Source of the DNA: Xanthomonas floridensis
GTDB taxonomy: Bacteria > Pseudomonadota > Gammaproteobacteria > Xanthomonadales > Xanthomonadaceae
Length of the DNA: 64,000 bases
Direction: 5' to 3'
NCBI RefSeq assembly: GCF_001642575.1
Contig: NZ_LXNG01000004.1
Coordinates: 62,001-126,000 of the forward strand
Shown here: positions 1-64,000 of the stretch, one piece after another
Layout: each line of letters opens with the position of its first letter
Position numbering within the stretch: the stretch's first letter is position 1
The notes under the pieces: generated by a model
Told to the model about the DNA's origin: nothing
The model's database searches: none
The model's input: the letters and a program-made list of their open reading frames with translations, nothing else
Translations under genes and position numbers: made by a program

Positions 1-252
1 AACGCCTGGCGGCCGGCGCACATCCATTTTTCATTGCATGGCGATGGCATCGGCCAGCGCCTGATCACGCAGATGTATTTCCCCGGCGACCCGCTGCTGG
101 CGCACGACCCCATCTACAACTGTGTCGACGACGCGCTGGCACGCGAACGCATGGTGTCCAGCCTCGATTGGGAGAACGCGGTCAGCGAATACGCGCTGGC
201 CTACCGCTTCGACATCGTGTTGCGCGGTCGCAAGCAAACGGTCTGGGAGTGA
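1..252 (+). CDS. pcaH: Protocatechuate 3,4-dioxygenase beta subunit, C-terminal part
   Basis: The reading frame is open from base 1 to a TGA ending at 252, so only the last 83 residues are in the window. The visible start contains RPAHIHF, the segment that carries two of the histidine ligands of the non-haem Fe(III) in the catalytic beta subunit. The enzyme cleaves protocatechuate between the two hydroxyl-bearing carbons to give 3-carboxy-cis,cis-muconate. The stop lies 4 bases before the pcaG start, as expected for subunits made in equal amounts. The 5' end lies outside the window. Confidence 0.93.
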   Translation, partial: NAWRPAHIHFSLHGDGIGQRLITQMYFPGDPLLAHDPIYNCVDDALARERMVSSLDWENAVSEYALAYRFDIVLRGRKQTVWE

Positions 253-256
253 ATCG

Positions 257-820
257 ATGAGCCTGAATGCCACCCCGTCGCAAACCGTGGGCCCGTATTA
301 CCGGCTTGGCCTGGAACCGCTGTATCGCGATCGCCTGGCGCCGCCGCAGGCTGCCGGCACGCCGGTGCAGATCAGCGGCTGTGTCTATGACGGCGCCGGT
401 GCACCGGTGTCCGACGCCGTGCTGGAGCTGTGGCAGGCCGATGCGGCCGGCATCTACGCGCATGTCGCCGACGCGCGCCACCAGGCGCACGACGCCAGCT
501 TCGATGGCTGGGGCCGGGTGCCCACCGATGCGCAGGGGCGGTTCTCCTTCGCCACGATCAAGCCGGGCGCCGTGGCCGGACCGGATGGCCGGCCCCAGGC
601 CGCGCATCTGACCGTGCTGGTGCTGATGCGCGGGCTGCTGCGCGCCGCATCGACGCGGCTGTACTTTGCCGACGACCCGCACCTGGGCAGCGACAGCATC
701 CTGGCGCTGGTACCGGCCGAACGCCGCCGCAGCTTGCTGGCCCAGCCCTGCGGTGACGACGCCTACACCTGGGATGTGCACATGCAGGGCGATGCGGAAA
801 CGGTGTTCTTCCAGTACTGA
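257..820 (+). CDS. pcaG: Protocatechuate 3,4-dioxygenase alpha subunit
   Basis: This 187-residue protein begins with the TPSQTVGPYY motif typical of intradiol dioxygenase alpha subunits. It continues with the VSDAVLELWQAD beta-sandwich segment and ends with a VFF-type C-terminus. The alpha subunit pairs with PcaH and frames the active site but lacks the complete iron ligand set. The ATG at 257 is chosen because it follows the pcaH stop by 4 bases and because the motif starts there; longer in-frame versions would run into pcaH. It is the second gene of the pca group. Confidence 0.94.
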   Translation: MSLNATPSQTVGPYYRLGLEPLYRDRLAPPQAAGTPVQISGCVYDGAGAPVSDAVLELWQADAAGIYAHVADARHQAHDASFDGWGRVPTDAQGRFSFATIKPGAVAGPDGRPQAAHLTVLVLMRGLLRAASTRLYFADDPHLGSDSILALVPAERRRSLLAQPCGDDAYTWDVHMQGDAETVFFQY

Positions 821-1092
821 TCCACCGGTGGCATGTCTGCACGCACCGTGCCGATGCGGCGGTGTGCCGCCTGCTTGCGGAAAACATGCGGCGATGGCGC
901 CCCGCCACATCACAACGCCGACAGGCAGAGTAGGCGCATGCAGGCGCGGGTGCGGCGTGCCGGGCGCACCCCGTGGACCCCGTCTATCGGCGTCGCGTCG
1001 CCGGGCAGTCGCGTTGGACGCATTGCCCGATCGTCTAGTTGGCACCCCCGTGCTTCGGTGCCATGCTGCCGGCACGCCAAGAGATGCAATGC

Positions 1093-2445
1093 ATGAGTGC
1101 GACGTCCTCGCTGTTGGGATCCTTGTTTGGCGACGCCGCGTGCGACGCACTGTTCGATGATGCGGCGCGTGTGCAGGCCATGTTGCACTTCGAAGCGGCG
1201 CTTGCCGGTGCGCAGGCGCAGTGCGGCGTGATTCCCGCCGATGCGGCGCATGCCATCGCTGCTGCCTGCGATGTGCAGCACTACGATCTGGCCGCGTTGG
1301 CGCAGGCCACCGCCCTGGCCGGCAACCCCGCCATTCCGCTGGTCAAGGCGCTGACCGCGCGGGTGGGTGCACACGATGCCGCCGCCGCGCGCTGGGTGCA
1401 TTGGGGCGCTACCAGCCAGGACGTGATCGATACCGGTACGGTGCTGCAGCTGCGCGCGGCGCTGGAGCTGCTGTTGCCGCGCCTGCAGCAGCTGTGCGGC
1501 GAGCTGGCCGAACTGGCCGCCCGCGAGCGCGCTACCGCGCTGCCTGGGCGGACCTTGCTGCAACAGGCCGTGCCGGTGACCTTCGGGCTCAAGGCGGCCG
1601 GCTGGCTGGATGCGTTGCAGCGTGCTCATCGACGCCTGCATGCACTGCGCGAGGACGCGCTGGTGCTGCAGTTCGGCGGCGCGGCCGGCACGCTGGCCTC
1701 GCTGCAGGCACGCGGGCTCGATGTGGCGCAGGCGCTGGCCGCCACGCTGGCGCTGCCGTTGCCGGCGGTGCCCTGGCACACCGCGCGCGATCGTATCGTC
1801 GAGGTTGGCTGCGCGTTCGGCCTGCTGGCCGGCACGCTGGGCAAGATCGGTGGCGACGTGGTGCTGCTGATGCAATCGGAGGTCGGCGAGGCGTTCGAAC
1901 CCTCCGCGGCCGGCAAGGGGGGATCGTCGGCGATGCCGCACAAGCGCAACCCGGTCTCCAGCGTGGCGGCGGTCGCGGCGGCCACGCGCGTGCCCGGCCT
2001 GGTCGCCACCTTGTTCAGCGCGATGCTGCAGCCGCACGAGCGCGCCGCCGGCCAGTGGCATGCCGAATGGGACACCCTGCCGCAGATCGTGCGGCTCACC
2101 GCCGGCAGCCTGGTGCAGATGCAGGCCTGCCTGGCCGGGCTGGACCTGGACCGTGCGCGCATGCGCACGCACCTGGACAGCCACGGCGGCGTGCTCTACG
2201 CCGAAGCGGCGGTGTTTGCGCTGGCCGCGCAGCTCGGCAAGCCGCAGGCGCACGCGCTGGTCGAACAGGCGGTGGCGCAGGCGCAGGCCCAGCAGCGGCA
2301 TCTGCGCGAGGTGCTGGGCGATGATCCGCAGGTGAGTGCGGTACTCACGTACGCGCAACTGCAGGCGGTGTTCGATAGCGACAGCTGGCGTGGCCTGTCC
2401 TCGGTCTGGATCGACCGCGTGCTGGCCGGCTCCCCTTCCCGTTGA
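1093..2445 (+). CDS. pcaB: 3-carboxy-cis,cis-muconate cycloisomerase
   Basis: A 450-residue member of the fumarase/aspartase superfamily. The family signature GSSAMPHKRNP is at about residues 277-287. It lactonises 3-carboxy-cis,cis-muconate to 4-carboxymuconolactone, the step after PcaGH. The start is placed at the ATG at 1093 (MSATSSLLG), because upstream in-frame codons give a sequence unlike the family. A gap of about 270 bases separates it from pcaG, so it may have its own promoter. The pcaD start follows 10 bases after its stop. Confidence 0.93.
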   Translation: MSATSSLLGSLFGDAACDALFDDAARVQAMLHFEAALAGAQAQCGVIPADAAHAIAAACDVQHYDLAALAQATALAGNPAIPLVKALTARVGAHDAAAARWVHWGATSQDVIDTGTVLQLRAALELLLPRLQQLCGELAELAARERATALPGRTLLQQAVPVTFGLKAAGWLDALQRAHRRLHALREDALVLQFGGAAGTLASLQARGLDVAQALAATLALPLPAVPWHTARDRIVEVGCAFGLLAGTLGKIGGDVVLLMQSEVGEAFEPSAAGKGGSSAMPHKRNPVSSVAAVAAATRVPGLVATLFSAMLQPHERAAGQWHAEWDTLPQIVRLTAGSLVQMQACLAGLDLDRARMRTHLDSHGGVLYAEAAVFALAAQLGKPQAHALVEQAVAQAQAQQRHLREVLGDDPQVSAVLTYAQLQAVFDSDSWRGLSSVWIDRVLAGSPSR

Positions 2446-2455
2446 CGGTGCTTCG

Positions 2456-3238
2456 ATGGCCTATCTCCAACTGCCCACCCATCGCCTGCACTATCGCCTG
2501 GACGGCACCGAAGGCCGGCCCTGGCTGACTTTCTGCAATTCGCTCGGCACCGACCTGCACATGTGGGACGTGCAGATCGAGGCGTTCGCCCCGCACTTCC
2601 GCATCCTGCGCTACGACCGCCGTGGCCATGGCTATTCGGAAACGCCGCCGGGTCCCTACAGCGTCGCCGACCTGGGCCAGGATGTGCTGGCGCTGTGGGA
2701 TGGCCTGCAGATCGAGCGCAGCGATTTCTGCGGGTTGTCGATCGGCGGGCTGACCGGGCAGTGGCTGGGCCTGCACGCACCACAGCGGCTGCGGCGGCTG
2801 GTGGTGTGCGCCACCGCGCAGAAGATCGGCAGCACCGATACCTGGGAAATACGGATCGACAAGGTGCGCAGCGAGGGCCTGCCGGTGCTGATCGACGCCA
2901 CCTTGCAGCGCTGGTTCACGCCGGCATTCGCCATCAGCCACGCGCAGCGGCTGGACATGATTGCCGCCGCGTTCGTCTCCACCTCGCCCGCCGGTTACAT
3001 CGCCTGTTGTCAGGCGGTGGCCGAGGCGGATTTCCGGGGTGCGCTGGATGGACTGGCCCTGCCGCTATTGGCGCTGGCCGGCGACGACGACCCGGTGTGC
3101 CCGCCGCCGAATCTGCGCGAGATCGCCTACGCCGCCCCCGATGGCCATTACGCGCAGGTACCCGGCCGGCATCTGTGCAACCTGGAGTCGCCGGCCGCGT
3201 TCAATGACGCGGTGCTGGGCTTTCTGCAGGCCGATTGA
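2456..3238 (+). CDS. pcaD: 3-oxoadipate enol-lactonase
   Basis: A 260-residue alpha/beta hydrolase. The nucleophile elbow is GLSIGG with Ser near residue 95, and a C-terminal GRHLCNLE segment supplies the catalytic His. It hydrolyses 3-oxoadipate enol-lactone to 3-oxoadipate. The ATG at 2456 gives the usual N-terminus and sits 10 bases after pcaB. The longer upstream frame overlaps pcaB and is not used. The pcaC start follows 24 bases after the stop, so pcaB, pcaD and pcaC are probably cotranscribed. Confidence 0.93.
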   Translation: MAYLQLPTHRLHYRLDGTEGRPWLTFCNSLGTDLHMWDVQIEAFAPHFRILRYDRRGHGYSETPPGPYSVADLGQDVLALWDGLQIERSDFCGLSIGGLTGQWLGLHAPQRLRRLVVCATAQKIGSTDTWEIRIDKVRSEGLPVLIDATLQRWFTPAFAISHAQRLDMIAAAFVSTSPAGYIACCQAVAEADFRGALDGLALPLLALAGDDDPVCPPPNLREIAYAAPDGHYAQVPGRHLCNLESPAAFNDAVLGFLQAD

Positions 3239-3262
3239 TTCAACCGTACCGAAGGACACCCC

Positions 3263-3649
3263 ATGCACGAAGACGAGCGTTACCAGGCCGGCATGCGCGA
3301 ACGCCGGCGCGTCCTGGGCGATGCGCATGTCGATCGCTCGCTGGCCGCCCGGACCGAGCTGACTGCCGAGTTTCAGGACCTGATCACCCGCTATGCCTGG
3401 GGCACGATCTGGACCCGCGATGGCCTGCCTGCGCACACCCGCTCGTTGATCACCTTGTCGATGATGATCGCGCTCGGCCACGACGAAGAGTTCAAGCTGC
3501 ACGTGCGTGCGGCGCGCAACAATGGCGTGACTGCCGAGCAGATCAAGGAACTGCTGCTGCAGGCCGCGATCTACTGCGGCGTGCCCGCGGCCAACCATGC
3601 CTTTGCGCTGGCCAAGCCGATCCTGGAAGAGCAGGCCGCCGAGGGCTGA
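3263..3649 (+). CDS. pcaC: 4-carboxymuconolactone decarboxylase
   Basis: A 128-residue protein of the CMD family, about the usual length for a stand-alone PcaC. It has the conserved helical core with ITLSMMIALGHDEEFKLH and the later YCGVPAANHAF segment around the active site. It decarboxylates 4-carboxymuconolactone to the enol-lactone used by PcaD. In some bacteria pcaC and pcaD are fused (pcaL); here they are separate and adjacent. The genes for the final steps (pcaI, pcaJ, pcaF) are not in the window and may lie to the left. Confidence 0.93.
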   Translation: MHEDERYQAGMRERRRVLGDAHVDRSLAARTELTAEFQDLITRYAWGTIWTRDGLPAHTRSLITLSMMIALGHDEEFKLHVRAARNNGVTAEQIKELLLQAAIYCGVPAANHAFALAKPILEEQAAEG

Positions 3650-3724
3650 TGCGCGGCAGTCGCCCCCGCGCAGGGCCACGTGCCTGCCATGCTGCATTCC
3701 ATCGCGCCCACCACGAGGCACCGC

Positions 3725-4648
3725 ATGACGCGACGACTTGCCTGTCTGCTGCTGCTCCTGCTCCCGCTGGCCGCCAGCGCACAGCCGCAGCCCGGGCCAG
3801 GCACTGCGCTGGCGCAGGTGCGCGCCGACGATGGCCAGCACCTGGCGGTGTGGTCGCGCATCCCGGCGCAGCCGCGCGGGGTGATTGTGCTGGTGCACGG
3901 CCGCACCTGGAGTTCCCTGCCCAATTTCGACCTGCAGGTGCCCGCTGAAAGCGCCGATTCCCGCTCGGTGCTGGCGGCATTGGCGCAGGCAGGATTCGCC
4001 GCCTACGCGGTGGACTTGCGTGGCTATGGTGGCAGTGCGCGCGACCGCAGCGGCTGGAACACCCCGGCGCGCGCGGTGAGCGATGTGGAGCAGGTGCTGG
4101 CCTGGGTTGCCCGACAGCATCCAGGACTCGCAGCGCCCGCCTTGATCGGCTACTCCAACGGCGCGCGGGTGGCGCTGCTGGTCGGCCAGCAGCACCCGCG
4201 CTCGGTATCGGCGCTGGTGCTGTACGGCTTCCCGGACGACGTCGACGCCCCGGCCGCCGCAACGCCATCGCCGCCCCAGCCCAGGCGCGAACGCACCACG
4301 GCCGCGGCAGCCGGCGAGGACTTCATCACCGCCGATGCCGCCCCCGCCGGCGTGCGCGCTGCCTACGTGGCGCAGGCGCTGGCCGCCGACCCGGTACGCA
4401 CCGATTGGCGCGCGATGGAACAGTTCGCGTTCCAGCCCGAGCAGGTGAGCGCGCTGCCGGTGCTGCTGCTGCGAGGGGTCGACGATCCCATTGCCACCCA
4501 GGCCGACTACGCGCATCTATACATACGCCTGCGCAGCGCAGACCGCAGCTGGGTGACCTTGCCGCAGTCGGATCATGTGGCGCAGGTGGAAGACACCCAT
4601 GCCGCCTGGGTGGATGCAGTGGTGAGCTTTCTGCGCCGGCCGCGCTAG
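3725..4648 (+). CDS. Exported alpha/beta hydrolase
   Basis: A 307-residue protein. From the ATG at 3725 it starts with a clear signal peptide (basic MTRR, Leu-rich core, cleavage near ASA-QP). The mature part has an HGRTW oxyanion-type segment, a GYSNGA nucleophile elbow (Ser near 144), a DDP acid region and a QSDHVAQ region for the His. This fits a periplasmic esterase or acyl hydrolase. It lies 75 bases after pcaC in the same direction, so it may belong to the pca transcript. A role in releasing hydroxybenzoate from plant esters is only a guess. Confidence 0.75.
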   Translation: MTRRLACLLLLLLPLAASAQPQPGPGTALAQVRADDGQHLAVWSRIPAQPRGVIVLVHGRTWSSLPNFDLQVPAESADSRSVLAALAQAGFAAYAVDLRGYGGSARDRSGWNTPARAVSDVEQVLAWVARQHPGLAAPALIGYSNGARVALLVGQQHPRSVSALVLYGFPDDVDAPAAATPSPPQPRRERTTAAAAGEDFITADAAPAGVRAAYVAQALAADPVRTDWRAMEQFAFQPEQVSALPVLLLRGVDDPIATQADYAHLYIRLRSADRSWVTLPQSDHVAQVEDTHAAWVDAVVSFLRRPR

Positions 4649-4738
4649 GCGCCGGGCCTGCGGATGGCGGCCGCAAGCCAGAGGCGCGTTGCATCGGTTA
4701 CGCACGGCTGCTGCGGATACGCCCGCAGTGCGCAGGGG

Positions 4739-5599
4739 CTAACTCAGCAAGGCGCCCAGGCGTTGCGCGGCTTGCTTCAGCGGGTCCAGCAACTGCGTCT
4801 GCATGGTGTGCAGGCTCACACGGCCGGCCTGCGCGCCGATGTTGAGCGCGGCGATGACCTCGCCGCGCAGGTTGCGTACCGGCACCGCGATCGAGCGCAG
4901 GCCGATTTCCAGCTCCTGGTCGGTCAGGCTCATGCCTTCGCGCCGGGTGCGCGCCAGCACCTCCAGCAGCGCCGATGCCTGGGTCACCGTGCGGTCGGTG
5001 CGCGGGCGCAGCGTGGTGCGCTCCAGGTACGCCTGCAAGGTGTCCGCGGGCAGGGCCGCCAGCAATACCCGGCCCATCGAGGTGCAATAGGCCGGCAGCC
5101 GCGTGCCCGGCCGGAGCCCGATCGACATGATCCGCACCGTCTCTGCGCGCGCCACGTACAGCAGGTCGTCACCGTCCAGCACGCCCAGCGAGCAGGATTC
5201 GTGCAGCTGGTCGCGCAAGCCGTCCAGCACCGGCTGCGCGGCCGCAGTCATCGCCGAAGACGCCGCATACGCGCCGCCGATGCCCAGCACGCGCGGCAAC
5301 AGCACATAGCCGCGGCCCTGCTCGCCGACATAGCCCAGCTTGGCCAGCGTGTGCAGCACCCGCCGCACCGCTGCGCGCGAGATGCCGGTTTCCAGGCTGA
5401 TCTGCGACATCGTCACCTCGCGCGGGTGCTGGGCGAACACGCTCAGCACCACCAGCCCGCGCCCGAGCGAGGTCATGAAGTCCGGATCGCCCTGGGCGGC
5501 GGCAATCTGCTGCATCAATTCGTACGGCAGGCCGCGCTCGCTCCCGGGCGCGGCGACGGTGGCAGGACGTTTGCGGCGGCTGGCGGTGGGCTCGGGCAT
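4739..5599 (-). CDS. pcaR: IclR-family regulator of the PcaR/PcaU/PobR group
   Basis: A 286-residue protein with an N-terminal helix-turn-helix (VTMSQISLETGISRAAVRRV) and an IclR effector-binding domain. The segment RIMSIGLRPGTRLPAYCTSM and the later SLTDQELEIGLRS are typical of the PcaR/PcaU/PobR group, which senses beta-ketoadipate, protocatechuate or hydroxybenzoate. It converges on the pca genes, which makes control of aromatic catabolism likely. The start at 5599 (MPEPTASRR) is preferred over a longer frame reaching 5692. The exact ligand and the choice of the name pcaR are inferred. Confidence 0.75.
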   Translation of the reverse strand: MPEPTASRRKRPATVAAPGSERGLPYELMQQIAAAQGDPDFMTSLGRGLVVLSVFAQHPREVTMSQISLETGISRAAVRRVLHTLAKLGYVGEQGRGYVLLPRVLGIGGAYAASSAMTAAAQPVLDGLRDQLHESCSLGVLDGDDLLYVARAETVRIMSIGLRPGTRLPAYCTSMGRVLLAALPADTLQAYLERTTLRPRTDRTVTQASALLEVLARTRREGMSLTDQELEIGLRSIAVPVRNLRGEVIAALNIGAQAGRVSLHTMQTQLLDPLKQAAQRLGALLS

Positions 5600-5745
5600 C
5601 GGATCGCGCGTCAGGCAGGTCCCCGCATGGTAAGCGCTCGCGCCAATGCCTGCCTCCGGTCGCACTGTGTGCATCGCATGTAAGCACTTCATCCTGCTTG
5701 CCGCATAATCGCTGCTGACTTGTTTCGGATCGGTCCCCTTCGTCC

Positions 5746-6603
5746 ATGAAAACCCCCACGGGCCTGCAGCCGCTGATCGACGACGGTGTCATCGACGAAG
5801 TGTTGCGGCCATTGAAGAGCGGCAAGGAAGCGTCCGTCTACGTGGTCAGCGCCGGCGAGGACATCCTGTGCGCCAAGGTCTACAAGGACATGGCGCAGCG
5901 CAGCTTCCAGGCGCGCGTGCAGTACCAGGAGGGGCGCAAGGTCCGCGGCAGCCGCCAGGCACGGGCGATGGGCAAGGCCACCAAGTTCGGCCGCCGCGAA
6001 GCCGAGACCGCATGGAAGAACACCGAAGCCGACGCGCTTTACCAGCTGGTGGATGCCGGCGTGCACGTGCCCAGGCCGCGCGGCTATTTTCATGGCGTGC
6101 TGCTGATGGATCTGGTCACCGACGAAGCCGGCCATAGCGCACCGCGCCTGGGCGAGGTGGAGCTGGAACCGGATCAGGCGCGCGCCTTCCATACCAGCCT
6201 GATCGGCGATGTGGTCAAGATGCTGTCGCTGGGCCTGGTGCATGGGGATCTGTCCGAATACAACGTGCTGGTGTCGCCGGACGGCCCGGTGGTGATCGAC
6301 TTCCCGCAGGTAGTCAGCGCCGCCGGCAACAATGCCGCGCGCGAGATGCTGTTGCGCGACGTGCACAACCTGCGCGACTGCCTGGGCCGCTTCGCCCCGG
6401 AGCTGCTGGAGACCCATTACGGCGAAGAGATGTGGGCATTGTTCGAGAAGGGCGAGCTGCGCCCGGACAGCGCGCTCACCGGCCGCTTCAAGTTCGACAC
6501 GCGGCGTGCGGACGTGCGTGCCATCCGCGCCTCGATCGAGGATGCGCGACAGGAAAACCTCATCCGCCAGCAGGGCCGCGAAGCCGCTGCCGAAGACGAC
6601 TGA
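5746..6603 (+). CDS. RIO1-like serine/threonine kinase
   Basis: A 285-residue protein with the RIO kinase layout. It has the early SGKEASVYVV nucleotide-binding segment with the usual Lys on the next strand (CAKVYK), a catalytic loop HGDLSEYNV (His166, Asp168) and a metal-binding IDFPQ (Asp185). RIO kinases act in ribosome maturation in archaea and eukaryotes; the role of bacterial copies is largely unknown. It is transcribed divergently from the IclR gene across a 146-base gap. All key kinase residues are present, so activity is expected. Confidence 0.88.
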   Translation: MKTPTGLQPLIDDGVIDEVLRPLKSGKEASVYVVSAGEDILCAKVYKDMAQRSFQARVQYQEGRKVRGSRQARAMGKATKFGRREAETAWKNTEADALYQLVDAGVHVPRPRGYFHGVLLMDLVTDEAGHSAPRLGEVELEPDQARAFHTSLIGDVVKMLSLGLVHGDLSEYNVLVSPDGPVVIDFPQVVSAAGNNAAREMLLRDVHNLRDCLGRFAPELLETHYGEEMWALFEKGELRPDSALTGRFKFDTRRADVRAIRASIEDARQENLIRQQGREAAAEDD

Positions 6604-7363
6604 GCGGGTGTATCGGTGGCTGGACGCATCTGATCGCAACCGAGAAGTCATGCACGCCAGGCGATGGGTGATCTCGCCGCTCAGTCACGGAAAACGAAGA
6701 CACCATTCGTCTGCAGATCCATCCTGGTCCCGGTCGCGATTGGACGCTTGAAATTTTTGATGCATCAACAACGCCACGGTCTGGGATGACCTGTCGCAAC
6801 GGATCGAGCGGCCTTCGGTGAGGCGCTGGGCACCATTCGGGATGAAGGCATCGCGTCCCTTGTCGGTCAGCCTGGTCACGCCCGGTCATGGGTCGGTCGC
6901 CTGAGATGCGTTCACGTCGAACGCTTCGCCCGGTCAGCCTGATTCATGCGCCGAACCGCAGTTTCCGCGCCGGCTTTTGGCACGTAGACGTGGCGATCTG
7001 CCAGTAGGTGATGTATGCACCGAGGCGCTGTGGCCTGATCCCCGTGGGTGAGCACATACCGTCAATTCGAGTGCATCAGCGCGCCATCGTCGCAAGCGAC
7101 GTATAGCTGCCGGCACAGTGTCTGTCACTGACGGTACGTATCGGCGTTCAGTGCGTGCACGTCGGACCGATCAGGGATTTACCTCGCACCTCGCACCTCG
7201 CACCTCGCGCAGGGCGCAGGGCACGGGGGGCAGAGCGCGTCCGCGCGCAAGCTTGCGATGCGATGCAGCAATCCACGGTCATTCGGCAGGCCAGGTCGGG
7301 GTGCAGAGTCGCACAGGCAGGGATGTCGGTCGTCGCTCCTACGGCCCCGTGTAGCTGTTTACT
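6604..7363. other. Gene-poor stretch after the RIO kinase
   Basis: About 760 bases hold no reading frame with a recognisable protein. Short frames on both strands (up to about 110 codons) lack family motifs. The heptamer acctcgc is repeated four times in tandem at 7181-7208. A remnant of an older gene is possible but I cannot name one. Confidence 0.5.
7181..7208. repeat. Heptamer tandem repeat, 4 copies of acctcgc
   Basis: Four perfect head-to-tail copies of a 7-base unit lie in the gap before the HSL-type esterase. The unit length matches the two longer arrays at 25792 and 39043, although the unit sequence differs. Confidence 0.85.
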
Positions 7364-7391
7364 GAAAATAATGGTTATTGTTAATAACAAT
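7364..7391. promoter_or_regulatory. AT-rich palindrome, possible Fur-type operator
   Basis: Bases 7377-7391 (ATTGTTAATAACAAT) form a perfect 7-1-7 inverted repeat. The preceding bases from 7364 (GAAAATAATGGTTATTGTT) match the 19-base Fur consensus at about 12 positions. The element is strikingly AT-rich for this chromosome and lies 41 bases before the esterase ATG, where it could cover the promoter. A site for a TetR- or LysR-type regulator is an alternative. Confidence 0.4.
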
Positions 7392-7432
7392 CTGGCAAGC
7401 TTCGCGCATCGTCCTCTCGTGATGGAATCGCC

Positions 7433-8380
7433 ATGTCCTTCGATCCAGATGTCGCTCGCCTGTTCGCACAGCTGCAGCAGACCGGTGCGCCTCCGATGGA
7501 GGCGCTGCCGTTGGCAGGGGCGCGCGCCATGATGCGTGGCATGAGCGCGCAGCTCGGCTTTCCGGTGCTTGAGATGCAGGTGCGCGATCTGCACGCCAGT
7601 ACCGCCAGCGGGCAAGTGCCGCTGCGCCTGTATCGCCCGCCCGGGCTTGCCGACGACCCCGCGCCCACCTGCCTGTTCGTGCACGGCGGTGGTGGCGTCG
7701 TGGGTGATCTGGACTCGCACGACGATATCTGCCGCCAGCTGGCCGCGCGCGCCGGCTGCCAGGTGCTGGCAGTGGACTACCGCCTGGCCCCGGAACACCC
7801 GGCGCCGGCGGGCGTGGAAGACGTCATCGCCGTGTTGCGGTGGCTGGTGGCGCAGCCGCAGCAGGTCGGCGCGGATCTTCGGCGGTTGGCGGTTGCCGGC
7901 GACAGCATCGGCGGGGCCATGGCCGCGGTCTTGGCCCTGGTCGCGCGCGATGCCGGCATCGCCCTGCGCTGCCAGGTGTTGCTGTACCCGCTGACCGATG
8001 CGCGCGAAGACAGCGCTGTGCACGCATCGCGCACCACCAACGCCGATATTCCGCCATTGACCCGCCAGGCAACGCGCTTTTTCAACCAGCACCTGTTCCA
8101 GGACGCCGCCATCACGCACGACTGGCGTATCTCCCCACTCCTGGCGCCGGACGTGGAAGGCGTGGCGCCGGCGTTGATCGTGCTGGCGGAGTTGGACATC
8201 CTGCACGACGAAGGGCTGCGCTACGCCGAACGCCTACGCGCGGCCGGCGTGGACGTCAGCGTGCAGACCTTCCCCGGCATGATTCACGGCTTCATCCAGA
8301 TGGGCCGTGCCATCCAGGCAGCGGAAACCACCATGGAGCTATGCGCGCAGATGCTGCGGCAACGGTTGCTGCCGCTGTAA
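7433..8380 (+). CDS. HSL-family alpha/beta hydrolase (esterase)
   Basis: A 315-residue protein of the hormone-sensitive-lipase esterase type. It has the HGGGG oxyanion motif at about residue 84, the GDSIGG nucleophile elbow (Ser158), an acid at about Asp255 in the segment ELDILHDEG, and His285 in IHGF. No signal peptide is evident, so it is probably cytoplasmic and acts on short-chain esters. Its neighbours give no pathway context. The AT-rich palindrome directly upstream suggests specific control. Confidence 0.87.
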   Translation: MSFDPDVARLFAQLQQTGAPPMEALPLAGARAMMRGMSAQLGFPVLEMQVRDLHASTASGQVPLRLYRPPGLADDPAPTCLFVHGGGGVVGDLDSHDDICRQLAARAGCQVLAVDYRLAPEHPAPAGVEDVIAVLRWLVAQPQQVGADLRRLAVAGDSIGGAMAAVLALVARDAGIALRCQVLLYPLTDAREDSAVHASRTTNADIPPLTRQATRFFNQHLFQDAAITHDWRISPLLAPDVEGVAPALIVLAELDILHDEGLRYAERLRAAGVDVSVQTFPGMIHGFIQMGRAIQAAETTMELCAQMLRQRLLPL

Positions 8381-8530
8381 TTCGGCACGCTGACTCCAGC
8401 ATCGGACGCATGCGCGTACGTGCCGCGCATGCGTGTGGCCAGGGCTGTGTGCGCTTCGCGGCCAGAGTGCGGTGCAGCCGAGGCAGCCATCTCGCAGGTT
8501 GCTGCACGCAGCTGCATTCGCGCAGAGGCG

Positions 8531-9241
8531 TCAGAAATTGAAACGAAAGGTTGTCATCAGCACGTGGTTCTCACGGTCCACCGCACGCGTATTGACGAAC
8601 TGATTCAAGTATCCAACGTCCATATTGGCGATGGCATTGAATTTCCAGTTGATGCCGACAAAGACGCGATTCTGATCGAGACCGCGTCGCGCGCCCCATT
8701 GGGTCTGATCCAGATTGACGAACACTTCGTTGAACGCCACCCACGACAGCTGCGGACTCAAGCCGCTCGGGCGCACCGCGCGGATCATCTGCCGCACGCG
8801 GTAACCTTCATCGCTGAAGTCTTCGCGGTGACGCTGCTCCAGGCGGGTGCGGCTGGTGATGGTGATGTCGGCGATGGGATCGAACTGGTATTGAAACTGT
8901 CCCCACCAACGATTTTCGCGGTTGGACGGCTGGCCGGCCGGATGGCTGATGATGGTGTCGTACCCCATCCAGACGCTGGCCTTGGGGTTGAGCCGGTAGA
9001 ACACCGCAGGGCGCAGGATCAATTGATCGAACTGCTCACCTTCTTCGCGCCAGCGCGGATGCACATCCATGCTCCAGTACAGGTTTTCAACCGGCAACTT
9101 GCCCTGCGCGTAGACACTCAACCAATAGCGGCCATCCTCTTCGGTCGCGGCGCGTGCGGTGGACATGGACCCCAGTGTCAAAAATAAAACGGGGCAGGCG
9201 ATGCGAAGCGTTGTGCCCAATAACGTGCTCAGTGCGTTCAT
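8531..9241 (-). CDS. DUF2490 outer-membrane protein
   Basis: A 236-residue protein with an N-terminal signal peptide ending near ARAAT. The rest is a run of alternating amphipathic strands rich in Trp, Tyr and Arg and ends in Phe (TFRFNF), a usual C-terminal signature of outer-membrane beta-barrels. This matches the DUF2490 family, whose function is unknown. It reads away from the AT-rich stretch at 9240-9300, which may hold its promoter. Confidence 0.8.
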   Translation of the reverse strand: MNALSTLLGTTLRIACPVLFLTLGSMSTARAATEEDGRYWLSVYAQGKLPVENLYWSMDVHPRWREEGEQFDQLILRPAVFYRLNPKASVWMGYDTIISHPAGQPSNRENRWWGQFQYQFDPIADITITSRTRLEQRHREDFSDEGYRVRQMIRAVRPSGLSPQLSWVAFNEVFVNLDQTQWGARRGLDQNRVFVGINWKFNAIANMDVGYLNQFVNTRAVDRENHVLMTTFRFNF

Positions 9242-9506
9242 TTATTTTTTTGTGTCGTCGTTGGCAAATCATAGCAACAGGAGTTGTGCTTCCTTCGACC
9301 GCTTGGTCGACGCATCGCGCCGTTTATTGCCGATCTCTTCGTTAATCGCGACATGCCCTCGCTTCAGTGCATTTTTCGGCACCATGCGCAGACCTTAGGC
9401 CTGACAGGTGCGGGGTTGCCGTGCCTGCTGTCTGGCCAGGTAGAAGGCAGTCGCGATCCACATCCGCGAGTTATCTGCCGCCAGACAAGCAGCTCAGCAC
9501 GCTGCG

Positions 9507-10328
9507 CTAGATCGATGTGGCGTCGGGCGCAAGCATCTGCCGAAACAGCGTATCCAGGGCGTCGGCGCGGCCCTTGCCGGCCGACAGGCGCGGCTGGGTG
9601 GTCCCCATGCGGTCCAGCTCTGCTTCGAGAAAATCGCTGATTGCCGAAATCCGCGGGCCGTCTTCCACTTCTGTGGAGACACGCTTGAGCGCCAGCAAAC
9701 GATCCACCTCGTTGCGCAGGTCGCCGTTTTGCAGCAGCTCGTCCAGCAATACCTCGAACGCCATCGGTGGCATGTCCTGCCTGCGCTCGATCCACTGGCA
9801 GGCCAGGATCGGGCGCAGCACGTAGAGATATTTCTTGGTACGAATGCGCTCGCCGCGCAGGTAGCCGCGGTAGTTGCTCTTGGCCATGTTGAAGTAATGC
9901 CACCACGTGCCAAGCGGCGAATAGAATTGCGTGGAAATGGCGCGCAACTGCGCAACGGCCACCGCGTCCTGCCGATAGACCACCGGCGAATGCAGCCATT
10001 CCAGCAGCGTCGGATTGGACTTGGACACGAGCCGCAAGGCCTTGCGCAGATCCCAGCCGCTGACATCCAGATCGTCGGAAATCGGCAGTTCGATCACGTC
10101 GCGCTGCGGCTCGCCGGGGCCGGTGCTCTCGTTGACCGTCAGATACCAATCGCGACGATGGACGTAGACAAACCGTGCGTCGTAATCGCTGTCCGGCGAG
10201 GAAAATCCCCAGCCGCGGCTTCCCGATTCGCAGGCCAGCAGGATGCGCACGTCATGCTGCTGTTCGATGTCGCGCAGGGCCGACAGCACGGCTTCGCGCT
10301 TGTCCGCTGCGATGGGATGGATGTCCAT
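9507..10328 (-). CDS. Predicted nucleotidyltransferase
   Basis: A 273-residue protein with a Pol-beta-type nucleotidyltransferase signature: GSRGWGF followed by DSDYDARF. This gives the usual Gly-Ser and two catalytic Asp residues near the N-terminus. It resembles the COG3541 group of predicted nucleotidyltransferases. The start at 10328 (MDIHPIAAD) is preferred because AAGGA lies about 9 bases upstream; an ATG at 10361 in the same frame is possible. The substrate is unknown. Confidence 0.8.
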   Translation of the reverse strand: MDIHPIAADKREAVLSALRDIEQQHDVRILLACESGSRGWGFSSPDSDYDARFVYVHRRDWYLTVNESTGPGEPQRDVIELPISDDLDVSGWDLRKALRLVSKSNPTLLEWLHSPVVYRQDAVAVAQLRAISTQFYSPLGTWWHYFNMAKSNYRGYLRGERIRTKKYLYVLRPILACQWIERRQDMPPMAFEVLLDELLQNGDLRNEVDRLLALKRVSTEVEDGPRISAISDFLEAELDRMGTTQPRLSAGKGRADALDTLFRQMLAPDATSI

Positions 10329-10404
10329 GTTGTCGCTGTCCTTGCCGATGACCTGCCCCATGATAGCCAGCGCGCGCAGAAGCGTTCGCGCGGATGGCGG
10401 CCGG

Positions 10405-12309
10405 CTACGCCACCTGGCTGCGGCGCGCGCGCTCCAGATGCACCAGCAGCAGCGAGATTGCTGCCGGCGTCATGCCGGGAATGCGCTGGGCCTGGCCGAT
10501 GTGTTGCGGGCGCACGCGTTCGAGCTTTTGCTGTACTTCGATCGACAGCCCACGCACGCCGGCATAGTCGAAGCCGTCCGGTATCGGTGTGTTTTCCTGC
10601 CGCTGCTGGCGGGCGATATCGTCGCGTTGGCGATCCAGATAACCGGCGTACTTGACGCTGATTTCCACCTGTTCGGCTACCTGTGTATCGTCCACGCCCG
10701 GTCCCAGGGCCGGCACGCGCATCAAGGTGGCGTAGCTGAGTTCGGGGCGCTTGATCAGGTCCAGCACATTGGTTTCGCGGCTGAGCGACACGCCCAGGGT
10801 TTGGGTCACCTCGCGCCCCAGCGCATTGCCCGGGGTTGCCCATAGCGCGGACAGCCGCGCGCTTTCGCGCTGCACGGCCTCCTGCTTGGCCGAAAAGCGC
10901 GCCCAGCGCGCGTCATCGACCAGGCCCATGCTGCGGCCGACGCCGGTCAGGCGCGCATCGGCATTGTCTTCGCGCAGCTGCAGCCGGTACTCGGCGCGGC
11001 TGGTGAACATGCGATACGGCTCGGTGGTGCCGTGGGTGATCAGATCGTCCACCAGCACGCCCAGGTAGGCTTCGTCGCGGCGCGGCGACCACGCCGGTAG
11101 CCCCTGCACATGGCGTGCGGCGTTGAGGCCGGCCAGCAGGCCTTGTGCGGCGGCTTCCTCGTAACCGGTGGTGCCGTTGATCTGCCCGGCGAAGAACAGC
11201 CCGCCCACCGCCTTGGTTTCCAGCGAGGCCTTGAGCCCGCGCGGGTCGAAGAAGTCGTATTCGATCGCGTAGCCGGGGCGGGTGATATGCGCCTGCGCAA
11301 AGCCGTGGATCGAGCGCACCAGCGCCAGCTGCACGTCGAACGGCAGCGAGGTGGAGATGCCGTTGGGATAGATCTCGGTCACCTCCAGGCCTTCGGGCTC
11401 GACGAAGATCTGGTGACTGGTCTTCTCCGCGAAGCGCACCACCTTGTCTTCGATCGACGGGCAGTAGCGCGGGCCGATGCCTTCGATCTGCCCGGAATAC
11501 AGCGGCGAGCGATGCAGCGCACCGCGGATGATGTCGTGGGTCTGCTCGGTGGTGTGGGTGATCCAGCAGCTGACCTGGCGCGGGTGGTCGCCAACCTGGC
11601 CCATGAACGACATCACCGGCAGCGGGTCGTCGCCCGGTTGCTCGGCCATGACGCCGTAGTCCAGCGTGCGCCCGTCGATGCGTGGCGGGGTGCCGGTCTT
11701 GAGCCGGTCGATCGCGAACGGCCGTTCGCGCAGGCGCGCCGCCAGCGTGGTGGCCGGCGGGTCGCCCATGCGCCCGGCGGCATACTGGGTTTCGCCGACG
11801 TGGATCTTGCCGGCCAGGAAGGTGCCTGCAGTGAGCACCACCGCCGCGGCCTCGAAGCGCAGCCCGGTCTGGGTGATGACCCCGCGCACGCTGTCGGCTT
11901 CGGACGTGCCGTTATGGATGACCAGATCGTCCACCGCCGCCTGGAACACGGTCAGGTTGGGCTGGGCCTCGACGATCCGGCGGATCGCGGTGCGATAGAG
12001 GTTGCGGTCGGCCTGGCAGCGGGTGGCGCGCACTGCCGGGCCCTTGGATGCATTGAGCGTGCGCCACTGGATGCCGGCCAGATCTGCCGCGCGTGCCATC
12101 GCGCCGCCCAGCGCATCGATCTCCTTGACCAGATGGCCCTTGCCGATCCCGCCGATGGCCGGATTGCAGCTCATCGCGCCGACGGTCTCGATGTTGTGGG
12201 TCAGCAGCAGGGTGCGCGCACCGGCGCGCGCGGACGCCAGCGCTGCCTCGGTGCCGGCGTGGCCGCCACCGATGACGATGACATCAAAGCGATAGAAGGA
12301 ATCGGACAT
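10405..12309 (-). CDS. mnmG: tRNA uridine-5-carboxymethylaminomethyl modification enzyme MnmG
   Basis: A 634-residue flavoprotein, the normal length for MnmG (GidA). The N-terminus has the FAD-binding [12 protein letters not shown], and [17 protein letters not shown] follows. With MnmE it places a carboxymethylaminomethyl group on U34 of several tRNAs. The start at 12309 (MSDSFYRFD) is chosen because the family begins there; 23 upstream in-frame codons are not conserved in type. A hairpin and a perfect Clp/CRP-type box lie in the upstream region. No mnmE or rsmG is adjacent. Confidence 0.96.
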
Positions 12310-12350
12310 GGGCGTGGACTGGGAACGGAAAGAGGAAAACGGCCGGGGAA

Positions 12351-12372
12351 GTATCGGCTGAAGCGCCGATAC
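12351..12372. promoter_or_regulatory. 8-bp inverted repeat upstream of mnmG
   Basis: gtatcggc and gccgatac are perfect arms separated by 6 bases, 42-63 bases upstream of the mnmG start. It could be an operator or a hairpin in the mnmG leader RNA. No T-tract follows on the minus strand, so a terminator is unlikely. Confidence 0.5.
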
Positions 12373-12392
12373 GGTCACTAAGACGCTAAAAA

Positions 12393-12408
12393 TGTGATGT
12401 GGATCACA
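12393..12408. promoter_or_regulatory. Perfect Clp/CRP-type binding site
   Basis: TGTGATGTGGATCACA matches the CRP-family consensus TGTGA-N6-TCACA at all ten defined bases. In xanthomonads the CRP homologue is Clp, which responds to cyclic di-GMP. The site centre is about 91 bases upstream of the mnmG start and about 140 bases before an orphan terminator on the plus strand. It could serve mnmG, a small RNA, or both. Confidence 0.7.
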
Positions 12409-12439
12409 TTACCAAATACTGACACTCAAGTTGGCATGT

Positions 12440-12579
12440 TTCGTGCGGATATCCCTACTGCACCCGACGCGGCATTGCGACATGGGCGCAAAGGCTGGAA
12501 TTGGAACAGGGGCCAGCCGCGCGTGCGTCGGGGTAGCGTAAGGGTCGGTAGTCGGGGGACTGCCGACCCTTATTTTTTT
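12440..12579 (+). ncRNA. Candidate small RNA between a Clp box and an orphan terminator
   Basis: No coding gene on the plus strand precedes the strong intrinsic terminator at 12540-12579, yet a perfect Clp/CRP-type box sits upstream at 12393-12408. The stretch between them has no convincing reading frame. The simplest reading is a Clp-controlled small RNA of roughly 100-150 nt. The 5' end is estimated, and I do not recognise a known sRNA family. Confidence 0.35.
12540..12579 (+). terminator. Strong intrinsic terminator with no upstream gene
   Basis: AAGGGTCGGTAGTC and GACTGCCGACCCTT form a 14-bp stem (one G-U pair) around a GGGG loop, followed by A and seven T residues. The polarity is plus. 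The neighbouring coding genes on both sides are on the minus strand, so it does not terminate a visible gene. Confidence 0.8.
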
Positions 12580-12655
12580 GCCCGCTGACGTCCGGGTCGC
12601 AAGCCTTTCACTGTCTGCCGGCGCTGCGTCGCCCAGGCGGGCCATGCCAGAAAAC

Positions 12656-12683
12656 ATAAAGCCCCGGCATGCCGGGGCTTTAT
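12656..12683. terminator. Hairpin downstream of the lipoprotein gene
   Basis: ataaagccccggc and gccggggctttat are near-perfect arms forming a long GC-rich stem with A/T flanks on both sides, so it could work in either direction. It lies about 205 bases past the stop of the minus-strand lipoprotein gene and about 75 bases past the plus-strand terminator. Confidence 0.55.
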
Positions 12684-12701
12684 GCATTGGAGGCGCCGAT
12701 A

Positions 12702-12745
12702 TCCGACAGGGCCGGAACAGGGGGGATCCAGATTTCCCTGTCGGA
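12702..12745. repeat. Inverted repeat tccgacaggg...ccctgtcgga
   Basis: Perfect 10-base arms at 12702-12711 and 12736-12745 are separated by 24 bases. It lies between the hairpin at 12656 and the end of the lipoprotein gene. It may be a palindromic repeat element or a structured 3' UTR. Confidence 0.55.
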
Positions 12746-12887
12746 CATCGACATAAGTCGGTCAGTGGGGCGGGCTGGGTCAGGAGATGACGCAGCGGGT
12801 CACACAGAGCACCTAGCTTGCGACCAAGTGCCGGCTGAACGCAAGCCCCCAATATCGCCAATTGTGGGGCGTGTCGCAGTCAGCTTG

Positions 12888-13340
12888 TCACGGAATTTGC
12901 TGGCGAGGGGGACGCGGCGCGGTCTGCCGCTGGATTTCGCGAATCACCCGCGGCGGAGCACCGATCCTGGCAGGCGGCCTGGCCGGTGCTGCGTTGGCAG
13001 GCGGCCGGGTGGGCTGCTGCGGACGCGGCCCACCCGGCCGCGGCCCGTGATTGAACGACCCGTTGTGCCGGGGCGGCCGGTACTGCGGACGACGGTCGTA
13101 CTGCCGGTAGTAATAGCCCCCGCCGCCGCGGTAGACCGGATAGACCGGGTAGTCATACAGTCCGATCGCACCAGCGCCATAAGGTGCACCGTAATAGAAC
13201 GGTGAGTAGCCGGGCGGATAGCGATACTGCACGGCGGGGGCGCCCCGGTAATAGCCGCCCGACCCGGCGCCGGTGTAGTCGTAGGTTGCGCAGCCACCCA
13301 GGGCGAGTAGCCCGGCAGCAAAGATCAGACGGAATTTCAT
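12888..13340 (-). CDS. Tyr/Gly/Pro-rich lipoprotein
   Basis: A 150-residue protein. It starts with a short signal peptide and a lipobox LALGGC, so Cys at residue 17 is the likely lipidated residue. The mature part is low complexity: first rich in Tyr, Gly and Pro, then a Pro/Arg-rich tail. Without an Asp at +2 (the next residues are ATYD) an outer-membrane location is likely. No enzyme motif is seen and the function is unknown. A putative terminator lies about 205 bases downstream. Confidence 0.75.
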   Translation of the reverse strand: MKFRLIFAAGLLALGGCATYDYTGAGSGGYYRGAPAVQYRYPPGYSPFYYGAPYGAGAIGLYDYPVYPVYRGGGGYYYRQYDRRPQYRPPRHNGSFNHGPRPGGPRPQQPTRPPANAAPARPPARIGAPPRVIREIQRQTAPRPPRQQIP

Positions 13341-13497
13341 GGATGGTGCCCTCCTGCAACCATGATCTCACTTTCGAACCGCTGCATTGAATCGGTCCTT
13401 AATTGCGCGGCAATGGACTGCTTCTTCATCGATCCAGCATGCGCAGGCGGTATGCCTGCTGGCCGTGAAGAGTGGGGCGATACGTTAATCTTGGGAC

Positions 13498-14457
13498 ATG
13501 ATCGAAACGGCCACTCTTGCCCATTCTGATGTCCTGCGCGCCGCCGCGCGCATCGCGCCGCATTGCGCGCCGACACCGTTGCTGACCTCCCATAATCTGG
13601 ATGCGCTCTGCGGTGCGCAGCTGTTCTTCAAGGCCGAACACCTGCAGCGCAGTGGCGCCTTCAAGTTTCGTGGCGCCTGCAATGCCGTGTGGTCGCTCCC
13701 GGAGCACCTGGCGGCGCGTGGCGTGGTCACCCATTCTTCCGGCAATCATGGCGCCGCGCTGGCGCTGGCGGCGCGGACCCGGGGCATCGGTTGCCACGTG
13801 GTGGTGCCCGAAGGCGCGGTGGCCGCCAAGCTGGCCAATATTTCCCGTCACGGCGCCACCTTGTGGCGGTGTGCGCCGACCATTGCCGCACGTGAGCAGT
13901 TGTGTGCACAGGTACAGCAGACCAGCGGCGCAACCCTGGTCCATCCCTACACCGATCCGGCGGTCATCGCCGGGCAGGGCACCGCCACGCTGGAGCTGCT
14001 GCATCAAAGCGGCGGGCTGGACGTGCTGGTGGCGCCGGTCGGTGGCGGCGGGCTTGCCGCCGGCGCGGCGCTGGCGCTGCACTCGGCACCGGGCTGCGCG
14101 CTGGTGCTGGCCGAGCCGTGCGGGGCGGCCGACACCGCGCGGTCGCTGGCGGCCGGGCAGCGCCTGGTCGACTTCGTGCCCGACACCCTTTGCGATGGCC
14201 TGCGCGGCACCCTGGGCGCGCCGAATTTCGCGCTGCTGCAGGCTGCCGGTGCGCAGGTGATCACGGTGGACGATGCCGCCGTGCTGCAGGCGATGCGGTT
14301 GCTCTGGCAGGTGCTCAAGCAGGTGGTGGAGCCGTCTTCGGCGATTACGCTGGCGGCGGTGATGGCCGACCCTGCGCGGTTTGCCGGACGCAGGGTCGGG
14401 CTGATCCTGTCCGGCGGCAATGTCGATCTGGATGCCTTGCCATGGGTCGCCGCGTGA
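13498..14457 (+). CDS. PLP-dependent serine/threonine dehydratase family protein
   Basis: A 319-residue fold-type II PLP enzyme. SGAFKFRGA carries the Schiff-base lysine (Lys56), SSGNHGAALA is the substrate loop, and PVGGGGLAAG is the phosphate-binding glycine loop. It lacks the C-terminal ACT regulatory domains of biosynthetic IlvA, so it is more like a catabolic threonine/serine dehydratase or serine racemase. The next gene (YdcF) starts inside its last codons, so the two are probably translated together. Confidence 0.88.
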   Translation: MIETATLAHSDVLRAAARIAPHCAPTPLLTSHNLDALCGAQLFFKAEHLQRSGAFKFRGACNAVWSLPEHLAARGVVTHSSGNHGAALALAARTRGIGCHVVVPEGAVAAKLANISRHGATLWRCAPTIAAREQLCAQVQQTSGATLVHPYTDPAVIAGQGTATLELLHQSGGLDVLVAPVGGGGLAAGAALALHSAPGCALVLAEPCGAADTARSLAAGQRLVDFVPDTLCDGLRGTLGAPNFALLQAAGAQVITVDDAAVLQAMRLLWQVLKQVVEPSSAITLAAVMADPARFAGRRVGLILSGGNVDLDALPWVAA

Positions 14458-15059
14458 GCAGGCGGTCGCGTGGACTGGGCCTGTGGGGCTGGGGTTGGCG
14501 ACTGTGCATGCTGGCGCTGATCTGGCTGGTGGCGGTCGCCGGCTGGATTGTCTGGGTCGGCGACCGTGATCAGGCCGCGCCGGCCGACGTGATCATCGTG
14601 CTGGGCGCGGCCGCCTACGATGCACGTCCTTCGCCGGTGTTCGAAGAACGCATCCGGCATGCGCTGGATCTGTACGCGCAAGGCTACGCGCCGCACCTGC
14701 TGTTTACCGGCGGCTTCGGCAATGGCGCCCGCTTTTCCGAATCGCAGGTGGCGCGGCGCTATGCACTGCGCCATGGCGTGCCGCCGGAGGCGATCATGAT
14801 CGAGACCCGGTCGCGGACCACCCGCCAGAATCTGGAACAGGCGCGCGCGCTGATGGAGCGCCACGGCCTGCACCGGGCCATCATCGTCAGCGATCCGCTG
14901 CACATGGCGCGCGCACTGCGGCTGAGCCAGGAGCTGGGGGTGGATGCATTGGCCTCGTCCACGCCCAGTACGCGCTTTCGCAGCTTCCACACCAGCTGGC
15001 GCTTTCTGCTGCAGGAGGTTTATTACTTCCACCGCGATCTGGTAGTGCAAGGCCCCTGA
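14442..15059 (+). CDS. YdcF-family (DUF218) membrane-anchored protein
   Basis: A 205-residue protein. A basic N-terminus (MGRRVSRRSRG) and one Trp-rich transmembrane helix are followed by a DUF218 domain: ADVIIVLGAAAYD, then ERIRHALDLY and LFTGGFGNGARFSE, then the ETRSRTTRQN signature. The family includes ElyC and SanA, linked to cell-envelope integrity. The ATG at 14442 overlaps the dehydratase stop by 16 bases; a GTG at 14454 would also fit. Confidence 0.87.
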   Translation: MGRRVSRRSRGLGLWGWGWRLCMLALIWLVAVAGWIVWVGDRDQAAPADVIIVLGAAAYDARPSPVFEERIRHALDLYAQGYAPHLLFTGGFGNGARFSESQVARRYALRHGVPPEAIMIETRSRTTRQNLEQARALMERHGLHRAIIVSDPLHMARALRLSQELGVDALASSTPSTRFRSFHTSWRFLLQEVYYFHRDLVVQGP

Positions 15060-15302
15060 GCCGCGCGGCGCGCTGCGCTCACGGTAGACCCATCGGCGAT
15101 GGCGTTCGACCGCCGCACCGGCGGTGTTTTCGAGGATGGGGTTTTGCGTTGCAGCAGATCACGCTGCAAGACAGCGCTGGCGGTGGTTGTTCTCGGTCCG
15201 ATGCCTCACGGCGTGCGGAACTGCAATGCAGTCGCTGGCGGCGTCTTCGCACGCGTGCAAAAGCCGCTCTATGATGCGGCTTTCCCAGCGGCAGGTTCGA
15301 GC

Positions 15303-15722
15303 ATGAGCGAGAGCAACCGGCAACGCGCCACCGGCCTGGTCCAGGCCTATTACGAGGCCTTCAATCGCGGCGATTGGGACGGCATGCTGGCGTTCCTGGC
15401 CGACGATGTGGCCCACGACCTCAATCAGGGGCCGCGTGAGATCGGCCGTGCGGAGTTCGCGGGCTTCTTGCAGCGCATGAACGACAGCTACCGCGAGCAG
15501 TTGCACGACATCGTGCTGACCGCCAACGAAGACGGCACGCGTGTCGGCGCCGAATACGTGGTGCATGGGGTCTATCACACCACCGACGAAGGCCTGCCGG
15601 AAGCGAACGGACAGACCTATGTGTTGCCCGGTGGCGCATTCTTCGACATACACGCCGACAAGATCACCCGCGTCACCAACTACTACAACCTGCAGGAATG
15701 GATCGCGCAGGTCTCGCGCTGA
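15303..15722 (+). CDS. SnoaL/ketosteroid-isomerase-like NTF2-fold protein
   Basis: A 139-residue protein with the small NTF2-like fold: VQAYYEAFNRGDWDGMLAFL at the N-terminus, HDLNQGPREIGRAEFAGFL, and a C-terminal ITRVTNYYNLQEWI strand. These features fit the SnoaL-like polyketide-cyclase/ketosteroid-isomerase group. The catalytic role is not clear from sequence. The ATG at 15303 is where the family start lies; the longer frame upstream is not used. Confidence 0.83.
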   Translation: MSESNRQRATGLVQAYYEAFNRGDWDGMLAFLADDVAHDLNQGPREIGRAEFAGFLQRMNDSYREQLHDIVLTANEDGTRVGAEYVVHGVYHTTDEGLPEANGQTYVLPGGAFFDIHADKITRVTNYYNLQEWIAQVSR

Positions 15723-15894
15723 TCGTACCGGCCGCGCAGCTCTACATGGCCGGTGCGTGACAAGCGCGCCGGCGCATGATGCGAAGCGAAGGATCATGCC
15801 GCACGGTGCGCTGGCAGCTTGCGACGCAGGCCATGCTGGTCTTGCTGGGCCGGCTCGATCGCACCGGCGCGCCGCCGGATGATCGACGCGGGCG

Positions 15895-16800
15895 TTACAG
15901 CCGCACGATGCCGATCACCACCAGCACGAAGATGCTCCACTTGAGTACCTGGTACAGCGGGTTGTTGCGTTCCTTCAATGCCTTGGCCTTCAGGCGCGCG
16001 GCGTAGAAGTAGCGGAACACGCGGTTGATGCCGCCGGTCTTGTCGCCTTCCTGGTTGGGCGAGGCGCCGGCCGACAGCAGGCTGCGTCCGACGAAGCGGT
16101 TCACCGCCCCGGCCCAACGCCAGCGCATCGGGCGCTCGATATCGCAGAACAGGATGATGCGGTCCTGATCGGTATCGTTGCGCGCGTAGTGGATATAGGT
16201 CTCGTCGAACATGGTCCATTCGCCGTCGCGCCAGCTATGCCGCTGGCCATCCACGTCGATGAAGCAGCGGTCGTCGTTGGGCGTCGCCAGGCCCAGGTGC
16301 AGACGCATGGAGCCGGCGAACGGGTCGCGATGCGGGCGCAGTTCGCTGCCCGGCGGCAGCTCGGCGAACATGGCCGCCTTCACCGTGGGGATGGATTTCA
16401 GCAGCGCGGTGGTCTGCGGGCACAGCTCGGCCGCAGACGGGTGCGCGGTGCCATACCACTTCAGGTAGAAGCGCTTCCAGCCGCGACGGAAGAACGAGTT
16501 GAAGCCGATATCGGTGTAGCCGTCGGCGGCGCGGATCTTCTGCATCTGCTGCAGCGCCACCGCCTCGTCGCGGATCACCGGCCAGTTCGCGCGCAGCGGC
16601 GCCAGTTCCGGAAATTCCCTGCCCGGGTCGATGAACGGGGTGGTCGGCACGCGCGAGCACAGGTACATCAGCGTGTTGATCGGCGCCATGAAGGTGGAAT
16701 GGTCCAGCAGCTGCCGGCTGAGCCGGTGCCGCACGCGACCGCGGTAATGGATGTACAGCGCCGATGCGATGAACAGCGCGATGAGAAGCCACTTCAACAT
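15895..16800 (-). CDS. LpxO-like aspartyl/asparaginyl beta-hydroxylase
   Basis: A 301-residue protein with a membrane helix at each end. The middle has the Fe(II)/2-oxoglutarate hydroxylase pattern RPHRDPF (His157, Asp159) and a later His204 in YIHYARN. The combination matches the LpxO group, which 2-hydroxylates a lipid A acyl chain at the inner membrane. It stands alone, with no lpx gene nearby. Aspartyl hydroxylase activity on proteins is the alternative. Confidence 0.8.
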   Translation of the reverse strand: MLKWLLIALFIASALYIHYRGRVRHRLSRQLLDHSTFMAPINTLMYLCSRVPTTPFIDPGREFPELAPLRANWPVIRDEAVALQQMQKIRAADGYTDIGFNSFFRRGWKRFYLKWYGTAHPSAAELCPQTTALLKSIPTVKAAMFAELPPGSELRPHRDPFAGSMRLHLGLATPNDDRCFIDVDGQRHSWRDGEWTMFDETYIHYARNDTDQDRIILFCDIERPMRWRWAGAVNRFVGRSLLSAGASPNQEGDKTGGINRVFRYFYAARLKAKALKERNNPLYQVLKWSIFVLVVIGIVRL

Positions 16801-17121
16801 GGGGGAATGCCAATTGGGGCGGGGGCCGCAACGAAAGGGGGGAAGCCAGCGCGGTGGGGCGCTGTCGTCAATTAGTGAATTCTACCGGCTCCGGCGGCCG
16901 CACCTGCCTGCTGCACAATGGCGCCGGCGCAATAGTGTGTGTCATCGGGTACCGGCGCACGCGAGCGGCCGCTGTGCACCGCCGCTCAGAGCAGTCAGCA
17001 AACGGACTGCGCTCACCGCCAGGCGGGCGCGGCCGGTGCTGGGTACGGCATGTACCGCTCGTACACTCCGGGTCCTCCGCGCCGTCCGTACCCACCTGAC
17101 GACCGCTCGCGCCGTCCGCGC
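16801..17121. other. Intergenic stretch, no gene seen
   Basis: About 320 bases between the LpxO-like gene start and the bioC stop. It must hold the LpxO-like gene promoter. No hairpin with a T-tract, repeat or convincing short gene was found. Confidence 0.5.
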
Positions 17122-18006
17122 TTATTCGCTGCGGCGGCGGATCGGGATGGAGGCCACCGGGACGCTGGCGATGTCCTGGCCGCGCTCGCGGATCGGCGCG
17201 CCGGGCGCCGGCGCCCAGGCCTGCGCATAGATCACCTCCCAGGAGCTGGGCAGGGTGCCGTCCGCGCGGCGCAGCGGTTCGTAGGCGGCACTGGCGGCAG
17301 CAAAGCGGCCGCGTCCGGTCAGGGTGGCGCGGCGGTCGCTGAGCGCGTTGGTCGCGCCCATCGCACGCAACTCGCGCATCAGTGCGGGCAGGTCGTTGTA
17401 GGTGAGGGTGAACAGGTCGCGGTCCAGCACCGGGTCGCGGAAGCCGGACATCATCAAGGCGTCGCCGAACTGGGCGATCGGCGGGAACCGGCTGACGTGC
17501 GGGGCGGTATCGGCCTGCGCGAAGGCCTCGCGCAACTCGATCAGGGTCTCGGGGCCGAAGGTGGAGCACAACAGCAGACCGCCCGGGCGCAGTGCACGGC
17601 GGAACCCGGCGAACACGGCCGGCAGGTCTTCCACCCACTGCAGGCACAGATTGCTGAAGATCACATCCACGCTGCCGTCGGCGACCGGCAGCGCGCGGGC
17701 ATCGGCGCAGACCTGTGCGAACGGCTTCCACCAACCGGCCGCCTTGCGCGCCTGGCGCAGCATCGGCATGGCCTGGTCGAGCGCGATCACCTGCGCTTTG
17801 GGCCAGCGCTTCTTGATGCTGCTGCTGGCATGGCCCGGGCCGGCGCCGACATCCAGCACCACCTTGGGCACCTGCTCGCCCAGGTAATCCAGCGATTCGA
17901 GCAGCCGCGTTTCCACTTCGCGTTGCAACGCGGCGGCGGCGGCATAACTGCTGGCGGCACGCGCGAAGGCGCGGCGGACGTGGCGGGGGTCGAAAGTACT
18001 GTTCAT
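17122..18006 (-). CDS. bioC: Malonyl-ACP O-methyltransferase
   Basis: A 294-residue SAM-dependent methyltransferase. It has the motif VLDVGAGPGHA at about residues 49-59 and the later NLCLQWVEDLP and LRPGGLLLCSTFGPETL. It methylates malonyl-ACP so that fatty-acid synthesis can build the pimeloyl chain for biotin. BioH, encoded about 1.3 kb away, later removes the methyl group. The start at 18006 (MNSTFDPRHV) is the family start. A 500-base gap separates it from the SDR gene, so it may have its own promoter. Confidence 0.93.
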   Translation of the reverse strand: MNSTFDPRHVRRAFARAASSYAAAAALQREVETRLLESLDYLGEQVPKVVLDVGAGPGHASSSIKKRWPKAQVIALDQAMPMLRQARKAAGWWKPFAQVCADARALPVADGSVDVIFSNLCLQWVEDLPAVFAGFRRALRPGGLLLCSTFGPETLIELREAFAQADTAPHVSRFPPIAQFGDALMMSGFRDPVLDRDLFTLTYNDLPALMRELRAMGATNALSDRRATLTGRGRFAAASAAYEPLRRADGTLPSSWEVIYAQAWAPAPGAPIRERGQDIASVPVASIPIRRRSE

Positions 18007-18507
18007 TGCGGCGCTATTGTCGCCTGTGGCCGGTGTGGAGGGAATCGATGCGGGGGGTTGGTGTTGCGTTTGCCTGGAGATCTGACTGTGGCCATTGGCT
18101 ATCGGTCGTTGGAGCAGGCATGGCGTGGAGACTGGCCAGGTGCTGCAACGCGCCGGAGTGCGTGGAGTGCGTTCGACCGATCGCTGCAGCGCGCGCGCTA
18201 TGGCATGCCGCGCGCAGATGCGCTGGATTGCATCAATGCCTCTGCGCGTCTGCGCCGCGCCCGTGCCTGCCACGGTGATCTTGTGGCGACTTTCGTGCCC
18301 AGCCGATCAGGTGATGGGCGGCAGTTGCAGTGCGCACGCTGGCACCGGTCGCGGTGCATGTCGCCCCACGCCACCTCGTTCTGACAGGCCTGGCCCACGG
18401 GTGGCGGTCCGCCACGTCGTGCAGCGCTGACCTGTGCGGGAAAGTTGTGTGACGCGGTGTCAGCTGACCTCCCGCCTGCCGACGGCCATTGACGAGGCGC
18501 ACGCGCG
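18007..18507. other. Intergenic stretch between the SDR gene and bioC
   Basis: About 500 bases with no recognisable gene. Reading frames on both strands are short and without motifs. It probably contains the bioC promoter. No BirA-type site was recognised here. Confidence 0.5.
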
Positions 18508-19290
18508 CTAGAACGTGCCCGGATAACTGCCGCCATCGATCAGCAGGTTCTGCCCGGTGATGTAGCCGGCCTGCGCGCTGCACAGGAACGCGCAGGCGGC
18601 GCCGAATTCATCGGGCTCGCCGAAGCGACGGGCCGGAATGCCGGCACGCTTGCGTTCGGCGACTTCGTCGGCCGTCATGCCCTGCTGCTGGGCGATGGCA
18701 GCGAAATTGCCGTGCAGCCGGTCGGTGAGGAACTGCCCGGGCAGCAGGTTGTTGAGGGTGACGTTGTCGGCCACCGTGCTGCGCGCCACACCCGCCACGA
18801 AACCGGTGAGGCCGGCGCGCGCGCCATTGGACAGGCCAAGGATGTCGATGGGCGCCTTCACCGCGCTGGAGGTGATGTTGACGATGCGGCCGAAGCGGCG
18901 CGCGCGCATCGCGTCGACAGTGGCGCGGATCAGCTCGATCGGCGCCAGCATGTTGGCGTCCAGCGCGCGCAGCCAGTCCTCGCGCTCCCACTGGCGGAAA
19001 TCCCCCGGCGGCGGGCCACCGGCGTTGTTGATCAGGATGTCGACCTGCGGGCAGGCGGCGAGCGCGGCGCTGCGGCCTTGCGCGGTGGCGATGTCGCCGA
19101 CCACGCTGCGCACCTCGCCGGCGCCAGGGAGCGCGCGCAAGGTCGCGGCCGCCTGTTCCAGCGCAGCGTGGCCACGCGCCACGATCACCACGTTGACGCC
19201 TTCGCCGGCCAGCGCGCGTGCGCAGCCCAGTCCCAGACCCTTGCTGGCGGCGCAGACCAGTGCCCAGCGCCCGGCGATTCCCAAATCCAT
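18508..19290 (-). CDS. SDR-family protein with substituted catalytic Tyr/Lys
   Basis: A 260-residue short-chain dehydrogenase fold. The dinucleotide motif is the variant CAASKGLGLG (residues 13-22), then NNAGG at about 88-92 and the conserved Ser near 141. Where Tyr-x-x-x-Lys should follow, the sequence is LSNGARAG, with Ser154 and Arg158 in place of the catalytic pair. Such non-canonical SDRs are often annotated as 3-oxoacyl-ACP reductases. It lies between bioH and bioC in the same direction, 44 bases after the bioH stop. A role in biotin synthesis is possible but unproven. Confidence 0.8.
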   Translation of the reverse strand: MDLGIAGRWALVCAASKGLGLGCARALAGEGVNVVIVARGHAALEQAAATLRALPGAGEVRSVVGDIATAQGRSAALAACPQVDILINNAGGPPPGDFRQWEREDWLRALDANMLAPIELIRATVDAMRARRFGRIVNITSSAVKAPIDILGLSNGARAGLTGFVAGVARSTVADNVTLNNLLPGQFLTDRLHGNFAAIAQQQGMTADEVAERKRAGIPARRFGEPDEFGAACAFLCSAQAGYITGQNLLIDGGSYPGTF

Positions 19291-19334
19291 GCAGTGCGTC
19301 CTCGATCAGCGAAGCCGCATGATCGACGATCTGC

Positions 19335-20096
19335 TCAGGGCACGGACGCAACGAAGCGTTGCAGTGCCTCGGCCACCTGGTCGGCATGGCCCAGGAACGG
19401 TGCGTGACCGCCGCCGGCGATGGTCAGCGTCTGTGCCTGCGGCGCGCGTGCGGCGGCGGCCTGCATGCCGGCCGCCGGCACCAGCCGGTCGCGCTGGCCG
19501 CCGATCCACAGGCTGGGGCGCGTCAGCTGCGGCAGCGCACGGCGCAGGTCGGTGCGCTCCAGCAGCTGCAGACCTTGTTGCAAGGCCTCTGCAGCCGGCT
19601 CGCCGCGCGCGGTTAGCGTCTCGCGCAGGCTGCGCAACTCGGCGCGCGCATGCGCCGAGCCCAACGTATCCAGTGCCAGGAACCGTTCCAGCGTGCCGCG
19701 ATAATCGCGCTCCAGGTCCTGGCCGAACTGCGCGAACACCTCGCGTTCGACAGCCTCCGGCCAGTCGCTGCCGCGCACGAAGCGGGGCGTGGCGGCGATC
19801 ATCGCCAGTGCACGCACCTGCGGCAGCGTGGCAGCCGCATGCAGCGCGAACAGGCCGCCCAGCGACCAGCCCAGCCACACTGCCGGCGGCGTGGCGGCTG
19901 CTACGTCGGCCACCACATCGGGCAGCGCCAGCGGCGTGGGGTCCTGGCGGCTGAAGCCGTGCCCGGGAAGATCCACCAGATGCAATTGGAAGTGCGGCGA
20001 CAGCCGCTCCACCAGCGGTGCGAACACCCCGCCGTGCAGCGCCCAACCGTGCAGAAGAACCAGCGCAGGCCCTTGGCCGATGACATCGATATGCAT
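19335..20096 (-). CDS. bioH: Pimeloyl-ACP methyl ester carboxylesterase
   Basis: A 253-residue alpha/beta hydrolase. It has LLHGWALHGG near the N-terminus, GWSLGG (Ser78), GGQRDRLVP with the acid and GGGHAPFLGH with the His, all typical of BioH. It demethylates pimeloyl-ACP methyl ester, ending the BioC-BioH pathway. The start at 20096 (MHIDVIGQG) is the family start; a longer frame is not used. It shares its direction with bioF upstream and the SDR gene downstream. Confidence 0.92.
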   Translation of the reverse strand: MHIDVIGQGPALVLLHGWALHGGVFAPLVERLSPHFQLHLVDLPGHGFSRQDPTPLALPDVVADVAAATPPAVWLGWSLGGLFALHAAATLPQVRALAMIAATPRFVRGSDWPEAVEREVFAQFGQDLERDYRGTLERFLALDTLGSAHARAELRSLRETLTARGEPAAEALQQGLQLLERTDLRRALPQLTRPSLWIGGQRDRLVPAAGMQAAAARAPQAQTLTIAGGGHAPFLGHADQVAEALQRFVASVP

Positions 20097-20153
20097 GTGC
20101 GCATTGTCGCCGATCGATGGGCACCGCATGGTGCGGAGTGTGGTGTGCTCAGG

Positions 20154-20645
20154 TCAGTGCCTGTCGATCGCGCGTAGCGCCTCGATCTTGGGTGCAAGCA
20201 CTGCCCACTGCGCGCGTGCGTCGCCACGCCGGCACCAGCGGTCGGGCCATCGCCAGCGCCGCGCGCGACGCGCGGTGATCGTCGCAGCCAGCCAGTCGGA
20301 ATCGAACGCATCCCACACGCCCGCCACGCTGCGCAGATTGCCGACCAACACCGGATGCACTTCATGCAACAGCATCGTGCGCAACTGCGGTAGCGTGAAC
20401 GGCGAAGCGGCCAATGCCTGCGCGATGAGTAGGTGTTCGTCATCGCCGGCGCTGTCCAGGTACAGCAAGGACAGCGCTTCCCAGACGCGGCGTTGTGCCG
20501 ATGTGGCGGCGGTTGGGTCGGGCGCGCTGGAGGTCACAGTGGCAACCACGTCGCTGCCGGGTGCGATGGTGCGTGGTGCATGTAGCTCGCGCGGACAGCG
20601 TGCAAACGGCGAAACGGTTCGCCCATCCGCTTGGCACAGACGCAA
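20154..20645 (-). CDS. Conserved hypothetical protein, possibly DUF7079-like
   Basis: Up to 163 residues. The middle (VWEALSLLYLDSAGDD, then LPQLRTMLLHEVHPVLVGNL and VWDAFDSDWLAATI) looks like a small globular helical domain. It reminds me of DUF7079, but I am not sure. The start is uncertain: the first 40 residues look less conserved in character, and an internal GTG may be used. It sits between bioF and bioH, 57 bases before the bioH start, and may be part of the biotin transcript. The 245 bases between it and bioF hold nothing recognisable. Confidence 0.55.
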   Translation of the reverse strand: MRLCQADGRTVSPFARCPRELHAPRTIAPGSDVVATVTSSAPDPTAATSAQRRVWEALSLLYLDSAGDDEHLLIAQALAASPFTLPQLRTMLLHEVHPVLVGNLRSVAGVWDAFDSDWLAATITARRARRWRWPDRWCRRGDARAQWAVLAPKIEALRAIDRH

Positions 20646-20890
20646 CGGCTTCCAACCTGCCGGCTGGAGGGGCCAGGCGAACTGGCGCGCGCGCTGCTCA
20701 TGCGGGTCTCAGCAGCGTGCCGTCGCCGGCACGCAGGTAGGCCGCCTGTGGCTGGGTTCGTCCATCCATAGGCATGCTCCAACCTGCGTTCGGGCAGCAT
20801 CTCCCGCATGCCGGGGCAATGGATCGATGTGTCGGCGAGTCGCTCGACAGTCTGGCACCGGCCAGTCCCCCGGCGCGCTGTCGCCCACCG

Positions 20891-22096
20891 TCAGGCCGAA
20901 GCGCGCAACGGCTGCCGGCTGACCACATCGCGCGCCTGCACGATGGCCACGACCAGTGCCTGCACCTGCTGCGGGGTATGCAGCGCCGACAAGGTGACGC
21001 GCAGACGCGCCTTGCCTTCGGGCACGGTGGGCGGGCGGATCGCACCGACCATGAAGCCGGCCTGCTCGAGCGCGGCCGACATCGCCATCACCGTCGCCTC
21101 TTCGCCGCACAGCAAGGGCTGGATCGGCGTATCGGAGGCCATCAGCTCGAAACCATGCCGGCGCGCACCGTCGCGGAAGGCGCCGATCAGTTCCACCAGG
21201 CGCGCACGCCGCCAATCGTCGCGGCGTGCCAGGCGCACTGCGGCCAGCGTGGCGGCCACCTGCGCCGGCGGCAGGGCGGTGGTGTAGATGTAGGGGCGCG
21301 CGGTTTCGGCCAGGTGGCGCACCAGCGCTTCCTCGCCGACCACCACCGCGCCATAACCGCCCAGCGCCTTGCCCAGCGTGACCAACTGCAGCGGCACTTC
21401 GGCAACGCCCAGGCCGGCGTCGGCCACGCAGCCGCGCCCTTGCGGGCCCAGCACGCCCACGCCGTGCGCATCGTCGACATAGAACAGCGCTTCCTGCATG
21501 CGCGCCACCAGGCTCAGTGCGCGCAGCGGCGCCACATCGCCATCCATGCTGAAAACGCCGTCGCTGGCCAGCATCGCCGCGCCCTCGGGGGCACCCTTGA
21601 GCTGGCGCATTGCGCCTTCCACGTCCAGGTGCGGATAACGCCGCAGCCGGCAGCCGGCCAGGCGCGTGGCATCGAGCAGGCTGGCGTGGTTGAGCCGGTC
21701 CTGTACGCACACATCGTCCTCTTCGCTGAGCAGGGCCTGCTGCACAGCCAGGTTGGCAATGAAGCCGCTGCCGAACAGCAAGGCCGACGGATAGCCCAGC
21801 CAGTCGGCGATCTCGCGTTCCAGCGTCTCGTGCGCGGTGTGGTGCCCGCAGATCAGGTGCGAGGCGGTGGCGCCAGCGCCGTCGCGCGCAGCGGCATCCT
21901 GCAGCGCGGCCACCACTTCGAACTGCTGCGACAGGCCCAGATAGTCGTTGGAGCAGAAGCCGGTCAGCCAGCGGCCATCGATTTCCAGCCGCACCCCGTC
22001 GCGACGGCCAACCATCCGGCGTACCCGCACCCGCTCCTGGGCCACGCGCAACTTGCGCAGCGACGAAATCCGTTCGTGCAGATCGGGGCGAGTCAT
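20891..22096 (-). CDS. bioF: 8-amino-7-oxononanoate synthase
   Basis: A 401-residue fold-type I PLP enzyme of the alpha-oxoamine synthase family. [10 protein letters not shown] is near the N-terminus, [16 protein letters not shown] binds the cofactor, and [10 protein letters not shown] carries the Schiff-base lysine (Lys243). It condenses pimeloyl-ACP with alanine. The start at 22096 ([10 protein letters not shown]) matches the family; the upstream extension in the same frame is not typical. No bioA or bioD lies in the window. Confidence 0.94.
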
Positions 22097-22614
22097 GGGG
22101 AATTCGATCACGGAAAGGGCCGCTAGCGTAGCGTGCCGCGCCTGCGTCGCCCAGCTGGTACCGACGGCCGGTGCCGGCGATGCAGGGTTTGCCCACGTGC
22201 CAGCCGCTGGATGCCGATGGGGTGCCGTGCCGCCTGATGCCGGTGATGTCGCCCCATCGGATGTTTCAACAGGTCCGGCCGACGCCCAGAGGGCTTCGCG
22301 CACCGGCAGCGGGCATGCGTGGCGCCGATGGCCTCCACCGACAGTGGATCAGACCAGCGGCTGTGATTCGGCATCAACCAATCAGGACCGCCTGCACCGA
22401 CAGATGCCCGCGGACGTTGCGTGACGGGGCTGCAGCGAGACCCATCACAAGATCTGCCTGCACGATGGGGTCACCGCACCTTGTCGACCGTCGCCAGCTG
22501 GCAGCAGAATGTCCGGCAGGTGGTCAGGTCGCTGCCCCGCAGCGGCGTAGCTCCGGCCAGCCACCGCAAGGACGTCGATGCATCACGATCCTATGCAGCG
22601 AGGAAAATCCGTGG
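22097..22614. other. Intergenic stretch between bioB and bioF
   Basis: About 520 bases separate the bioB stop from the bioF start. No gene, tRNA or clear terminator was seen. This large gap makes it likely that bioF has its own promoter rather than depending on bioB readthrough. Confidence 0.5.
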
Positions 22615-23649
22615 TTATGCCGCGTGTTCGCACGCCGCCCCACAGGTGATGTCCGCATGCACGGTGCCGGGGTGGTCGTGGTCGGCGGCGTCGACGGTGA
22701 TCTGCATCGGGCGCAGGCCCAGGCGCTGGAACAGGGCCTGGTCGCGCTCGGTGTCCGGGTTGCCGGTGGTGAGCAGTTTTTCGCCGTAGAAGATCGAGTT
22801 GGCACCGGCCAGGAAGCATAGCGCCTGCAGTTCGTCGCTCATCGCTTCGCGGCCGGCGGACAGGCGCACCATCGATTTGGGCATGGTGATGCGGGCCACG
22901 GCGATCATGCGCACGAACTCGAACGGGTCCAGTTGCTGGGTGCCGTGCAGCGGGGTGCCGGCGACCTGGACCAGCTGGTTGATCGGCACCGAGTCCGGGT
23001 GCGCCGGCAGCGTGGCCAACGCCAGCAGCAGGCCGATGCGGTGCTCGCGGGTCTCGCCCATGCCGACGATGCCGCCGCAGCAGGTCTTCAGGCCCACATC
23101 GCGCACATGTTCCAGCGTGTTCAGGCGGTCCTGGTACTGGCGGGTGTGGATGATGGAATCGTAGTAATCCGGCGCGGTGTCCAGATTGTGGTTGTAGTAG
23201 TCCAGCCCGGCGTCCTTGAGCGCGCGTGCCTGGCCGGCGTCGAGCATGCCGAGCGTGGCGCAGGTTTCCAGCCCCAGCGCCTTGACCTCGCGGATCATCG
23301 CAGCCACCTTGGGGATGTCGCGCTCCTTGGGCGAGCGCCACGCCGCGCCCATGCAGAAGCGCGAGGCACCGGCGGCCTTGGCCTGGCGCGCCTTGGCGAC
23401 GACGTCTTCGGTCTCCATCAGCTTTTGCGCGGTCACGCCGGTGTCGTAGCGCTGTGCCTGCGGGCAGTACGCGCAATCTTCCGGGCAGCCGCCGGTCTTG
23501 ACCGACAGCAGCGTGGAGACCTGCACCTGCGCCGGATCGAACTGTGCGCGGTGCACGCTGGCCGCGTGATGCAGCAACTCGGGGAACGGCAGATCGAACA
23601 ACGCCTGCAGCTCTTTGCGATCCCAGTCATGGCGTACGACAACAGACAT
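22615..23649 (-). CDS. bioB: Biotin synthase
   Basis: A 344-residue radical-SAM enzyme. [12 protein letters not shown] gives the [4Fe-4S] cysteines Cys55, Cys59 and Cys62; the later [13 protein letters not shown] and GGIVGMGE segments are typical. It inserts sulphur into dethiobiotin. The start at 23649 ([10 protein letters not shown]) is the family start; an extension to 23715 would run into the operator. A BirA-type inverted repeat lies 60-93 bases upstream, so biotin repression is expected. Confidence 0.95.
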
Positions 23650-23698
23650 CGGAGTTTCCTGACAGTCAGCGGCTTGGAAGCCAGGCAGTCTGGTGAGC

Positions 23699-24424
23699 AT
23701 GGAAGAGGCTGTCAACTTTACTGAAGTGGGTTCGGTTTACAGATGGCCGCAGCGGGTGCTGCGGCTGCTGCTACCAAGCCTGTGCCTGGTTTGCGCGGAA
23801 GCGGGCATGGCCGATTGCGATCTGTGTCCGTCGTGCCGGGCCGCGCTGCCGGAGCACGGCCATGCCTGCCTGTGCTGCGCCACGCCCTTGTTTGCATCCG
23901 ACAGCGTGGCGCTCTGCGGACACTGCCTGCAGCAGCTGCCACCGCTGCAGCGCGTGCATGCCTGCTTTACCTATCGCTGGCCGGTGGATGGCCTGCTGCG
24001 CCGTTTCAAATTCCACCAGGACCTGGCGGCCGGTCGCCTGCTGAGCGAGCTGATGGCCAGGCGCTGCGCCCAGTTGCCCCGGCCGCAGGCACTGGTGCCG
24101 GTGAGTCTGCACCGGCAACGCCTGCGCCAGCGCGGCTACGATCAGGCGCTTGAGCTGGCCAGGCCGCTCGGCAGGGCGCTGCAGCTGCCGTGCCTGCCAC
24201 TACTGCGCCGTGTGCGTGCCACCGCGCCGCAATCGGAGCTGGATGCGGTTGAGCGCCAACGCAATCTGCGCGAGGCCTTCATCGCACGCGGCGCCCTGCC
24301 CGCACATGTAGCGCTGGTGGACGACGTGATGACCACCGGCGCCACGCTGCACGCGGCTGCGCAGGCCTTGCGCCAGGCCGGCGTGCAACGGGTGGATGCC
24401 TGGGTCTGCGCGCGGGTGCCGTGA
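23699..24424 (+). CDS. comF: ComF-family phosphoribosyltransferase-like protein
   Basis: A 241-residue protein if it starts at the ATG at 23699. It has several Cys pairs (CLVC, CDLCPSC, CLCC, CGHC) that suggest a zinc ribbon. The C-terminal domain has the PRPP-binding loop [12 protein letters not shown]. ComF and its GntX relatives act in DNA uptake or use of extracellular DNA. A GTG at 23726 is an equally good start and would move the coding region mostly off the BirA-like operator. It is divergent from bioB, as is common in proteobacteria. Confidence 0.87.
23709..23742. promoter_or_regulatory. Probable BirA (biotin repressor) operator
   Basis: CTGTCAACT at 23709-23717 and GGTTTACAG at 23734-23742 are separated by 16 bases. 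They match the BirA half-sites TTGTAAACC and GGTTTACAA at 6 of 9 and 8 of 9 positions, with spacing like that of the E. coli bio operator. The element lies 60-93 bases upstream of bioB and inside the first codons of the longest comF frame. Confidence 0.6.
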
Positions 24425-24655
24425 CGGTGCGGCTGGGAGCGGTGCGCGTTCGATAGGGCAGGTGCTGGGGCGGGTACGGTCTTGTTGCATCGGTCCATAC
24501 CCTCATTCCAACTCATCTCCCGCAGCAGAGCGGCTTGGCGCCTGCGCAGTGGTCTTCAGTGCTCCGGGCCCCACTCTGGACAGATGGGTGCGTGGTCCAC
24601 CGCGGTTCCGGGAAGACATCGACTACCCGGAGAGCCTGCCGCGCAGCTCCTGGCG

Positions 24656-24676
24656 AATCCCTAATCCCTAATCCCG
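24656..24676. repeat. Short heptamer repeat (aatccct, 3 copies)
   Basis: Three head-to-tail copies of aatccct, the last with one change, lie just past the ubiA stop. The unit length matches the other heptamer arrays in the window. Confidence 0.6.
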
Positions 24677-24680
24677 GCTT

Positions 24681-25580
24681 CTAACGCACCGCCGTCGCGA
24701 TGCCGACAAAGATCGCCAGGCCCACCCAGTTGTTATGCAGGAAGGCGCGAAAGCAGGGGCCGCGTTCGCGGTGGCGGGCGATGCGGAATTCGTAGAGCAC
24801 CAGCGCCGCCGCTACACCCAGGCCCGCCCAGTAGGCAGCGTCCAGGCCGGCGCGTCGTCCTACCGCCGCCAGGGTGGCAAACATCGCCGCATAGAGCGCG
24901 CCTTGCGCCAGCAGATCGTACTTGCCGAACAGGATGGCGGTGGACTTGCTGCCCATGCGGATGTCGTCGTCGCGGTCCACCATGGCATACCAGGTGTCGT
25001 ACGCGGTCGCCCACAGGATATTTGCCGCGTACAACAGCCAGCCCAGCAATGGCACGCTGCCTTGTACGGCGGCAAAACCCATCGGGATGCCCCAGCCGAA
25101 CGCCATGCCCAGATAGACCTGCGGCAGATGGGTATGGCGCTTGAGATACGGATAGCTGGCGGCCAGGAACACCCCGGGCACGCTCAGCGCCACGGTCAGC
25201 CAGTTCAGGCTGAGCACCAGCGCGAACGCCACCAGCATCAGCGCCACGAACACCCACAGCGCCTCGCGCCCGGACACCGCGCCGGTGGCCAGCGGGCGCG
25301 ACTTGGTGCGCTCTACATGCGGGTCCAGCCAGCGGTCGGCATAGTCGTTGATCACGCAGCCGGCCGAGCGGGTCAGCCAGACCCCGGCGGTGAACACGAA
25401 CAGCGTCCACAGCGGCGGCATGCCGTCGGCGGCCAGCCACAGCGCCCACCAGGTGGGCCAGAGCAGCAACAGGCTGCCGATCGGGCGGTCGCCCCGCACC
25501 AGCTTCCAGTACTGCCCCAACCGCGCAGACCACGTCAGCGCGGGCGCGGTGGGGACCTGTTCAACACCATGTTTGCTCAT
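24681..25580 (-). CDS. ubiA: 4-hydroxybenzoate octaprenyltransferase
   Basis: A 299-residue integral membrane prenyltransferase with about eight hydrophobic helices. The two Asp-rich motifs are NDYADRWLD and DRDDDIRMG, which bind Mg-diphosphate. It joins the polyprenyl chain to 4-hydroxybenzoate in ubiquinone synthesis. No ubiC is adjacent. The pca genes at the start of the window feed on the same type of aromatic acid, but there is no sign of joint control. Confidence 0.93.
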
Positions 25581-25791
25581 GCTGCAAAGGGTAGCAGCGC
25601 GCTCCGGATGCAGCCATGCACGGGCTGGCGCAACTGCGGCCTGCCAGCTGAAACATTGCCTCGCCGGCAGGGACGGCAGCTTGGGTCGCCGCTCGCCACT
25701 TTAAGACCGGGGGAGCCTGGCAGGCGCCGGGGGCGGCGCAACTAGAACACCATGCTGAGGTGCGGTGCGCCGTTGGTGCCGTGGTGATCGG
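25581..25791. other. Upstream region of ubiA, no gene seen
   Basis: Together with the heptamer array and its flank this makes a gene-free stretch of about 390 bases between the ubiA start and the tRNA. Apart from the array I see no structured element. Confidence 0.5.
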
Positions 25792-25914
25792 CCATCAGCC
25801 ATCAGCCACCAGCCACCAGCCATCAGCCATCAACCACCAGCCATCAGCCATCAACCACCAGCCACCAGCCACCAGCCACCAGCCACCAGCCACCAGCCAC
25901 CAGCCACCAGCCAC
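25792..25914. repeat. Heptamer tandem array, 17 copies of ccaycar
   Basis: Seventeen full 7-base units plus four bases. The units are ccaccag, ccatcag and ccatcaa; the right half is a pure run of ccaccag and the left half is mixed. Heptamer arrays of this type are known as variable-number repeats in xanthomonads. It lies about 60 bases before the tRNA-Arg gene. Confidence 0.93.
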
Positions 25915-25973
25915 GCTTGCTGGGGGGGCAGGCATCACGCGGAGGCACGGGTTCTGGCATACTGCGCGGCCAG

Positions 25974-26050
25974 GCGCTCGTAGCTCAGCCGGATAGAGTA
26001 GTGGCTTCCGAAGCCATTGGTCGGGGGTTCGAATCCCTCCGGGCGCACCA
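25974..26050 (+). tRNA. tRNA-Arg (anticodon CCG), CCA encoded
   Basis: The acceptor stem GCGCTCG/CGGGCGC closes with one U-G pair, followed by A and an encoded CCA. The anticodon stem-loop is gtggc-ttccgaa-gccat with CCG at positions 34-36, so it reads CGG. The T arm has ggttcgaatcc. The 3' half is a usual attachment site for P4-type integrases, and a decayed integrase lies 165 bases downstream. Confidence 0.95.
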
Positions 26051-26082
26051 GATGACCCCTCCAGGGACGTCCAAGAAAGTCC

Positions 26083-26110
26083 AAAACCCCCGAGAAATCG
26101 GGGGTTTTTT
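26083..26110 (+). terminator. Intrinsic terminator after tRNA-Arg
   Basis: AAAACCCCCGA and TCGGGGGTTTT form an 11-bp stem around GAAA, with two further T residues. It lies 32 bases past the CCA end. Confidence 0.85.
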
Positions 26111-26215
26111 GTTGCCTGCCAGTCCTGCAAGGTCCACCCTAATTCCATTGAAATCCAGGCCGATCGGGGGCATGGATGGGGGGCACCAGCCCCTAGCAGT
26201 GATAGGGATGCCCCC

Positions 26216-26805
26216 ATGCCCTGAAGTGACGCAGCAATACCCAGTGCAAAGCCGGCCACCAAGCCCGTGAGGCTGTTCGATGCGGCGGCTTATACGTCGA
26301 GATCTCGCCGAAGGGCGCCAAGCTCTGGCGATGGAAGTATCGATTCGGCGGTAGGGAGAAGCGCTTAGCGCTGCGGGTCTACCCAGAGGTCAGCCTGGCA
26401 CAGGCGCGAGCTCAGCATCTAAAGGTACGCAAAGTCCTTCGGTCAGGCATTGACCCAGGTGAGAAGAGAAGGGTCGACAGGCTTATTCGCGTTGATCGGT
26501 CCCCGCTCAGCCTTGCAGCTGTCGCTGCAGAACTCCTGAACCTGCATGGCAAGAAGAACTCGGTCCTGACGATGAAGCGCAATGGCAGAATCGTCGAAAA
26601 GGACCTCAACCCCTATCTAGGGCATAGGCCTATCGCTAAGATCTCTGCGCCGGAGCTTCTAGCGGTCCTGCGCAAGATAGAAATGCGTGGCGCCATTGAG
26701 ACAGCGCATCGCGCTCGGGGCATTGCCAGCATGGTGTTTCGATACGCCATCACCGCAGGCAAGGCTCAGTGTGACCCGGCTGCCGATCTTTTTTGGGCGC
26801 GGTAG
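26216..26805 (+). pseudogene. P4-type tyrosine integrase remnant
   Basis: From an ATG at 26216 the frame reads like a P4-family integrase start (SDAAIPSAKPATKPVRLFDA), but codon 3 is TGA. After GAT-GC at about 26283 one base is missing. The sequence then continues in another frame as the arm-binding domain (GGLYVEISPKGAKLWRWKYR, then REKRLALRVYPEVSLAQAR) and the core-binding domain up to CDPAADL at about 26790. There the match stops and the catalytic domain is absent. So one nonsense change, one frameshift and a 3' truncation have destroyed the gene. Confidence 0.88.
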
Positions 26806-28087
26806 CCGCAATGCTGTTGACCGCTTGCGCAAGCGCCTGCATGTGGGCGACTGGGGTGAATGTCTGCGGTGTGACGCGAATGCAGGCGCCGCTGGCCAAG
26901 TCGTTGCGGACCACGGTGAAGATGCCGTAGTCCCGCTGAAGTCGCCTTTGCAGGGCATTGACTTGCTCCTTGGAAGCCTGCCCACGCAGGCGGAAGCCGC
27001 CCATGCCCGAAGCGTTGTGCACGCTGGTGGCGCCAAGCACTTCGACGTTCGATGCATCTTTCAATTCGCTTACCCAGGCTTGCTGCAGATAGTTCAGCCG
27101 CGCTTGCTTGTTGGCCCCGCCAATGGCCCGGTGGAACGCCAGGGCATCGGGCACCGTCAGGAACGCGGCGAAGTCCGAGGTGGCTAGATGCACGCGATTG
27201 GCGACATCGCCATCGCCGGCATCTTCGCCTGGGAAAGGCATCACCGGCGCCAGGGTGCCTTCGCGCATGTACAACGCACCCACGCCAACCGGCGATCCGA
27301 TCCACTTGTGCAGATTGAACACGGCCCAGTCGACGTCGAGATCGTCGCGCTTGAAGTCCAGCAAGCCCCAGGACTGGGCGCAGTCGCAGATCACATGGAT
27401 GCCTCGTTGCCGTGCGATCGCGGCGATCTTCCTGACCGGAAGCACCAGCCCATGCTGGTTGCTGACATGGGTCAGCAGAATCAGCTTCAGGTTGGGATGT
27501 GCGTCGAACGCCTGTTGGTAGGCAGCGAGATAGTCGTCATCGGCTCCTGTGGCGGGAAGAGCAAGCATGTGGCCTTCGACACCGCGACTGCGTGCCAGCC
27601 ACGCCATCATTCGCTTGAATTCCGGGTAGTCGGCATCGGCCCACAGGATCGCATCGCCGGCCGTCAGACCGTTGTACTGCGTGATCAGGTTGACGAAGGA
27701 CTCGGTGGCATTTCGGGTGAGCATCAATTCGTTGGTCTTGACGCCCAGCGCGGCGGCCACCGCGGTGCGTGCCGCCAGGAAATCGCGGTCGTAGTCACGG
27801 CGTGCGTACCAGGAAAGTTCTCTGTTGACCTTGTGCGTGTTGCGCGCAAGCGCTTCCTCGACCGGCGTGGCCATCTTCCCCCAATAACCATGCTCGAGGT
27901 TGATGATGTCGTCCTGCACCGGGTACAGCGCCCGCACCGCCTGCCAGTGCGCTTCGTCTTGCGCGAGCAACTGCGGCGACTTGGTCGAGACAGGTACATC
28001 ACGCAGCGCTGTGGGAGCAGCATCAACGACCAGGGACGAAGCGGCGATTGAAGCCGACAGCTGGAGAAAACGCCTTCGGTTTGCCAT
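26750..28087 (-). CDS. Tat-exported PvdN-like PLP enzyme (aminotransferase class V)
   Basis: A 445-residue protein. The N-terminus MANRRRFLQLSASIAASS is a twin-arginine signal, so the folded enzyme is likely exported. The rest is a class V aminotransferase/isopenicillin-N-epimerase fold: TRNATES at about 124-130, CDCAQSWG (Asp235) and FNLHKWIGSP with the PLP lysine Lys261. Tat signal plus this fold resembles PvdN, the periplasmic enzyme that alters the pyoverdine side chain. The last 12 or so residues are read antisense through the integrase remnant, so the original C-terminus was probably replaced. Confidence 0.82.
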   Translation of the reverse strand: MANRRRFLQLSASIAASSLVVDAAPTALRDVPVSTKSPQLLAQDEAHWQAVRALYPVQDDIINLEHGYWGKMATPVEEALARNTHKVNRELSWYARRDYDRDFLAARTAVAAALGVKTNELMLTRNATESFVNLITQYNGLTAGDAILWADADYPEFKRMMAWLARSRGVEGHMLALPATGADDDYLAAYQQAFDAHPNLKLILLTHVSNQHGLVLPVRKIAAIARQRGIHVICDCAQSWGLLDFKRDDLDVDWAVFNLHKWIGSPVGVGALYMREGTLAPVMPFPGEDAGDGDVANRVHLATSDFAAFLTVPDALAFHRAIGGANKQARLNYLQQAWVSELKDASNVEVLGATSVHNASGMGGFRLRGQASKEQVNALQRRLQRDYGIFTVVRNDLASGACIRVTPQTFTPVAHMQALAQAVNSIAATAPKKDRQPGHTEPCLR

Positions 28088-28294
28088 GGAGATCCTCTGC
28101 AGTGAAAGTGTCGCATCAGCACGATAGCGGGCAGCACACGTCCTGGACACGCCGCGCATGGAATTTTTTTGGATGACGTCATCTGGCTTGAAGACATGCA
28201 GCATGAGGCGGTGTCGCGCACGGCGGGCATCGGCTGGCAGGCGCGACCCAAGCGCCGCCGCCGGGAGCGTGCTCCATGGTCTAGACTACCGACC

Positions 28295-28759
28295 ATGCTG
28301 CGCCACCCACGCTTCTTGCAGGTCATGCACCGGCTCGCCCTGATGGGCGCGCTGCTGATGGCCGTTGCGCCGGTGGTCAGCCGCTGGATGCAGCCGGACG
28401 CGGAGGCGGATCGACTGCGTCAGTTGACCGATCTGTGCACCAGCGGTGGCCTGCAGCAGCTCGAGGCGGGCGCGGTCATGGCATCGGCGCACGCTGCGCA
28501 CATGATGTCGATGGACTTGGCGATGTCCGGCATGGGCCACGGCGACGCCGGAACCCTGTCGGTCGATCACCGCGATGGCATGGCCTGCGATTACTGCGTT
28601 CTCGCAGCGAATTTGCTGCCCTTCCTGCTGCTAGTGCTACTGCTGCCCTTGTTGCAGCAGGCAATGACGCAGCCTCCGGCATTGCGGACCGTGCCGTTCG
28701 GAGCGAGCGCGTGGCCGGCCCATGGCGCACGCGGCCCGCCGGACGCCCTGCCAGCCTGA
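28295..28759 (+). CDS. DUF2946-family membrane protein
   Basis: A 154-residue protein with an N-terminal hydrophobic helix, a His/Met-rich middle (HAAHMMSMD, then MGHGDAG), CDYCVLAANLLP and a second Leu-rich helix. The Cys/His/Met pattern and the CDYC motif fit DUF2946, a family often found next to TonB-dependent receptors and copper genes. It is divergent from the PvdN-like gene across about 200 bases. The ATG at 28295 is preferred; a longer frame from 28169 lacks conserved features. Confidence 0.7.
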   Translation: MLRHPRFLQVMHRLALMGALLMAVAPVVSRWMQPDAEADRLRQLTDLCTSGGLQQLEAGAVMASAHAAHMMSMDLAMSGMGHGDAGTLSVDHRDGMACDYCVLAANLLPFLLLVLLLPLLQQAMTQPPALRTVPFGASAWPAHGARGPPDALPA

Positions 28760-29096
28760 TCCTGCTGGTCTTGGCTTGCTTGCGCTTGGTCGCCGGCAGT
28801 CCGTGTTCGCATCTGCTGCTCTGCCGTCGCCGATGATCCGACCGCGGCGACGCATCGTGCCGCCGCACTTGAGCGGTGCGTGTGGTTGCGCTCGCTAAGT
28901 CGAGTTCGGCTAGTGGGGCATTGCCGGCAACGCCTGCGGTTTGGATGCGACCTCACTTGAAACGCTGTACGCCGATGTCGCGGTGCGGTTGCGCATGGCG
29001 CATGGCGCGTTGGGATGGCATTCCACGCGAATGACGTTCTGCCTGCGCGCGCGCTTCGGGGCATGCGGCGTCTCGACACAAGGTCGAAAAAATCTC
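28760..29096. other. Intergenic stretch before the deleted TonB receptor
   Basis: About 340 bases with no gene recognised. A frame continuous with the receptor remnant extends upstream to 28941, but its translation shows no signal peptide or family motif. Confidence 0.4.
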
Positions 29097-29603
29097 ATGA
29101 AGACGACATTGGGATGCCTGCTGATGGCCGGAGCCGTGCAGCATGCCGCTGCCCAGGACGCCACGCAGCTGCCGGCGGTGCAGGTGATCGGCGATTACGC
29201 CGCCGACAAGGCAAACAGCACGACCCAGGCGGAGATCGCGCTGGCCGATTACCCCGCCTCGATCCAGGTGGTGCCCTCGGAGGTGCTGCGGGATCGCGGC
29301 GTGACACGCACCGAGCAACTGATGGACAACGTCAGCGGCGTGCATGCCGAAGCCAGTTACGGAGGCAACGGCGCCACGTTCTTCAATATCGGTACGCGGC
29401 AGGCCACGCTGCCCCACACGTTCCAGCTGTCGGGCGATACCCGCACGGACGCGATGGTGTCCTACGCGCGAGGTCCGTGGACCACGCAGCTCAATCTGCT
29501 CAATGTCTTCGACCGCAGGTTCTACGTGGGCGGCTCTGCCGGCGTTTTCAACTACCCCCTGACGCCGAATGCGCCTGCGACAGCGCAGTTGACGCTGCCC
29601 TAG
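29097..29603 (+). pseudogene. TonB-dependent receptor with an in-frame internal deletion
   Basis: The 168 codons encode a signal peptide (MKTTLGCLLMAGAVQHAAA), the first half of a TonB-receptor plug (ASIQVVPSEVLRDRGVTRTE, GVHAEASYGGNGATFFNI), and then directly the last barrel strands (RQATLPHTFQLSGDTRTDAM, NLLNVFDRRFYVGG). A normal receptor has roughly 500 residues between these parts. The frame is kept, but the rest of the plug and most of the barrel are gone, and the final aromatic strand is cut short (ends QLTLP). It cannot act as a receptor. Confidence 0.88.
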
Positions 29604-29878
29604 CGCTTCGCCGACTGAGTGCGCCGTGGTGGTTTGCCTGGCTGTGCCACTCGACCTAGGCGTTGCTTCCCTCTCTCCCTTTGAGCTCTACGATGACACA
29701 CGAGACATCCTTGAATATCGCCAGCATGGTGGCGTGGCCCTGGTTGGCACCTGCAGCGCTTGCCGAAAGCAGCGGCGCACCGACGGCACAGTGTGCGACT
29801 GACCAGATGCCCGGTTGGACACTGACGCCGGCGGACCGGCGCTACCGCGGCACCGGATCCCGTTTCAACGCTCTATCC

Positions 29879-32095
29879 ATGACGATCTCCCGATGTGCAT
29901 CAGGCAGGCTGCCTCAGAGCGCAGTTCTTCTGTTGAGCATCAGCGGTTCTTGCGTGTCGACAGCCTACGCACAGGCAGATACCCAGCCACCTGCTGAAGC
30001 CACCACACTGGACACGCTGAAGGTGCAGGGACAGCGCGAGCGACTGCTGGATGCGCCGGCAACCGTCGGCAGTCGGTTGGGCCTGACGCAACGACAGACG
30101 CCGGCGTCGCTGCAAGTCATCGATCAGGGCGACATCGCCAGGCAGGGAGCACGCACCACCAGCGAAGTGTTCGACATGGTTGCCGGCGCCATGGTCGGCA
30201 ATGTCCCGGGCAACCCGGCGGTGGTCACGATGCGCGGGTTCAGCGGTAACACGGTGTCGGTCCTGCACGACGGCGTGCGGCTTGGCACCTCGACGATCGT
30301 GACCCGCAACCTGGACACGTTCGGACTGGAACGTGTCGAAGTGCTGCGCGGCCCGGCGTCTGTGCTGTATGGCGAAGGCGCCCTGGGCGGGGTCATCAAC
30401 CTGGTGAGCCGCAAACCGCAACTGGGCGCACCCTCCATGGAAGGCATGCTCGGGCTCGGCAGTTTCAACACCTGGCGAGGCGGGTTTGATGTCAACAAGC
30501 CGATCTCGGACACCGTCGCCGTTCGTGGGTTCGTCAGCCGATTGCGCTCCGACAGCCTGAATGACATCGACAACAACCAGACGGATCTGTTGACGGTCGG
30601 TGGCAGCCTGTTATGGCGTCCCGGCACCGGGGTGGCGATGCTGTTCTCTTTCGAGCACGCCGAGGACGACAGCACCGGCACCTATCAGGGCTCCCCGATG
30701 GTGCCGGCGGATGTCGCCCGATCGCCGAGTCATGTCGTCCGTAGCACGAGTGGCTTGGTCGTCGACAAGGCAACACGTCACCTCAACTACAACCCGTTGG
30801 GCGCAACCAGCGGTGCCAAGAGCGACCTGTTGCGCTGGCGCATGGATCTTCCGCTGGGCAATAACTGGTCGCTGCAGAACGACTTGAGCTGGTATCAGGC
30901 CGATCGGGATTTCTTCTATTCCGATAACTGGATCTACAACCGCGCGAGCGGGCAGTTCTCGCGCACCGCTGAGCGAATCCGGCACGATCAGCGGTTCTGG
31001 AACGAACGGCTTGCGCTGTCGTTCGACGGCCAGGTGGGCGGGCATCGCAACCGGTTCACCACAGGGGTGGAGCACAACGACACCGATTTCTACAACCCGC
31101 GGCAAACCGGGGTGACCACGCCTGTGTCGCTGCTCGACCCGCAGCTTGGCGTATTCCCGGATGGAGCGGCGGGCAACTTCCCCGGCGCAGGCAACAACGT
31201 GATCTTCGACTCCCGCCTTCGCACCTCGGCGGTGTTCGCCGAGAACGCGCTCAACCTGACAGACCGCTGGATACTGCTCGCTGGCGCGCGCTTTGAAAAG
31301 ATCGCGCTGTCGCGTGATATTCGCGATCTGAACACCGGCAGTGCCGAGTCGTTTCGTCCCGACTACAGCCCCTTTTCCTGGCGGGTGGGCACGGTGTTCG
31401 ACCTGACCCCAGACGTTCAGGTGTATGGGCAATACGCCACTGCGGTGAGTCCTGTTTCTACCCTGCTGACCATGCGCCCGGCCGCTGGCGTGTTCGACCT
31501 CAGCAAGGGGACGTCGCTTGAAGCAGGCGTCAAGGCGAGCGCATGGGACAAGCGCGTGGAGCTGACGGCGGCGGCCTATCGGATCGAGCGGGACAACATC
31601 CTCACCCGCGATCCAGCCAACCCGAGCATCAGTGTCCAGGGTGGCGAGCAGTCTTCCCAGGGTGTGGAGTTCTCTGCGCAAGCCCAGATGACGCGGGGGT
31701 TGCGACTGGATCTTGCGGCCGCTTACGGCACCGCGCGCTACGACCGGCTGCTGGAAGTCGGTGGCGCCGACCGCAGTGGCAACCGGCCCATCAATGTTCC
31801 CAACGGCACGGCTTCCCTGGCAGCCAGCTACCGTTTCCCGAGCGTTCCGCTGTCGATCGGAGCATCCGGTCGCAACGTCGGCGGTTTCTACACCGACAAC
31901 GCCAACACCATTCATGTCCGTGGATACACGAGCTTCGATGCATGGGTGGGCTACGACTGGCAGCGGGTATCGGCGGTGCTGCGCGTGCGCAATCTGTCGG
32001 ACGAACTTTACGGAACCTATTCCGGTTATCCGTCCACCCACATCTACCTTGGCGCGCCCCGCAGCGTTGAGCTGACCCTGCGCACCCGGTTCTGA
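29879..32095 (+). CDS. TonB-dependent siderophore receptor
   Basis: A 738-residue receptor starting with a signal peptide (MTISRCASGR, hydrophobic core, cleavage near AYA-QA). A TonB-box-like DTLKVQG follows. The plug has LGLTQRQTPASLQVIDQGDI, TMRGFSGNTVSVLHDGVRLG and ERVEVLRGPASVLYGEGALG, and the barrel ends in TLRTRF with terminal Phe. It would move a ferric siderophore or similar chelate across the outer membrane. An open frame extends upstream to 29663, but the signal peptide marks 29879. The PepSY gene starts 2 bases after its stop. Confidence 0.9.
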   Translation: MTISRCASGRLPQSAVLLLSISGSCVSTAYAQADTQPPAEATTLDTLKVQGQRERLLDAPATVGSRLGLTQRQTPASLQVIDQGDIARQGARTTSEVFDMVAGAMVGNVPGNPAVVTMRGFSGNTVSVLHDGVRLGTSTIVTRNLDTFGLERVEVLRGPASVLYGEGALGGVINLVSRKPQLGAPSMEGMLGLGSFNTWRGGFDVNKPISDTVAVRGFVSRLRSDSLNDIDNNQTDLLTVGGSLLWRPGTGVAMLFSFEHAEDDSTGTYQGSPMVPADVARSPSHVVRSTSGLVVDKATRHLNYNPLGATSGAKSDLLRWRMDLPLGNNWSLQNDLSWYQADRDFFYSDNWIYNRASGQFSRTAERIRHDQRFWNERLALSFDGQVGGHRNRFTTGVEHNDTDFYNPRQTGVTTPVSLLDPQLGVFPDGAAGNFPGAGNNVIFDSRLRTSAVFAENALNLTDRWILLAGARFEKIALSRDIRDLNTGSAESFRPDYSPFSWRVGTVFDLTPDVQVYGQYATAVSPVSTLLTMRPAAGVFDLSKGTSLEAGVKASAWDKRVELTAAAYRIERDNILTRDPANPSISVQGGEQSSQGVEFSAQAQMTRGLRLDLAAAYGTARYDRLLEVGGADRSGNRPINVPNGTASLAASYRFPSVPLSIGASGRNVGGFYTDNANTIHVRGYTSFDAWVGYDWQRVSAVLRVRNLSDELYGTYSGYPSTHIYLGAPRSVELTLRTRF

Positions 32096-32096
32096 C

Positions 32097-33536
32097 ATGG
32101 ACCGAGACCGCATTCCCGGCCCGGCAGACGTCCGGCTTGCCGAAGCAGGCCGACGAGACCTGCATCGCCTGTTCTGGCGGTGGCACCTCTACGCCGGCCT
32201 GTTTGTCGCTCCCTTCGTGTTGATGCTGGCAGTGACCGGTGCGATCTACCTGTTCAACGACGAATTGAACGATGCGATCTATCCGCACCTGCGCTTCACC
32301 CCGGCCCCCTGGAAGCAGCGATCCTCACTCGGGAGCATGATCGATGCGGCGCAAGCGCAGGTTCCGCAGAGCACGGCAACGCGGATCGATGTGCCCACCG
32401 ACCCGCAACGGCCCGCCCAGGTCTATCTGGATGTTGCCGACGCCCCCAGCCAGATCGCCTTCGTCAATCCGGCCGACCATCGCGTGCTGGGCACGTTGGT
32501 GCCCTCCCGGACATTGGTGGGACTCGCCGACCGTCTGCATGGTTCGTTGATGCTCGGCACTGCAGGCAGCTATCTGATCGAGCTGGCCGCCTGCTGGGCG
32601 GTGTTGCTCCTTCTGAGCGGGCTGTATCTGGGGTGGCCACGTGGCAAAGGGCACGCCTGGTGGCATGGCGTGGTCCCGGATCTACATGCCAGGGGGCGCG
32701 CCTTCTGGACGTCGCTCCACGCAGCGACCGGGGTTTGGGTCTGCCTGCTGGTGTTGTTCCTGATCTTCACCGGCCTTCCCTGGGCATCGTTCTGGGGTGA
32801 CTGGGTGCGCCGCGGTGCAGAGGCGATCGACGCAGGCTACCCGCCGGTCTATCGGCGTTACGTCACACCGACTGCGCCGACGGTCGGGACGGCATTCAAC
32901 GACGTCCCATGGACGCTGCAGCATGCACCGATGCCACCCGCCGACGCCGCTGCCGACCCGGTGCATTCGCATCACGCACCCCATCCCACCCCGACCCCGG
33001 GCGCTGCACGCCAGTGGACCGATGCAGGCCTGGAACGCGCGATCGCGCACGTCCGCGCTGCGGGCACGGCCGATCCGCTGCGGGTGTTCCTGCCCAGCAC
33101 GCAACGCGGTGCGCTGATGGTCTACACCTACCCGGACCGGCCCCAAGGGCAGGTCACCTATCACTTCGATACGCAGGGCAAGCTGCTGGTTCGGGCCGGC
33201 TTCGACGACTACGGCGGCGTCGCCCAGGCCATCGAGATGGGCGTGCAGTTGCACATGGGCAACTACTTCGGCCGTGCAAACCAGTTGGTCATGCTGTGTG
33301 CCTGCGTCGGCATCGTCGTTCTCTGTGTCTCGGGAATGGTGATGTGGTGGCGCCGCAAGCCGGCGGGCCGCATCGGCGCGCCCGGATCCGATCGCCGCAT
33401 GCCATTTCGCTGGCTGCTCGGCTTGGCCGTCGCAACGGCCATTGCGCTCCCGCTCCTGTTCGTGTCGCTGCTCGTCGTGGGGGCGTTCGATCGCTGGATC
33501 AGACCCCGATCACGCCTGTTCCGATGGCTGGACTGA
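32097..33536 (+). CDS. PepSY-associated membrane protein
   Basis: A 479-residue inner-membrane protein. The first helix follows RLFWRWHLYAGLFVAPFVL, and FNDELND begins a periplasmic PepSY region. Further helices are near 160-180 and 215-235, and two more are in the C-terminal third; several His lie at membrane borders. This layout is shared by PepSY transmembrane proteins encoded next to TonB siderophore receptors, proposed to reduce ferric siderophores. It begins 2 bases after the receptor stop, so the two are almost surely cotranscribed. Confidence 0.87.
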   Translation: MDRDRIPGPADVRLAEAGRRDLHRLFWRWHLYAGLFVAPFVLMLAVTGAIYLFNDELNDAIYPHLRFTPAPWKQRSSLGSMIDAAQAQVPQSTATRIDVPTDPQRPAQVYLDVADAPSQIAFVNPADHRVLGTLVPSRTLVGLADRLHGSLMLGTAGSYLIELAACWAVLLLLSGLYLGWPRGKGHAWWHGVVPDLHARGRAFWTSLHAATGVWVCLLVLFLIFTGLPWASFWGDWVRRGAEAIDAGYPPVYRRYVTPTAPTVGTAFNDVPWTLQHAPMPPADAAADPVHSHHAPHPTPTPGAARQWTDAGLERAIAHVRAAGTADPLRVFLPSTQRGALMVYTYPDRPQGQVTYHFDTQGKLLVRAGFDDYGGVAQAIEMGVQLHMGNYFGRANQLVMLCACVGIVVLCVSGMVMWWRRKPAGRIGAPGSDRRMPFRWLLGLAVATAIALPLLFVSLLVVGAFDRWIRPRSRLFRWLD

Positions 33537-33612
33537 CGCGCCGCGCGGATTCGCATCGCCCGCTTGTCGGGCATTCCGGGAGCCTCGCTCCCACAGTGCT
33601 GAGGAAAAAATC

Positions 33613-34320
33613 ATGAAACGACTCGCCCTTACGTCCCTGTTTGCGGCCGCATTGCTGGTCATTGCCGGCACGGCATCTGCTGCACAGCCCGCCCAGCCGC
33701 CGTTTTCGTTGCCCGCGCTGCCCTATGCCAACAACGCGCTGGAACCGGCAATCGATGCTCGCACGATGGAGATCCATCACGATAAGCATCACAAGGCCTA
33801 CGTGGACAACCTCAACGCCAAGGTGAAGGACTTCCCCGCCTTGGCCACCACCTCGTTGGAAGAGATCCAGGCCAGCGTGTCGCGGTATGACGCTGCGGTG
33901 CGCAACAACGCGGGCGGTCATTACAACCACAGTCTGTTCTGGACGCTGATGGCGCCCGTGGGTAAAGGCGGCAATCCGTCGCCGGCGCTGCAAGCGAAAC
34001 TCGTGCAGACCTTTGGTTCCCAGCAGGCATTCCAGACCAAGTTCGCCGAGGCGGCGAGCAAGCTCTTCGGATCAGGCTGGGCCTGGTTGATCGTCAAACC
34101 GGACGGCTCGCTCGCCATCACCACCACGCCCAACCAGGACAACCCACTGATGGACGTGGTTGCCGAGCGGGGCACCCCGTTGCTGGCGCTGGATGTCTGG
34201 GAACACGCCTACTACCTGCATTACCAGAACAAGCGCGCCGACTACATCAAGGCATGGTGGCCGCTGGTCAACTGGAATCAGGTCAACGCCCGCTATGACG
34301 CTGCTGCGGGAAAGCGCTGA
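33613..34320 (+). CDS. Exported Mn-type superoxide dismutase
   Basis: A 235-residue Fe/Mn superoxide dismutase with an added signal peptide (MKRLALTSLF, hydrophobic core, cleavage near ASA-AQ). All four metal ligands are visible: His55 (EIHHDKHH), His106 (NHSLFW), Asp194 and His198 (LDVWEHAY). AGGHYNH and TPNQDNPLM (Gln175) are the Mn-type choices at positions that separate Mn from Fe enzymes. Export to the periplasm is unusual for this family. An AGGA-type RBS precedes the ATG. It follows the PepSY gene by 76 bases. Confidence 0.92.
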   Translation: MKRLALTSLFAAALLVIAGTASAAQPAQPPFSLPALPYANNALEPAIDARTMEIHHDKHHKAYVDNLNAKVKDFPALATTSLEEIQASVSRYDAAVRNNAGGHYNHSLFWTLMAPVGKGGNPSPALQAKLVQTFGSQQAFQTKFAEAASKLFGSGWAWLIVKPDGSLAITTTPNQDNPLMDVVAERGTPLLALDVWEHAYYLHYQNKRADYIKAWWPLVNWNQVNARYDAAAGKR

Positions 34321-34473
34321 CTGTTGCTCGATTCCTGGTCGTGACGCTGCGCAGACCTCTCGCGACGCGCGTCGGCCCCTTGGCCGCTCGCCAACCCAGT
34401 GCAGCCTCGGCGCAGCAACCTGCTAGCCCACGACCGTTTTGTCGACGCCTACGCCATCCACATCGAACCCGTC

Positions 34474-36612
34474 ATGACCCAGAAAACGATTTTGAATGCC
34501 GCACTCCTGTTGGCGATCGCATGCACCCTGCCTGCGGCGTATGCCGAGGAGGCAGCCGCACAAACCGCAACGGACGACACTGATGCCGCGCCCAGTTGGA
34601 CGCTCAAACCGGTCGAGGTCACCGCCACGCGTGGCCTGTATACGAGCTCCACGACCTCGGCAGCCACCCGCACCGACACCCCGCTGCTCGAAGTGCCGCA
34701 GTCGGTCCAGATCATCACCCGCGCGCTGCTGCAGGAGCAGGATCGGCGCACGCTGGGCGAGGCGCTGGTCAACGTATCGGGCGTCACGCCGACGCGTTCG
34801 GACGAGAACCTGTTCATTCCGCCCATCGTGCGCGGCTTTCCGGCCGAGGTGTACCTGGACGGGTTGCCGCTGTTCGCCGGCAACCAGCAGGCCTACGATC
34901 CCATCGGCATGGTCGGCATTGCCAGCATCACCGTGCTCAAGGGGCCGAGCGCGACGCTCTATGGCGGGGGGCTGGGCACGCCGCTGGGTGGGGTAATCAA
35001 CATCCAGAGCGAGCGCCCGGATCCCACCGCGCCACGCGGCGATGTGGCGATGCGCGCGGGCAGCTTTTCGACCTGGAATCCGTCTGCCGACATCAACGTG
35101 CCGCTGTCCTCCACTGTCACGGCCAGGATCGCCGGCGAATACCAGCGCAACGACAGCTGGATCGACAAGGTTCACGGCAAGCGCTGGTCCCTGCAGCCCA
35201 GCCTGCTGTTCCGGATCGATGCCGACACCGACCTGCTGCTGCAAGGCCAGTTCAATCGTCGCAGCGCGCTGGAGTACTCCGGGCTGCCGGCTGACGCGGC
35301 GCTGGCCGGTCTTCTGGACCGCGATGCGTTCCCGGGCTCGCCCAACGGCCAGCCGTTGACCAGCAACAGGAGCCAGATGGGCACGGCCACCTTGCGTCAC
35401 GCCTTTTCCGATCGGGTGACGCTCAGCGTGACCGCGCGCTACTACCACGGCAAGGTCGATGAAAGTGGCAGCTTCGTTTATCCAGGCCTGGCCGGGACCG
35501 ACACCATGGCGCCGGACTACGACGTCTTCCCGATCTCGATGGTGAACCGCACCAAGGAGGCGACGCTCGATGCCAATCTTTCGGCCAAGCTCGAGATGCT
35601 GGGCGGGACGCACACGCTGCTGGGCGGCATCAACTACGACTGGACCAGCTTTTATAGCGGCATGGGCCTGTTCGTCAGCGGCAGTCCCTCCGGCACGATC
35701 GACCTTGCAACTCCCCGCTACGATCTGAGGTATACGGCGCAGCTTCCGGTCAACTCCTATACCGACGACCGCTTCACGACCGTCGCCGGTTATGTCCAGG
35801 ACCAGGCGACCTACGGTCGCCTGCATCTGACCGGGGGCGTGCGTCTGACCTCGCTGACGTTCGTCGAGAACAGCAACATCGGCGTGGCAAACGACAAGAC
35901 CTACTCGCATGTTTCGCCGCGCATCGGTGCGACGTTCGATGTCGTGCCAGGCGTTGCCTTATACGCAGGCTATGCCACCGCGTTTCGTGCACCGTTCGGC
36001 TTCATTGGCCTGGCCACGCCCGAGCCGGAGACGTCCAGTAACCTCGAGGGCGGCATGAAGCTCTCGCTGCCCGCAACCGGCCTGTCGGGCACCATCGCGA
36101 TGTTCCGGCAGAAGCGTGAGGATGTCGCAATTTCCGACCCGAACAATGCGGGGTACTTCATCCAGAGTGGGCGCCAGCGCGCACGCGGTGTGGAAGTGGA
36201 CATGGTGTGGGAGCCCAGCCCGGCCTTCTCGCTGTTGGCCAACTACGCGCATACCGACACGCGCGATGAAGACCTGGCGCCGGGCGATCGGATCGCGCGG
36301 GTGCCCGACAACAGCGGCCGGCTTGCCGCACGCTATCGACTGCTCAATGGCCCGGCCAGGGGGCTGGCCTTCGGTGCCGGCGTCACCGCGTTCAGTGCAC
36401 GGGACATCACGCTGCCCAATACCATCGCGGTGCCTGGATATGCCGCCATCGATGCACAGGCGTCCTACGACATCGGCCGATGCACGCTTGGTCTGGCGCT
36501 GGTCAACCTGAGCGGGCGTAAAGCCTGGGATCCCTATTCGTACATGGGCTATCCGGTCGTCGCACCCAACCAGCCGCGCTCGGCATATGCCACCCTCAAG
36601 GTGGATCTCTAA
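34474..36612 (+). CDS. Second intact TonB-dependent siderophore receptor
   Basis: A 712-residue receptor. The signal peptide runs from MTQKTILN to about AYA-EE; PVEVTATRG is TonB-box-like. The plug has TPLLEVPQSVQIITRALLQE, PIVRGFPAEVYLDGLPL and SITVLKGPSATLYGGGLGTP. The barrel ends in YATLKVDL. The pattern fits ferric-siderophore receptors of the FhuA/FpvA class. The ATG at 34474 is the only start that gives a proper signal peptide. The esterase gene starts 3 bases after its stop. Confidence 0.9.
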   Translation: MTQKTILNAALLLAIACTLPAAYAEEAAAQTATDDTDAAPSWTLKPVEVTATRGLYTSSTTSAATRTDTPLLEVPQSVQIITRALLQEQDRRTLGEALVNVSGVTPTRSDENLFIPPIVRGFPAEVYLDGLPLFAGNQQAYDPIGMVGIASITVLKGPSATLYGGGLGTPLGGVINIQSERPDPTAPRGDVAMRAGSFSTWNPSADINVPLSSTVTARIAGEYQRNDSWIDKVHGKRWSLQPSLLFRIDADTDLLLQGQFNRRSALEYSGLPADAALAGLLDRDAFPGSPNGQPLTSNRSQMGTATLRHAFSDRVTLSVTARYYHGKVDESGSFVYPGLAGTDTMAPDYDVFPISMVNRTKEATLDANLSAKLEMLGGTHTLLGGINYDWTSFYSGMGLFVSGSPSGTIDLATPRYDLRYTAQLPVNSYTDDRFTTVAGYVQDQATYGRLHLTGGVRLTSLTFVENSNIGVANDKTYSHVSPRIGATFDVVPGVALYAGYATAFRAPFGFIGLATPEPETSSNLEGGMKLSLPATGLSGTIAMFRQKREDVAISDPNNAGYFIQSGRQRARGVEVDMVWEPSPAFSLLANYAHTDTRDEDLAPGDRIARVPDNSGRLAARYRLLNGPARGLAFGAGVTAFSARDITLPNTIAVPGYAAIDAQASYDIGRCTLGLALVNLSGRKAWDPYSYMGYPVVAPNQPRSAYATLKVDL

Positions 36613-36615
36613 GTG

Positions 36616-37686
36616 ATGAAATCTCTGGGATGCTGGCTTGCCGTGGCCGGCTTGAGTGCGCTGTCTGCATGGTTGTCGCCACTGGCCTGTGCGCAGGTGT
36701 CAGCAGCCGGCTCGACGATCATTCCGCTGCAGCCGGCAGCAACTTCAGCGTCGACGGGCGTGCCCGAGCAGCACGACACGCTGGAGACGGGCGAAACGCT
36801 GATCTACGACGTCAGCGTGCCGACGCTAGAACTGTTCCGTCCAGCGCCTGATCGGATGAACGGCACCGCGGTGATCGTCGTACCGGGCGGCGGATTTGTC
36901 GCTCTTGGCTACACCTTCGGTGGCACCGAGGTGGCGCGTGCACTGGCCGAGCGTGGCATCACGGCTTTTGTGCTGAAACATCGGACGATCCGCAGCGGCG
37001 ATGGCCCGATGCGCATTCCCGCCGTCCACATGAAGGAAATGGAGCTGGTCATGTCACGTGCCAAGCGCGGAACACCTCTCGAGATGCCGGCCTTTGCCGG
37101 CGAGCCGCACGCGATCGAGGATGGCGCGCGGGCGATGGCGCTGGTGCGACAACGCGCCGCTGAGTGGGGGATCGACCCGCACCGAGTCGGCGTTGTCGGA
37201 TTTTCGAGCGGCGCCTATCTCGCGGCCGATCTTGCGATTGGGCCGGAAGCCGCACGCCCGGACTTTGTCGGCTTGATCTACGGCGGTTTGCGCCTGCCTG
37301 TGCCTGCCGGCGCTTCTCCGGCATTTATCGCCGGCGCCGCCGACGATGCCTACCAGCCGAACGATCCCATCCTTCTCTATAGCGCATGGCGCAAGGCCGG
37401 CGTGGAGGCCGAGTTGCATCTCTATGCGCGTGGTGGCCACGGCTTCGATCTCCATCCCAAAGGCACGACCAGTGATCACTGGTTCGAGGAGTTCCTTTGG
37501 TGGATGCAGGCGCGGGGCTTGCTGGCGAATTCCACTCCGATTCGCAACACTGTTGAGGACCTCCTCGGTGAAGACTTCGAGGGGCGTTTCGAATCCAAGT
37601 ATCTTGCGCGGACGATCGTAGAGCCGCTGTTCGATCCATCGCAGGTGCGCATCGGTGATGCTGCTGAAATCGGCCTGCCGAGGTAA
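36616..37686 (+). CDS. Exported alpha/beta hydrolase with a replaced C-terminus
   Basis: 356 codons. A signal peptide (cleavage near ACA-QV) is followed by VVPGGGFVALGY (oxyanion region), GFSSGA with nucleophile Ser197, and GGHGFDLH with the catalytic His. This is the acetyl-esterase/xylan-esterase-like group. It is coupled to the TonB receptor (3-base gap), so it may cleave an imported or outer-membrane-processed ester such as a siderophore. The natural protein seems to end near WWMQARGLLA; the last 50 or so residues are read antisense through an IS30-type transposase remnant. Confidence 0.8.
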   Translation: MKSLGCWLAVAGLSALSAWLSPLACAQVSAAGSTIIPLQPAATSASTGVPEQHDTLETGETLIYDVSVPTLELFRPAPDRMNGTAVIVVPGGGFVALGYTFGGTEVARALAERGITAFVLKHRTIRSGDGPMRIPAVHMKEMELVMSRAKRGTPLEMPAFAGEPHAIEDGARAMALVRQRAAEWGIDPHRVGVVGFSSGAYLAADLAIGPEAARPDFVGLIYGGLRLPVPAGASPAFIAGAADDAYQPNDPILLYSAWRKAGVEAELHLYARGGHGFDLHPKGTTSDHWFEEFLWWMQARGLLANSTPIRNTVEDLLGEDFEGRFESKYLARTIVEPLFDPSQVRIGDAAEIGLPR

Positions 37687-37770
37687 GTACTGGCGTGTCA
37701 GCCCGTTGGCATTTTCGTTGCTGCCGCGCTGCCATGCGCAGTATGGAATCGACGTCCCGGCTTCATATAA
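37543..37770 (-). pseudogene. IS30-family transposase remnant (C-terminal part)
   Basis: On the minus strand about 70 codons match the end of IS30-type transposases: PYCAWQRGSNENANGLTRQY, then LPRQADFSSITDAHLRWIEQ, RLYDRPRKILGFETPLEVF and VLNSVA. The catalytic Glu region WQRGSNEN is present but the DNA-binding and first catalytic parts are missing. To the left the frame runs into antisense esterase sequence at about 37530-37543. It is the scar of an insertion that cut the esterase gene. Confidence 0.85.
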
Positions 37771-37922
37771 CGCATGTCGGCGGTATCGTTCCAACAGGTC
37801 CAGGCGGCTGGATGACGTGGGCAACTCCACTTGGCGGCGAAGTCGCTCAGGTCAGGTCGCCTGGACCACTTCATTACCGTTGGGGTTGCGTCCAGAGTTG
37901 AAGCCGCCGACCTATACCACCT

Positions 37923-37950
37923 ACGGGAAGCGAGATGCCTCGCTTCCCGT
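37923..37950. terminator. Perfect 12-bp hairpin, possible terminator
   Basis: ACGGGAAGCGAG and CTCGCTTCCCGT are perfect arms around ATGC. Only three T residues follow on the plus strand, so termination is uncertain. It lies between the IS30 remnant and a possible small membrane-protein gene. Confidence 0.5.
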
Positions 37951-37990
37951 TTGATGCTCCGCATTGCAGTGCAAGCTTTGGATGCACGTA

Positions 37991-38116
37991 ATGATGAAGA
38001 GCAAGGTCGAGTTGATCTCCTGCATCGTGGTGGTGGCCACAGCCGTCATGGCGGGCATCGTCAAATGCATGGTAGCGGCTACTTGCCCCAACTGCAGTGA
38101 TTTCTTCGATCACTGA
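37991..38116 (+). CDS. Possible 41-residue membrane protein
   Basis: A short frame reads MMKSKVELISCIVVVATAVM and continues with one hydrophobic stretch of about 25 residues, then a CPNC pair and an acidic end (SDFFDH). Most third codon positions are G or C, as in real genes here. A weak GGA lies about 10 bases upstream; an in-frame ATG at 37982 is an alternative start. I do not recognise a family. It may be a real small protein of the accessory region or chance. Confidence 0.3.
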   Translation: MMKSKVELISCIVVVATAVMAGIVKCMVAATCPNCSDFFDH

Positions 38117-38171
38117 TCAGTAGAAGCATCGCAGCAGTGCAGGTGCGACAGCGTCTGTCCACACTCCGATG

Positions 38172-38207
38172 GCCTGCTCGCGTCACTTCGCCTGCTCGCG
38201 TCACTTC
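38172..38207. repeat. Tandem duplication of 18 bases
   Basis: gcctgctcgcgtcacttc occurs twice in direct succession (38172-38189 and 38190-38207). The copies are identical, suggesting a recent slip or a duplicated site. Confidence 0.85.
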
Positions 38208-38309
38208 TTGGCAGGCAGGGCGCGTGAGCGCGACCCTGCCGGGTGGTGATCTGACTCGTCGCCAGCTTGGCAAGTGTCGGATCAGCACATCAAATCAGCA
38301 AGCATCAGA

Positions 38310-38651
38310 TCAAAGTACGTCTGGCGGTGCTGCGGTTGCCTTGGCATGCTGCTTGCCGCGTGCATGCTCGATGGCGGTACGCAGCTTGCGCGCGGCACCG
38401 GTGACGGCCGAGGCGGTGGTTTCGGCGCTGTTGGTGGCCGCGATCGGAGGCAGGCCGGCGACGTGGGCTTCAATACTGCAGGTTCGATCCGCTGCGCCAC
38501 CACGTTGGCCGTTCTCGTCGCGCAGATGCACCTCGACGCGGGTGATGTCGTTGGCAAAGTGCGCCAACTGGGCGGTGCAGGTTTTCTCGACATGCTGCAC
38601 GACAGACGGGTCATGCGGCACGTGCTTGTCGGTCTGGATCTGAATCTGCAT
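38310..38651 (-). CDS. HPF/RaiA-family ribosome-associated protein
   Basis: A 113-residue protein with the short HPF/RaiA fold: MQIQIQTDKHVPHDPSVVQH, then the strand TRVEVHLRDENG, CSIEAHVAGLPPIAA and a last helix AARKLRTAIEHARGK. Family members bind the 30S decoding region and help to silence ribosomes in stationary phase. It differs from the main hpf gene, which is normally next to rpoN; this copy stands alone. The C-terminal tail is Ala-rich. Confidence 0.8.
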   Translation of the reverse strand: MQIQIQTDKHVPHDPSVVQHVEKTCTAQLAHFANDITRVEVHLRDENGQRGGAADRTCSIEAHVAGLPPIAATNSAETTASAVTGAARKLRTAIEHARGKQHAKATAAPPDVL

Positions 38652-39042
38652 AGCGTGTCTCCTTCGCGGTCATCCACTGCGTCTGCCGCAGCGGTAGTTC
38701 GATTCTGCGATAGCCCGGTGTTGCCGCGAGGTGACAAGGCGTCGCATGTTCATGCGCGGGTTGGCTGCGTGGGGGGAGGTGAAAGTGGTGCACGAGACCT
38801 AGCGAGCAGGTGCCGGGGGGTGTGGGCAGCGTACTCAGGTCCAAGCATGCACGGGGCCATGAGGATTGCGAACAGCGGCCGCGCCCGCCTGGAGATGCGC
38901 AGCAGGTATGACAGTGGTTTCCGATGCCGCACGCCCTTCATGCCCTGGATGCGGCATGGCTTGCCTGGCACGTTAGCGCCGGTAATTGCTCCTTAGTCCA
39001 TAGTTCCTACCCCCCTAGCTCTCAGGCCCCAGTTCCCAGTCC
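38652..39042. other. Intergenic stretch, no gene seen
   Basis: About 390 bases before the heptamer array; with the array and its right flank the gap before the channel gene is about 765 bases. Reading frames are short and motif-free. The promoter of the HPF-like gene lies at the left edge. Confidence 0.5.
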
Positions 39043-39126
39043 CCAACCTCCAACCTCCAACCTCCAACCTCCAACCTCCAACCTCCAACCTCCAGCCTCC
39101 AGCCTCCAGCCTCCAGCCTTCAGCCT
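39043..39126. repeat. Heptamer tandem array, 12 copies of ccarcct
   Basis: Seven copies of ccaacct are followed by four of ccagcct and one tcagcct. The switch from A to G at the same unit position shows that the variants spread in blocks. It is a second long heptamer array 13 kb from the one at 25792. It lies about 290 bases upstream of the channel gene. Confidence 0.92.
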
Positions 39127-39417
39127 TCGGAGCCTGGCTACCGCGGTGTCCGTTGCCCCGGATGCTGATGCACAGCGACCGCACGATGTGCGTCGGGATG
39201 CTGGTACCGAGTCGTTGCGAGTTGGCATGGGTCCGAGCGGAGACATGGGCCCGGGCTGTGATTCGTCGTGTTGCCGAACTGCCTCGAACTGGCTCCGCGG
39301 GCAAGCAGTGGCGGGCAGGCCGTCTTGCGTGGGGAGCGCAGCCCTGGACCGCTCCGCTTGCGTCTGCATGAATCGTCGCCAGCGCAGGCCTCGGCCGGGC
39401 CCGGAGGGTAGCTTAAG

Positions 39418-41922
39418 ATGCCGGCACCGCGCGGCTGCGCGCCTGCCAGATGCCTGACCGTGTCCCAATTCCGCTTCGCCCCGTCTGCCGGTTCGAGCCT
39501 GTTGCTGCGTGTAGTGCTGTGCTGCGGCCTTTGGTTGGTGTGCGCCGGCGGTGCGCTGGCCCAGGACGAAGTCACGCTGCTGGAGACTGCGCAGACCCAG
39601 CTGGATAACGCGCAGAAGGTGCTGGACCAGGGCGAGGCCGGGCTGGAAAAAGCCAATACCGACCTGCTGCGTGAGCTGACCGACCAGGTCACCGCGACGC
39701 AACGGCAAACCCAGGATCTGGCACGTCAGCTGGATTCGCCGCTCAAGCAACTGAGCGTGCGCCTGGACGGCTTGGGGGTGGAGCAAAAGACCGACCCGGT
39801 GGATCTGAAAAAACAGCGCAAGGCGCTGGCGGATGAAAAAAACACGCTGGACGCGCAACTCAAGCGCGCCAATCTGCTCGCCTCCGAAGCGGGTGACCTT
39901 GCCGAACGCCTGGAACACAAGCGCGCGCAGCTGTTCAGTGTGCAGCTGTCCACGCGCGTTGCCTCGCCATTATCGCCGGCGTTGTGGACCCGGATCGCCC
40001 AGCAGTGGCCGGACGACCGTGCGCGATTGCAGGCCCTGAGCGACGAGGCGGCCCAGGTCCTGCGTGCCGGCATTGCCGCAAAAGGCGTCGGCGGGCTGGT
40101 GACCGGCGCGGTGATTGCGCTGCTGCTGGTATTTCCGCTGCGCATCTTCCTGCGCCATCTCGGCCGGCGTTATGCGGCGTCGCGCGCGCCGGGCGGGCGG
40201 CTGCGGCGCTCCGGACTGGCCCTGTGGTTTCTGCTGGTCGGCATCATCAGTTTGGGCACGGCAGCCTGGGTACTGGCCGAAAGCGTGCGTGCAATCGCCG
40301 AGGTGCCGGCCGATCTGGATGAGTTGCTGGATGCGCTGGTCATCATCAGCTTCATCGCGGCCTTTGTCGGTTCGCTCAGCGCCAGCCTGTTGATGAAGCA
40401 TCAACCCAGCTGGCGGTTGTTCCCGCTGGATGACGCCACAGTCGATCGGTTGCGTGTGCATTGCCTGGCCACCGCTGCGGTGAGCTGGTGCAGTGGCATG
40501 GCGATCAAGATCAACGAGGTGGCGCGCACCAGTAGCGCGGCGGCCACCGCTACCGATGCGGTGGCGGCCCTGTTGTATGCCGGGCTGATCCTCTCGGCCC
40601 TTGCCGGGCTGAGCCTGTCGTTGCGCGCGCGCGCTGCCAGTGCCGGAGCGGCCGGCGCCGACAGCAGCGAGCCGCCGCCGGTGGTGTCGCGTGGCGGTGG
40701 GGTCATCGTGCTGATCCGCCTGCTGGGGCATGTGGCGGTGATCGTGTCGTTGCTGGCGGCCTTGTTTGGGTATCTCAACCTGTCGTTGTTCATTGCACGC
40801 CAGATCATCTGGATCACCCTGATTTGCAGTCTGCTCGGGCTGCTGGTGGTGTTCGCTGACGATCTGTTGACCTGGGTCTTCAAGCCCGAAGGTCGTTTCA
40901 GCAGGGCGCTTTCGCACGCGCTCAGCATCGGCAGCGGCCGCCTGGTGCAGCTGGGCCTGCTGATGTCGGCAGCGGTGCGCGTGCTGCTGGTGCTGCTGGC
41001 CCTCGCCGTACTGCTGACGCCCTACGGCGGCAATATCAGCCTGATTACCGGTTGGGTGGAGAACATCACCCACGGCATCTCGATCAGCAAGGAACTGGTG
41101 ATCACGCCCGGCGATGTGGTGCGGGCGCTCTGCGTGTTCCTGCTCGGCATGGGGCTGGTGCACGTGGTGCAGCAGTGGCTGCTCAACACCTATCTGCCCA
41201 AGACCGAGCTGGATGCGGGAGCGCGCAATTCGATCAGCACGGTGGCGCGCTATCTCGGCTGGCTGGTGGTCGTGGTGTGGGGATTGACTGCGCTGGGCCT
41301 GGACCTGAAGCGGCTGGCGCTGGTGTTGAGTGCACTGTCGGTGGGTATTGGGTTTGGCCTGCAGGCGATCACGCAGAACTTCGTCTCCGGCCTGATCCTG
41401 CTCGCCGAGCGGCCGGTCAAGATCGGCGATTGGGTGCGGATCGGCGATCAGGAAGGCGATGTGCGCAGGATCAGCGTGCGCGCGACCGAGATCCAGGTGG
41501 GCGATCGTTCCACCCTGATCGTGCCCAACTCGGAGCTGATCACCAAAAGCGTGCGCAACATGACGCTCTCCAACCCGATGGGCCGCGTGCAACTGCAGTT
41601 CTCGGTGCCGCTGGAAGCCGATGCGGCCAAGGTGCGCGACATGCTGCTGACCCTGTTTGCCGAACATGCCAAGGTGCTGGCCGAGCCGGCGCCCTCGGTA
41701 TTCATCGATTCGCTGGCCGGCGGCCACATCAACTTCAACTCGTTCGCCTACGTGAGTAGCCCGCGCGATTCGTACGGTGTGCGCAGCGAACTGTTCTTCG
41801 CGCTATTGCAACGCATGGACGGCGCCGGCATCGCGTTGCAATCGCCGCAGGAAATCCGCTTCAGCCGTGCAGGCGCTGCCGTGGCGCGCGATGGCGGCGA
41901 GGAGACGCCTGCACAGGGGTGA
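39418..41922 (+). CDS. MscK/MscS-type mechanosensitive channel with DUF3772 domain
   Basis: An 834-residue protein. A signal peptide (cleavage near ALA-QD) is followed by a charged coiled-coil-like periplasmic region of the DUF3772 type. About ten transmembrane helices come next. The MscS core follows with LSVGIGFGLQAITQNFVSGL, LLAERPVKIGDWVRIGDQEG and TLIVPNSELITKSVRN. It would open under membrane tension to release solutes. The ATG at 39418 has a GGAGG about 10 bases upstream; a GTG at 39460 is possible. Confidence 0.9.
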   Translation: MPAPRGCAPARCLTVSQFRFAPSAGSSLLLRVVLCCGLWLVCAGGALAQDEVTLLETAQTQLDNAQKVLDQGEAGLEKANTDLLRELTDQVTATQRQTQDLARQLDSPLKQLSVRLDGLGVEQKTDPVDLKKQRKALADEKNTLDAQLKRANLLASEAGDLAERLEHKRAQLFSVQLSTRVASPLSPALWTRIAQQWPDDRARLQALSDEAAQVLRAGIAAKGVGGLVTGAVIALLLVFPLRIFLRHLGRRYAASRAPGGRLRRSGLALWFLLVGIISLGTAAWVLAESVRAIAEVPADLDELLDALVIISFIAAFVGSLSASLLMKHQPSWRLFPLDDATVDRLRVHCLATAAVSWCSGMAIKINEVARTSSAAATATDAVAALLYAGLILSALAGLSLSLRARAASAGAAGADSSEPPPVVSRGGGVIVLIRLLGHVAVIVSLLAALFGYLNLSLFIARQIIWITLICSLLGLLVVFADDLLTWVFKPEGRFSRALSHALSIGSGRLVQLGLLMSAAVRVLLVLLALAVLLTPYGGNISLITGWVENITHGISISKELVITPGDVVRALCVFLLGMGLVHVVQQWLLNTYLPKTELDAGARNSISTVARYLGWLVVVVWGLTALGLDLKRLALVLSALSVGIGFGLQAITQNFVSGLILLAERPVKIGDWVRIGDQEGDVRRISVRATEIQVGDRSTLIVPNSELITKSVRNMTLSNPMGRVQLQFSVPLEADAAKVRDMLLTLFAEHAKVLAEPAPSVFIDSLAGGHINFNSFAYVSSPRDSYGVRSELFFALLQRMDGAGIALQSPQEIRFSRAGAAVARDGGEETPAQG

Positions 41923-42185
41923 GGAGCTTGTGAGAGCGCGCACGCAGCACGCGTGCGGCCAACACCCATTGCAAGACCGGTGCGCTGGACTCATTGCGTG
42001 AAGCGCACTGCACCTGGCGCTACACACAGCGCCTGCAAGTTAGCAGGGCGGCCACTGGAACGTCGCGCGCCGTCGTCGGGTGGACGAGGACGGCGCGCAG
42101 GAGTCGACACGGGCGAGGGATAGGTGCGTATTCCTGGCAGTTGCGCCCACCCGGCGGTGGTTGCGCGGGCGTCTTGTTCGACGTT

Positions 42186-44294
42186 CTAGGAGCGATCCGC
42201 TACCGCCACGTCCTTGACCAGTGCCAAGTCGTCAACACTGACGTCTTCGGTGTAGTCCAGCCAGGCGCGGATTTCCAGATCGTCCACGGCATGCTCCAGG
42301 CCCACCGGCATGCGGATACGTCCGGCGGCATCGGGCACCACCCACTGCTGGGCCAGCACCACCTTGCGCTCGGACGAAACGGCTTCGACCCAGAACGCGC
42401 GGGTAGGCCGGCGCTTGGCGTAGACCTCGAGCATGTAGCGGCCGGCCTCGGTCTTGCGGGCAGTCTGGGTCAGCATGATCGGCTGGCGCACGCGGGGGCG
42501 CGGCCCCTGCGGGGTGACATCCAGTGGTGCATCCACCGCCACGCCGCGGGTGAGGTCCGGGTCGCGATACAGCTTCATGTGCTGGTCGCGGTCCACCACC
42601 AGCGCGCACCAGTCGCCGTCGGCCGACCCGTCCTCGAATGCGGTACAGCGGTCCACATACGCCAGCGTGCCCTTGCTGTGGGTGCGGTCGAACTGGCGCG
42701 AGGTGTTTTCCAGGTACACCGTTTTCAGGTTGGTGTCTTCGTCGTACTCCAGCAGGACCGGCGGGCGTACCTGTTGCACGCCCACCACCACATCGCCATT
42801 GCCGTTGACGCGCAACAGGCGCGTGCTCTGCCCGGTCCACAACGTGCGTGCATAAGCCAGATAGCGGGGGTAATCCTTGCCGCTGTCACGGCTGGCCGCC
42901 ACGCTGGCACTGGGCGGCGCGTCGTTGGCGAGCAGCGAGCGGCCGAATCCCAAGGTGCGCATGCCCGGTTCCAGCAGCTGCAGCAACGTGGCGCCGGAAT
43001 CGAGCGTGCTGCCTGCGCGGGTGACCACCTGTTGTGGTGCGATGCCGTTGCCGAGGAACAGCAGCAGGTTTTCACGCTTCTGCCTGGCAAGCACATCGCT
43101 GAGGTCGTTCGGCATGGCCAGGTGATCGGAGGCGATCACGATCAAGGTGTTGGTGCCATAGCGGCTGTTGCGGATGCGCGTGACCAGTTCGCCAATCAGC
43201 CGGTCGCTGCACTTGATTGCGTGCAACAGGCCGATATCGCCCAGCGGGCTTTCGTATGTCTGGCCTTTGCAGGCCAGCGGCAGATGGCCGGCTGGATGAT
43301 GGGTATCCATGGTGAGCGTGGTCAGCATGAACGGCTGGCCGGCACGCGACAGCGTCTGGAAGCTGTCCCAGGCATCGTCCAGCAACACGTCGTCGTGCAC
43401 GCCCCAGGCAGAGAAATGCTTGGGGGCTATGCCCTTGTCGTGGAAATAGTGCACGTCGTGCACCACGTCGAAGCCGTGGCTGGACAGAAAGCTACCCTTG
43501 CCGGCGAAGCTGGCGTCGGCACCACCGACATAGTGATTGCGGTAGCCCTGATCCTTGAGATAGTCGCCCAGGCAACGCGCTTCGGGCAGGAACAGGCCCA
43601 TGCGGTCCATGCTGTTTTCATCGCCCGGCGCAGTGGTGAGCGGTACGCCGCACATCGACGCCACCAAGCCGGCGATGGTCCATCCGCTGCCTTCGGTGGA
43701 GGTGAGGTTGCGTACGTCCACCGCTTCGGTGGCCAGCGCGCGCAGGTTGGGCATCAGGCCGGGAAAGACCGACTCGTCGAAGTAAGTGCGTTCCAGGCTT
43801 TCGCCGTAGATCCAGACGATGTTTTTGCGCTTTTGCAGCGGTTGCTGCGGCACCTGGTATTCGGGCACGACGGTGGCATAGTCGACCGGGCGCAGCTGGT
43901 AGTACAGCCGCTTGCCGTCGCGATATAGCGGGCTGACCGCCAGGCCGATGACCAACATCGCCACGAAGCCCGCGAACACCGCGCCGCCACCGCGAGGTCG
44001 CCGGAAGCGGCGCACCTTCACCAGCAGCAGCGGGCTGAGCGAGAGCAACAACATGCCGATGAACACGGCGATGTAGCCTGAAAAGTCACTGACCCCGGCG
44101 CCATCCATGTCGGCGCGCAGGTGATAAAGCGTGGCCGCGTTGATGCCGTCGCCACTGAGGCGGTCGATCAGGCCCCAGCTGCTGAGCAGCAGCAGGAACA
44201 GCGACAGCAGACCGGCCTTGAGCCATGCCAGGCGCGGGGAGGCCACCAACAGCCACAACAACAGCAGCAACGAAACCAACAACATCCAATGCAT
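42186..44294 (-). CDS. opgB: Phosphoglycerol transferase I
   Basis: A 702-residue inner-membrane protein. About four N-terminal helices precede a periplasmic sulfatase-like domain with IVWIYGESLERTYFD, STEGSGWTIAGLVASMCG and VIASDHLAMPND. This is the OpgB/MdoB pattern; the enzyme moves phosphoglycerol from phosphatidylglycerol onto osmoregulated periplasmic glucans. The E. coli protein is somewhat longer. The start at 44294 (MHWMLLVSLL) begins directly with the first helix; a longer frame to 44465 lacks support. Confidence 0.88.
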   Translation of the reverse strand: MHWMLLVSLLLLLWLLVASPRLAWLKAGLLSLFLLLLSSWGLIDRLSGDGINAATLYHLRADMDGAGVSDFSGYIAVFIGMLLLSLSPLLLVKVRRFRRPRGGGAVFAGFVAMLVIGLAVSPLYRDGKRLYYQLRPVDYATVVPEYQVPQQPLQKRKNIVWIYGESLERTYFDESVFPGLMPNLRALATEAVDVRNLTSTEGSGWTIAGLVASMCGVPLTTAPGDENSMDRMGLFLPEARCLGDYLKDQGYRNHYVGGADASFAGKGSFLSSHGFDVVHDVHYFHDKGIAPKHFSAWGVHDDVLLDDAWDSFQTLSRAGQPFMLTTLTMDTHHPAGHLPLACKGQTYESPLGDIGLLHAIKCSDRLIGELVTRIRNSRYGTNTLIVIASDHLAMPNDLSDVLARQKRENLLLFLGNGIAPQQVVTRAGSTLDSGATLLQLLEPGMRTLGFGRSLLANDAPPSASVAASRDSGKDYPRYLAYARTLWTGQSTRLLRVNGNGDVVVGVQQVRPPVLLEYDEDTNLKTVYLENTSRQFDRTHSKGTLAYVDRCTAFEDGSADGDWCALVVDRDQHMKLYRDPDLTRGVAVDAPLDVTPQGPRPRVRQPIMLTQTARKTEAGRYMLEVYAKRRPTRAFWVEAVSSERKVVLAQQWVVPDAAGRIRMPVGLEHAVDDLEIRAWLDYTEDVSVDDLALVKDVAVADRS

Positions 44295-44668
44295 GCGCAG
44301 CGTCCATGGGGAAATGGTGCGAGCGCGTACCGGACGCCTGGCTCGCCATGTCCTGTGCGTCACTGCAATGTGACACCCGGATGACAGACTATGCCGCGCC
44401 GAAGCTGACTGAAATGTTTGTTGAGGCCGAGAGGGGTCGCCAGCTGCGTTGGCTGACGCGCGCACATAGGACGTGCATTCGCTATGTGTATCGCATCATT
44501 GCTTGGCGCTGTGCAGCTCGCACACAGCGTGCAAGCGCGATGGTGCAGGCGATTGGCGTGGTCAGCATCACCGTCAGAGCCTGCTTGCACCGGGCTGCCT
44601 GTATGGCTGGCGATGGTGCGGATAGGCCTGGTGTTTGGGCGACGTGTTGGTGCGTGGCGTTGCTCCGT
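44295..44668. other. Upstream region of opgB, no gene seen
   Basis: With the part to 44917 this is a gene-free gap of about 620 bases. No clear promoter or RNA element was recognised besides the repeat at 44669. Confidence 0.5.
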
Positions 44669-44709
44669 ACCCTCACCCCCCCAACCGCTTTCCCGGGGGG
44701 AAGGGGTTG
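44669..44709. repeat. Degenerate intergenic repeat (accctcacccc type)
   Basis: The sequence accctcaccccccc followed by aaccgctttccc and ggggggaaggggtt is a worn version of a repeat common between genes in many proteobacteria (accctcacccc-aacccctctcccg). The arms form an imperfect hairpin. Confidence 0.5.
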
Positions 44710-44917
44710 CTGCAGGTGGCTGCAAGACGTGTGGTACACCCATGCATCACGTGTCTAATGGCAGCAGTGCACTACATCCTTGCAGGTGGTGCAGACTGTG
44801 CGTCACGAGTGACGCAGGCTACGCAGTACTACTAACAAGGCCAAACGGCATGCGTAAGAACTGTCATGCAGCATGAGTACGTCGTGTAGCAGGATTGTTG
44901 CGCCATCGAGCGCAGTG

Positions 44918-46642
44918 CTAGCGGTGGCCGCGTTCCTCGCGTGCACGTACGCGGCGGTCGAACAGCAGCGCGCTGACCACGATGCCCAGGCCCAGCACCA
45001 CGCCCAGCAGGAACAGCACCATTGCAATGGCGGGGTAGCCCCACAGCTTGAAGCCGGTGTCGATGCGCATCATCTGCGCCGAGGCCATGATCAGTGCCGC
45101 AGTGACAATGCCGGCCGCGACGCGGTTGGCGATCTTCTGCAGGCTTTCCATCAGATGCGATTCTTCCAGCCCGGTGACGCGCATCTGCAGGCGGTTTTCC
45201 GCCGCCAGCGACAGGATCTCGGACATACGCCGCGGTCCTTCACGTACCAGGTGCTGCAGTTCCATCGCCTCGCTGGCCAGGTTGGCAGCGGACATGGATT
45301 TTTTCAGGCGTGCGCGCATCACGTGCTGCAGATGGCGTTCGACGATGCGACGGGTGTCCAGGTTCGGCGACAGGGCGCGGCACACGCCTTCCAGGTTCAG
45401 CAGTGTCTTGCCGAGCAGGCTCAGCTCCGGTGGCGTGCGCAGCCCGGTGGAGGTGGCGATGCGCACCAGATCCAGCACCACCCGGCCTTCGGAGGTGGCG
45501 TCATGGGCGGCGTAGCGCGCAATCATCTGCCCGGTTTCGCGCTGGTAGCGGTCCTCGTCGTAATCTTCCAGCCGCGTGCTGAGCGCGATGGTCTCTTCGG
45601 CCACCTCTTCGCCACGGCCATCGACCGCGGCAAACAGCAGCTTGAGCAGGCGTTCGCGCAGGCGCGGCGGCACGTGCGCCACCATGCCCAGGTCGAAGAT
45701 CGCCAGACGGCCGTCCGACAGCACCCGCAGGTTGCCTGGGTGCGGGTCGGCATGGATTTCGCCATGCACGAACATCTGATCCAGGTAGCCCTTGACCAGT
45801 TCGGCGGCCAGATCGTCCATCGGCTGCTCGGTGCGGCGCAGGCCGGAGATCTTGTCCACACGCACACCTTCGGCCAGCTGCATGGTCAGCACGCGACGGC
45901 TGCTCAGATCCCAGATCGGTTGCGGCACCCATAACAGCGGAAACGGCTTGAGATGCTTGCCGAAGCGCACCAGGGTTTCGGCCTCGTCCTGGTAGTTGAG
46001 TTCGGCGCGCAAGGTCTTGCCGAATTCGCCCAGCCAATCGGCAAAGCGCACCCGGCGGCCGATGCCGGTCAGGCGGTCGGCGGCAGTGGCGAAGCTCTTG
46101 AGCACATCCAGATCCGAACGGACCTGCGCAGCCACCTCAGGCTTTTGCACCTTGATCGCCACCGGCGTGCCATCGCGCAGGGCGGCGCGGTGCACCTGCG
46201 CCAGCGATGCGCAGCCCAGCGGCACCGGATCGAAATGCGAGAACGCCTTATTGACCGAAACACCAAGCTCGTCTTCGATGATCTGGCGGATGCGCTCCAC
46301 CGGCACCGAGCTGGTGTTCTCCTGCATGCGCTCCAGCGCGGTGGCGAACTCCGGCGGCACGATGTCCGGGCGGGTGGATAGCATCTGGCCCAGCTTGACG
46401 AAGGTGGGTCCCAGTGCCTCCAGATCGGAGACGAATTGGTCCGGCGTGCCTTCGGCAGGCACTTCGTATTCGTTGATGGCCGCCGGATCCAGGTTCATGC
46501 CGGCAAACACGCCCGACCCGCGATACCGCAACAGCAGGCGCAGGATCTGCGTGCGCCGGCTCATGCCACCCACCACGGCGTGGTCGGCCGGGTGCGCGGC
46601 CGGGGCCGTGCTGCGGTGTGGATCGTTGGGACTCAAGGCCAT
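44918..46642 (-). CDS. ABC1/UbiB-family atypical kinase
   Basis: A 574-residue protein with the ABC1 fold: FVKLGQMLSTRPDIVP (the KxGQ motif, Lys83 to Gln86), the Ala-rich loop PLGCASLAQVHRA, IKVQKP, HADPHPGN and FDLGM. Two hydrophobic helices lie at the C-terminus and a basic tail follows. The family supports ubiquinone synthesis through an unusual ATPase activity. It is not next to other ubi genes, so it could be UbiB or a paralogue. The start at 46642 (MALSPNDPHR) is preferred over a longer frame. Confidence 0.87.
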   Translation of the reverse strand: MALSPNDPHRSTAPAAHPADHAVVGGMSRRTQILRLLLRYRGSGVFAGMNLDPAAINEYEVPAEGTPDQFVSDLEALGPTFVKLGQMLSTRPDIVPPEFATALERMQENTSSVPVERIRQIIEDELGVSVNKAFSHFDPVPLGCASLAQVHRAALRDGTPVAIKVQKPEVAAQVRSDLDVLKSFATAADRLTGIGRRVRFADWLGEFGKTLRAELNYQDEAETLVRFGKHLKPFPLLWVPQPIWDLSSRRVLTMQLAEGVRVDKISGLRRTEQPMDDLAAELVKGYLDQMFVHGEIHADPHPGNLRVLSDGRLAIFDLGMVAHVPPRLRERLLKLLFAAVDGRGEEVAEETIALSTRLEDYDEDRYQRETGQMIARYAAHDATSEGRVVLDLVRIATSTGLRTPPELSLLGKTLLNLEGVCRALSPNLDTRRIVERHLQHVMRARLKKSMSAANLASEAMELQHLVREGPRRMSEILSLAAENRLQMRVTGLEESHLMESLQKIANRVAAGIVTAALIMASAQMMRIDTGFKLWGYPAIAMVLFLLGVVLGLGIVVSALLFDRRVRAREERGHR

Positions 46643-46873
46643 CTCCGGGCATCGTGCAAGCGGCGAGTGTGGCCAGCGCCGGGTCGTCAGGTGGTGAATC
46701 CGGACGCATCGCGCTGCCGCTTGCGAGCGCGGCAGCACGCGCTGGCCACGGCGGCAAGGCAGTGCCGGCATCGCTCACGCATCGGCGCCCAATCAACCTG
46801 CAATGGCCTGCCATCACCCCGCGCGGGCGCCGGATCGGCGAGAATCCCCGGCCACCCACGAAGGACCTTGCGC

Positions 46874-47815
46874 ATGGCCGGTGCCAGCCTGTTCACCCTG
46901 CTCGACGACATCGCCACCTTGCTGGACGACGTTTCCATCCTGACCAAGGTTGCGGCCAAGAAGACCGCCGGCGTGCTCGGCGACGATCTGGCGCTCAATG
47001 CGCAGCAGGTGACCGGGGTCACCGCCGACCGCGAGTTGCCGGTGGTCTGGGCGGTGGCCAAGGGTTCGCTGGTCAACAAGGTGATCCTGGTGCCGGCAGC
47101 CCTGGCGATCAGCGCGCTGGAAGCCTGGCTGCGCGGACGCGGCTACAACATTCCGCTGGTGATGCCGTTGATGATGATCGGCGGCGCTTACCTGTGCTTC
47201 GAGGGCGTGGAGAAGCTGGCGCACAAGTTCCTGCACAGCGAAGACGAAGACGCGCAGCGGCACGCCGAACGCACCCGCGCGCTGGCCGACGAGAGCGTGG
47301 ACGTGGTGGCGCTGGAGAAGGACAAGGTCAAAGGCGCGATTCGCACGGACTTCATCCTGTCGGCCGAGATCATCGTGCTGTCGTTGGGCGTGGTGGCGGG
47401 CGTGTCATTCGGTCAGCAGGTGGCCGTGCTGGTGGCGATCGCACTGGCGATGACGATCGGCGTGTACGGCCTGGTGGCGGCGATCGTGAAGCTGGACGAC
47501 CTTGGCCTGTACCTGACCAAGAAAGGCGCATCGCTGGCCGCGCTGGGCCGCGGCATCCTGGTGGCCGCGCCGTGGTTGATGAAGTTCCTGTCGGTGGCCG
47601 GCACGCTGGCGATGTTCCTGGTCGGCGGCGGCATCCTGGTGCACAACATCCCCATGCTGCATCACGTGGTGGTGGATCTGGCCAAGTCGGCCGGCGGCCT
47701 GGGCTGGCTGGTCGAGGCGCTGGGCAACATGGTGGTCGGCGTGGTTGCCGGTGCGGTGGTGCTGGCGGTGGTGACCGGCTTCCAGAAGCTGCGCGGGAAC
47801 AAGGCGGCGCACTAG
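46874..47815 (+). CDS. DUF808 (YedI-like) membrane protein
   Basis: A 313-residue protein. It opens with SLFTLLDDIATLLDDVSILT and KVAAKKTAGVLGDDLALNAQ, the fixed start of the DUF808 family, and has about six membrane helices later. The function is unknown. The ATG at 46874 is the family start; the open frame upstream to 46436 is antisense to the ABC1 gene and is not coding. The gene is divergent from the ABC1 kinase with about 230 bases between them. Confidence 0.9.
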   Translation: MAGASLFTLLDDIATLLDDVSILTKVAAKKTAGVLGDDLALNAQQVTGVTADRELPVVWAVAKGSLVNKVILVPAALAISALEAWLRGRGYNIPLVMPLMMIGGAYLCFEGVEKLAHKFLHSEDEDAQRHAERTRALADESVDVVALEKDKVKGAIRTDFILSAEIIVLSLGVVAGVSFGQQVAVLVAIALAMTIGVYGLVAAIVKLDDLGLYLTKKGASLAALGRGILVAAPWLMKFLSVAGTLAMFLVGGGILVHNIPMLHHVVVDLAKSAGGLGWLVEALGNMVVGVVAGAVVLAVVTGFQKLRGNKAAH

Positions 47816-48188
47816 GGGCTGGCGTTGGTGCCGGCTTCGATTGGGTGCTGGGAGCGGGGTCTGCAGCGGCATGCTGACTCGTGCCGTTCACGCGCGAGGC
47901 GGCCTGCTGGGTAGCGCCACGGTGGACTGCGGCAAGGCTTCAAGTGGTTGCCTGGTGCCACGCCTCCCCTGGCTAGTCGGGCGCACGTGTCGGCTCTTGC
48001 CTGCCTTGGCTGGCTTGCCGATCCCGGCTTGCCTTCGGTCGAGTGACGCTCGAACGCGCGAGGCGCAGTGCTATCGGCGTGGAAGCCGGCAGTTGAGCAT
48101 ACTCGGCGCCCGCTACCCCGGTTCCGCCGGGCGCACTGAAGTGTGCACGGCATTCGGTGATATCGCTGCAGAAGCCAGCAGTGGCGCG
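47816..48188. other. Intergenic stretch between convergent genes
   Basis: About 370 bases between the DUF808 gene and the diguanylate cyclase gene, which converge here. No terminator with a T-tract and no further gene were found. Confidence 0.5.
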
Positions 48189-49817
48189 CTAATCGGCACT
48201 GATCACCCGATTCTTGCCCGCGGCCTTGGCGTCGTACATGGCGCGGTCGGCGCGGCGGACCAGTTCGTCCTGGGTCTCGTCGGTATGGCGCAGCGCTACG
48301 CCCGCACTGAAGCTGATGAAGATCCGTACGTCCTCGTGCAGCAGCGAGCGCTGCGCCAGGGCACGCTGCACGCGAATCACCGCAGCGCTGGCCTCGAAAA
48401 TGGTCGAGTCCGGCAGCAACAGCACGAATTCCTCGCCGCCGAAGCGGGCAATGGCGTCGGTGGTGCGCAGCACCGCCTTGGCCACGTCCACGGTGTGGCG
48501 TAGCGCGGCGTCGCCGCCAGCATGGCCGTGGGCTTCGTTGAGGCGGCGGAAGTCGTCCAGGTCCAGCATCGCCACGCACAGCAGCTGGCCGCTGCGCTGG
48601 GTGCGCACTGCCTCGCGTTGAAACAGTTCTTCGAAGCCGCGCCGATTGAGCGCGCCGGTCAGCTGGTCTTCGCGCACCAGCCCGGCCACCGCATTGAGTT
48701 CCTGTTCCAGCGAGGCGATGCGTTGTTCGGCGTCTTCGACCTGGCGGCGTGCCGAGAGCAGTTCGTCGCGCGCGGCCAGTGCCTGCGCCTGCACCCCGGC
48801 GGTGTCCTGCAGCACGTCCTGCAACAACCGGTTGAGGTCGGGAATGCTGCGAGCGTCGCCGATCGCCTGCGAATAGCCGGCAACGCGGTCGTGATACTCG
48901 CCGGTGCTGGTGGCCATGCCGTCGAGCCGGTCGACGAAGGACACCATCATCTCGCGCATGGCGGTCTTGGAGTCGGCAATGCCCTGTTTGAGCAGGCCCT
49001 GCTTGTAGATCACCTCGCGCAGGGTGCCGCGTGCCTGCTCGATGGAGTCTCCATCCAGCGGTCCGGCCAACAGCTGTCGCACCACCGAGATCTGGCCCTG
49101 CAACCAGCTGCGATCGTCCAGGAGTTCGCCGACGTTCTCCAGCAATAGGTCGAACAAGCCGAGCAACAGGTTCTGCTGCTCGCTGGCGTCTTCGGCACGC
49201 AGGCCGATCTGGTGGCTCAGCTCACGCAGGCGCTGCTCCAGCGTGATCAGCTCATGCCCCGGGCGCCAGTGGCGCAGTGCCGATGCCAGGGTCTGCGCTT
49301 CTTCGGCCAGCTCCGGGCTGCGTTGCAGCAAGGTGGCCAGGGCATTGCCCAGCGCATGACGCAGCAGGTCGCGCAGTTGTTCGGCTTCGGTGCGGCCTTC
49401 TGCCAGCGAGTCGCCGATATCGATGGTGCGGATGTACTTGTCGATCAGCTGGCGCAGCGTGCGGCCATAGCCGAGCCAGTCGCCGGCGGCATAGGCCGTA
49501 CTCAGGCGTACGCCCATGTCGCCGAGTTCGCCATGCAGGCTGGCAATGCCTTCGGCGAACGCCAGCAGCAGCGCCTCCGGATGCGCGGCGTGCGAGAACA
49601 GGCGGATCAGCATGGCCGTGGCAGCGGCCGGGTCGTGCGCGCCGGACTTGGCCTTGGCCGGTACCAGCTGGTGGGCGGCCATGGCCTGTGCGCCATGCGC
49701 GGAACTGCGCACGGTTGGCAGGGCCGCCGCCGGGCGCGCGCTGTCCGCGCCACCCCAAGGCAACAGGCGGCGCAGCCCGCCACGCGGGCGGCTTGGAAGT
49801 TCAGGCTGGTCTGCCAT
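48189..49817 (-). CDS. Diguanylate cyclase (GGDEF)
   Basis: A 542-residue soluble protein. A long helical N-terminal region without a known sensor domain is followed by a coiled coil (LLSARRQVEDAEQRIASLEQ). The GGDEF domain then starts at LTGALNRRGFEELF. The active-site loop is RFGGEEF, and RTTD lies five residues before it, so the inhibitory I-site is intact. It should make cyclic di-GMP with product feedback. Transcribed divergently from the glycogen operon. The start at 49817 (MADQPELPSR) is the first good one; longer frames lack support. Confidence 0.9.
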   Translation of the reverse strand: MADQPELPSRPRGGLRRLLPWGGADSARPAAALPTVRSSAHGAQAMAAHQLVPAKAKSGAHDPAAATAMLIRLFSHAAHPEALLLAFAEGIASLHGELGDMGVRLSTAYAAGDWLGYGRTLRQLIDKYIRTIDIGDSLAEGRTEAEQLRDLLRHALGNALATLLQRSPELAEEAQTLASALRHWRPGHELITLEQRLRELSHQIGLRAEDASEQQNLLLGLFDLLLENVGELLDDRSWLQGQISVVRQLLAGPLDGDSIEQARGTLREVIYKQGLLKQGIADSKTAMREMMVSFVDRLDGMATSTGEYHDRVAGYSQAIGDARSIPDLNRLLQDVLQDTAGVQAQALAARDELLSARRQVEDAEQRIASLEQELNAVAGLVREDQLTGALNRRGFEELFQREAVRTQRSGQLLCVAMLDLDDFRRLNEAHGHAGGDAALRHTVDVAKAVLRTTDAIARFGGEEFVLLLPDSTIFEASAAVIRVQRALAQRSLLHEDVRIFISFSAGVALRHTDETQDELVRRADRAMYDAKAAGKNRVISAD

Positions 49818-50300
49818 GCCAGATCTCGAAAAGGTCGACGTGCTAACGCTCGTTATCGGCGCAGACGCAGGCCGCTTGAGCAGGCCCGACCGGAGCGCAC
49901 CGGGCCAGCATGCCTGCATTGCAACGAGGCGATGCGAAGAAGGGTGAGAAGGCAGGCATGAACAAGTTATGCAGATGACGACGAGCGCGGCTGGGTTCTC
50001 CCACATTCGGTGCATCGCACTGCCCGTGCACCGATGCGGGGATGTCATTGCACTGCAATGTGCCGCTTATGCCTGTCCGCATGCGCAACCATGCGCGATG
50101 GAATGTGGCTGTCGCAGAAAAGTCAGCACATGTTCACGCATATTTTATTTGGTCGGGGTGTAGATTCATCGACAAGGACGACGTGGAGTACGCGCGTTGG
50201 CCCCGCTCCTCATTCGTTGCATGTCGTCTGGCCCGATCGGCAGACGATGGTTGTCGCTTCGCCGTTTTCCGTCTCCACCCACTTTACGACGGACGTTTAG
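49818..50300. promoter_or_regulatory. Divergent promoter region of the GGDEF gene and glycogen operon
   Basis: A 483-base gap between divergent genes must hold both promoters. An AT-rich patch (catattttattt) near 50140 is the best promoter candidate for glgA. No perfect Clp box was seen here. Confidence 0.45.
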
Positions 50301-51884
50301 ATGGTTGCCATGATGCCGCTCCACGCTACCAGCGCACGCCTCGAGCGCAGCGCGTTGATCCCCACGCTGAAGAAGAGTGGGCGGCCGCGCGATGCGCGCG
50401 GGCGTTTCATCCGTCATCACGAGCGTCTGCCGGTGTCGCTGGCCGACACGCGCGGCGCGTTGTTCGTGGTGTCGGAGATGGCCGACTTCATCAAGGCCGG
50501 TGGGCTGGGCGATGTGGCGGCCGCGCTGCCGCGCGCGCTGCGTCACCGTTACGACGTGCGTGTGTTGATCCCCGGGTACCGCGCGGTGCTCGAGCGTGCC
50601 GGAAAGGTGGAGATCGTGGGCCGTGTGCTGGCGCATGCAGCGCTGCCGGCCTGCGACATCGGCCGTATCGTGCAATCGGACGGCTTGCCGATCTACATCC
50701 TGTTGTCCAAGGAACTGTTCGAACGCGATGGCTCGCCGTATGTGAGCACCAGCGGTTCGGAGTTCGAAGACAATGCGATCCGCTTCGCCACCTTGTCGCA
50801 TGCCGCCGCGCAGATCGCCGCCGGCCATGCCGGGCTGGGCTGGAAGCCGCGCCTGCTGCATCTCAACGATTGGCCGTGCGCGCTGGCGGCCGGTTATGTG
50901 CGCTGGTCCGGCGGCACCACCCCGTGCCTGCTCACCATCCACAATCTGGCCTACCAGGGCCTGGTGCCGTATTCGATGGCCGCCGCGCTGGGCATTCCCG
51001 CCGAGCGCGTGGCCGAGCTGGAGTTCTACGGGCAGATGTCGTTCCTGCGCGGCGGCATCGTCAATGCCGACCACGTCAACACCGTCAGCGTCAGCTATGC
51101 CAAGCAGATCACCGGCCCGGCACAGGGGTGCGGGCTGGACCGGCTGCTGGCCGGTCGCGCCGCCAAGGGCGCGCTGACCGGGATCGTCAATGGCATCGAT
51201 GCCAGCTGGGATCCGCGCACCGACGCGCATCTGGATTCGCATTTCAGCGTGAACCACTGGCAGGGCCGTCAGGCCAACGCCGGACAGGTGCGCAAGGCAT
51301 TCGGCCTGCGCGAGAGCACCGGCCCGCTGTTTGCAGTGGTCTCGCGGCTGGTGCACCAGAAGGGCCTGGACCTGATCTGCGAGGTCGCTCCGCAGATCGT
51401 GGCGGCCGGTGGTCAGATTGCGGTGATCGGCGGCGGCGAGCCGGAGATCGAGCAGCAGGTGGCTGAGCTGACCCGCCGCTATCCCGGCCAGGTCGGCGCC
51501 TTCATCGGCTTCGAGGAAGGCCTGGCACGGCGCATGTTCGCCGGTGCCGACTTCCTGCTGATGCCGTCGCGGTTCGAGCCCTGCGGGTTGAGCCAGATGT
51601 ATGCCCAGCGCTTTGGCTGCCTGCCGATCGCCCACGCCACTGGCGGGCTGATCGACACCGTGGACGACGGCGTCACCGGCTTCCTGTTCCAGCATGCCAG
51701 CACCGAAGCGCTGCGCCGCTGCCTGGAGCGTGCCTTCCGCACCTTCCGCCTGCCCAGCCTGCTGTCGGCGATGCGCCGGGCGGCAATGCTGCGCCCCAGC
51801 GGCTGGGATGTGGCCGGCAAGAAGTACCTCTCCCTTTACGAACACACCGCCGCCACTGCGCCCGCGCTTGCGACGGTGTCATGA
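50301..51884 (+). CDS. glgA: Glycogen synthase
   Basis: A 527-residue GT5 enzyme. It carries the ADP-glucose motif [13 protein letters not shown] at about residue 65 and the later [24 protein letters not shown] and [14 protein letters not shown]. It extends alpha-1,4-glucan from ADP-glucose. About 50 residues precede the usual start; they are basic and include [11 protein letters not shown]. The glgB start overlaps its stop by 4 bases. No glgC is nearby. Confidence 0.94.
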
Positions 51885-54115
51885 GCGAACGGCTGGGCGG
51901 GCAGGGCCAGGAGACGGAAACTGACGCGGTGACCATGGAAGGCATGTCCGATGTTGCGCAGACCCTGCAGGCCCTGGCCCAGGGTCTGCCCGCCAATGCA
52001 TTCACGGTGCTGGGCCCGCATCCGCAGGCCGACGGGCGCCGCCGCGTGCGCGTCCTGGCGCCAGGCGCCGAGGCGATGGGCTTGATCGACCCGCGCGGCA
52101 AGCTGCTGGCACGCATGCAGGCCACCGAAACAGACGGCCTGTTCGAAGGCGAGCTGGCCGGCGATGGCCCGTACCGGCTGCGTATCGTGTGGCCGGACGT
52201 GGTACAGGAGATCGAAGACCCCTATGCATTCGGCCCGATCCTGGACGAATCGCTGCTGCTGCAGATCGCTGCCGGCGACGGGCAGGCGCTGCGCCGCGCA
52301 CTGGGCGCCCAGCACATGCGCTGCGGCGAGGTGCCGGGTGTGCGCTTTGCGGTATGGGCACCGCATGCGCAGCGCGTGGCCGTGGTCGGCGACTTCAATG
52401 GCTGGGAAACGCGGCGGCACCCGATGCGCCAACGCACCGGAGGCTTCTGGGAGTTGTTCCTGCCGCGGGTGGAAGCCGGCGCCCGCTACAAGTACGCCAT
52501 CACCGCCGCCGATGGTCGTGTGCTGCTCAAGGCCGACCCGGTGGCGCGCCAGAGCGAACTGCCGCCGGCCACCGCCTCGGTGGTGCCCGGTGACGCGGGA
52601 TTTGCCTGGACCGACGCCGCGTGGATGGGCCGGCGCAGTGCGCAGACCTTGCCGGCGCCGATGTCCATCTATGAGGTGCATGCCGCCTCGTGGCGTCGCG
52701 ACGGGCATGACCAGCCGCTTGACTGGCCCAGCCTGGCCGGGCAGCTGATTCCGTATGTGCAGCAGCTCGGCTTCACCCATATCGAGCTGCTGCCGATTAC
52801 CGAGCACCCGTTTGGCGGCTCGTGGGGCTACCAGCCACTGGGCCTGTATGCGCCCACCGCGCGGCATGGCAGCCCGGATGGCTTCGCCGCGTTCGTCGAC
52901 GCCTGCCATCGCGCCGGCATCGGGGTGATCCTGGACTGGGTCAGCGCGCACTTTCCGGATGACGCACATGGCCTGGCGCAGTTCGATGGCGCGGCGCTGT
53001 ATGAGCATGCCGACCCGCGCGAAGGCATGCACCGCGACTGGAATACGCTGATCTACAACTACGGCCGCCCCGAAGTGACCGCGTTCCTGTTGGGCAGCGC
53101 GCTGGAGTGGATCGACCATTACCACCTCGATGGCCTGCGCGTGGATGCGGTGGCCTCGATGCTGTATCGCGACTATGGCCGCGCCGAAGGCGAGTGGGTA
53201 CCCAATGCGCATGGCGGCCGCGAGAACCTGGAAGCGGTGGCCTTCCTGCGCCAGCTCAACCGCGAGATCGCCGCCTGCTTTCCCGGCGTGCTGACCATTG
53301 CCGAAGAATCCACTGCCTGGCCCGGCGTGACCGCACCGCTGGCCGATGGCGGACTGGGCTTCACCCACAAGTGGAACATGGGCTGGATGCACGACACGCT
53401 GAGCTACATGCAGCGCGATCCGGCCGAGCGCGCCCAGCACCACAGCCAGCTCACCTTTGGCCTGGTGTATGCGTTCTCCGAACGTTTTGTGCTGCCGCTG
53501 TCGCACGACGAAGTGGTGCACGGCACCGGCGGCCTGCTCGGGCAGATGCCCGGCGACGACTGGCGGCGCTTTGCCAACCTGCGCGCCTACCTGGCGCTGA
53601 TGTGGGCGCACCCGGGCGACAAGCTGCTGTTCATGGGCGCCGAATTCGGCCAGTGGGCAGACTGGAATCACGACCAGTCGCTGGACTGGCATCTGCTCGA
53701 TGGCGCGCCGCATCGCGGCGTGCAACGGCTGGTGGGCGATCTCAACGCCGCGCTGCGCCGCGTGCCGGCGTTGTACCGCGGCACCCACCGTGCCGAGGGG
53801 TTCGACTGGAGCGTGGCCGACGACGCGCGCAACAGCGTGCTGGCCTTCATTCGCCACGATCCCGACGGTGGCGGCGTGCCGCTGCTGGCGGTGAGCAACC
53901 TCACCCCGCAACCGCTGCACGACTACGGCGTGGGCGTGCCGCGTGCCGGCATCTGGCGCGAAATCCTCAATACCGATAGCGCCCATTACGGTGGCAGCAA
54001 CCTCGGCAACAGCGGTCGTCTGGCGACCGAGCCGATGGGCATGCATGGGCATGCGCAACGGCTGCGCCTGACCTTGCCGCCGCTGGCCACGATCTACCTG
54101 CAAGCGGAGAAATAA
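51881..54115 (+). CDS. glgB: 1,4-alpha-glucan branching enzyme
   Basis: A 744-residue GH13 enzyme with N-terminal CBM48-type domains ([20 protein letters not shown]). The catalytic barrel has Asp422 in [10 protein letters not shown], Glu475 in [12 protein letters not shown] and the transition-state pair in [11 protein letters not shown]. It makes alpha-1,6 branches in glycogen. Its ATG lies inside the glgA stop (ATGA overlap), so translation is coupled. The treZ start follows 2 bases after its stop. Confidence 0.95.
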
Positions 54116-54117
54116 CA

Positions 54118-55875
54118 ATGAACGAGCGCGACGCGACCACCCCGGCCTGGGGCGCATGGCCAGCGGGTGAAGGACAGGTGCGCTTCGCGCTCTGGGCGCC
54201 GGACGCCAGCGGCGTGGACGTGGTGTTCGCCGACGGCGCGCGCGCTGCGCTGCAGGCCGGGGCGGATGGCTTCTTCCGTGCGGTGCTGGCCTGTGCCGCC
54301 GGCGCGCGCTATCGCTACAGCGTCGACGGTGGCGAGCCGGTACCGGACCCGGCCTCACGCTGGCAGCCGGATGGCGTGCATGGCGCCAGTGCCGTGCAGC
54401 CCACCGATGGCCACCGCTGGAGCCACCCGCAGTGGCAGGGCCGGCCCTGGGACGAGGCGGTGATCTACGAACTGCACGTGGGCGCCTGCGGTGGCTATGC
54501 CGGCGTGCAGGCGCAACTGCCGCAGCTGGCGGCGATGGGCATCACCGCGATCGAACTGATGCCGCTGAGTGCCTTCCCCGGTGCGCACAACTGGGGCTAC
54601 GACGGCGTGCTGCCGTATGCGCCGGCGCAGGCCTATGGCACGCCGGACGAACTGAAGGCCTTGATCGACGCCGCGCACGGGCATGGCCTGATGGTGCTGC
54701 TGGACGTGGTCTACAACCACTTTGGCCCGGACGGCAATTACCTGCACAGCTACGCGGCGCCATTCTTCAACGAAGACAAGCCCACCCCGTGGGGCGCGGC
54801 GATCGACTTCCGCAAGCCGCAGGTGCAGCGCTACTTCCTCGACAACGCGCTGATGTGGTTGCACGAATACCGCTTCGACGGGCTGCGCCTGGATGCGGTG
54901 CACGCGATCACCCCGAACGCCTTCCTGGATACCTTGCGCGAGGCCATCGAGACCAGCCTGCCCGCCGGGCGCCACGTGCATCTGGTGCTGGAAAACGAGG
55001 CCAACCAGGCCTCGCAGTTGCAACGCGGCTACACCGCGCAATGGGACGACGACTTCCATAACGCCTTGCATGTGCTGCTGACCGGCGAAGAAGAAGGCTA
55101 TTACGCCGCGTTCGCCGACAAGCCGACCGACCACCTGGCGCGCGTGCTCGGCGAAGGCTTTGCCTACCAGGGCGAGCCGGATCCGCGAGGGCATGTGCGT
55201 GGCGAACCAAGCGGGGCATTGCCGCCGCACAAGTTCGTAGTGTTCGCGCAGAACCACGACCAGATCGGCAACCGCGCACGCGGCGAACGGCTGAGCGTGC
55301 TGGTCTCGCCGCAGCGCTTGCGTGCAGCGCTGGCGCTGACCGCCTTGACGCCGATGATCCCGCTGTTCTTCATGGGCGAGCCGTGGGGCGCCACCCAGCC
55401 GTTCCTGTTCTTCACCGACTTCGGCCCGCCGCTGGACGAGGCGGTGCGCGAAGGCCGTCGCCGCGAGTTCGCGCACTTTGCCGCGTTCGCCGATCAGGCG
55501 CAGCGCGCCACCATCCCCGATCCGAACAGCCCTGCCACCTTCGCCGCGTCGCGTTCGCCGATCGCCGACGCCGCGCAGGGCGAAGGCGCGCAGTGGGCGG
55601 CGTGGTTCACGGCGCTGCTGGGCGTGCGGCGCCACTGGCTGGTGCCGGGCCTGGCGCAGGCGCGCGCGCTGCGTGCCAGCGTCCTGGCCGATGGCGCGCT
55701 CACCGCCACCTGGGAATTGCCGGGCGGGCTATGGCATATCGCCTTCAACGTCGGCGCCGCCCCCGTGCCGCTGCCACCGCGGCGCGGGCAGGTAGTCCAT
55801 GCCGAAAACATGGAGGCCGCCGCGCAGCTGCTGCCGGTGGATGGCTTCATCGCCTGGCACGAGGCGCAGGCATGA
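54118..55875 (+). CDS. treZ: Malto-oligosyltrehalose trehalohydrolase
   Basis: A 585-residue GH13 enzyme. VRFALWAPDASGVDVVFADG begins the N-terminal domain; YELHVGACGG and GAHNWGYDGVLPYAP follow. The catalytic residues are Asp259 (LRLDAVHAI) and Glu292 (LVLENEAN), with AQNHDQIGNR later. These are TreZ features. It cuts trehalose from the maltooligosyl-trehalose made by TreY. It overlaps the malQ start by 4 bases. Confidence 0.94.
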   Translation: MNERDATTPAWGAWPAGEGQVRFALWAPDASGVDVVFADGARAALQAGADGFFRAVLACAAGARYRYSVDGGEPVPDPASRWQPDGVHGASAVQPTDGHRWSHPQWQGRPWDEAVIYELHVGACGGYAGVQAQLPQLAAMGITAIELMPLSAFPGAHNWGYDGVLPYAPAQAYGTPDELKALIDAAHGHGLMVLLDVVYNHFGPDGNYLHSYAAPFFNEDKPTPWGAAIDFRKPQVQRYFLDNALMWLHEYRFDGLRLDAVHAITPNAFLDTLREAIETSLPAGRHVHLVLENEANQASQLQRGYTAQWDDDFHNALHVLLTGEEEGYYAAFADKPTDHLARVLGEGFAYQGEPDPRGHVRGEPSGALPPHKFVVFAQNHDQIGNRARGERLSVLVSPQRLRAALALTALTPMIPLFFMGEPWGATQPFLFFTDFGPPLDEAVREGRRREFAHFAAFADQAQRATIPDPNSPATFAASRSPIADAAQGEGAQWAAWFTALLGVRRHWLVPGLAQARALRASVLADGALTATWELPGGLWHIAFNVGAAPVPLPPRRGQVVHAENMEAAAQLLPVDGFIAWHEAQA

Positions 55876-57803
55876 GCGCGCATCCCCTGCACACCCTGGC
55901 CACCGCGGCCGGGGTGATGGTCGATTGGGTGGATGCCAGCGATCAACCACGGCAGGTGTCCGAGCCGTCGCTGCAGGCAGTACTCACCGCGCTCGAGTTG
56001 CCGGCGGCCACCGCCGCGCAGCGCGAAGACAGCCTGCGCCGCTGCCAGGCACAGGCTGCCGAACCGGCCGCCCTGGTCACGGTGCAGGTGGGCGCGCCGC
56101 TGGCGCTGCGCGTTGCCGCCAACGCCAGTGGCCGCTGGACCGATGACAGCGGCGCCAGCGAAGCGGCGCAAGCCAACGCGCAGGGGCAGCTGCGCGCGCC
56201 GCAGCGGTATGGTTACTGGACCCTGGAGATCGGCGGGATCACGCAGCAGGTGGCGGTCGCGCCGCAGCGGTGCTTCAGCGTGGCCGATGCCTGCGGCCAG
56301 GCCGCACCACATGCCTGGGGCATGGCGCTGCAGGTGTATTCGGCCTGCAGCCCCGACGATGGTGGCATCGGCGACGCCGCCGGCACTGTCGAATGGCTGC
56401 GGCATGCGGCAGTGGCCGGTGCCGATGCGCTGGCACTGAGCCCGGTGCACGCTTCACGTCCGGTCACCGGCGGCTACAGCCCGTATTCGCCCAGCGACCG
56501 GCGCTTCTTCGACCCACTGCATGCCGCACCGGTGCGTGTGCTCGGCGAGACCGCGCTGGACGCACTCGATGCCGTGCCCGGCCTGCGCGAGCACTTCAGC
56601 GCATTGCACAGCCATGCCTTGATCGATTGGCCGGCCTCGGCACAGGCCAAGTGGCGCTTGCTGCGCGAGCTCTACGCGCGGGTGTCGCCCGATCATCCGG
56701 ATCTGCTGGCGTTCCGTGCGGCAGGTGGTGCGGAGCTGGACGGGTTCGCCCAGTTTGCCGCACGCGATTTCGGCGACAACGATCCGCAGCTGCATGTGTT
56801 CACGCAGTGGCTGGCCGCGCGCAGTTGGGCCGACGCACAGCGCGAAGCGCACGAGCGCGGCATGAAGATCGGCCTGATCGCCGACCTGGCAGTGGGCTTC
56901 GATCCCAATGGCGCCGAAGCTGCTGCGGCCGGCGACACCGTGTTGCGGGGGCTGGTGCTGGGCGCGCCGCCGGATGCCTTCAACGCCGCCGGCCAGCACT
57001 GGGGCATCGGTGCGTATTCGCCCACCGCCCTGCGCCGTAGCGGCTTCGCACCGTACATCGCGCTGTTGCGCGCGGTGCTGCGCGAGCGCGGCGGCATCCG
57101 CATCGATCACATCCTGGGCCTGCTGCGGCTGTGGGTGGTGCCCGATGGCGCCAGCTCCAACGAAGGCGCGTATCTGTCCTATCCGCTGCACGACCTGCTC
57201 AACCTGCTGGCGCTGGAATCCTGGCGGCACCGCGCCATCGTGATCGGCGAGGACCTGGGCGTGGTGCCGCCGGGCATCCGCGAAGAACTGTCCCAGCGCG
57301 GGGTGATGGGCATCGATGTCCTGATGTTCACCCGCGACAAGCACGGTGCATTCATTGCCCCGGCGCTGTGGCGCCCGGACGCGGTGGCCACCACCACCAC
57401 GCACGATCTGCCCACGCTCACCGGCTGGCGCAAGGGCCGCGACATCGACTGGCGGCGCCAGCTGGGGTTGATCCAGCCCACCCAGGCGGCCGATGACGCC
57501 AAGGCGCGCACGCACGATCTGGCCCGCCTGGATGCCGCGGTGGAACACGCCGGCCTGCAGGGCGAGGACCCGTTGCTGGGCGCGCTGCGGTTCACCGCCA
57601 GCGGCGTGTCGCCGCTGATGCTGCTGCCGGTGGAAGATGCGCTGGCGCTGGAAGAACAACCCAATCTGCCGGGCACCGTCGAGGTCCATCCCAATTGGCG
57701 CCGACGTCTGCCCGATCCCCTGCCGCATGCGCGCCTGACCACCGCGCTGCACGGCGTTGCCGAGGCGCGTCGCGTCGCGGCTGTTTCGGACTCCCAGTCA
57801 TGA
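55872..57803 (+). CDS. malQ: 4-alpha-glucanotransferase
   Basis: A 643-residue GH77 amylomaltase. It has SPYSPSDRRFFDPLH near the substrate site, Asp412 in RIDHILGLLRLWVVP, Glu460 in IGEDLGVVP and TTTTHDLPTLTGW. It moves glucan segments between maltodextrins, which helps to feed TreY with longer chains. The ATG at 55872 lies in the treZ stop, and the treY ATG lies in its own stop, so three genes are translationally linked. Confidence 0.94.
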   Translation: MSAHPLHTLATAAGVMVDWVDASDQPRQVSEPSLQAVLTALELPAATAAQREDSLRRCQAQAAEPAALVTVQVGAPLALRVAANASGRWTDDSGASEAAQANAQGQLRAPQRYGYWTLEIGGITQQVAVAPQRCFSVADACGQAAPHAWGMALQVYSACSPDDGGIGDAAGTVEWLRHAAVAGADALALSPVHASRPVTGGYSPYSPSDRRFFDPLHAAPVRVLGETALDALDAVPGLREHFSALHSHALIDWPASAQAKWRLLRELYARVSPDHPDLLAFRAAGGAELDGFAQFAARDFGDNDPQLHVFTQWLAARSWADAQREAHERGMKIGLIADLAVGFDPNGAEAAAAGDTVLRGLVLGAPPDAFNAAGQHWGIGAYSPTALRRSGFAPYIALLRAVLRERGGIRIDHILGLLRLWVVPDGASSNEGAYLSYPLHDLLNLLALESWRHRAIVIGEDLGVVPPGIREELSQRGVMGIDVLMFTRDKHGAFIAPALWRPDAVATTTTHDLPTLTGWRKGRDIDWRRQLGLIQPTQAADDAKARTHDLARLDAAVEHAGLQGEDPLLGALRFTASGVSPLMLLPVEDALALEEQPNLPGTVEVHPNWRRRLPDPLPHARLTTALHGVAEARRVAAVSDSQS

Positions 57804-60418
57804 TCGACTTCCGCGCCACCGCCCGCCTGCAGCTGCATGCCGGCTTCACCCTGCACGACGCACGCGCGCAGGTGCCGTATTACGCCGGCCTGGGCATCAG
57901 CCATCTGTATCTGTCGCCGATCGGTACGGCGGTGCCGGGCTCCACGCATGGCTACGACAATATCGACCCGACCGTGGTCAACCCCGAGCTCGGCGGCGAA
58001 GCGGCGTTGATCGCGCTGTCGACGGCGGCGCGCGAACACGGCATGGGGTTGATCGCCGACATCGTGCCCAACCACATGGCCACCCATGCAGACAACGCGT
58101 GGTGGTGGGACGTGCTGCGGCATGGGCGTAGTGCCAAGCATGCCGACTGGTTCGACATCGATTGGCGCGCTCCGGGGCGCGACGGCAAGCTGTGGCTGGC
58201 GGTGCTGGATCGCCCGTATGCCAGCGCCCTGGCCGAAGGCCTGATCACCCTGGTGGTGGACGAAGACGGTAGCGCCGCACTGGCGCATTACGACCAGCGC
58301 TATCCGATCCGCCCGCAAACCCTGGACGTGCCGGAACCTGCCGCACGCGCGCAGTGGTTGCGCGACTACAACGATGGCGCCAAGCGTGGCGATGGCCGTC
58401 TGCACAAGCTGATCGAACGTCAGCCGTATCGCCTGAACTGGTGGCGCGTGGGTAACGACATGCTCAACTACCGCCGCTTCTTCGACATCACTTCGCTGGT
58501 GGCCCTGCGGGTGGAATTGCCGGTGGTGTTCGATGCCGTGCACGCGCTGCCGCTGCGGCTGGTGGCCGAAGGACACCTGGATGGCCTGCGTATCGATCAC
58601 GTGGACGGGCTCACCGACCCCACCGGCTATGTGCGCAAGCTGCGCAGCCGGCTGGATGCGGCCGGCCGCGCGCGCGGGCTCAAGCCCGGCACGCTGGGCC
58701 TGTATCTGGAAAAGATCCTTGCCCCCGGCGAACACCTGCCGGCCGACTGGCCCTGCGACGGCACCACCGGTTACGACTTCATGGACCAGGTGAGCGGCGT
58801 GCTGCACGACGAGGCCGGCTTCAAGCCCCTGGCACGCGCGTGGCAGAAGGCCAGCGGCCGCAGCGGCGACTTTGCGCAGGAAGAGCGCACCGCGCGCGAC
58901 GAGATGTTGCGTGGCCCATTGCAGACGGAATTCAATCGCGCCGTGGGTGCGTTGTCGGCACTGGCGCGGCTGGACCCGCCTACCCGCGAGTTCAGCCCGC
59001 AGATGCTGGCGCGCGGGCTGTGCGTGCTGCTGCGGTGGTTCCCGGTGTACCGCACCTACGCCGGTGCCAAGGGCATCGGCGGCAGCGAAGCCGAGCGCCT
59101 GCGCGCCACCGCCGCGCGTGCACGCCAGGGCATGCCCGAAGCGATCGTGGCGGCGGTGAACGCCATCGAGCGCTGGCTGCTGGACGATGCCGGCGCCGAT
59201 CGCGCGCAGATCGCGTTGCGGCGCATCCTGCGCCGGCGCGTTGAGCAGCTTTCCGCACCGCTCAATGCCAAGGCGGTGGAAGACACCGCCTTCTATCGGC
59301 ACGGCGTGCTGCTGTCGCGCAACGAAGTGGGCAGCCATCCGACCCATTTCGCCAATGAGGCCGCGCAGTTCCACGCACAGAACCTCGAGCGCGCCAGGCA
59401 CTATCCGCGCGCGCTGCTGGCCACTGCCACGCACGATCACAAGCGCGGCGAAGACCTGCGCATGCGGCTGGCGGTGTTGTCCGAACAACCGCGCTGGTGG
59501 ATCGAGCAGAGTACCCAGTTCGACACCCTGGCCGAGGCGCTGGATGCGCCGTCCCTGGCCGGTGGCGATCAGCAGATGCTGTGGCAGACCCTGGTGGCCG
59601 CCTGGCCGATCGGCCAGGGCGCCGACCAGGCCGAGCCGCTGGCCGCCTTTGCCGAGCGCGTGGCGCAGTGGCTGCTCAAGGCGGTGCGCGAAGCCAAGCT
59701 GCACACCAGCTGGACCGATGGCTCGGCCGAGTACGAACAGGCGGTGCAGGCCACGGTGGAGCAGGTGCTGTGCAGTCGCGCCGGTCTGCCGCTGCGGCGC
59801 GCGTTGCTGCGCGCCAGCAACCACATCGCCGCGGCCGGTGCGCGCAATGCGCTGGTGCAGACCACCTTGCGCCTGACCGTGCCGGGCGTACCCGATCTGT
59901 ACCAGGGCACCGAAGGCTGGGACCTGTCGTTGGTGGACCCGGACAACCGCCGCCCGGTGGACTACACGCAACGCCAGCAATGGCTGGACCAGACACGCGA
60001 CTGGAGCACGCTGCTGCGCAACTGGCGCGATGGCGCGGTCAAGGCCCGCCTCACCGCGGTGCTGCTGCAACTGCGCCGCGAACATCCGGCGCTGTTTGCG
60101 AAGGGCGACTATCAAGCCTTGCAGGTCGCCGTCAGCGGCGATGCGCAGGTGCTGGCCTTCCGTCGCCACTACCGCGGCCAGTCGCTGGTGGTAGCGGTGA
60201 CGCGGCTGGGCGCCGGTGCGCAGGGCGACGGCGACCTGCCCTTGCTGGTGCCGCCGGCCACCTGGGGTCAGGCAGCGTTGGCCTTGCCGGAAGCGTCCTA
60301 CCGTAATGTGCTCGACGGCAGCACGCTGCAGCCCCAGCGCGGCCGGGTGCCGCTGTCGACGCTGTTTGCACGTGCGCCGGTGGCAGTGTTGTCGGCCTCG
60401 TCATCCCTAGACCCCTGA
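57800..60418 (+). CDS. treY: Malto-oligosyltrehalose synthase
   Basis: An 872-residue GH13 enzyme. TARLQLHAGFTLHDA is near the start and GLGISHLYLSPI follows. The catalytic residues are Asp266 (RIDHVDGLTDPTGY) and Glu304 (LYLEKILAPGE), and ATATHDHKRGEDLRMRL carries the third acidic position. It turns the reducing-end glucose of maltodextrin into a trehalosyl unit. It starts in the malQ stop codon (ATGA) and is followed after 14 bases by a small DUF2934 gene. Confidence 0.94.
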   Translation: MIDFRATARLQLHAGFTLHDARAQVPYYAGLGISHLYLSPIGTAVPGSTHGYDNIDPTVVNPELGGEAALIALSTAAREHGMGLIADIVPNHMATHADNAWWWDVLRHGRSAKHADWFDIDWRAPGRDGKLWLAVLDRPYASALAEGLITLVVDEDGSAALAHYDQRYPIRPQTLDVPEPAARAQWLRDYNDGAKRGDGRLHKLIERQPYRLNWWRVGNDMLNYRRFFDITSLVALRVELPVVFDAVHALPLRLVAEGHLDGLRIDHVDGLTDPTGYVRKLRSRLDAAGRARGLKPGTLGLYLEKILAPGEHLPADWPCDGTTGYDFMDQVSGVLHDEAGFKPLARAWQKASGRSGDFAQEERTARDEMLRGPLQTEFNRAVGALSALARLDPPTREFSPQMLARGLCVLLRWFPVYRTYAGAKGIGGSEAERLRATAARARQGMPEAIVAAVNAIERWLLDDAGADRAQIALRRILRRRVEQLSAPLNAKAVEDTAFYRHGVLLSRNEVGSHPTHFANEAAQFHAQNLERARHYPRALLATATHDHKRGEDLRMRLAVLSEQPRWWIEQSTQFDTLAEALDAPSLAGGDQQMLWQTLVAAWPIGQGADQAEPLAAFAERVAQWLLKAVREAKLHTSWTDGSAEYEQAVQATVEQVLCSRAGLPLRRALLRASNHIAAAGARNALVQTTLRLTVPGVPDLYQGTEGWDLSLVDPDNRRPVDYTQRQQWLDQTRDWSTLLRNWRDGAVKARLTAVLLQLRREHPALFAKGDYQALQVAVSGDAQVLAFRRHYRGQSLVVAVTRLGAGAQGDGDLPLLVPPATWGQAALALPEASYRNVLDGSTLQPQRGRVPLSTLFARAPVAVLSASSSLDP

Positions 60419-60432
60419 GAGAAACGCACGCA

Positions 60433-60618
60433 ATGAATGAAATGGAACGGCAGGCACGGCTTCGCCAGTTGGCACAGGAGATCTGGGAGGCCGAAGGCCG
60501 TCCCGACGGGCATGCGGACCGCCACTGGGCGATGGCCGAGCGTCTGGTGGATGCCGAAGAGCGCGCGGCCGAGCAGGCCGCCGAGCATGCGGTCACGCCG
60601 ATCACTGCACGTCAGTAA
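60433..60618 (+). CDS. DUF2934 small protein
   Basis: A 61-residue acidic helical protein with the DUF2934 core: RLRQLAQEIWEAEGRPDGHA followed by RHWAMAERLVDAEE. The function is unknown, though the family is often found next to glgX or trehalose genes. It lies 14 bases after treY and 125 bases before glgX, so it is probably cotranscribed with treY. Confidence 0.85.
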   Translation: MNEMERQARLRQLAQEIWEAEGRPDGHADRHWAMAERLVDAEERAAEQAAEHAVTPITARQ

Positions 60619-60743
60619 CGCCGCCTCTGTCACCGTCTCTACGTGCCTGTCGCACAATCGGCGTCCGTGCTCACCGCGTACGCCAGCGCTTTCCCGCAGC
60701 GCTGCTCTCCCGCATCTGAGTTCACCGCATCAAGGAGTTACCG

Positions 60744-62906
<2,163 letters not shown>

Positions 62907-62922
62907 TGGCGAGGATGGTCTG

Positions 62923-63555
62923 ATGGACGTATTGCTGGCAGGAGCCACCGGGTTGGTCGGCAAGCAGGTGTTGCAGCAGTTGCTGTCCGATGCCCGCTGC
63001 ACCGGCGTGGTGGCGGTGACGCGTCGCCCGCTGACGCAGATCCATCCCAAGCTGCGTAGCCAGGTGATCGATTTTGAACGCCTGTCCAGCTGGACTGCAC
63101 CGCGCATGGAAGCGGCCATCTGCGCCTTGGGTAGCACGATGAAACAGGCCGGCTCGCGCGAGGCCTTCTATCGCATCGATCACGATTACCCGATGGCGCT
63201 GGCGCGCGCCGCCTGCGCGCAGGGCACCTCGGTGTTCGTACTGAACTCGGCGGCCGGCGCCGACGCGCGCTCGCGCATCTTCTACAACCGGGTCAAGGGC
63301 GAGCTGGAACGCGACCTGCGCGAGGTCGGTTTTCCGTCGCTCACCTTCGTACGCCCGGGCCTGATCGGTGGCGAACGCGAGGAGCGCCGCACCGGCGAGC
63401 ATATCGGCAGCCTGGTGCTGGGTGCACTGGGCCCGATCCTGCCGCGCCGGTTCCGCATCAATCCGGCCGAGCGGATTGCCGCGGCGATGGTAAGCGCAGC
63501 GTTGGCACCGGCGCGCGGCGAGCACAGTGTTGAGGCGGCGGAACTGGTTGGCTGA
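62923..63555 (+). CDS. NAD(P)-binding atypical SDR
   Basis: A 210-residue protein with an N-terminal Rossmann motif LAGATGLVGKQVLQQLL and ICALGSTMKQAGS in the middle. NRVKGELERDLREVG follows the LNSAAGA segment. This matches small NAD(P)H-binding proteins of the atypical SDR group related to human TIP30/HTATIP2. The substrate is unknown. The start at 62923 follows glgX by 16 bases, so it may be the last gene of the transcript. Confidence 0.8.
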   Translation: MDVLLAGATGLVGKQVLQQLLSDARCTGVVAVTRRPLTQIHPKLRSQVIDFERLSSWTAPRMEAAICALGSTMKQAGSREAFYRIDHDYPMALARAACAQGTSVFVLNSAAGADARSRIFYNRVKGELERDLREVGFPSLTFVRPGLIGGEREERRTGEHIGSLVLGALGPILPRRFRINPAERIAAAMVSAALAPARGEHSVEAAELVG

Positions 63556-63607
63556 CCGTCGCCCTGCGCGTGCTCGCAGGGGGAGGGATGCAAGCCTGAG
63601 TGTCTTC

Positions 63608-63675
63608 GTAGGAGCGCTCCCGAGCGTGATGAGCCCTCACTGGTAATGCCGCGTCGCGCTCTGGCGCGCTCCTAC
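63608..63675. repeat. REP-like inverted repeat
   Basis: gtaggagcgc at 63608-63617 and gcgctcctac at 63666-63675 are perfect 10-base arms around a 48-base GC-rich middle. Paired gtaggagcg motifs mark REP-type elements between genes in Pseudomonas, Stenotrophomonas and Xanthomonas. It lies between the convergent SDR genes, where such elements are common. Confidence 0.65.
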
Positions 63676-63716
63676 CAAGGTGAGTGCAGCGGCATCCTCG
63701 CTGGCACAGCAGTTGC

Positions 63717-64000
63717 TCACACGCCCAGCGACTGCCCACCATCCACCGCCAACACCTGCCCGGTGATCCAGCGCGCCTGCGACGAGGCCAGGAACAAGGC
63801 GGCGTCAGCGACATGCTGCACCTGCCCGAAACTGCCGAACGGAATGCTGTCGCGGATGCGTGCGTACAGTTCCGGCTCTTCGCGCCTGCGCTGGTCCCAT
63901 AGCCCGTCTGGAAATTCGATCGAGCCCGGTGCGATGGCATTGACGCGGATGCGTTCGCGCGCCAGCTCGGCCGCCAGGGTGGTGGTGTAGTAATTCAGCG
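63717..64000 (-). CDS. SDR oxidoreductase, C-terminal part
   Basis: The last 93 residues of a minus-strand gene that continues past the window end. NYYTTTLAAELARERIRVNA and IAPGSIEF follow the catalytic helix of classical SDRs, and GQVQHVADAALFLASS and ITGQVLAVDGGQSLG form the standard C-terminus. The N-terminal NAD(P) site and the active Tyr are outside the window. The substrate cannot be told; pteridine reductases and 3-oxoacyl-ACP reductases have this ending. Confidence 0.85.
   Translation of the reverse strand, partial: LNYYTTTLAAELARERIRVNAIAPGSIEFPDGLWDQRRREEPELYARIRDSIPFGSFGQVQHVADAALFLASSQARWITGQVLAVDGGQSLGV

What the first reader, a model, noticed from the sequence alone, without database searches (positions are those of the whole stretch)
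26216..37770. Metal-uptake locus bounded by two different mobile-element scars that cut the outermost genes
Between tRNA-Arg(CCG) with a dead P4-type integrase on the left and an IS30-type remnant on the right lies a block of TonB receptors, a PepSY protein, an exported SOD, a Tat PLP enzyme and an esterase. The leftmost and rightmost genes both point outwards, and both read their last codons antisense through the remnant. This looks like an island trimmed from both sides, keeping an uptake cargo without any way to move.
Basis: partly seen in the sequence, partly recalled or inferred. Interest (0 to 1): 0.75.

Follow-up and report, generated by a model that had tools for sequence, protein, structure and literature searches.

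The report
Stranded copper-uptake island in Xanthomonas
A block of metal-uptake genes that probably scavenge copper sits next to a tRNA gene where mobile DNA often lands in this genus of plant bacteria; its movement genes have decayed down to the last codons of the outermost cargo genes, which look intact, so this is a well-preserved example of a known process.

Summary
tRNA-Arg(CCG) to MscK is an integration hotspot: of 35 genus genomes, 25 keep it on one contig, 12 of these with 0.7-1.0 kb (empty) and 13 with 2-42 kb of varied DNA. Left scar: integrase codons 1-208 with a nonsense codon and a frameshift, catalytic domain gone; relative G025 keeps an intact 418-aa copy there. Right scar: an IS30 with both ends but 669 bp missing inside, then 0.2 kb of another mobile element. 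No second att copy was found, so the block should not excise. The outermost genes are barely cut: the PLP enzyme lost only its stop codon, the esterase about three codons. Beyond the reading, the cargo is best explained as copper acquisition: a CruR-type DUF2946 leader, a receptor closest to CrtA (9RVQ) with its essential histidine, and a PepSY_TM protein. X. nasturtii carries the block elsewhere, beside SCO1; G010 and G012 carry decayed or partial versions in this hotspot; a Sphingomonas plasmid carries a related set. The parts differ in age, so a single arrival is not shown. Ordinary biology, unusually readable.

The parts
25974..26050 (+). tRNA-Arg(CCG), the integration target
   Evidence: ARAGORN; Rfam; a match in 35 of 35 genus genomes
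26040..26118 (+). tRNA 3' end plus downstream repeat; the segment that recurs as a second att copy in G031, G033 and (weaker, shifted) G001, G012; one copy found in the window
   Evidence: no second copy in the window beyond chance with the 17-base tRNA 3' end at up to 3 mismatches
26180..26799 (+). dead tyrosine integrase remnant: codons 1-208 of 418, one nonsense codon, one frameshift, catalytic domain absent
26750..28087 (-). Tat-type PLP enzyme (Aminotran_5, PvdN-like); homologous part ends at about 26798, last about 15 residues antisense to the integrase remnant
28310..28759 (+). DUF2946 protein, CruR-type copper-responsive leader (CDYC, 44 residues, RGPP)
   Evidence: PMC9426467
29097..29603 (+). 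third TonB receptor reduced by a large internal deletion to its N-terminal plug part fused to its last strands, still an open frame
29879..32095 (+). TonB-dependent receptor 1, CrtA-like (copper); start corrected from X. nasturtii
32097..33536 (+). PepSY_TM protein (FoxB/CrpH-like), four haem-ligand His aligned
33613..34320 (+). Fe/Mn superoxide dismutase with signal-like N terminus
34399..36612 (+). TonB-dependent siderophore-type receptor 2
   Evidence: 72% to a Sphingomonas plasmid protein
36613..37686 (+). alpha/beta hydrolase (esterase); homologous part ends at 37523, last about 53 residues antisense to IS30 transposase
37524..37908 (-). IS30-type element with both ends and imperfect terminal inverted repeats, 669 bp missing inside; only copy found in this genome
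37910..38131 (+). fragment of another mobile element: segment found upstream of a TIGR03299 phage/plasmid-like gene at G000:C23 and G037:C45
38310..38651 (-). flanking core gene, S30AE/HPF-like
   Evidence: next to the empty site in 12 genomes
39418..41922 (+). flanking core gene, mechanosensitive channel

Best explanation
This is the remains of mobile DNA at a tRNA-Arg(CCG) hotspot. A tyrosine-integrase element entered the tRNA 3' end (inferred from intact relatives). It lost the catalytic half of its integrase and its far att site, and an IS30 copy, itself deleted inside, now stands where the DNA beyond the last cargo gene should be. Loss from both sides stopped at the last codons of the outermost cargo genes, most simply because selection kept the cargo (inferred). 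Whether the cargo came with the integrase or joined later is left open. The cargo most likely takes up chelated copper: a DUF2946 leader peptide senses copper and controls the operon, a CrtA-like receptor (and possibly receptor 2) brings in the metal chelate, and the PepSY_TM protein reduces it at the inner membrane. The exported SOD, esterase and Tat PLP enzyme would act in the periplasm. What these three do is inferred only: the esterase and PLP enzyme may process the chelator, and the Fe/Mn SOD may spare copper.
For: Hotspot and empty sites. Integrase of near full length without stops at the same place in G025, G001 and G033 (in G034 with one stop). Dead integrase in the window. No second att copy found. 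IS30 with both ends and internal deletion, no other copy found in the own genome. Outer genes nearly complete. dN/dS 0.09-0.16 for six of six cargo genes compared with X. nasturtii (DUF2946 and the third receptor remnant were not compared), core MscK 0.135. Cargo GC 64.5% against a mean of 67.2% (minimum 65.2%) in 61 overlapping windows of the same size elsewhere in the 64 kb. Cargo elsewhere: X. nasturtii, 82.7% over 7.7 kb, beside SCO1; G010 with DUF2946, receptor 3, part of receptor 2, PCuAC and SCO1 next to HPF/MscK; G012 with the PLP gene on the MscK side; Sphingomonas insulae mobilizable plasmid. Copper: best PDB match of receptor 1 is CrtA, E 1.8e-85 against 1.6e-45 for the next; essential His kept; DUF2946 motifs and spacing.
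Against: Pairwise dN/dS mixes all history since the split and does not prove present function; the dS of the PLP gene is near saturation. Two of the CrtA site residues (Trp, Tyr) are changed and two more do not align cleanly. Receptor 2 is nearest to FoxA/CntO-type receptors, not to a copper receptor. DUF2946 is common in the genus, 33 of 35 genomes, and the plasmid version lacks CXXC. The third receptor is deleted. The relative with the intact integrase holds none of the cargo, and PLP (dS 2.1) and esterase (dS 1.2) are more diverged than their neighbours, so one arrival is not shown. No expression or copper data.
Confidence: 0.68

Rival explanations
1. The cargo was not brought by this integrase. 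It entered, in one or more steps, a tRNA-Arg element that was already resident, by illegitimate recombination on the left and IS30 activity on the right. (A sub-question that the best explanation leaves open.)
For: Same integrase without this cargo in G025; cargo elsewhere in X. nasturtii, no tRNA found on its 19.7-kb contig; mosaic dS; short shared GGGCGC at the left junction (by eye).
Against: G010 and G012 carry related genes in the same hotspot, which suggests that such cargo travels to this site repeatedly.
Confidence: 0.4
2. The cargo takes up iron through xenosiderophores, not copper: receptor 2 with PepSY_TM reductase, PvdN-like enzyme and esterase handle a ferric siderophore.
For: Both receptors pass the TonB-siderophor model; receptor 2 nearest to FoxA/CntO; PepSY_TM matches FoxB weakly; PLP enzyme matches PvdN over its length.
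Against: DUF2946 leader with the copper motifs; receptor 1 nearest to CrtA by a wide margin; SCO1 and PCuAC neighbours in relatives.
Confidence: 0.3
3. The block is decaying as a whole and no longer works; intact frames reflect recent arrival.
For: Third receptor deleted; outer genes carry antisense tails; the related set in G010 is broken.
Against: Six large frames open; dN/dS 0.09-0.16; both scars stop at gene ends.
Confidence: 0.2

Closest known systems
tRNA-associated genomic islands of Xanthomonas, such as XVR18 (integrase, tRNA-Arg, IS elements) in PMC2246292
   Same: tRNA-Arg, integrase, IS elements, variable among strains (passages of the paper)
   Different: the cargo listed there is plasmid mobilization and hemolysin activation; whether it is the same tRNA-Arg was not tested
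CruR-CrtA-CrpH copper operon of Bordetella pertussis (PMC9426467 passages; PMC12914433 abstract, sections 4, 7, 23 and passages; PMC13038864 abstract and sections 20, 21)
   Same: DUF2946 with CXXC and a C-terminal R-x-P-P motif, CrtA-like receptor, PepSY_TM protein, same order
   Different: RGPP instead of RAPP; a deleted third receptor between leader and CrtA-like receptor; added SOD, second receptor, esterase, divergent PLP enzyme; some binding-site residues changed; lies in a decayed island
Xanthomonas nasturtii WHRI 8853, contig NZ_LYMI01000053.1
   Same: receptor 1, PepSY_TM, SOD, receptor 2 and esterase in the same order, plus the PLP gene
   Different: another genome place, beside SCO1 and DUF2946; extra 876-aa receptor between; complete outer genes; its own tRNA-Arg site is empty
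Sphingomonas insulae plasmid NZ_CP048423.1
   Same: receptor 2 (72%), esterase (74%), receptor 1 (48%) by tblastn; DUF2946 and PepSY by annotation
   Different: different order; mobilizable plasmid; its PepSY matches the window's only weakly (E 1.5e-5) and its DUF2946 not at all at E <= 1e-3; no SOD or PLP match in the 20.5 of 36.2 kb looked at

Membership tests
tRNA-borne genomic island | starts at a tRNA 3' end and is absent in relatives | tested here: met
   12 of 25 contiguous sites empty
tRNA-borne genomic island | site-specific integrase beside the tRNA | tested here: met
   present only as a dead remnant; intact in a relative
tRNA-borne genomic island | direct repeat of the tRNA end at the far side | tested here: not met
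   present in G031, G033, G001, G012. It is filed as the remains of such an island, not as a complete one
tRNA-borne genomic island | composition differs from the host | tested here: met
   against the rest of the 64-kb window only
IS30 family | IS30-type transposase and terminal inverted repeats | tested here: met
CruR (DUF2946) copper leader | CXXC and C-terminal RAPP about 45 residues apart | tested here: met
   CDYC, 44 residues, RGPP; G in place of A, RGPP invariant in 5 of 5 aligned, CXXC in 4 of 5
CruR (DUF2946) copper leader | heads an operon with receptor and PepSY_TM after a long gap | tested here: met
   about 340 bp to the next frame by coordinates; same-strand genes follow; transcription not tested
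CruR (DUF2946) copper leader | copper-dependent control of downstream genes | not testable with these tools
   needs expression data
CrtA copper receptor | closest to CrtA among solved receptors | tested here: met
CrtA copper receptor | invariant His358 | tested here: met
   positions counted by hand; also His in X. nasturtii and Sphingomonas
CrtA copper receptor | other five conserved site residues | tested here: inconclusive
   E337 to D; W265 to Q and Y130 to T changed; Q356 and R395 at or beside gaps
CrtA copper receptor | membership of the CrtA similarity cluster | not tested
   network not available
PepSY_TM metal reductase (CrpH/FoxB) | four haem-ligand His in membrane segments | tested here: met
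   aligned with 7ABW, whole match E 2.3e-6, second part weak; which His of FoxB bind haem was not looked up residue by residue
PvdN | NCBIfam NF051467 score above cut-off | tested here: not met
   83.9 bits, cut-off 650; only PvdN-like

The most novel reading that the evidence does not exclude
A travelling copper-acquisition cassette: a CruR-controlled CrtA-CrpH set enlarged by a second receptor, an esterase, a Tat PLP enzyme and an exported Fe/Mn superoxide dismutase that may spare copper, moving between plasmids of Alphaproteobacteria and chromosomal sites of Xanthomonas, and kept after its vehicle died. That would be an island for getting copper, in a genus whose reported mobile copper genes (titles and abstract starts) serve resistance.
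Probability: 0.3. Interest if true: 0.6.

Novelty: new member of a known kind. Interest (0 to 1): 0.4.

Why it matters
It shows how a horizontally acquired block becomes a fixed part of a chromosome: movement parts erode to within a few codons of the outermost genes while the cargo frames stay open. It also suggests that copper acquisition, not only copper resistance, is mobile among plant-associated bacteria, which is directly testable.

Tried and rejected
Searched for a second att copy in the window: nothing beyond chance. Searched for other copies of the IS30 in the own genome: none at E <= 0.001, all 35 candidates scored (in one search only 14 of 42 were scored). Took the extra receptor of X. 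nasturtii as the parent of the window's receptor remnant; rejected, no match there at E <= 1e-3; the parent type is in G010. Looked for the cargo on plasmids: no record above 60% identity to receptor 1 (29 records, E <= 1e-50) or to the PLP enzyme (8 records, E <= 1e-40); receptor 2 and esterase were not searched there on their own. Looked for PLP relatives with the same neighbours: 3 of 368 other genomes of the class matched at E <= 1e-60; 16.6-18 kb around each held no other cargo gene except two weak matches in one (a receptor piece, E 1.4e-7, and an esterase piece, E 3e-4). G679 has receptor 2 (64%) and esterase (57%) side by side; otherwise only weak receptor matches (about 26%) in 20 kb. 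The only match of the cargo to G025's island (E 9e-6) is the antisense tail of the PLP frame on the integrase. Rfam found only the tRNA in 24-42 kb at gathering scores. DUF2946 alone is not specific: 33 of 35 genus genomes have it and the window's genome has four. Misassembly as the source of the right scar: unlikely, since no other copy of that IS30 was found here. Structure prediction was not used. No test was made of how likely both scars are to fall at gene ends by chance.
Full report
Observation. The tRNA-Arg(CCG) gene is at 25974-26050. A tyrosine integrase remnant follows. Against the 418-aa integrase of relative G025 it covers residues 2-35 with a stop codon, then, after a frameshift, residues 37-208 at 91% identity, and ends at 26799. 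Pfam places the catalytic domain of the G025 protein at residues 239-371, all missing here. DNA matches to five relatives (G025, G031, G010, G001, G012) end at 26800 and to two (G033, G034) at 26805, while the integrase match continues past that point in G025, G001, G033, G034 and G010. It has no stop in G025, G001 and G033, one in G034, four in G010; G031's copy is in two pieces and G012's contig ends there. On the right, 37524-37747 and 37748-37908 match the two ends of an IS30-type element in G030 whose middle 669 bp are absent here; that element has a 322-aa transposase frame. The next stretch, 37910-38131, is 85% identical to a segment upstream of a TIGR03299 phage/plasmid-like gene at another place of the same genome and in X. 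nasturtii.

Outer genes. X. nasturtii homologues show where the outer genes should end. The PLP homologue aligns to its last residue at 26798; the esterase DNA homology stops at 37523, three to four residues before the homologue's end. So 'cut' should be 'stop codon replaced'. The PLP ORF gains about 15 residues and the esterase about 53, both antisense to the mobile genes.

Hotspot. Over 35 genomes of the genus, the window's own included, tRNA-Arg and the MscK-like gene were both found in all 35. In 25 they lie on one contig: 12 with 0.7-1.0 kb between, 13 (the window's included) with 2-42 kb; in 10 they lie on different contigs and were not counted. None of the 12 empty sites matches the cargo. 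Receptor 1 has a relative above 37% identity, at E <= 1e-100, in 1 of 34 other genus genomes: X. nasturtii (named through its contig, same length of 19,674). There the cluster lies on another contig, next to DNA that is 80-85% identical to a region of the window's own genome with SCO1, while its tRNA-Arg site is empty. In G010 the MscK end of the region carries DUF2946, the third receptor (split over two frames), part of receptor 2, PCuAC and SCO1; the tRNA end is on another contig. In G012 the MscK contig carries the PLP gene next to a second att copy; its tRNA is on another contig too. Repeats of the tRNA end also lie on the far side in G031, G033 and G001, but none was found in the window.

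Cargo. Pfam and NCBIfam give TonB siderophore-type receptors, PepSY_TM, Fe/Mn SOD, an alpha/beta hydrolase and a class-V aminotransferase fold. Signals fit export: a twin-arginine start in the PLP enzyme, also in its X. nasturtii and G012 relatives, and a signal-like N terminus of the SOD (read by eye, no predictor run). The DUF2946 protein has CDYC and RGPP 44 residues apart. PMC9426467 (passages read) describes CXXC and RAPP 45 residues apart in a copper-sensing leader that heads operons of a TonB receptor and a PepSY_TM protein. Receptor 1 is closest in the PDB to 9RVQ (E 1.8e-85, next 1.6e-45), which PMC12914433 (abstract, sections 4, 7 and 23, and passages read) deposits as CrtA, a receptor for chelated copper with one essential histidine. 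That histidine aligns; E337 is D; W265 and Y130 are changed; two others are unclear. PMC13038864 (abstract and sections 20 and 21 read) describes the PepSY_TM partner CrpH; four histidines align with histidines of FoxB. The window's genome has another DUF2946 gene beside a receptor 32% identical to receptor 1.

Age and selection. dN/dS between window and X. nasturtii is 0.09-0.16 for six of six cargo genes compared, core MscK 0.135. dS is 0.32 (SOD), 0.56, 0.60 and 0.74 (receptor 1, PepSY, receptor 2), 1.2 (esterase) and 2.1 (PLP, near saturation), against 0.70 for MscK and 0.49 for HPF. The middle block is thus about as diverged as the core genes or less, while the two outer genes are more diverged. 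The block looks assembled from parts. Receptor 2 (72%), esterase (74%) and receptor 1 (48%) also lie together on a mobilizable plasmid of Sphingomonas insulae, with an annotated DUF2946 and PepSY that match the window's weakly or not at all, so the kit itself appears mobile.

What is shown and what is inferred. Shown: hotspot, empty sites, dead integrase, internally deleted IS30, no second att copy found, nearly complete outer genes, open cargo frames, copper-type motifs. Inferred: that selection set the edges, that the cargo still works, that the metal is copper, and that the island came as one piece. The literature searches showed no paper on this cluster in Xanthomonas among the titles listed; the lists were capped (15 of 16, 15 of 27, 10 of 470, 10 of 43, 10 of 28, 10 of 26, 4 of 4) and only the papers named above were opened, plus passages of PMC3826837 and PMC2246292, which describe tRNA-Arg insertions in the genus.

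Verdict. A real, decayed tRNA island with a preserved, probably copper-acquiring cargo. Known kind of thing, good example.

Noticed in passing
L029:4092-5949 (G039, same tRNA-Arg hotspot): The same hotspot in another species carries an MbnB/TglH/ChrH-type RiPP enzyme and a DUF2063 partner, perhaps another metal-related cargo.
   Followed up: partly
window 28941-29603: A TonB receptor gene with about 1.5 kb deleted inside, compared with G010, still reads as one open frame directly after the DUF2946 leader; an out-of-frame loss might have been polar on the operon.
   Followed up: partly
G000:C34 (L075): The same genome has a second DUF2946 next to a CrtA-like receptor (32% to receptor 1) close to SCO1, so copper uptake may be redundant.
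   Followed up: partly
L026:1972-8043 (G025): The intact island of the relative has two identical, oppositely oriented IS30-like frames set among methyltransferase-like fragments (names by eye, the first fragment has no Pfam match).
   Followed up: no
window 25800-25915 and 39040-39120: Short, degenerate head-to-tail repeats on both sides of the region (CAGCCAC type and CCAACCT type), seen in the sequence.
   Followed up: no
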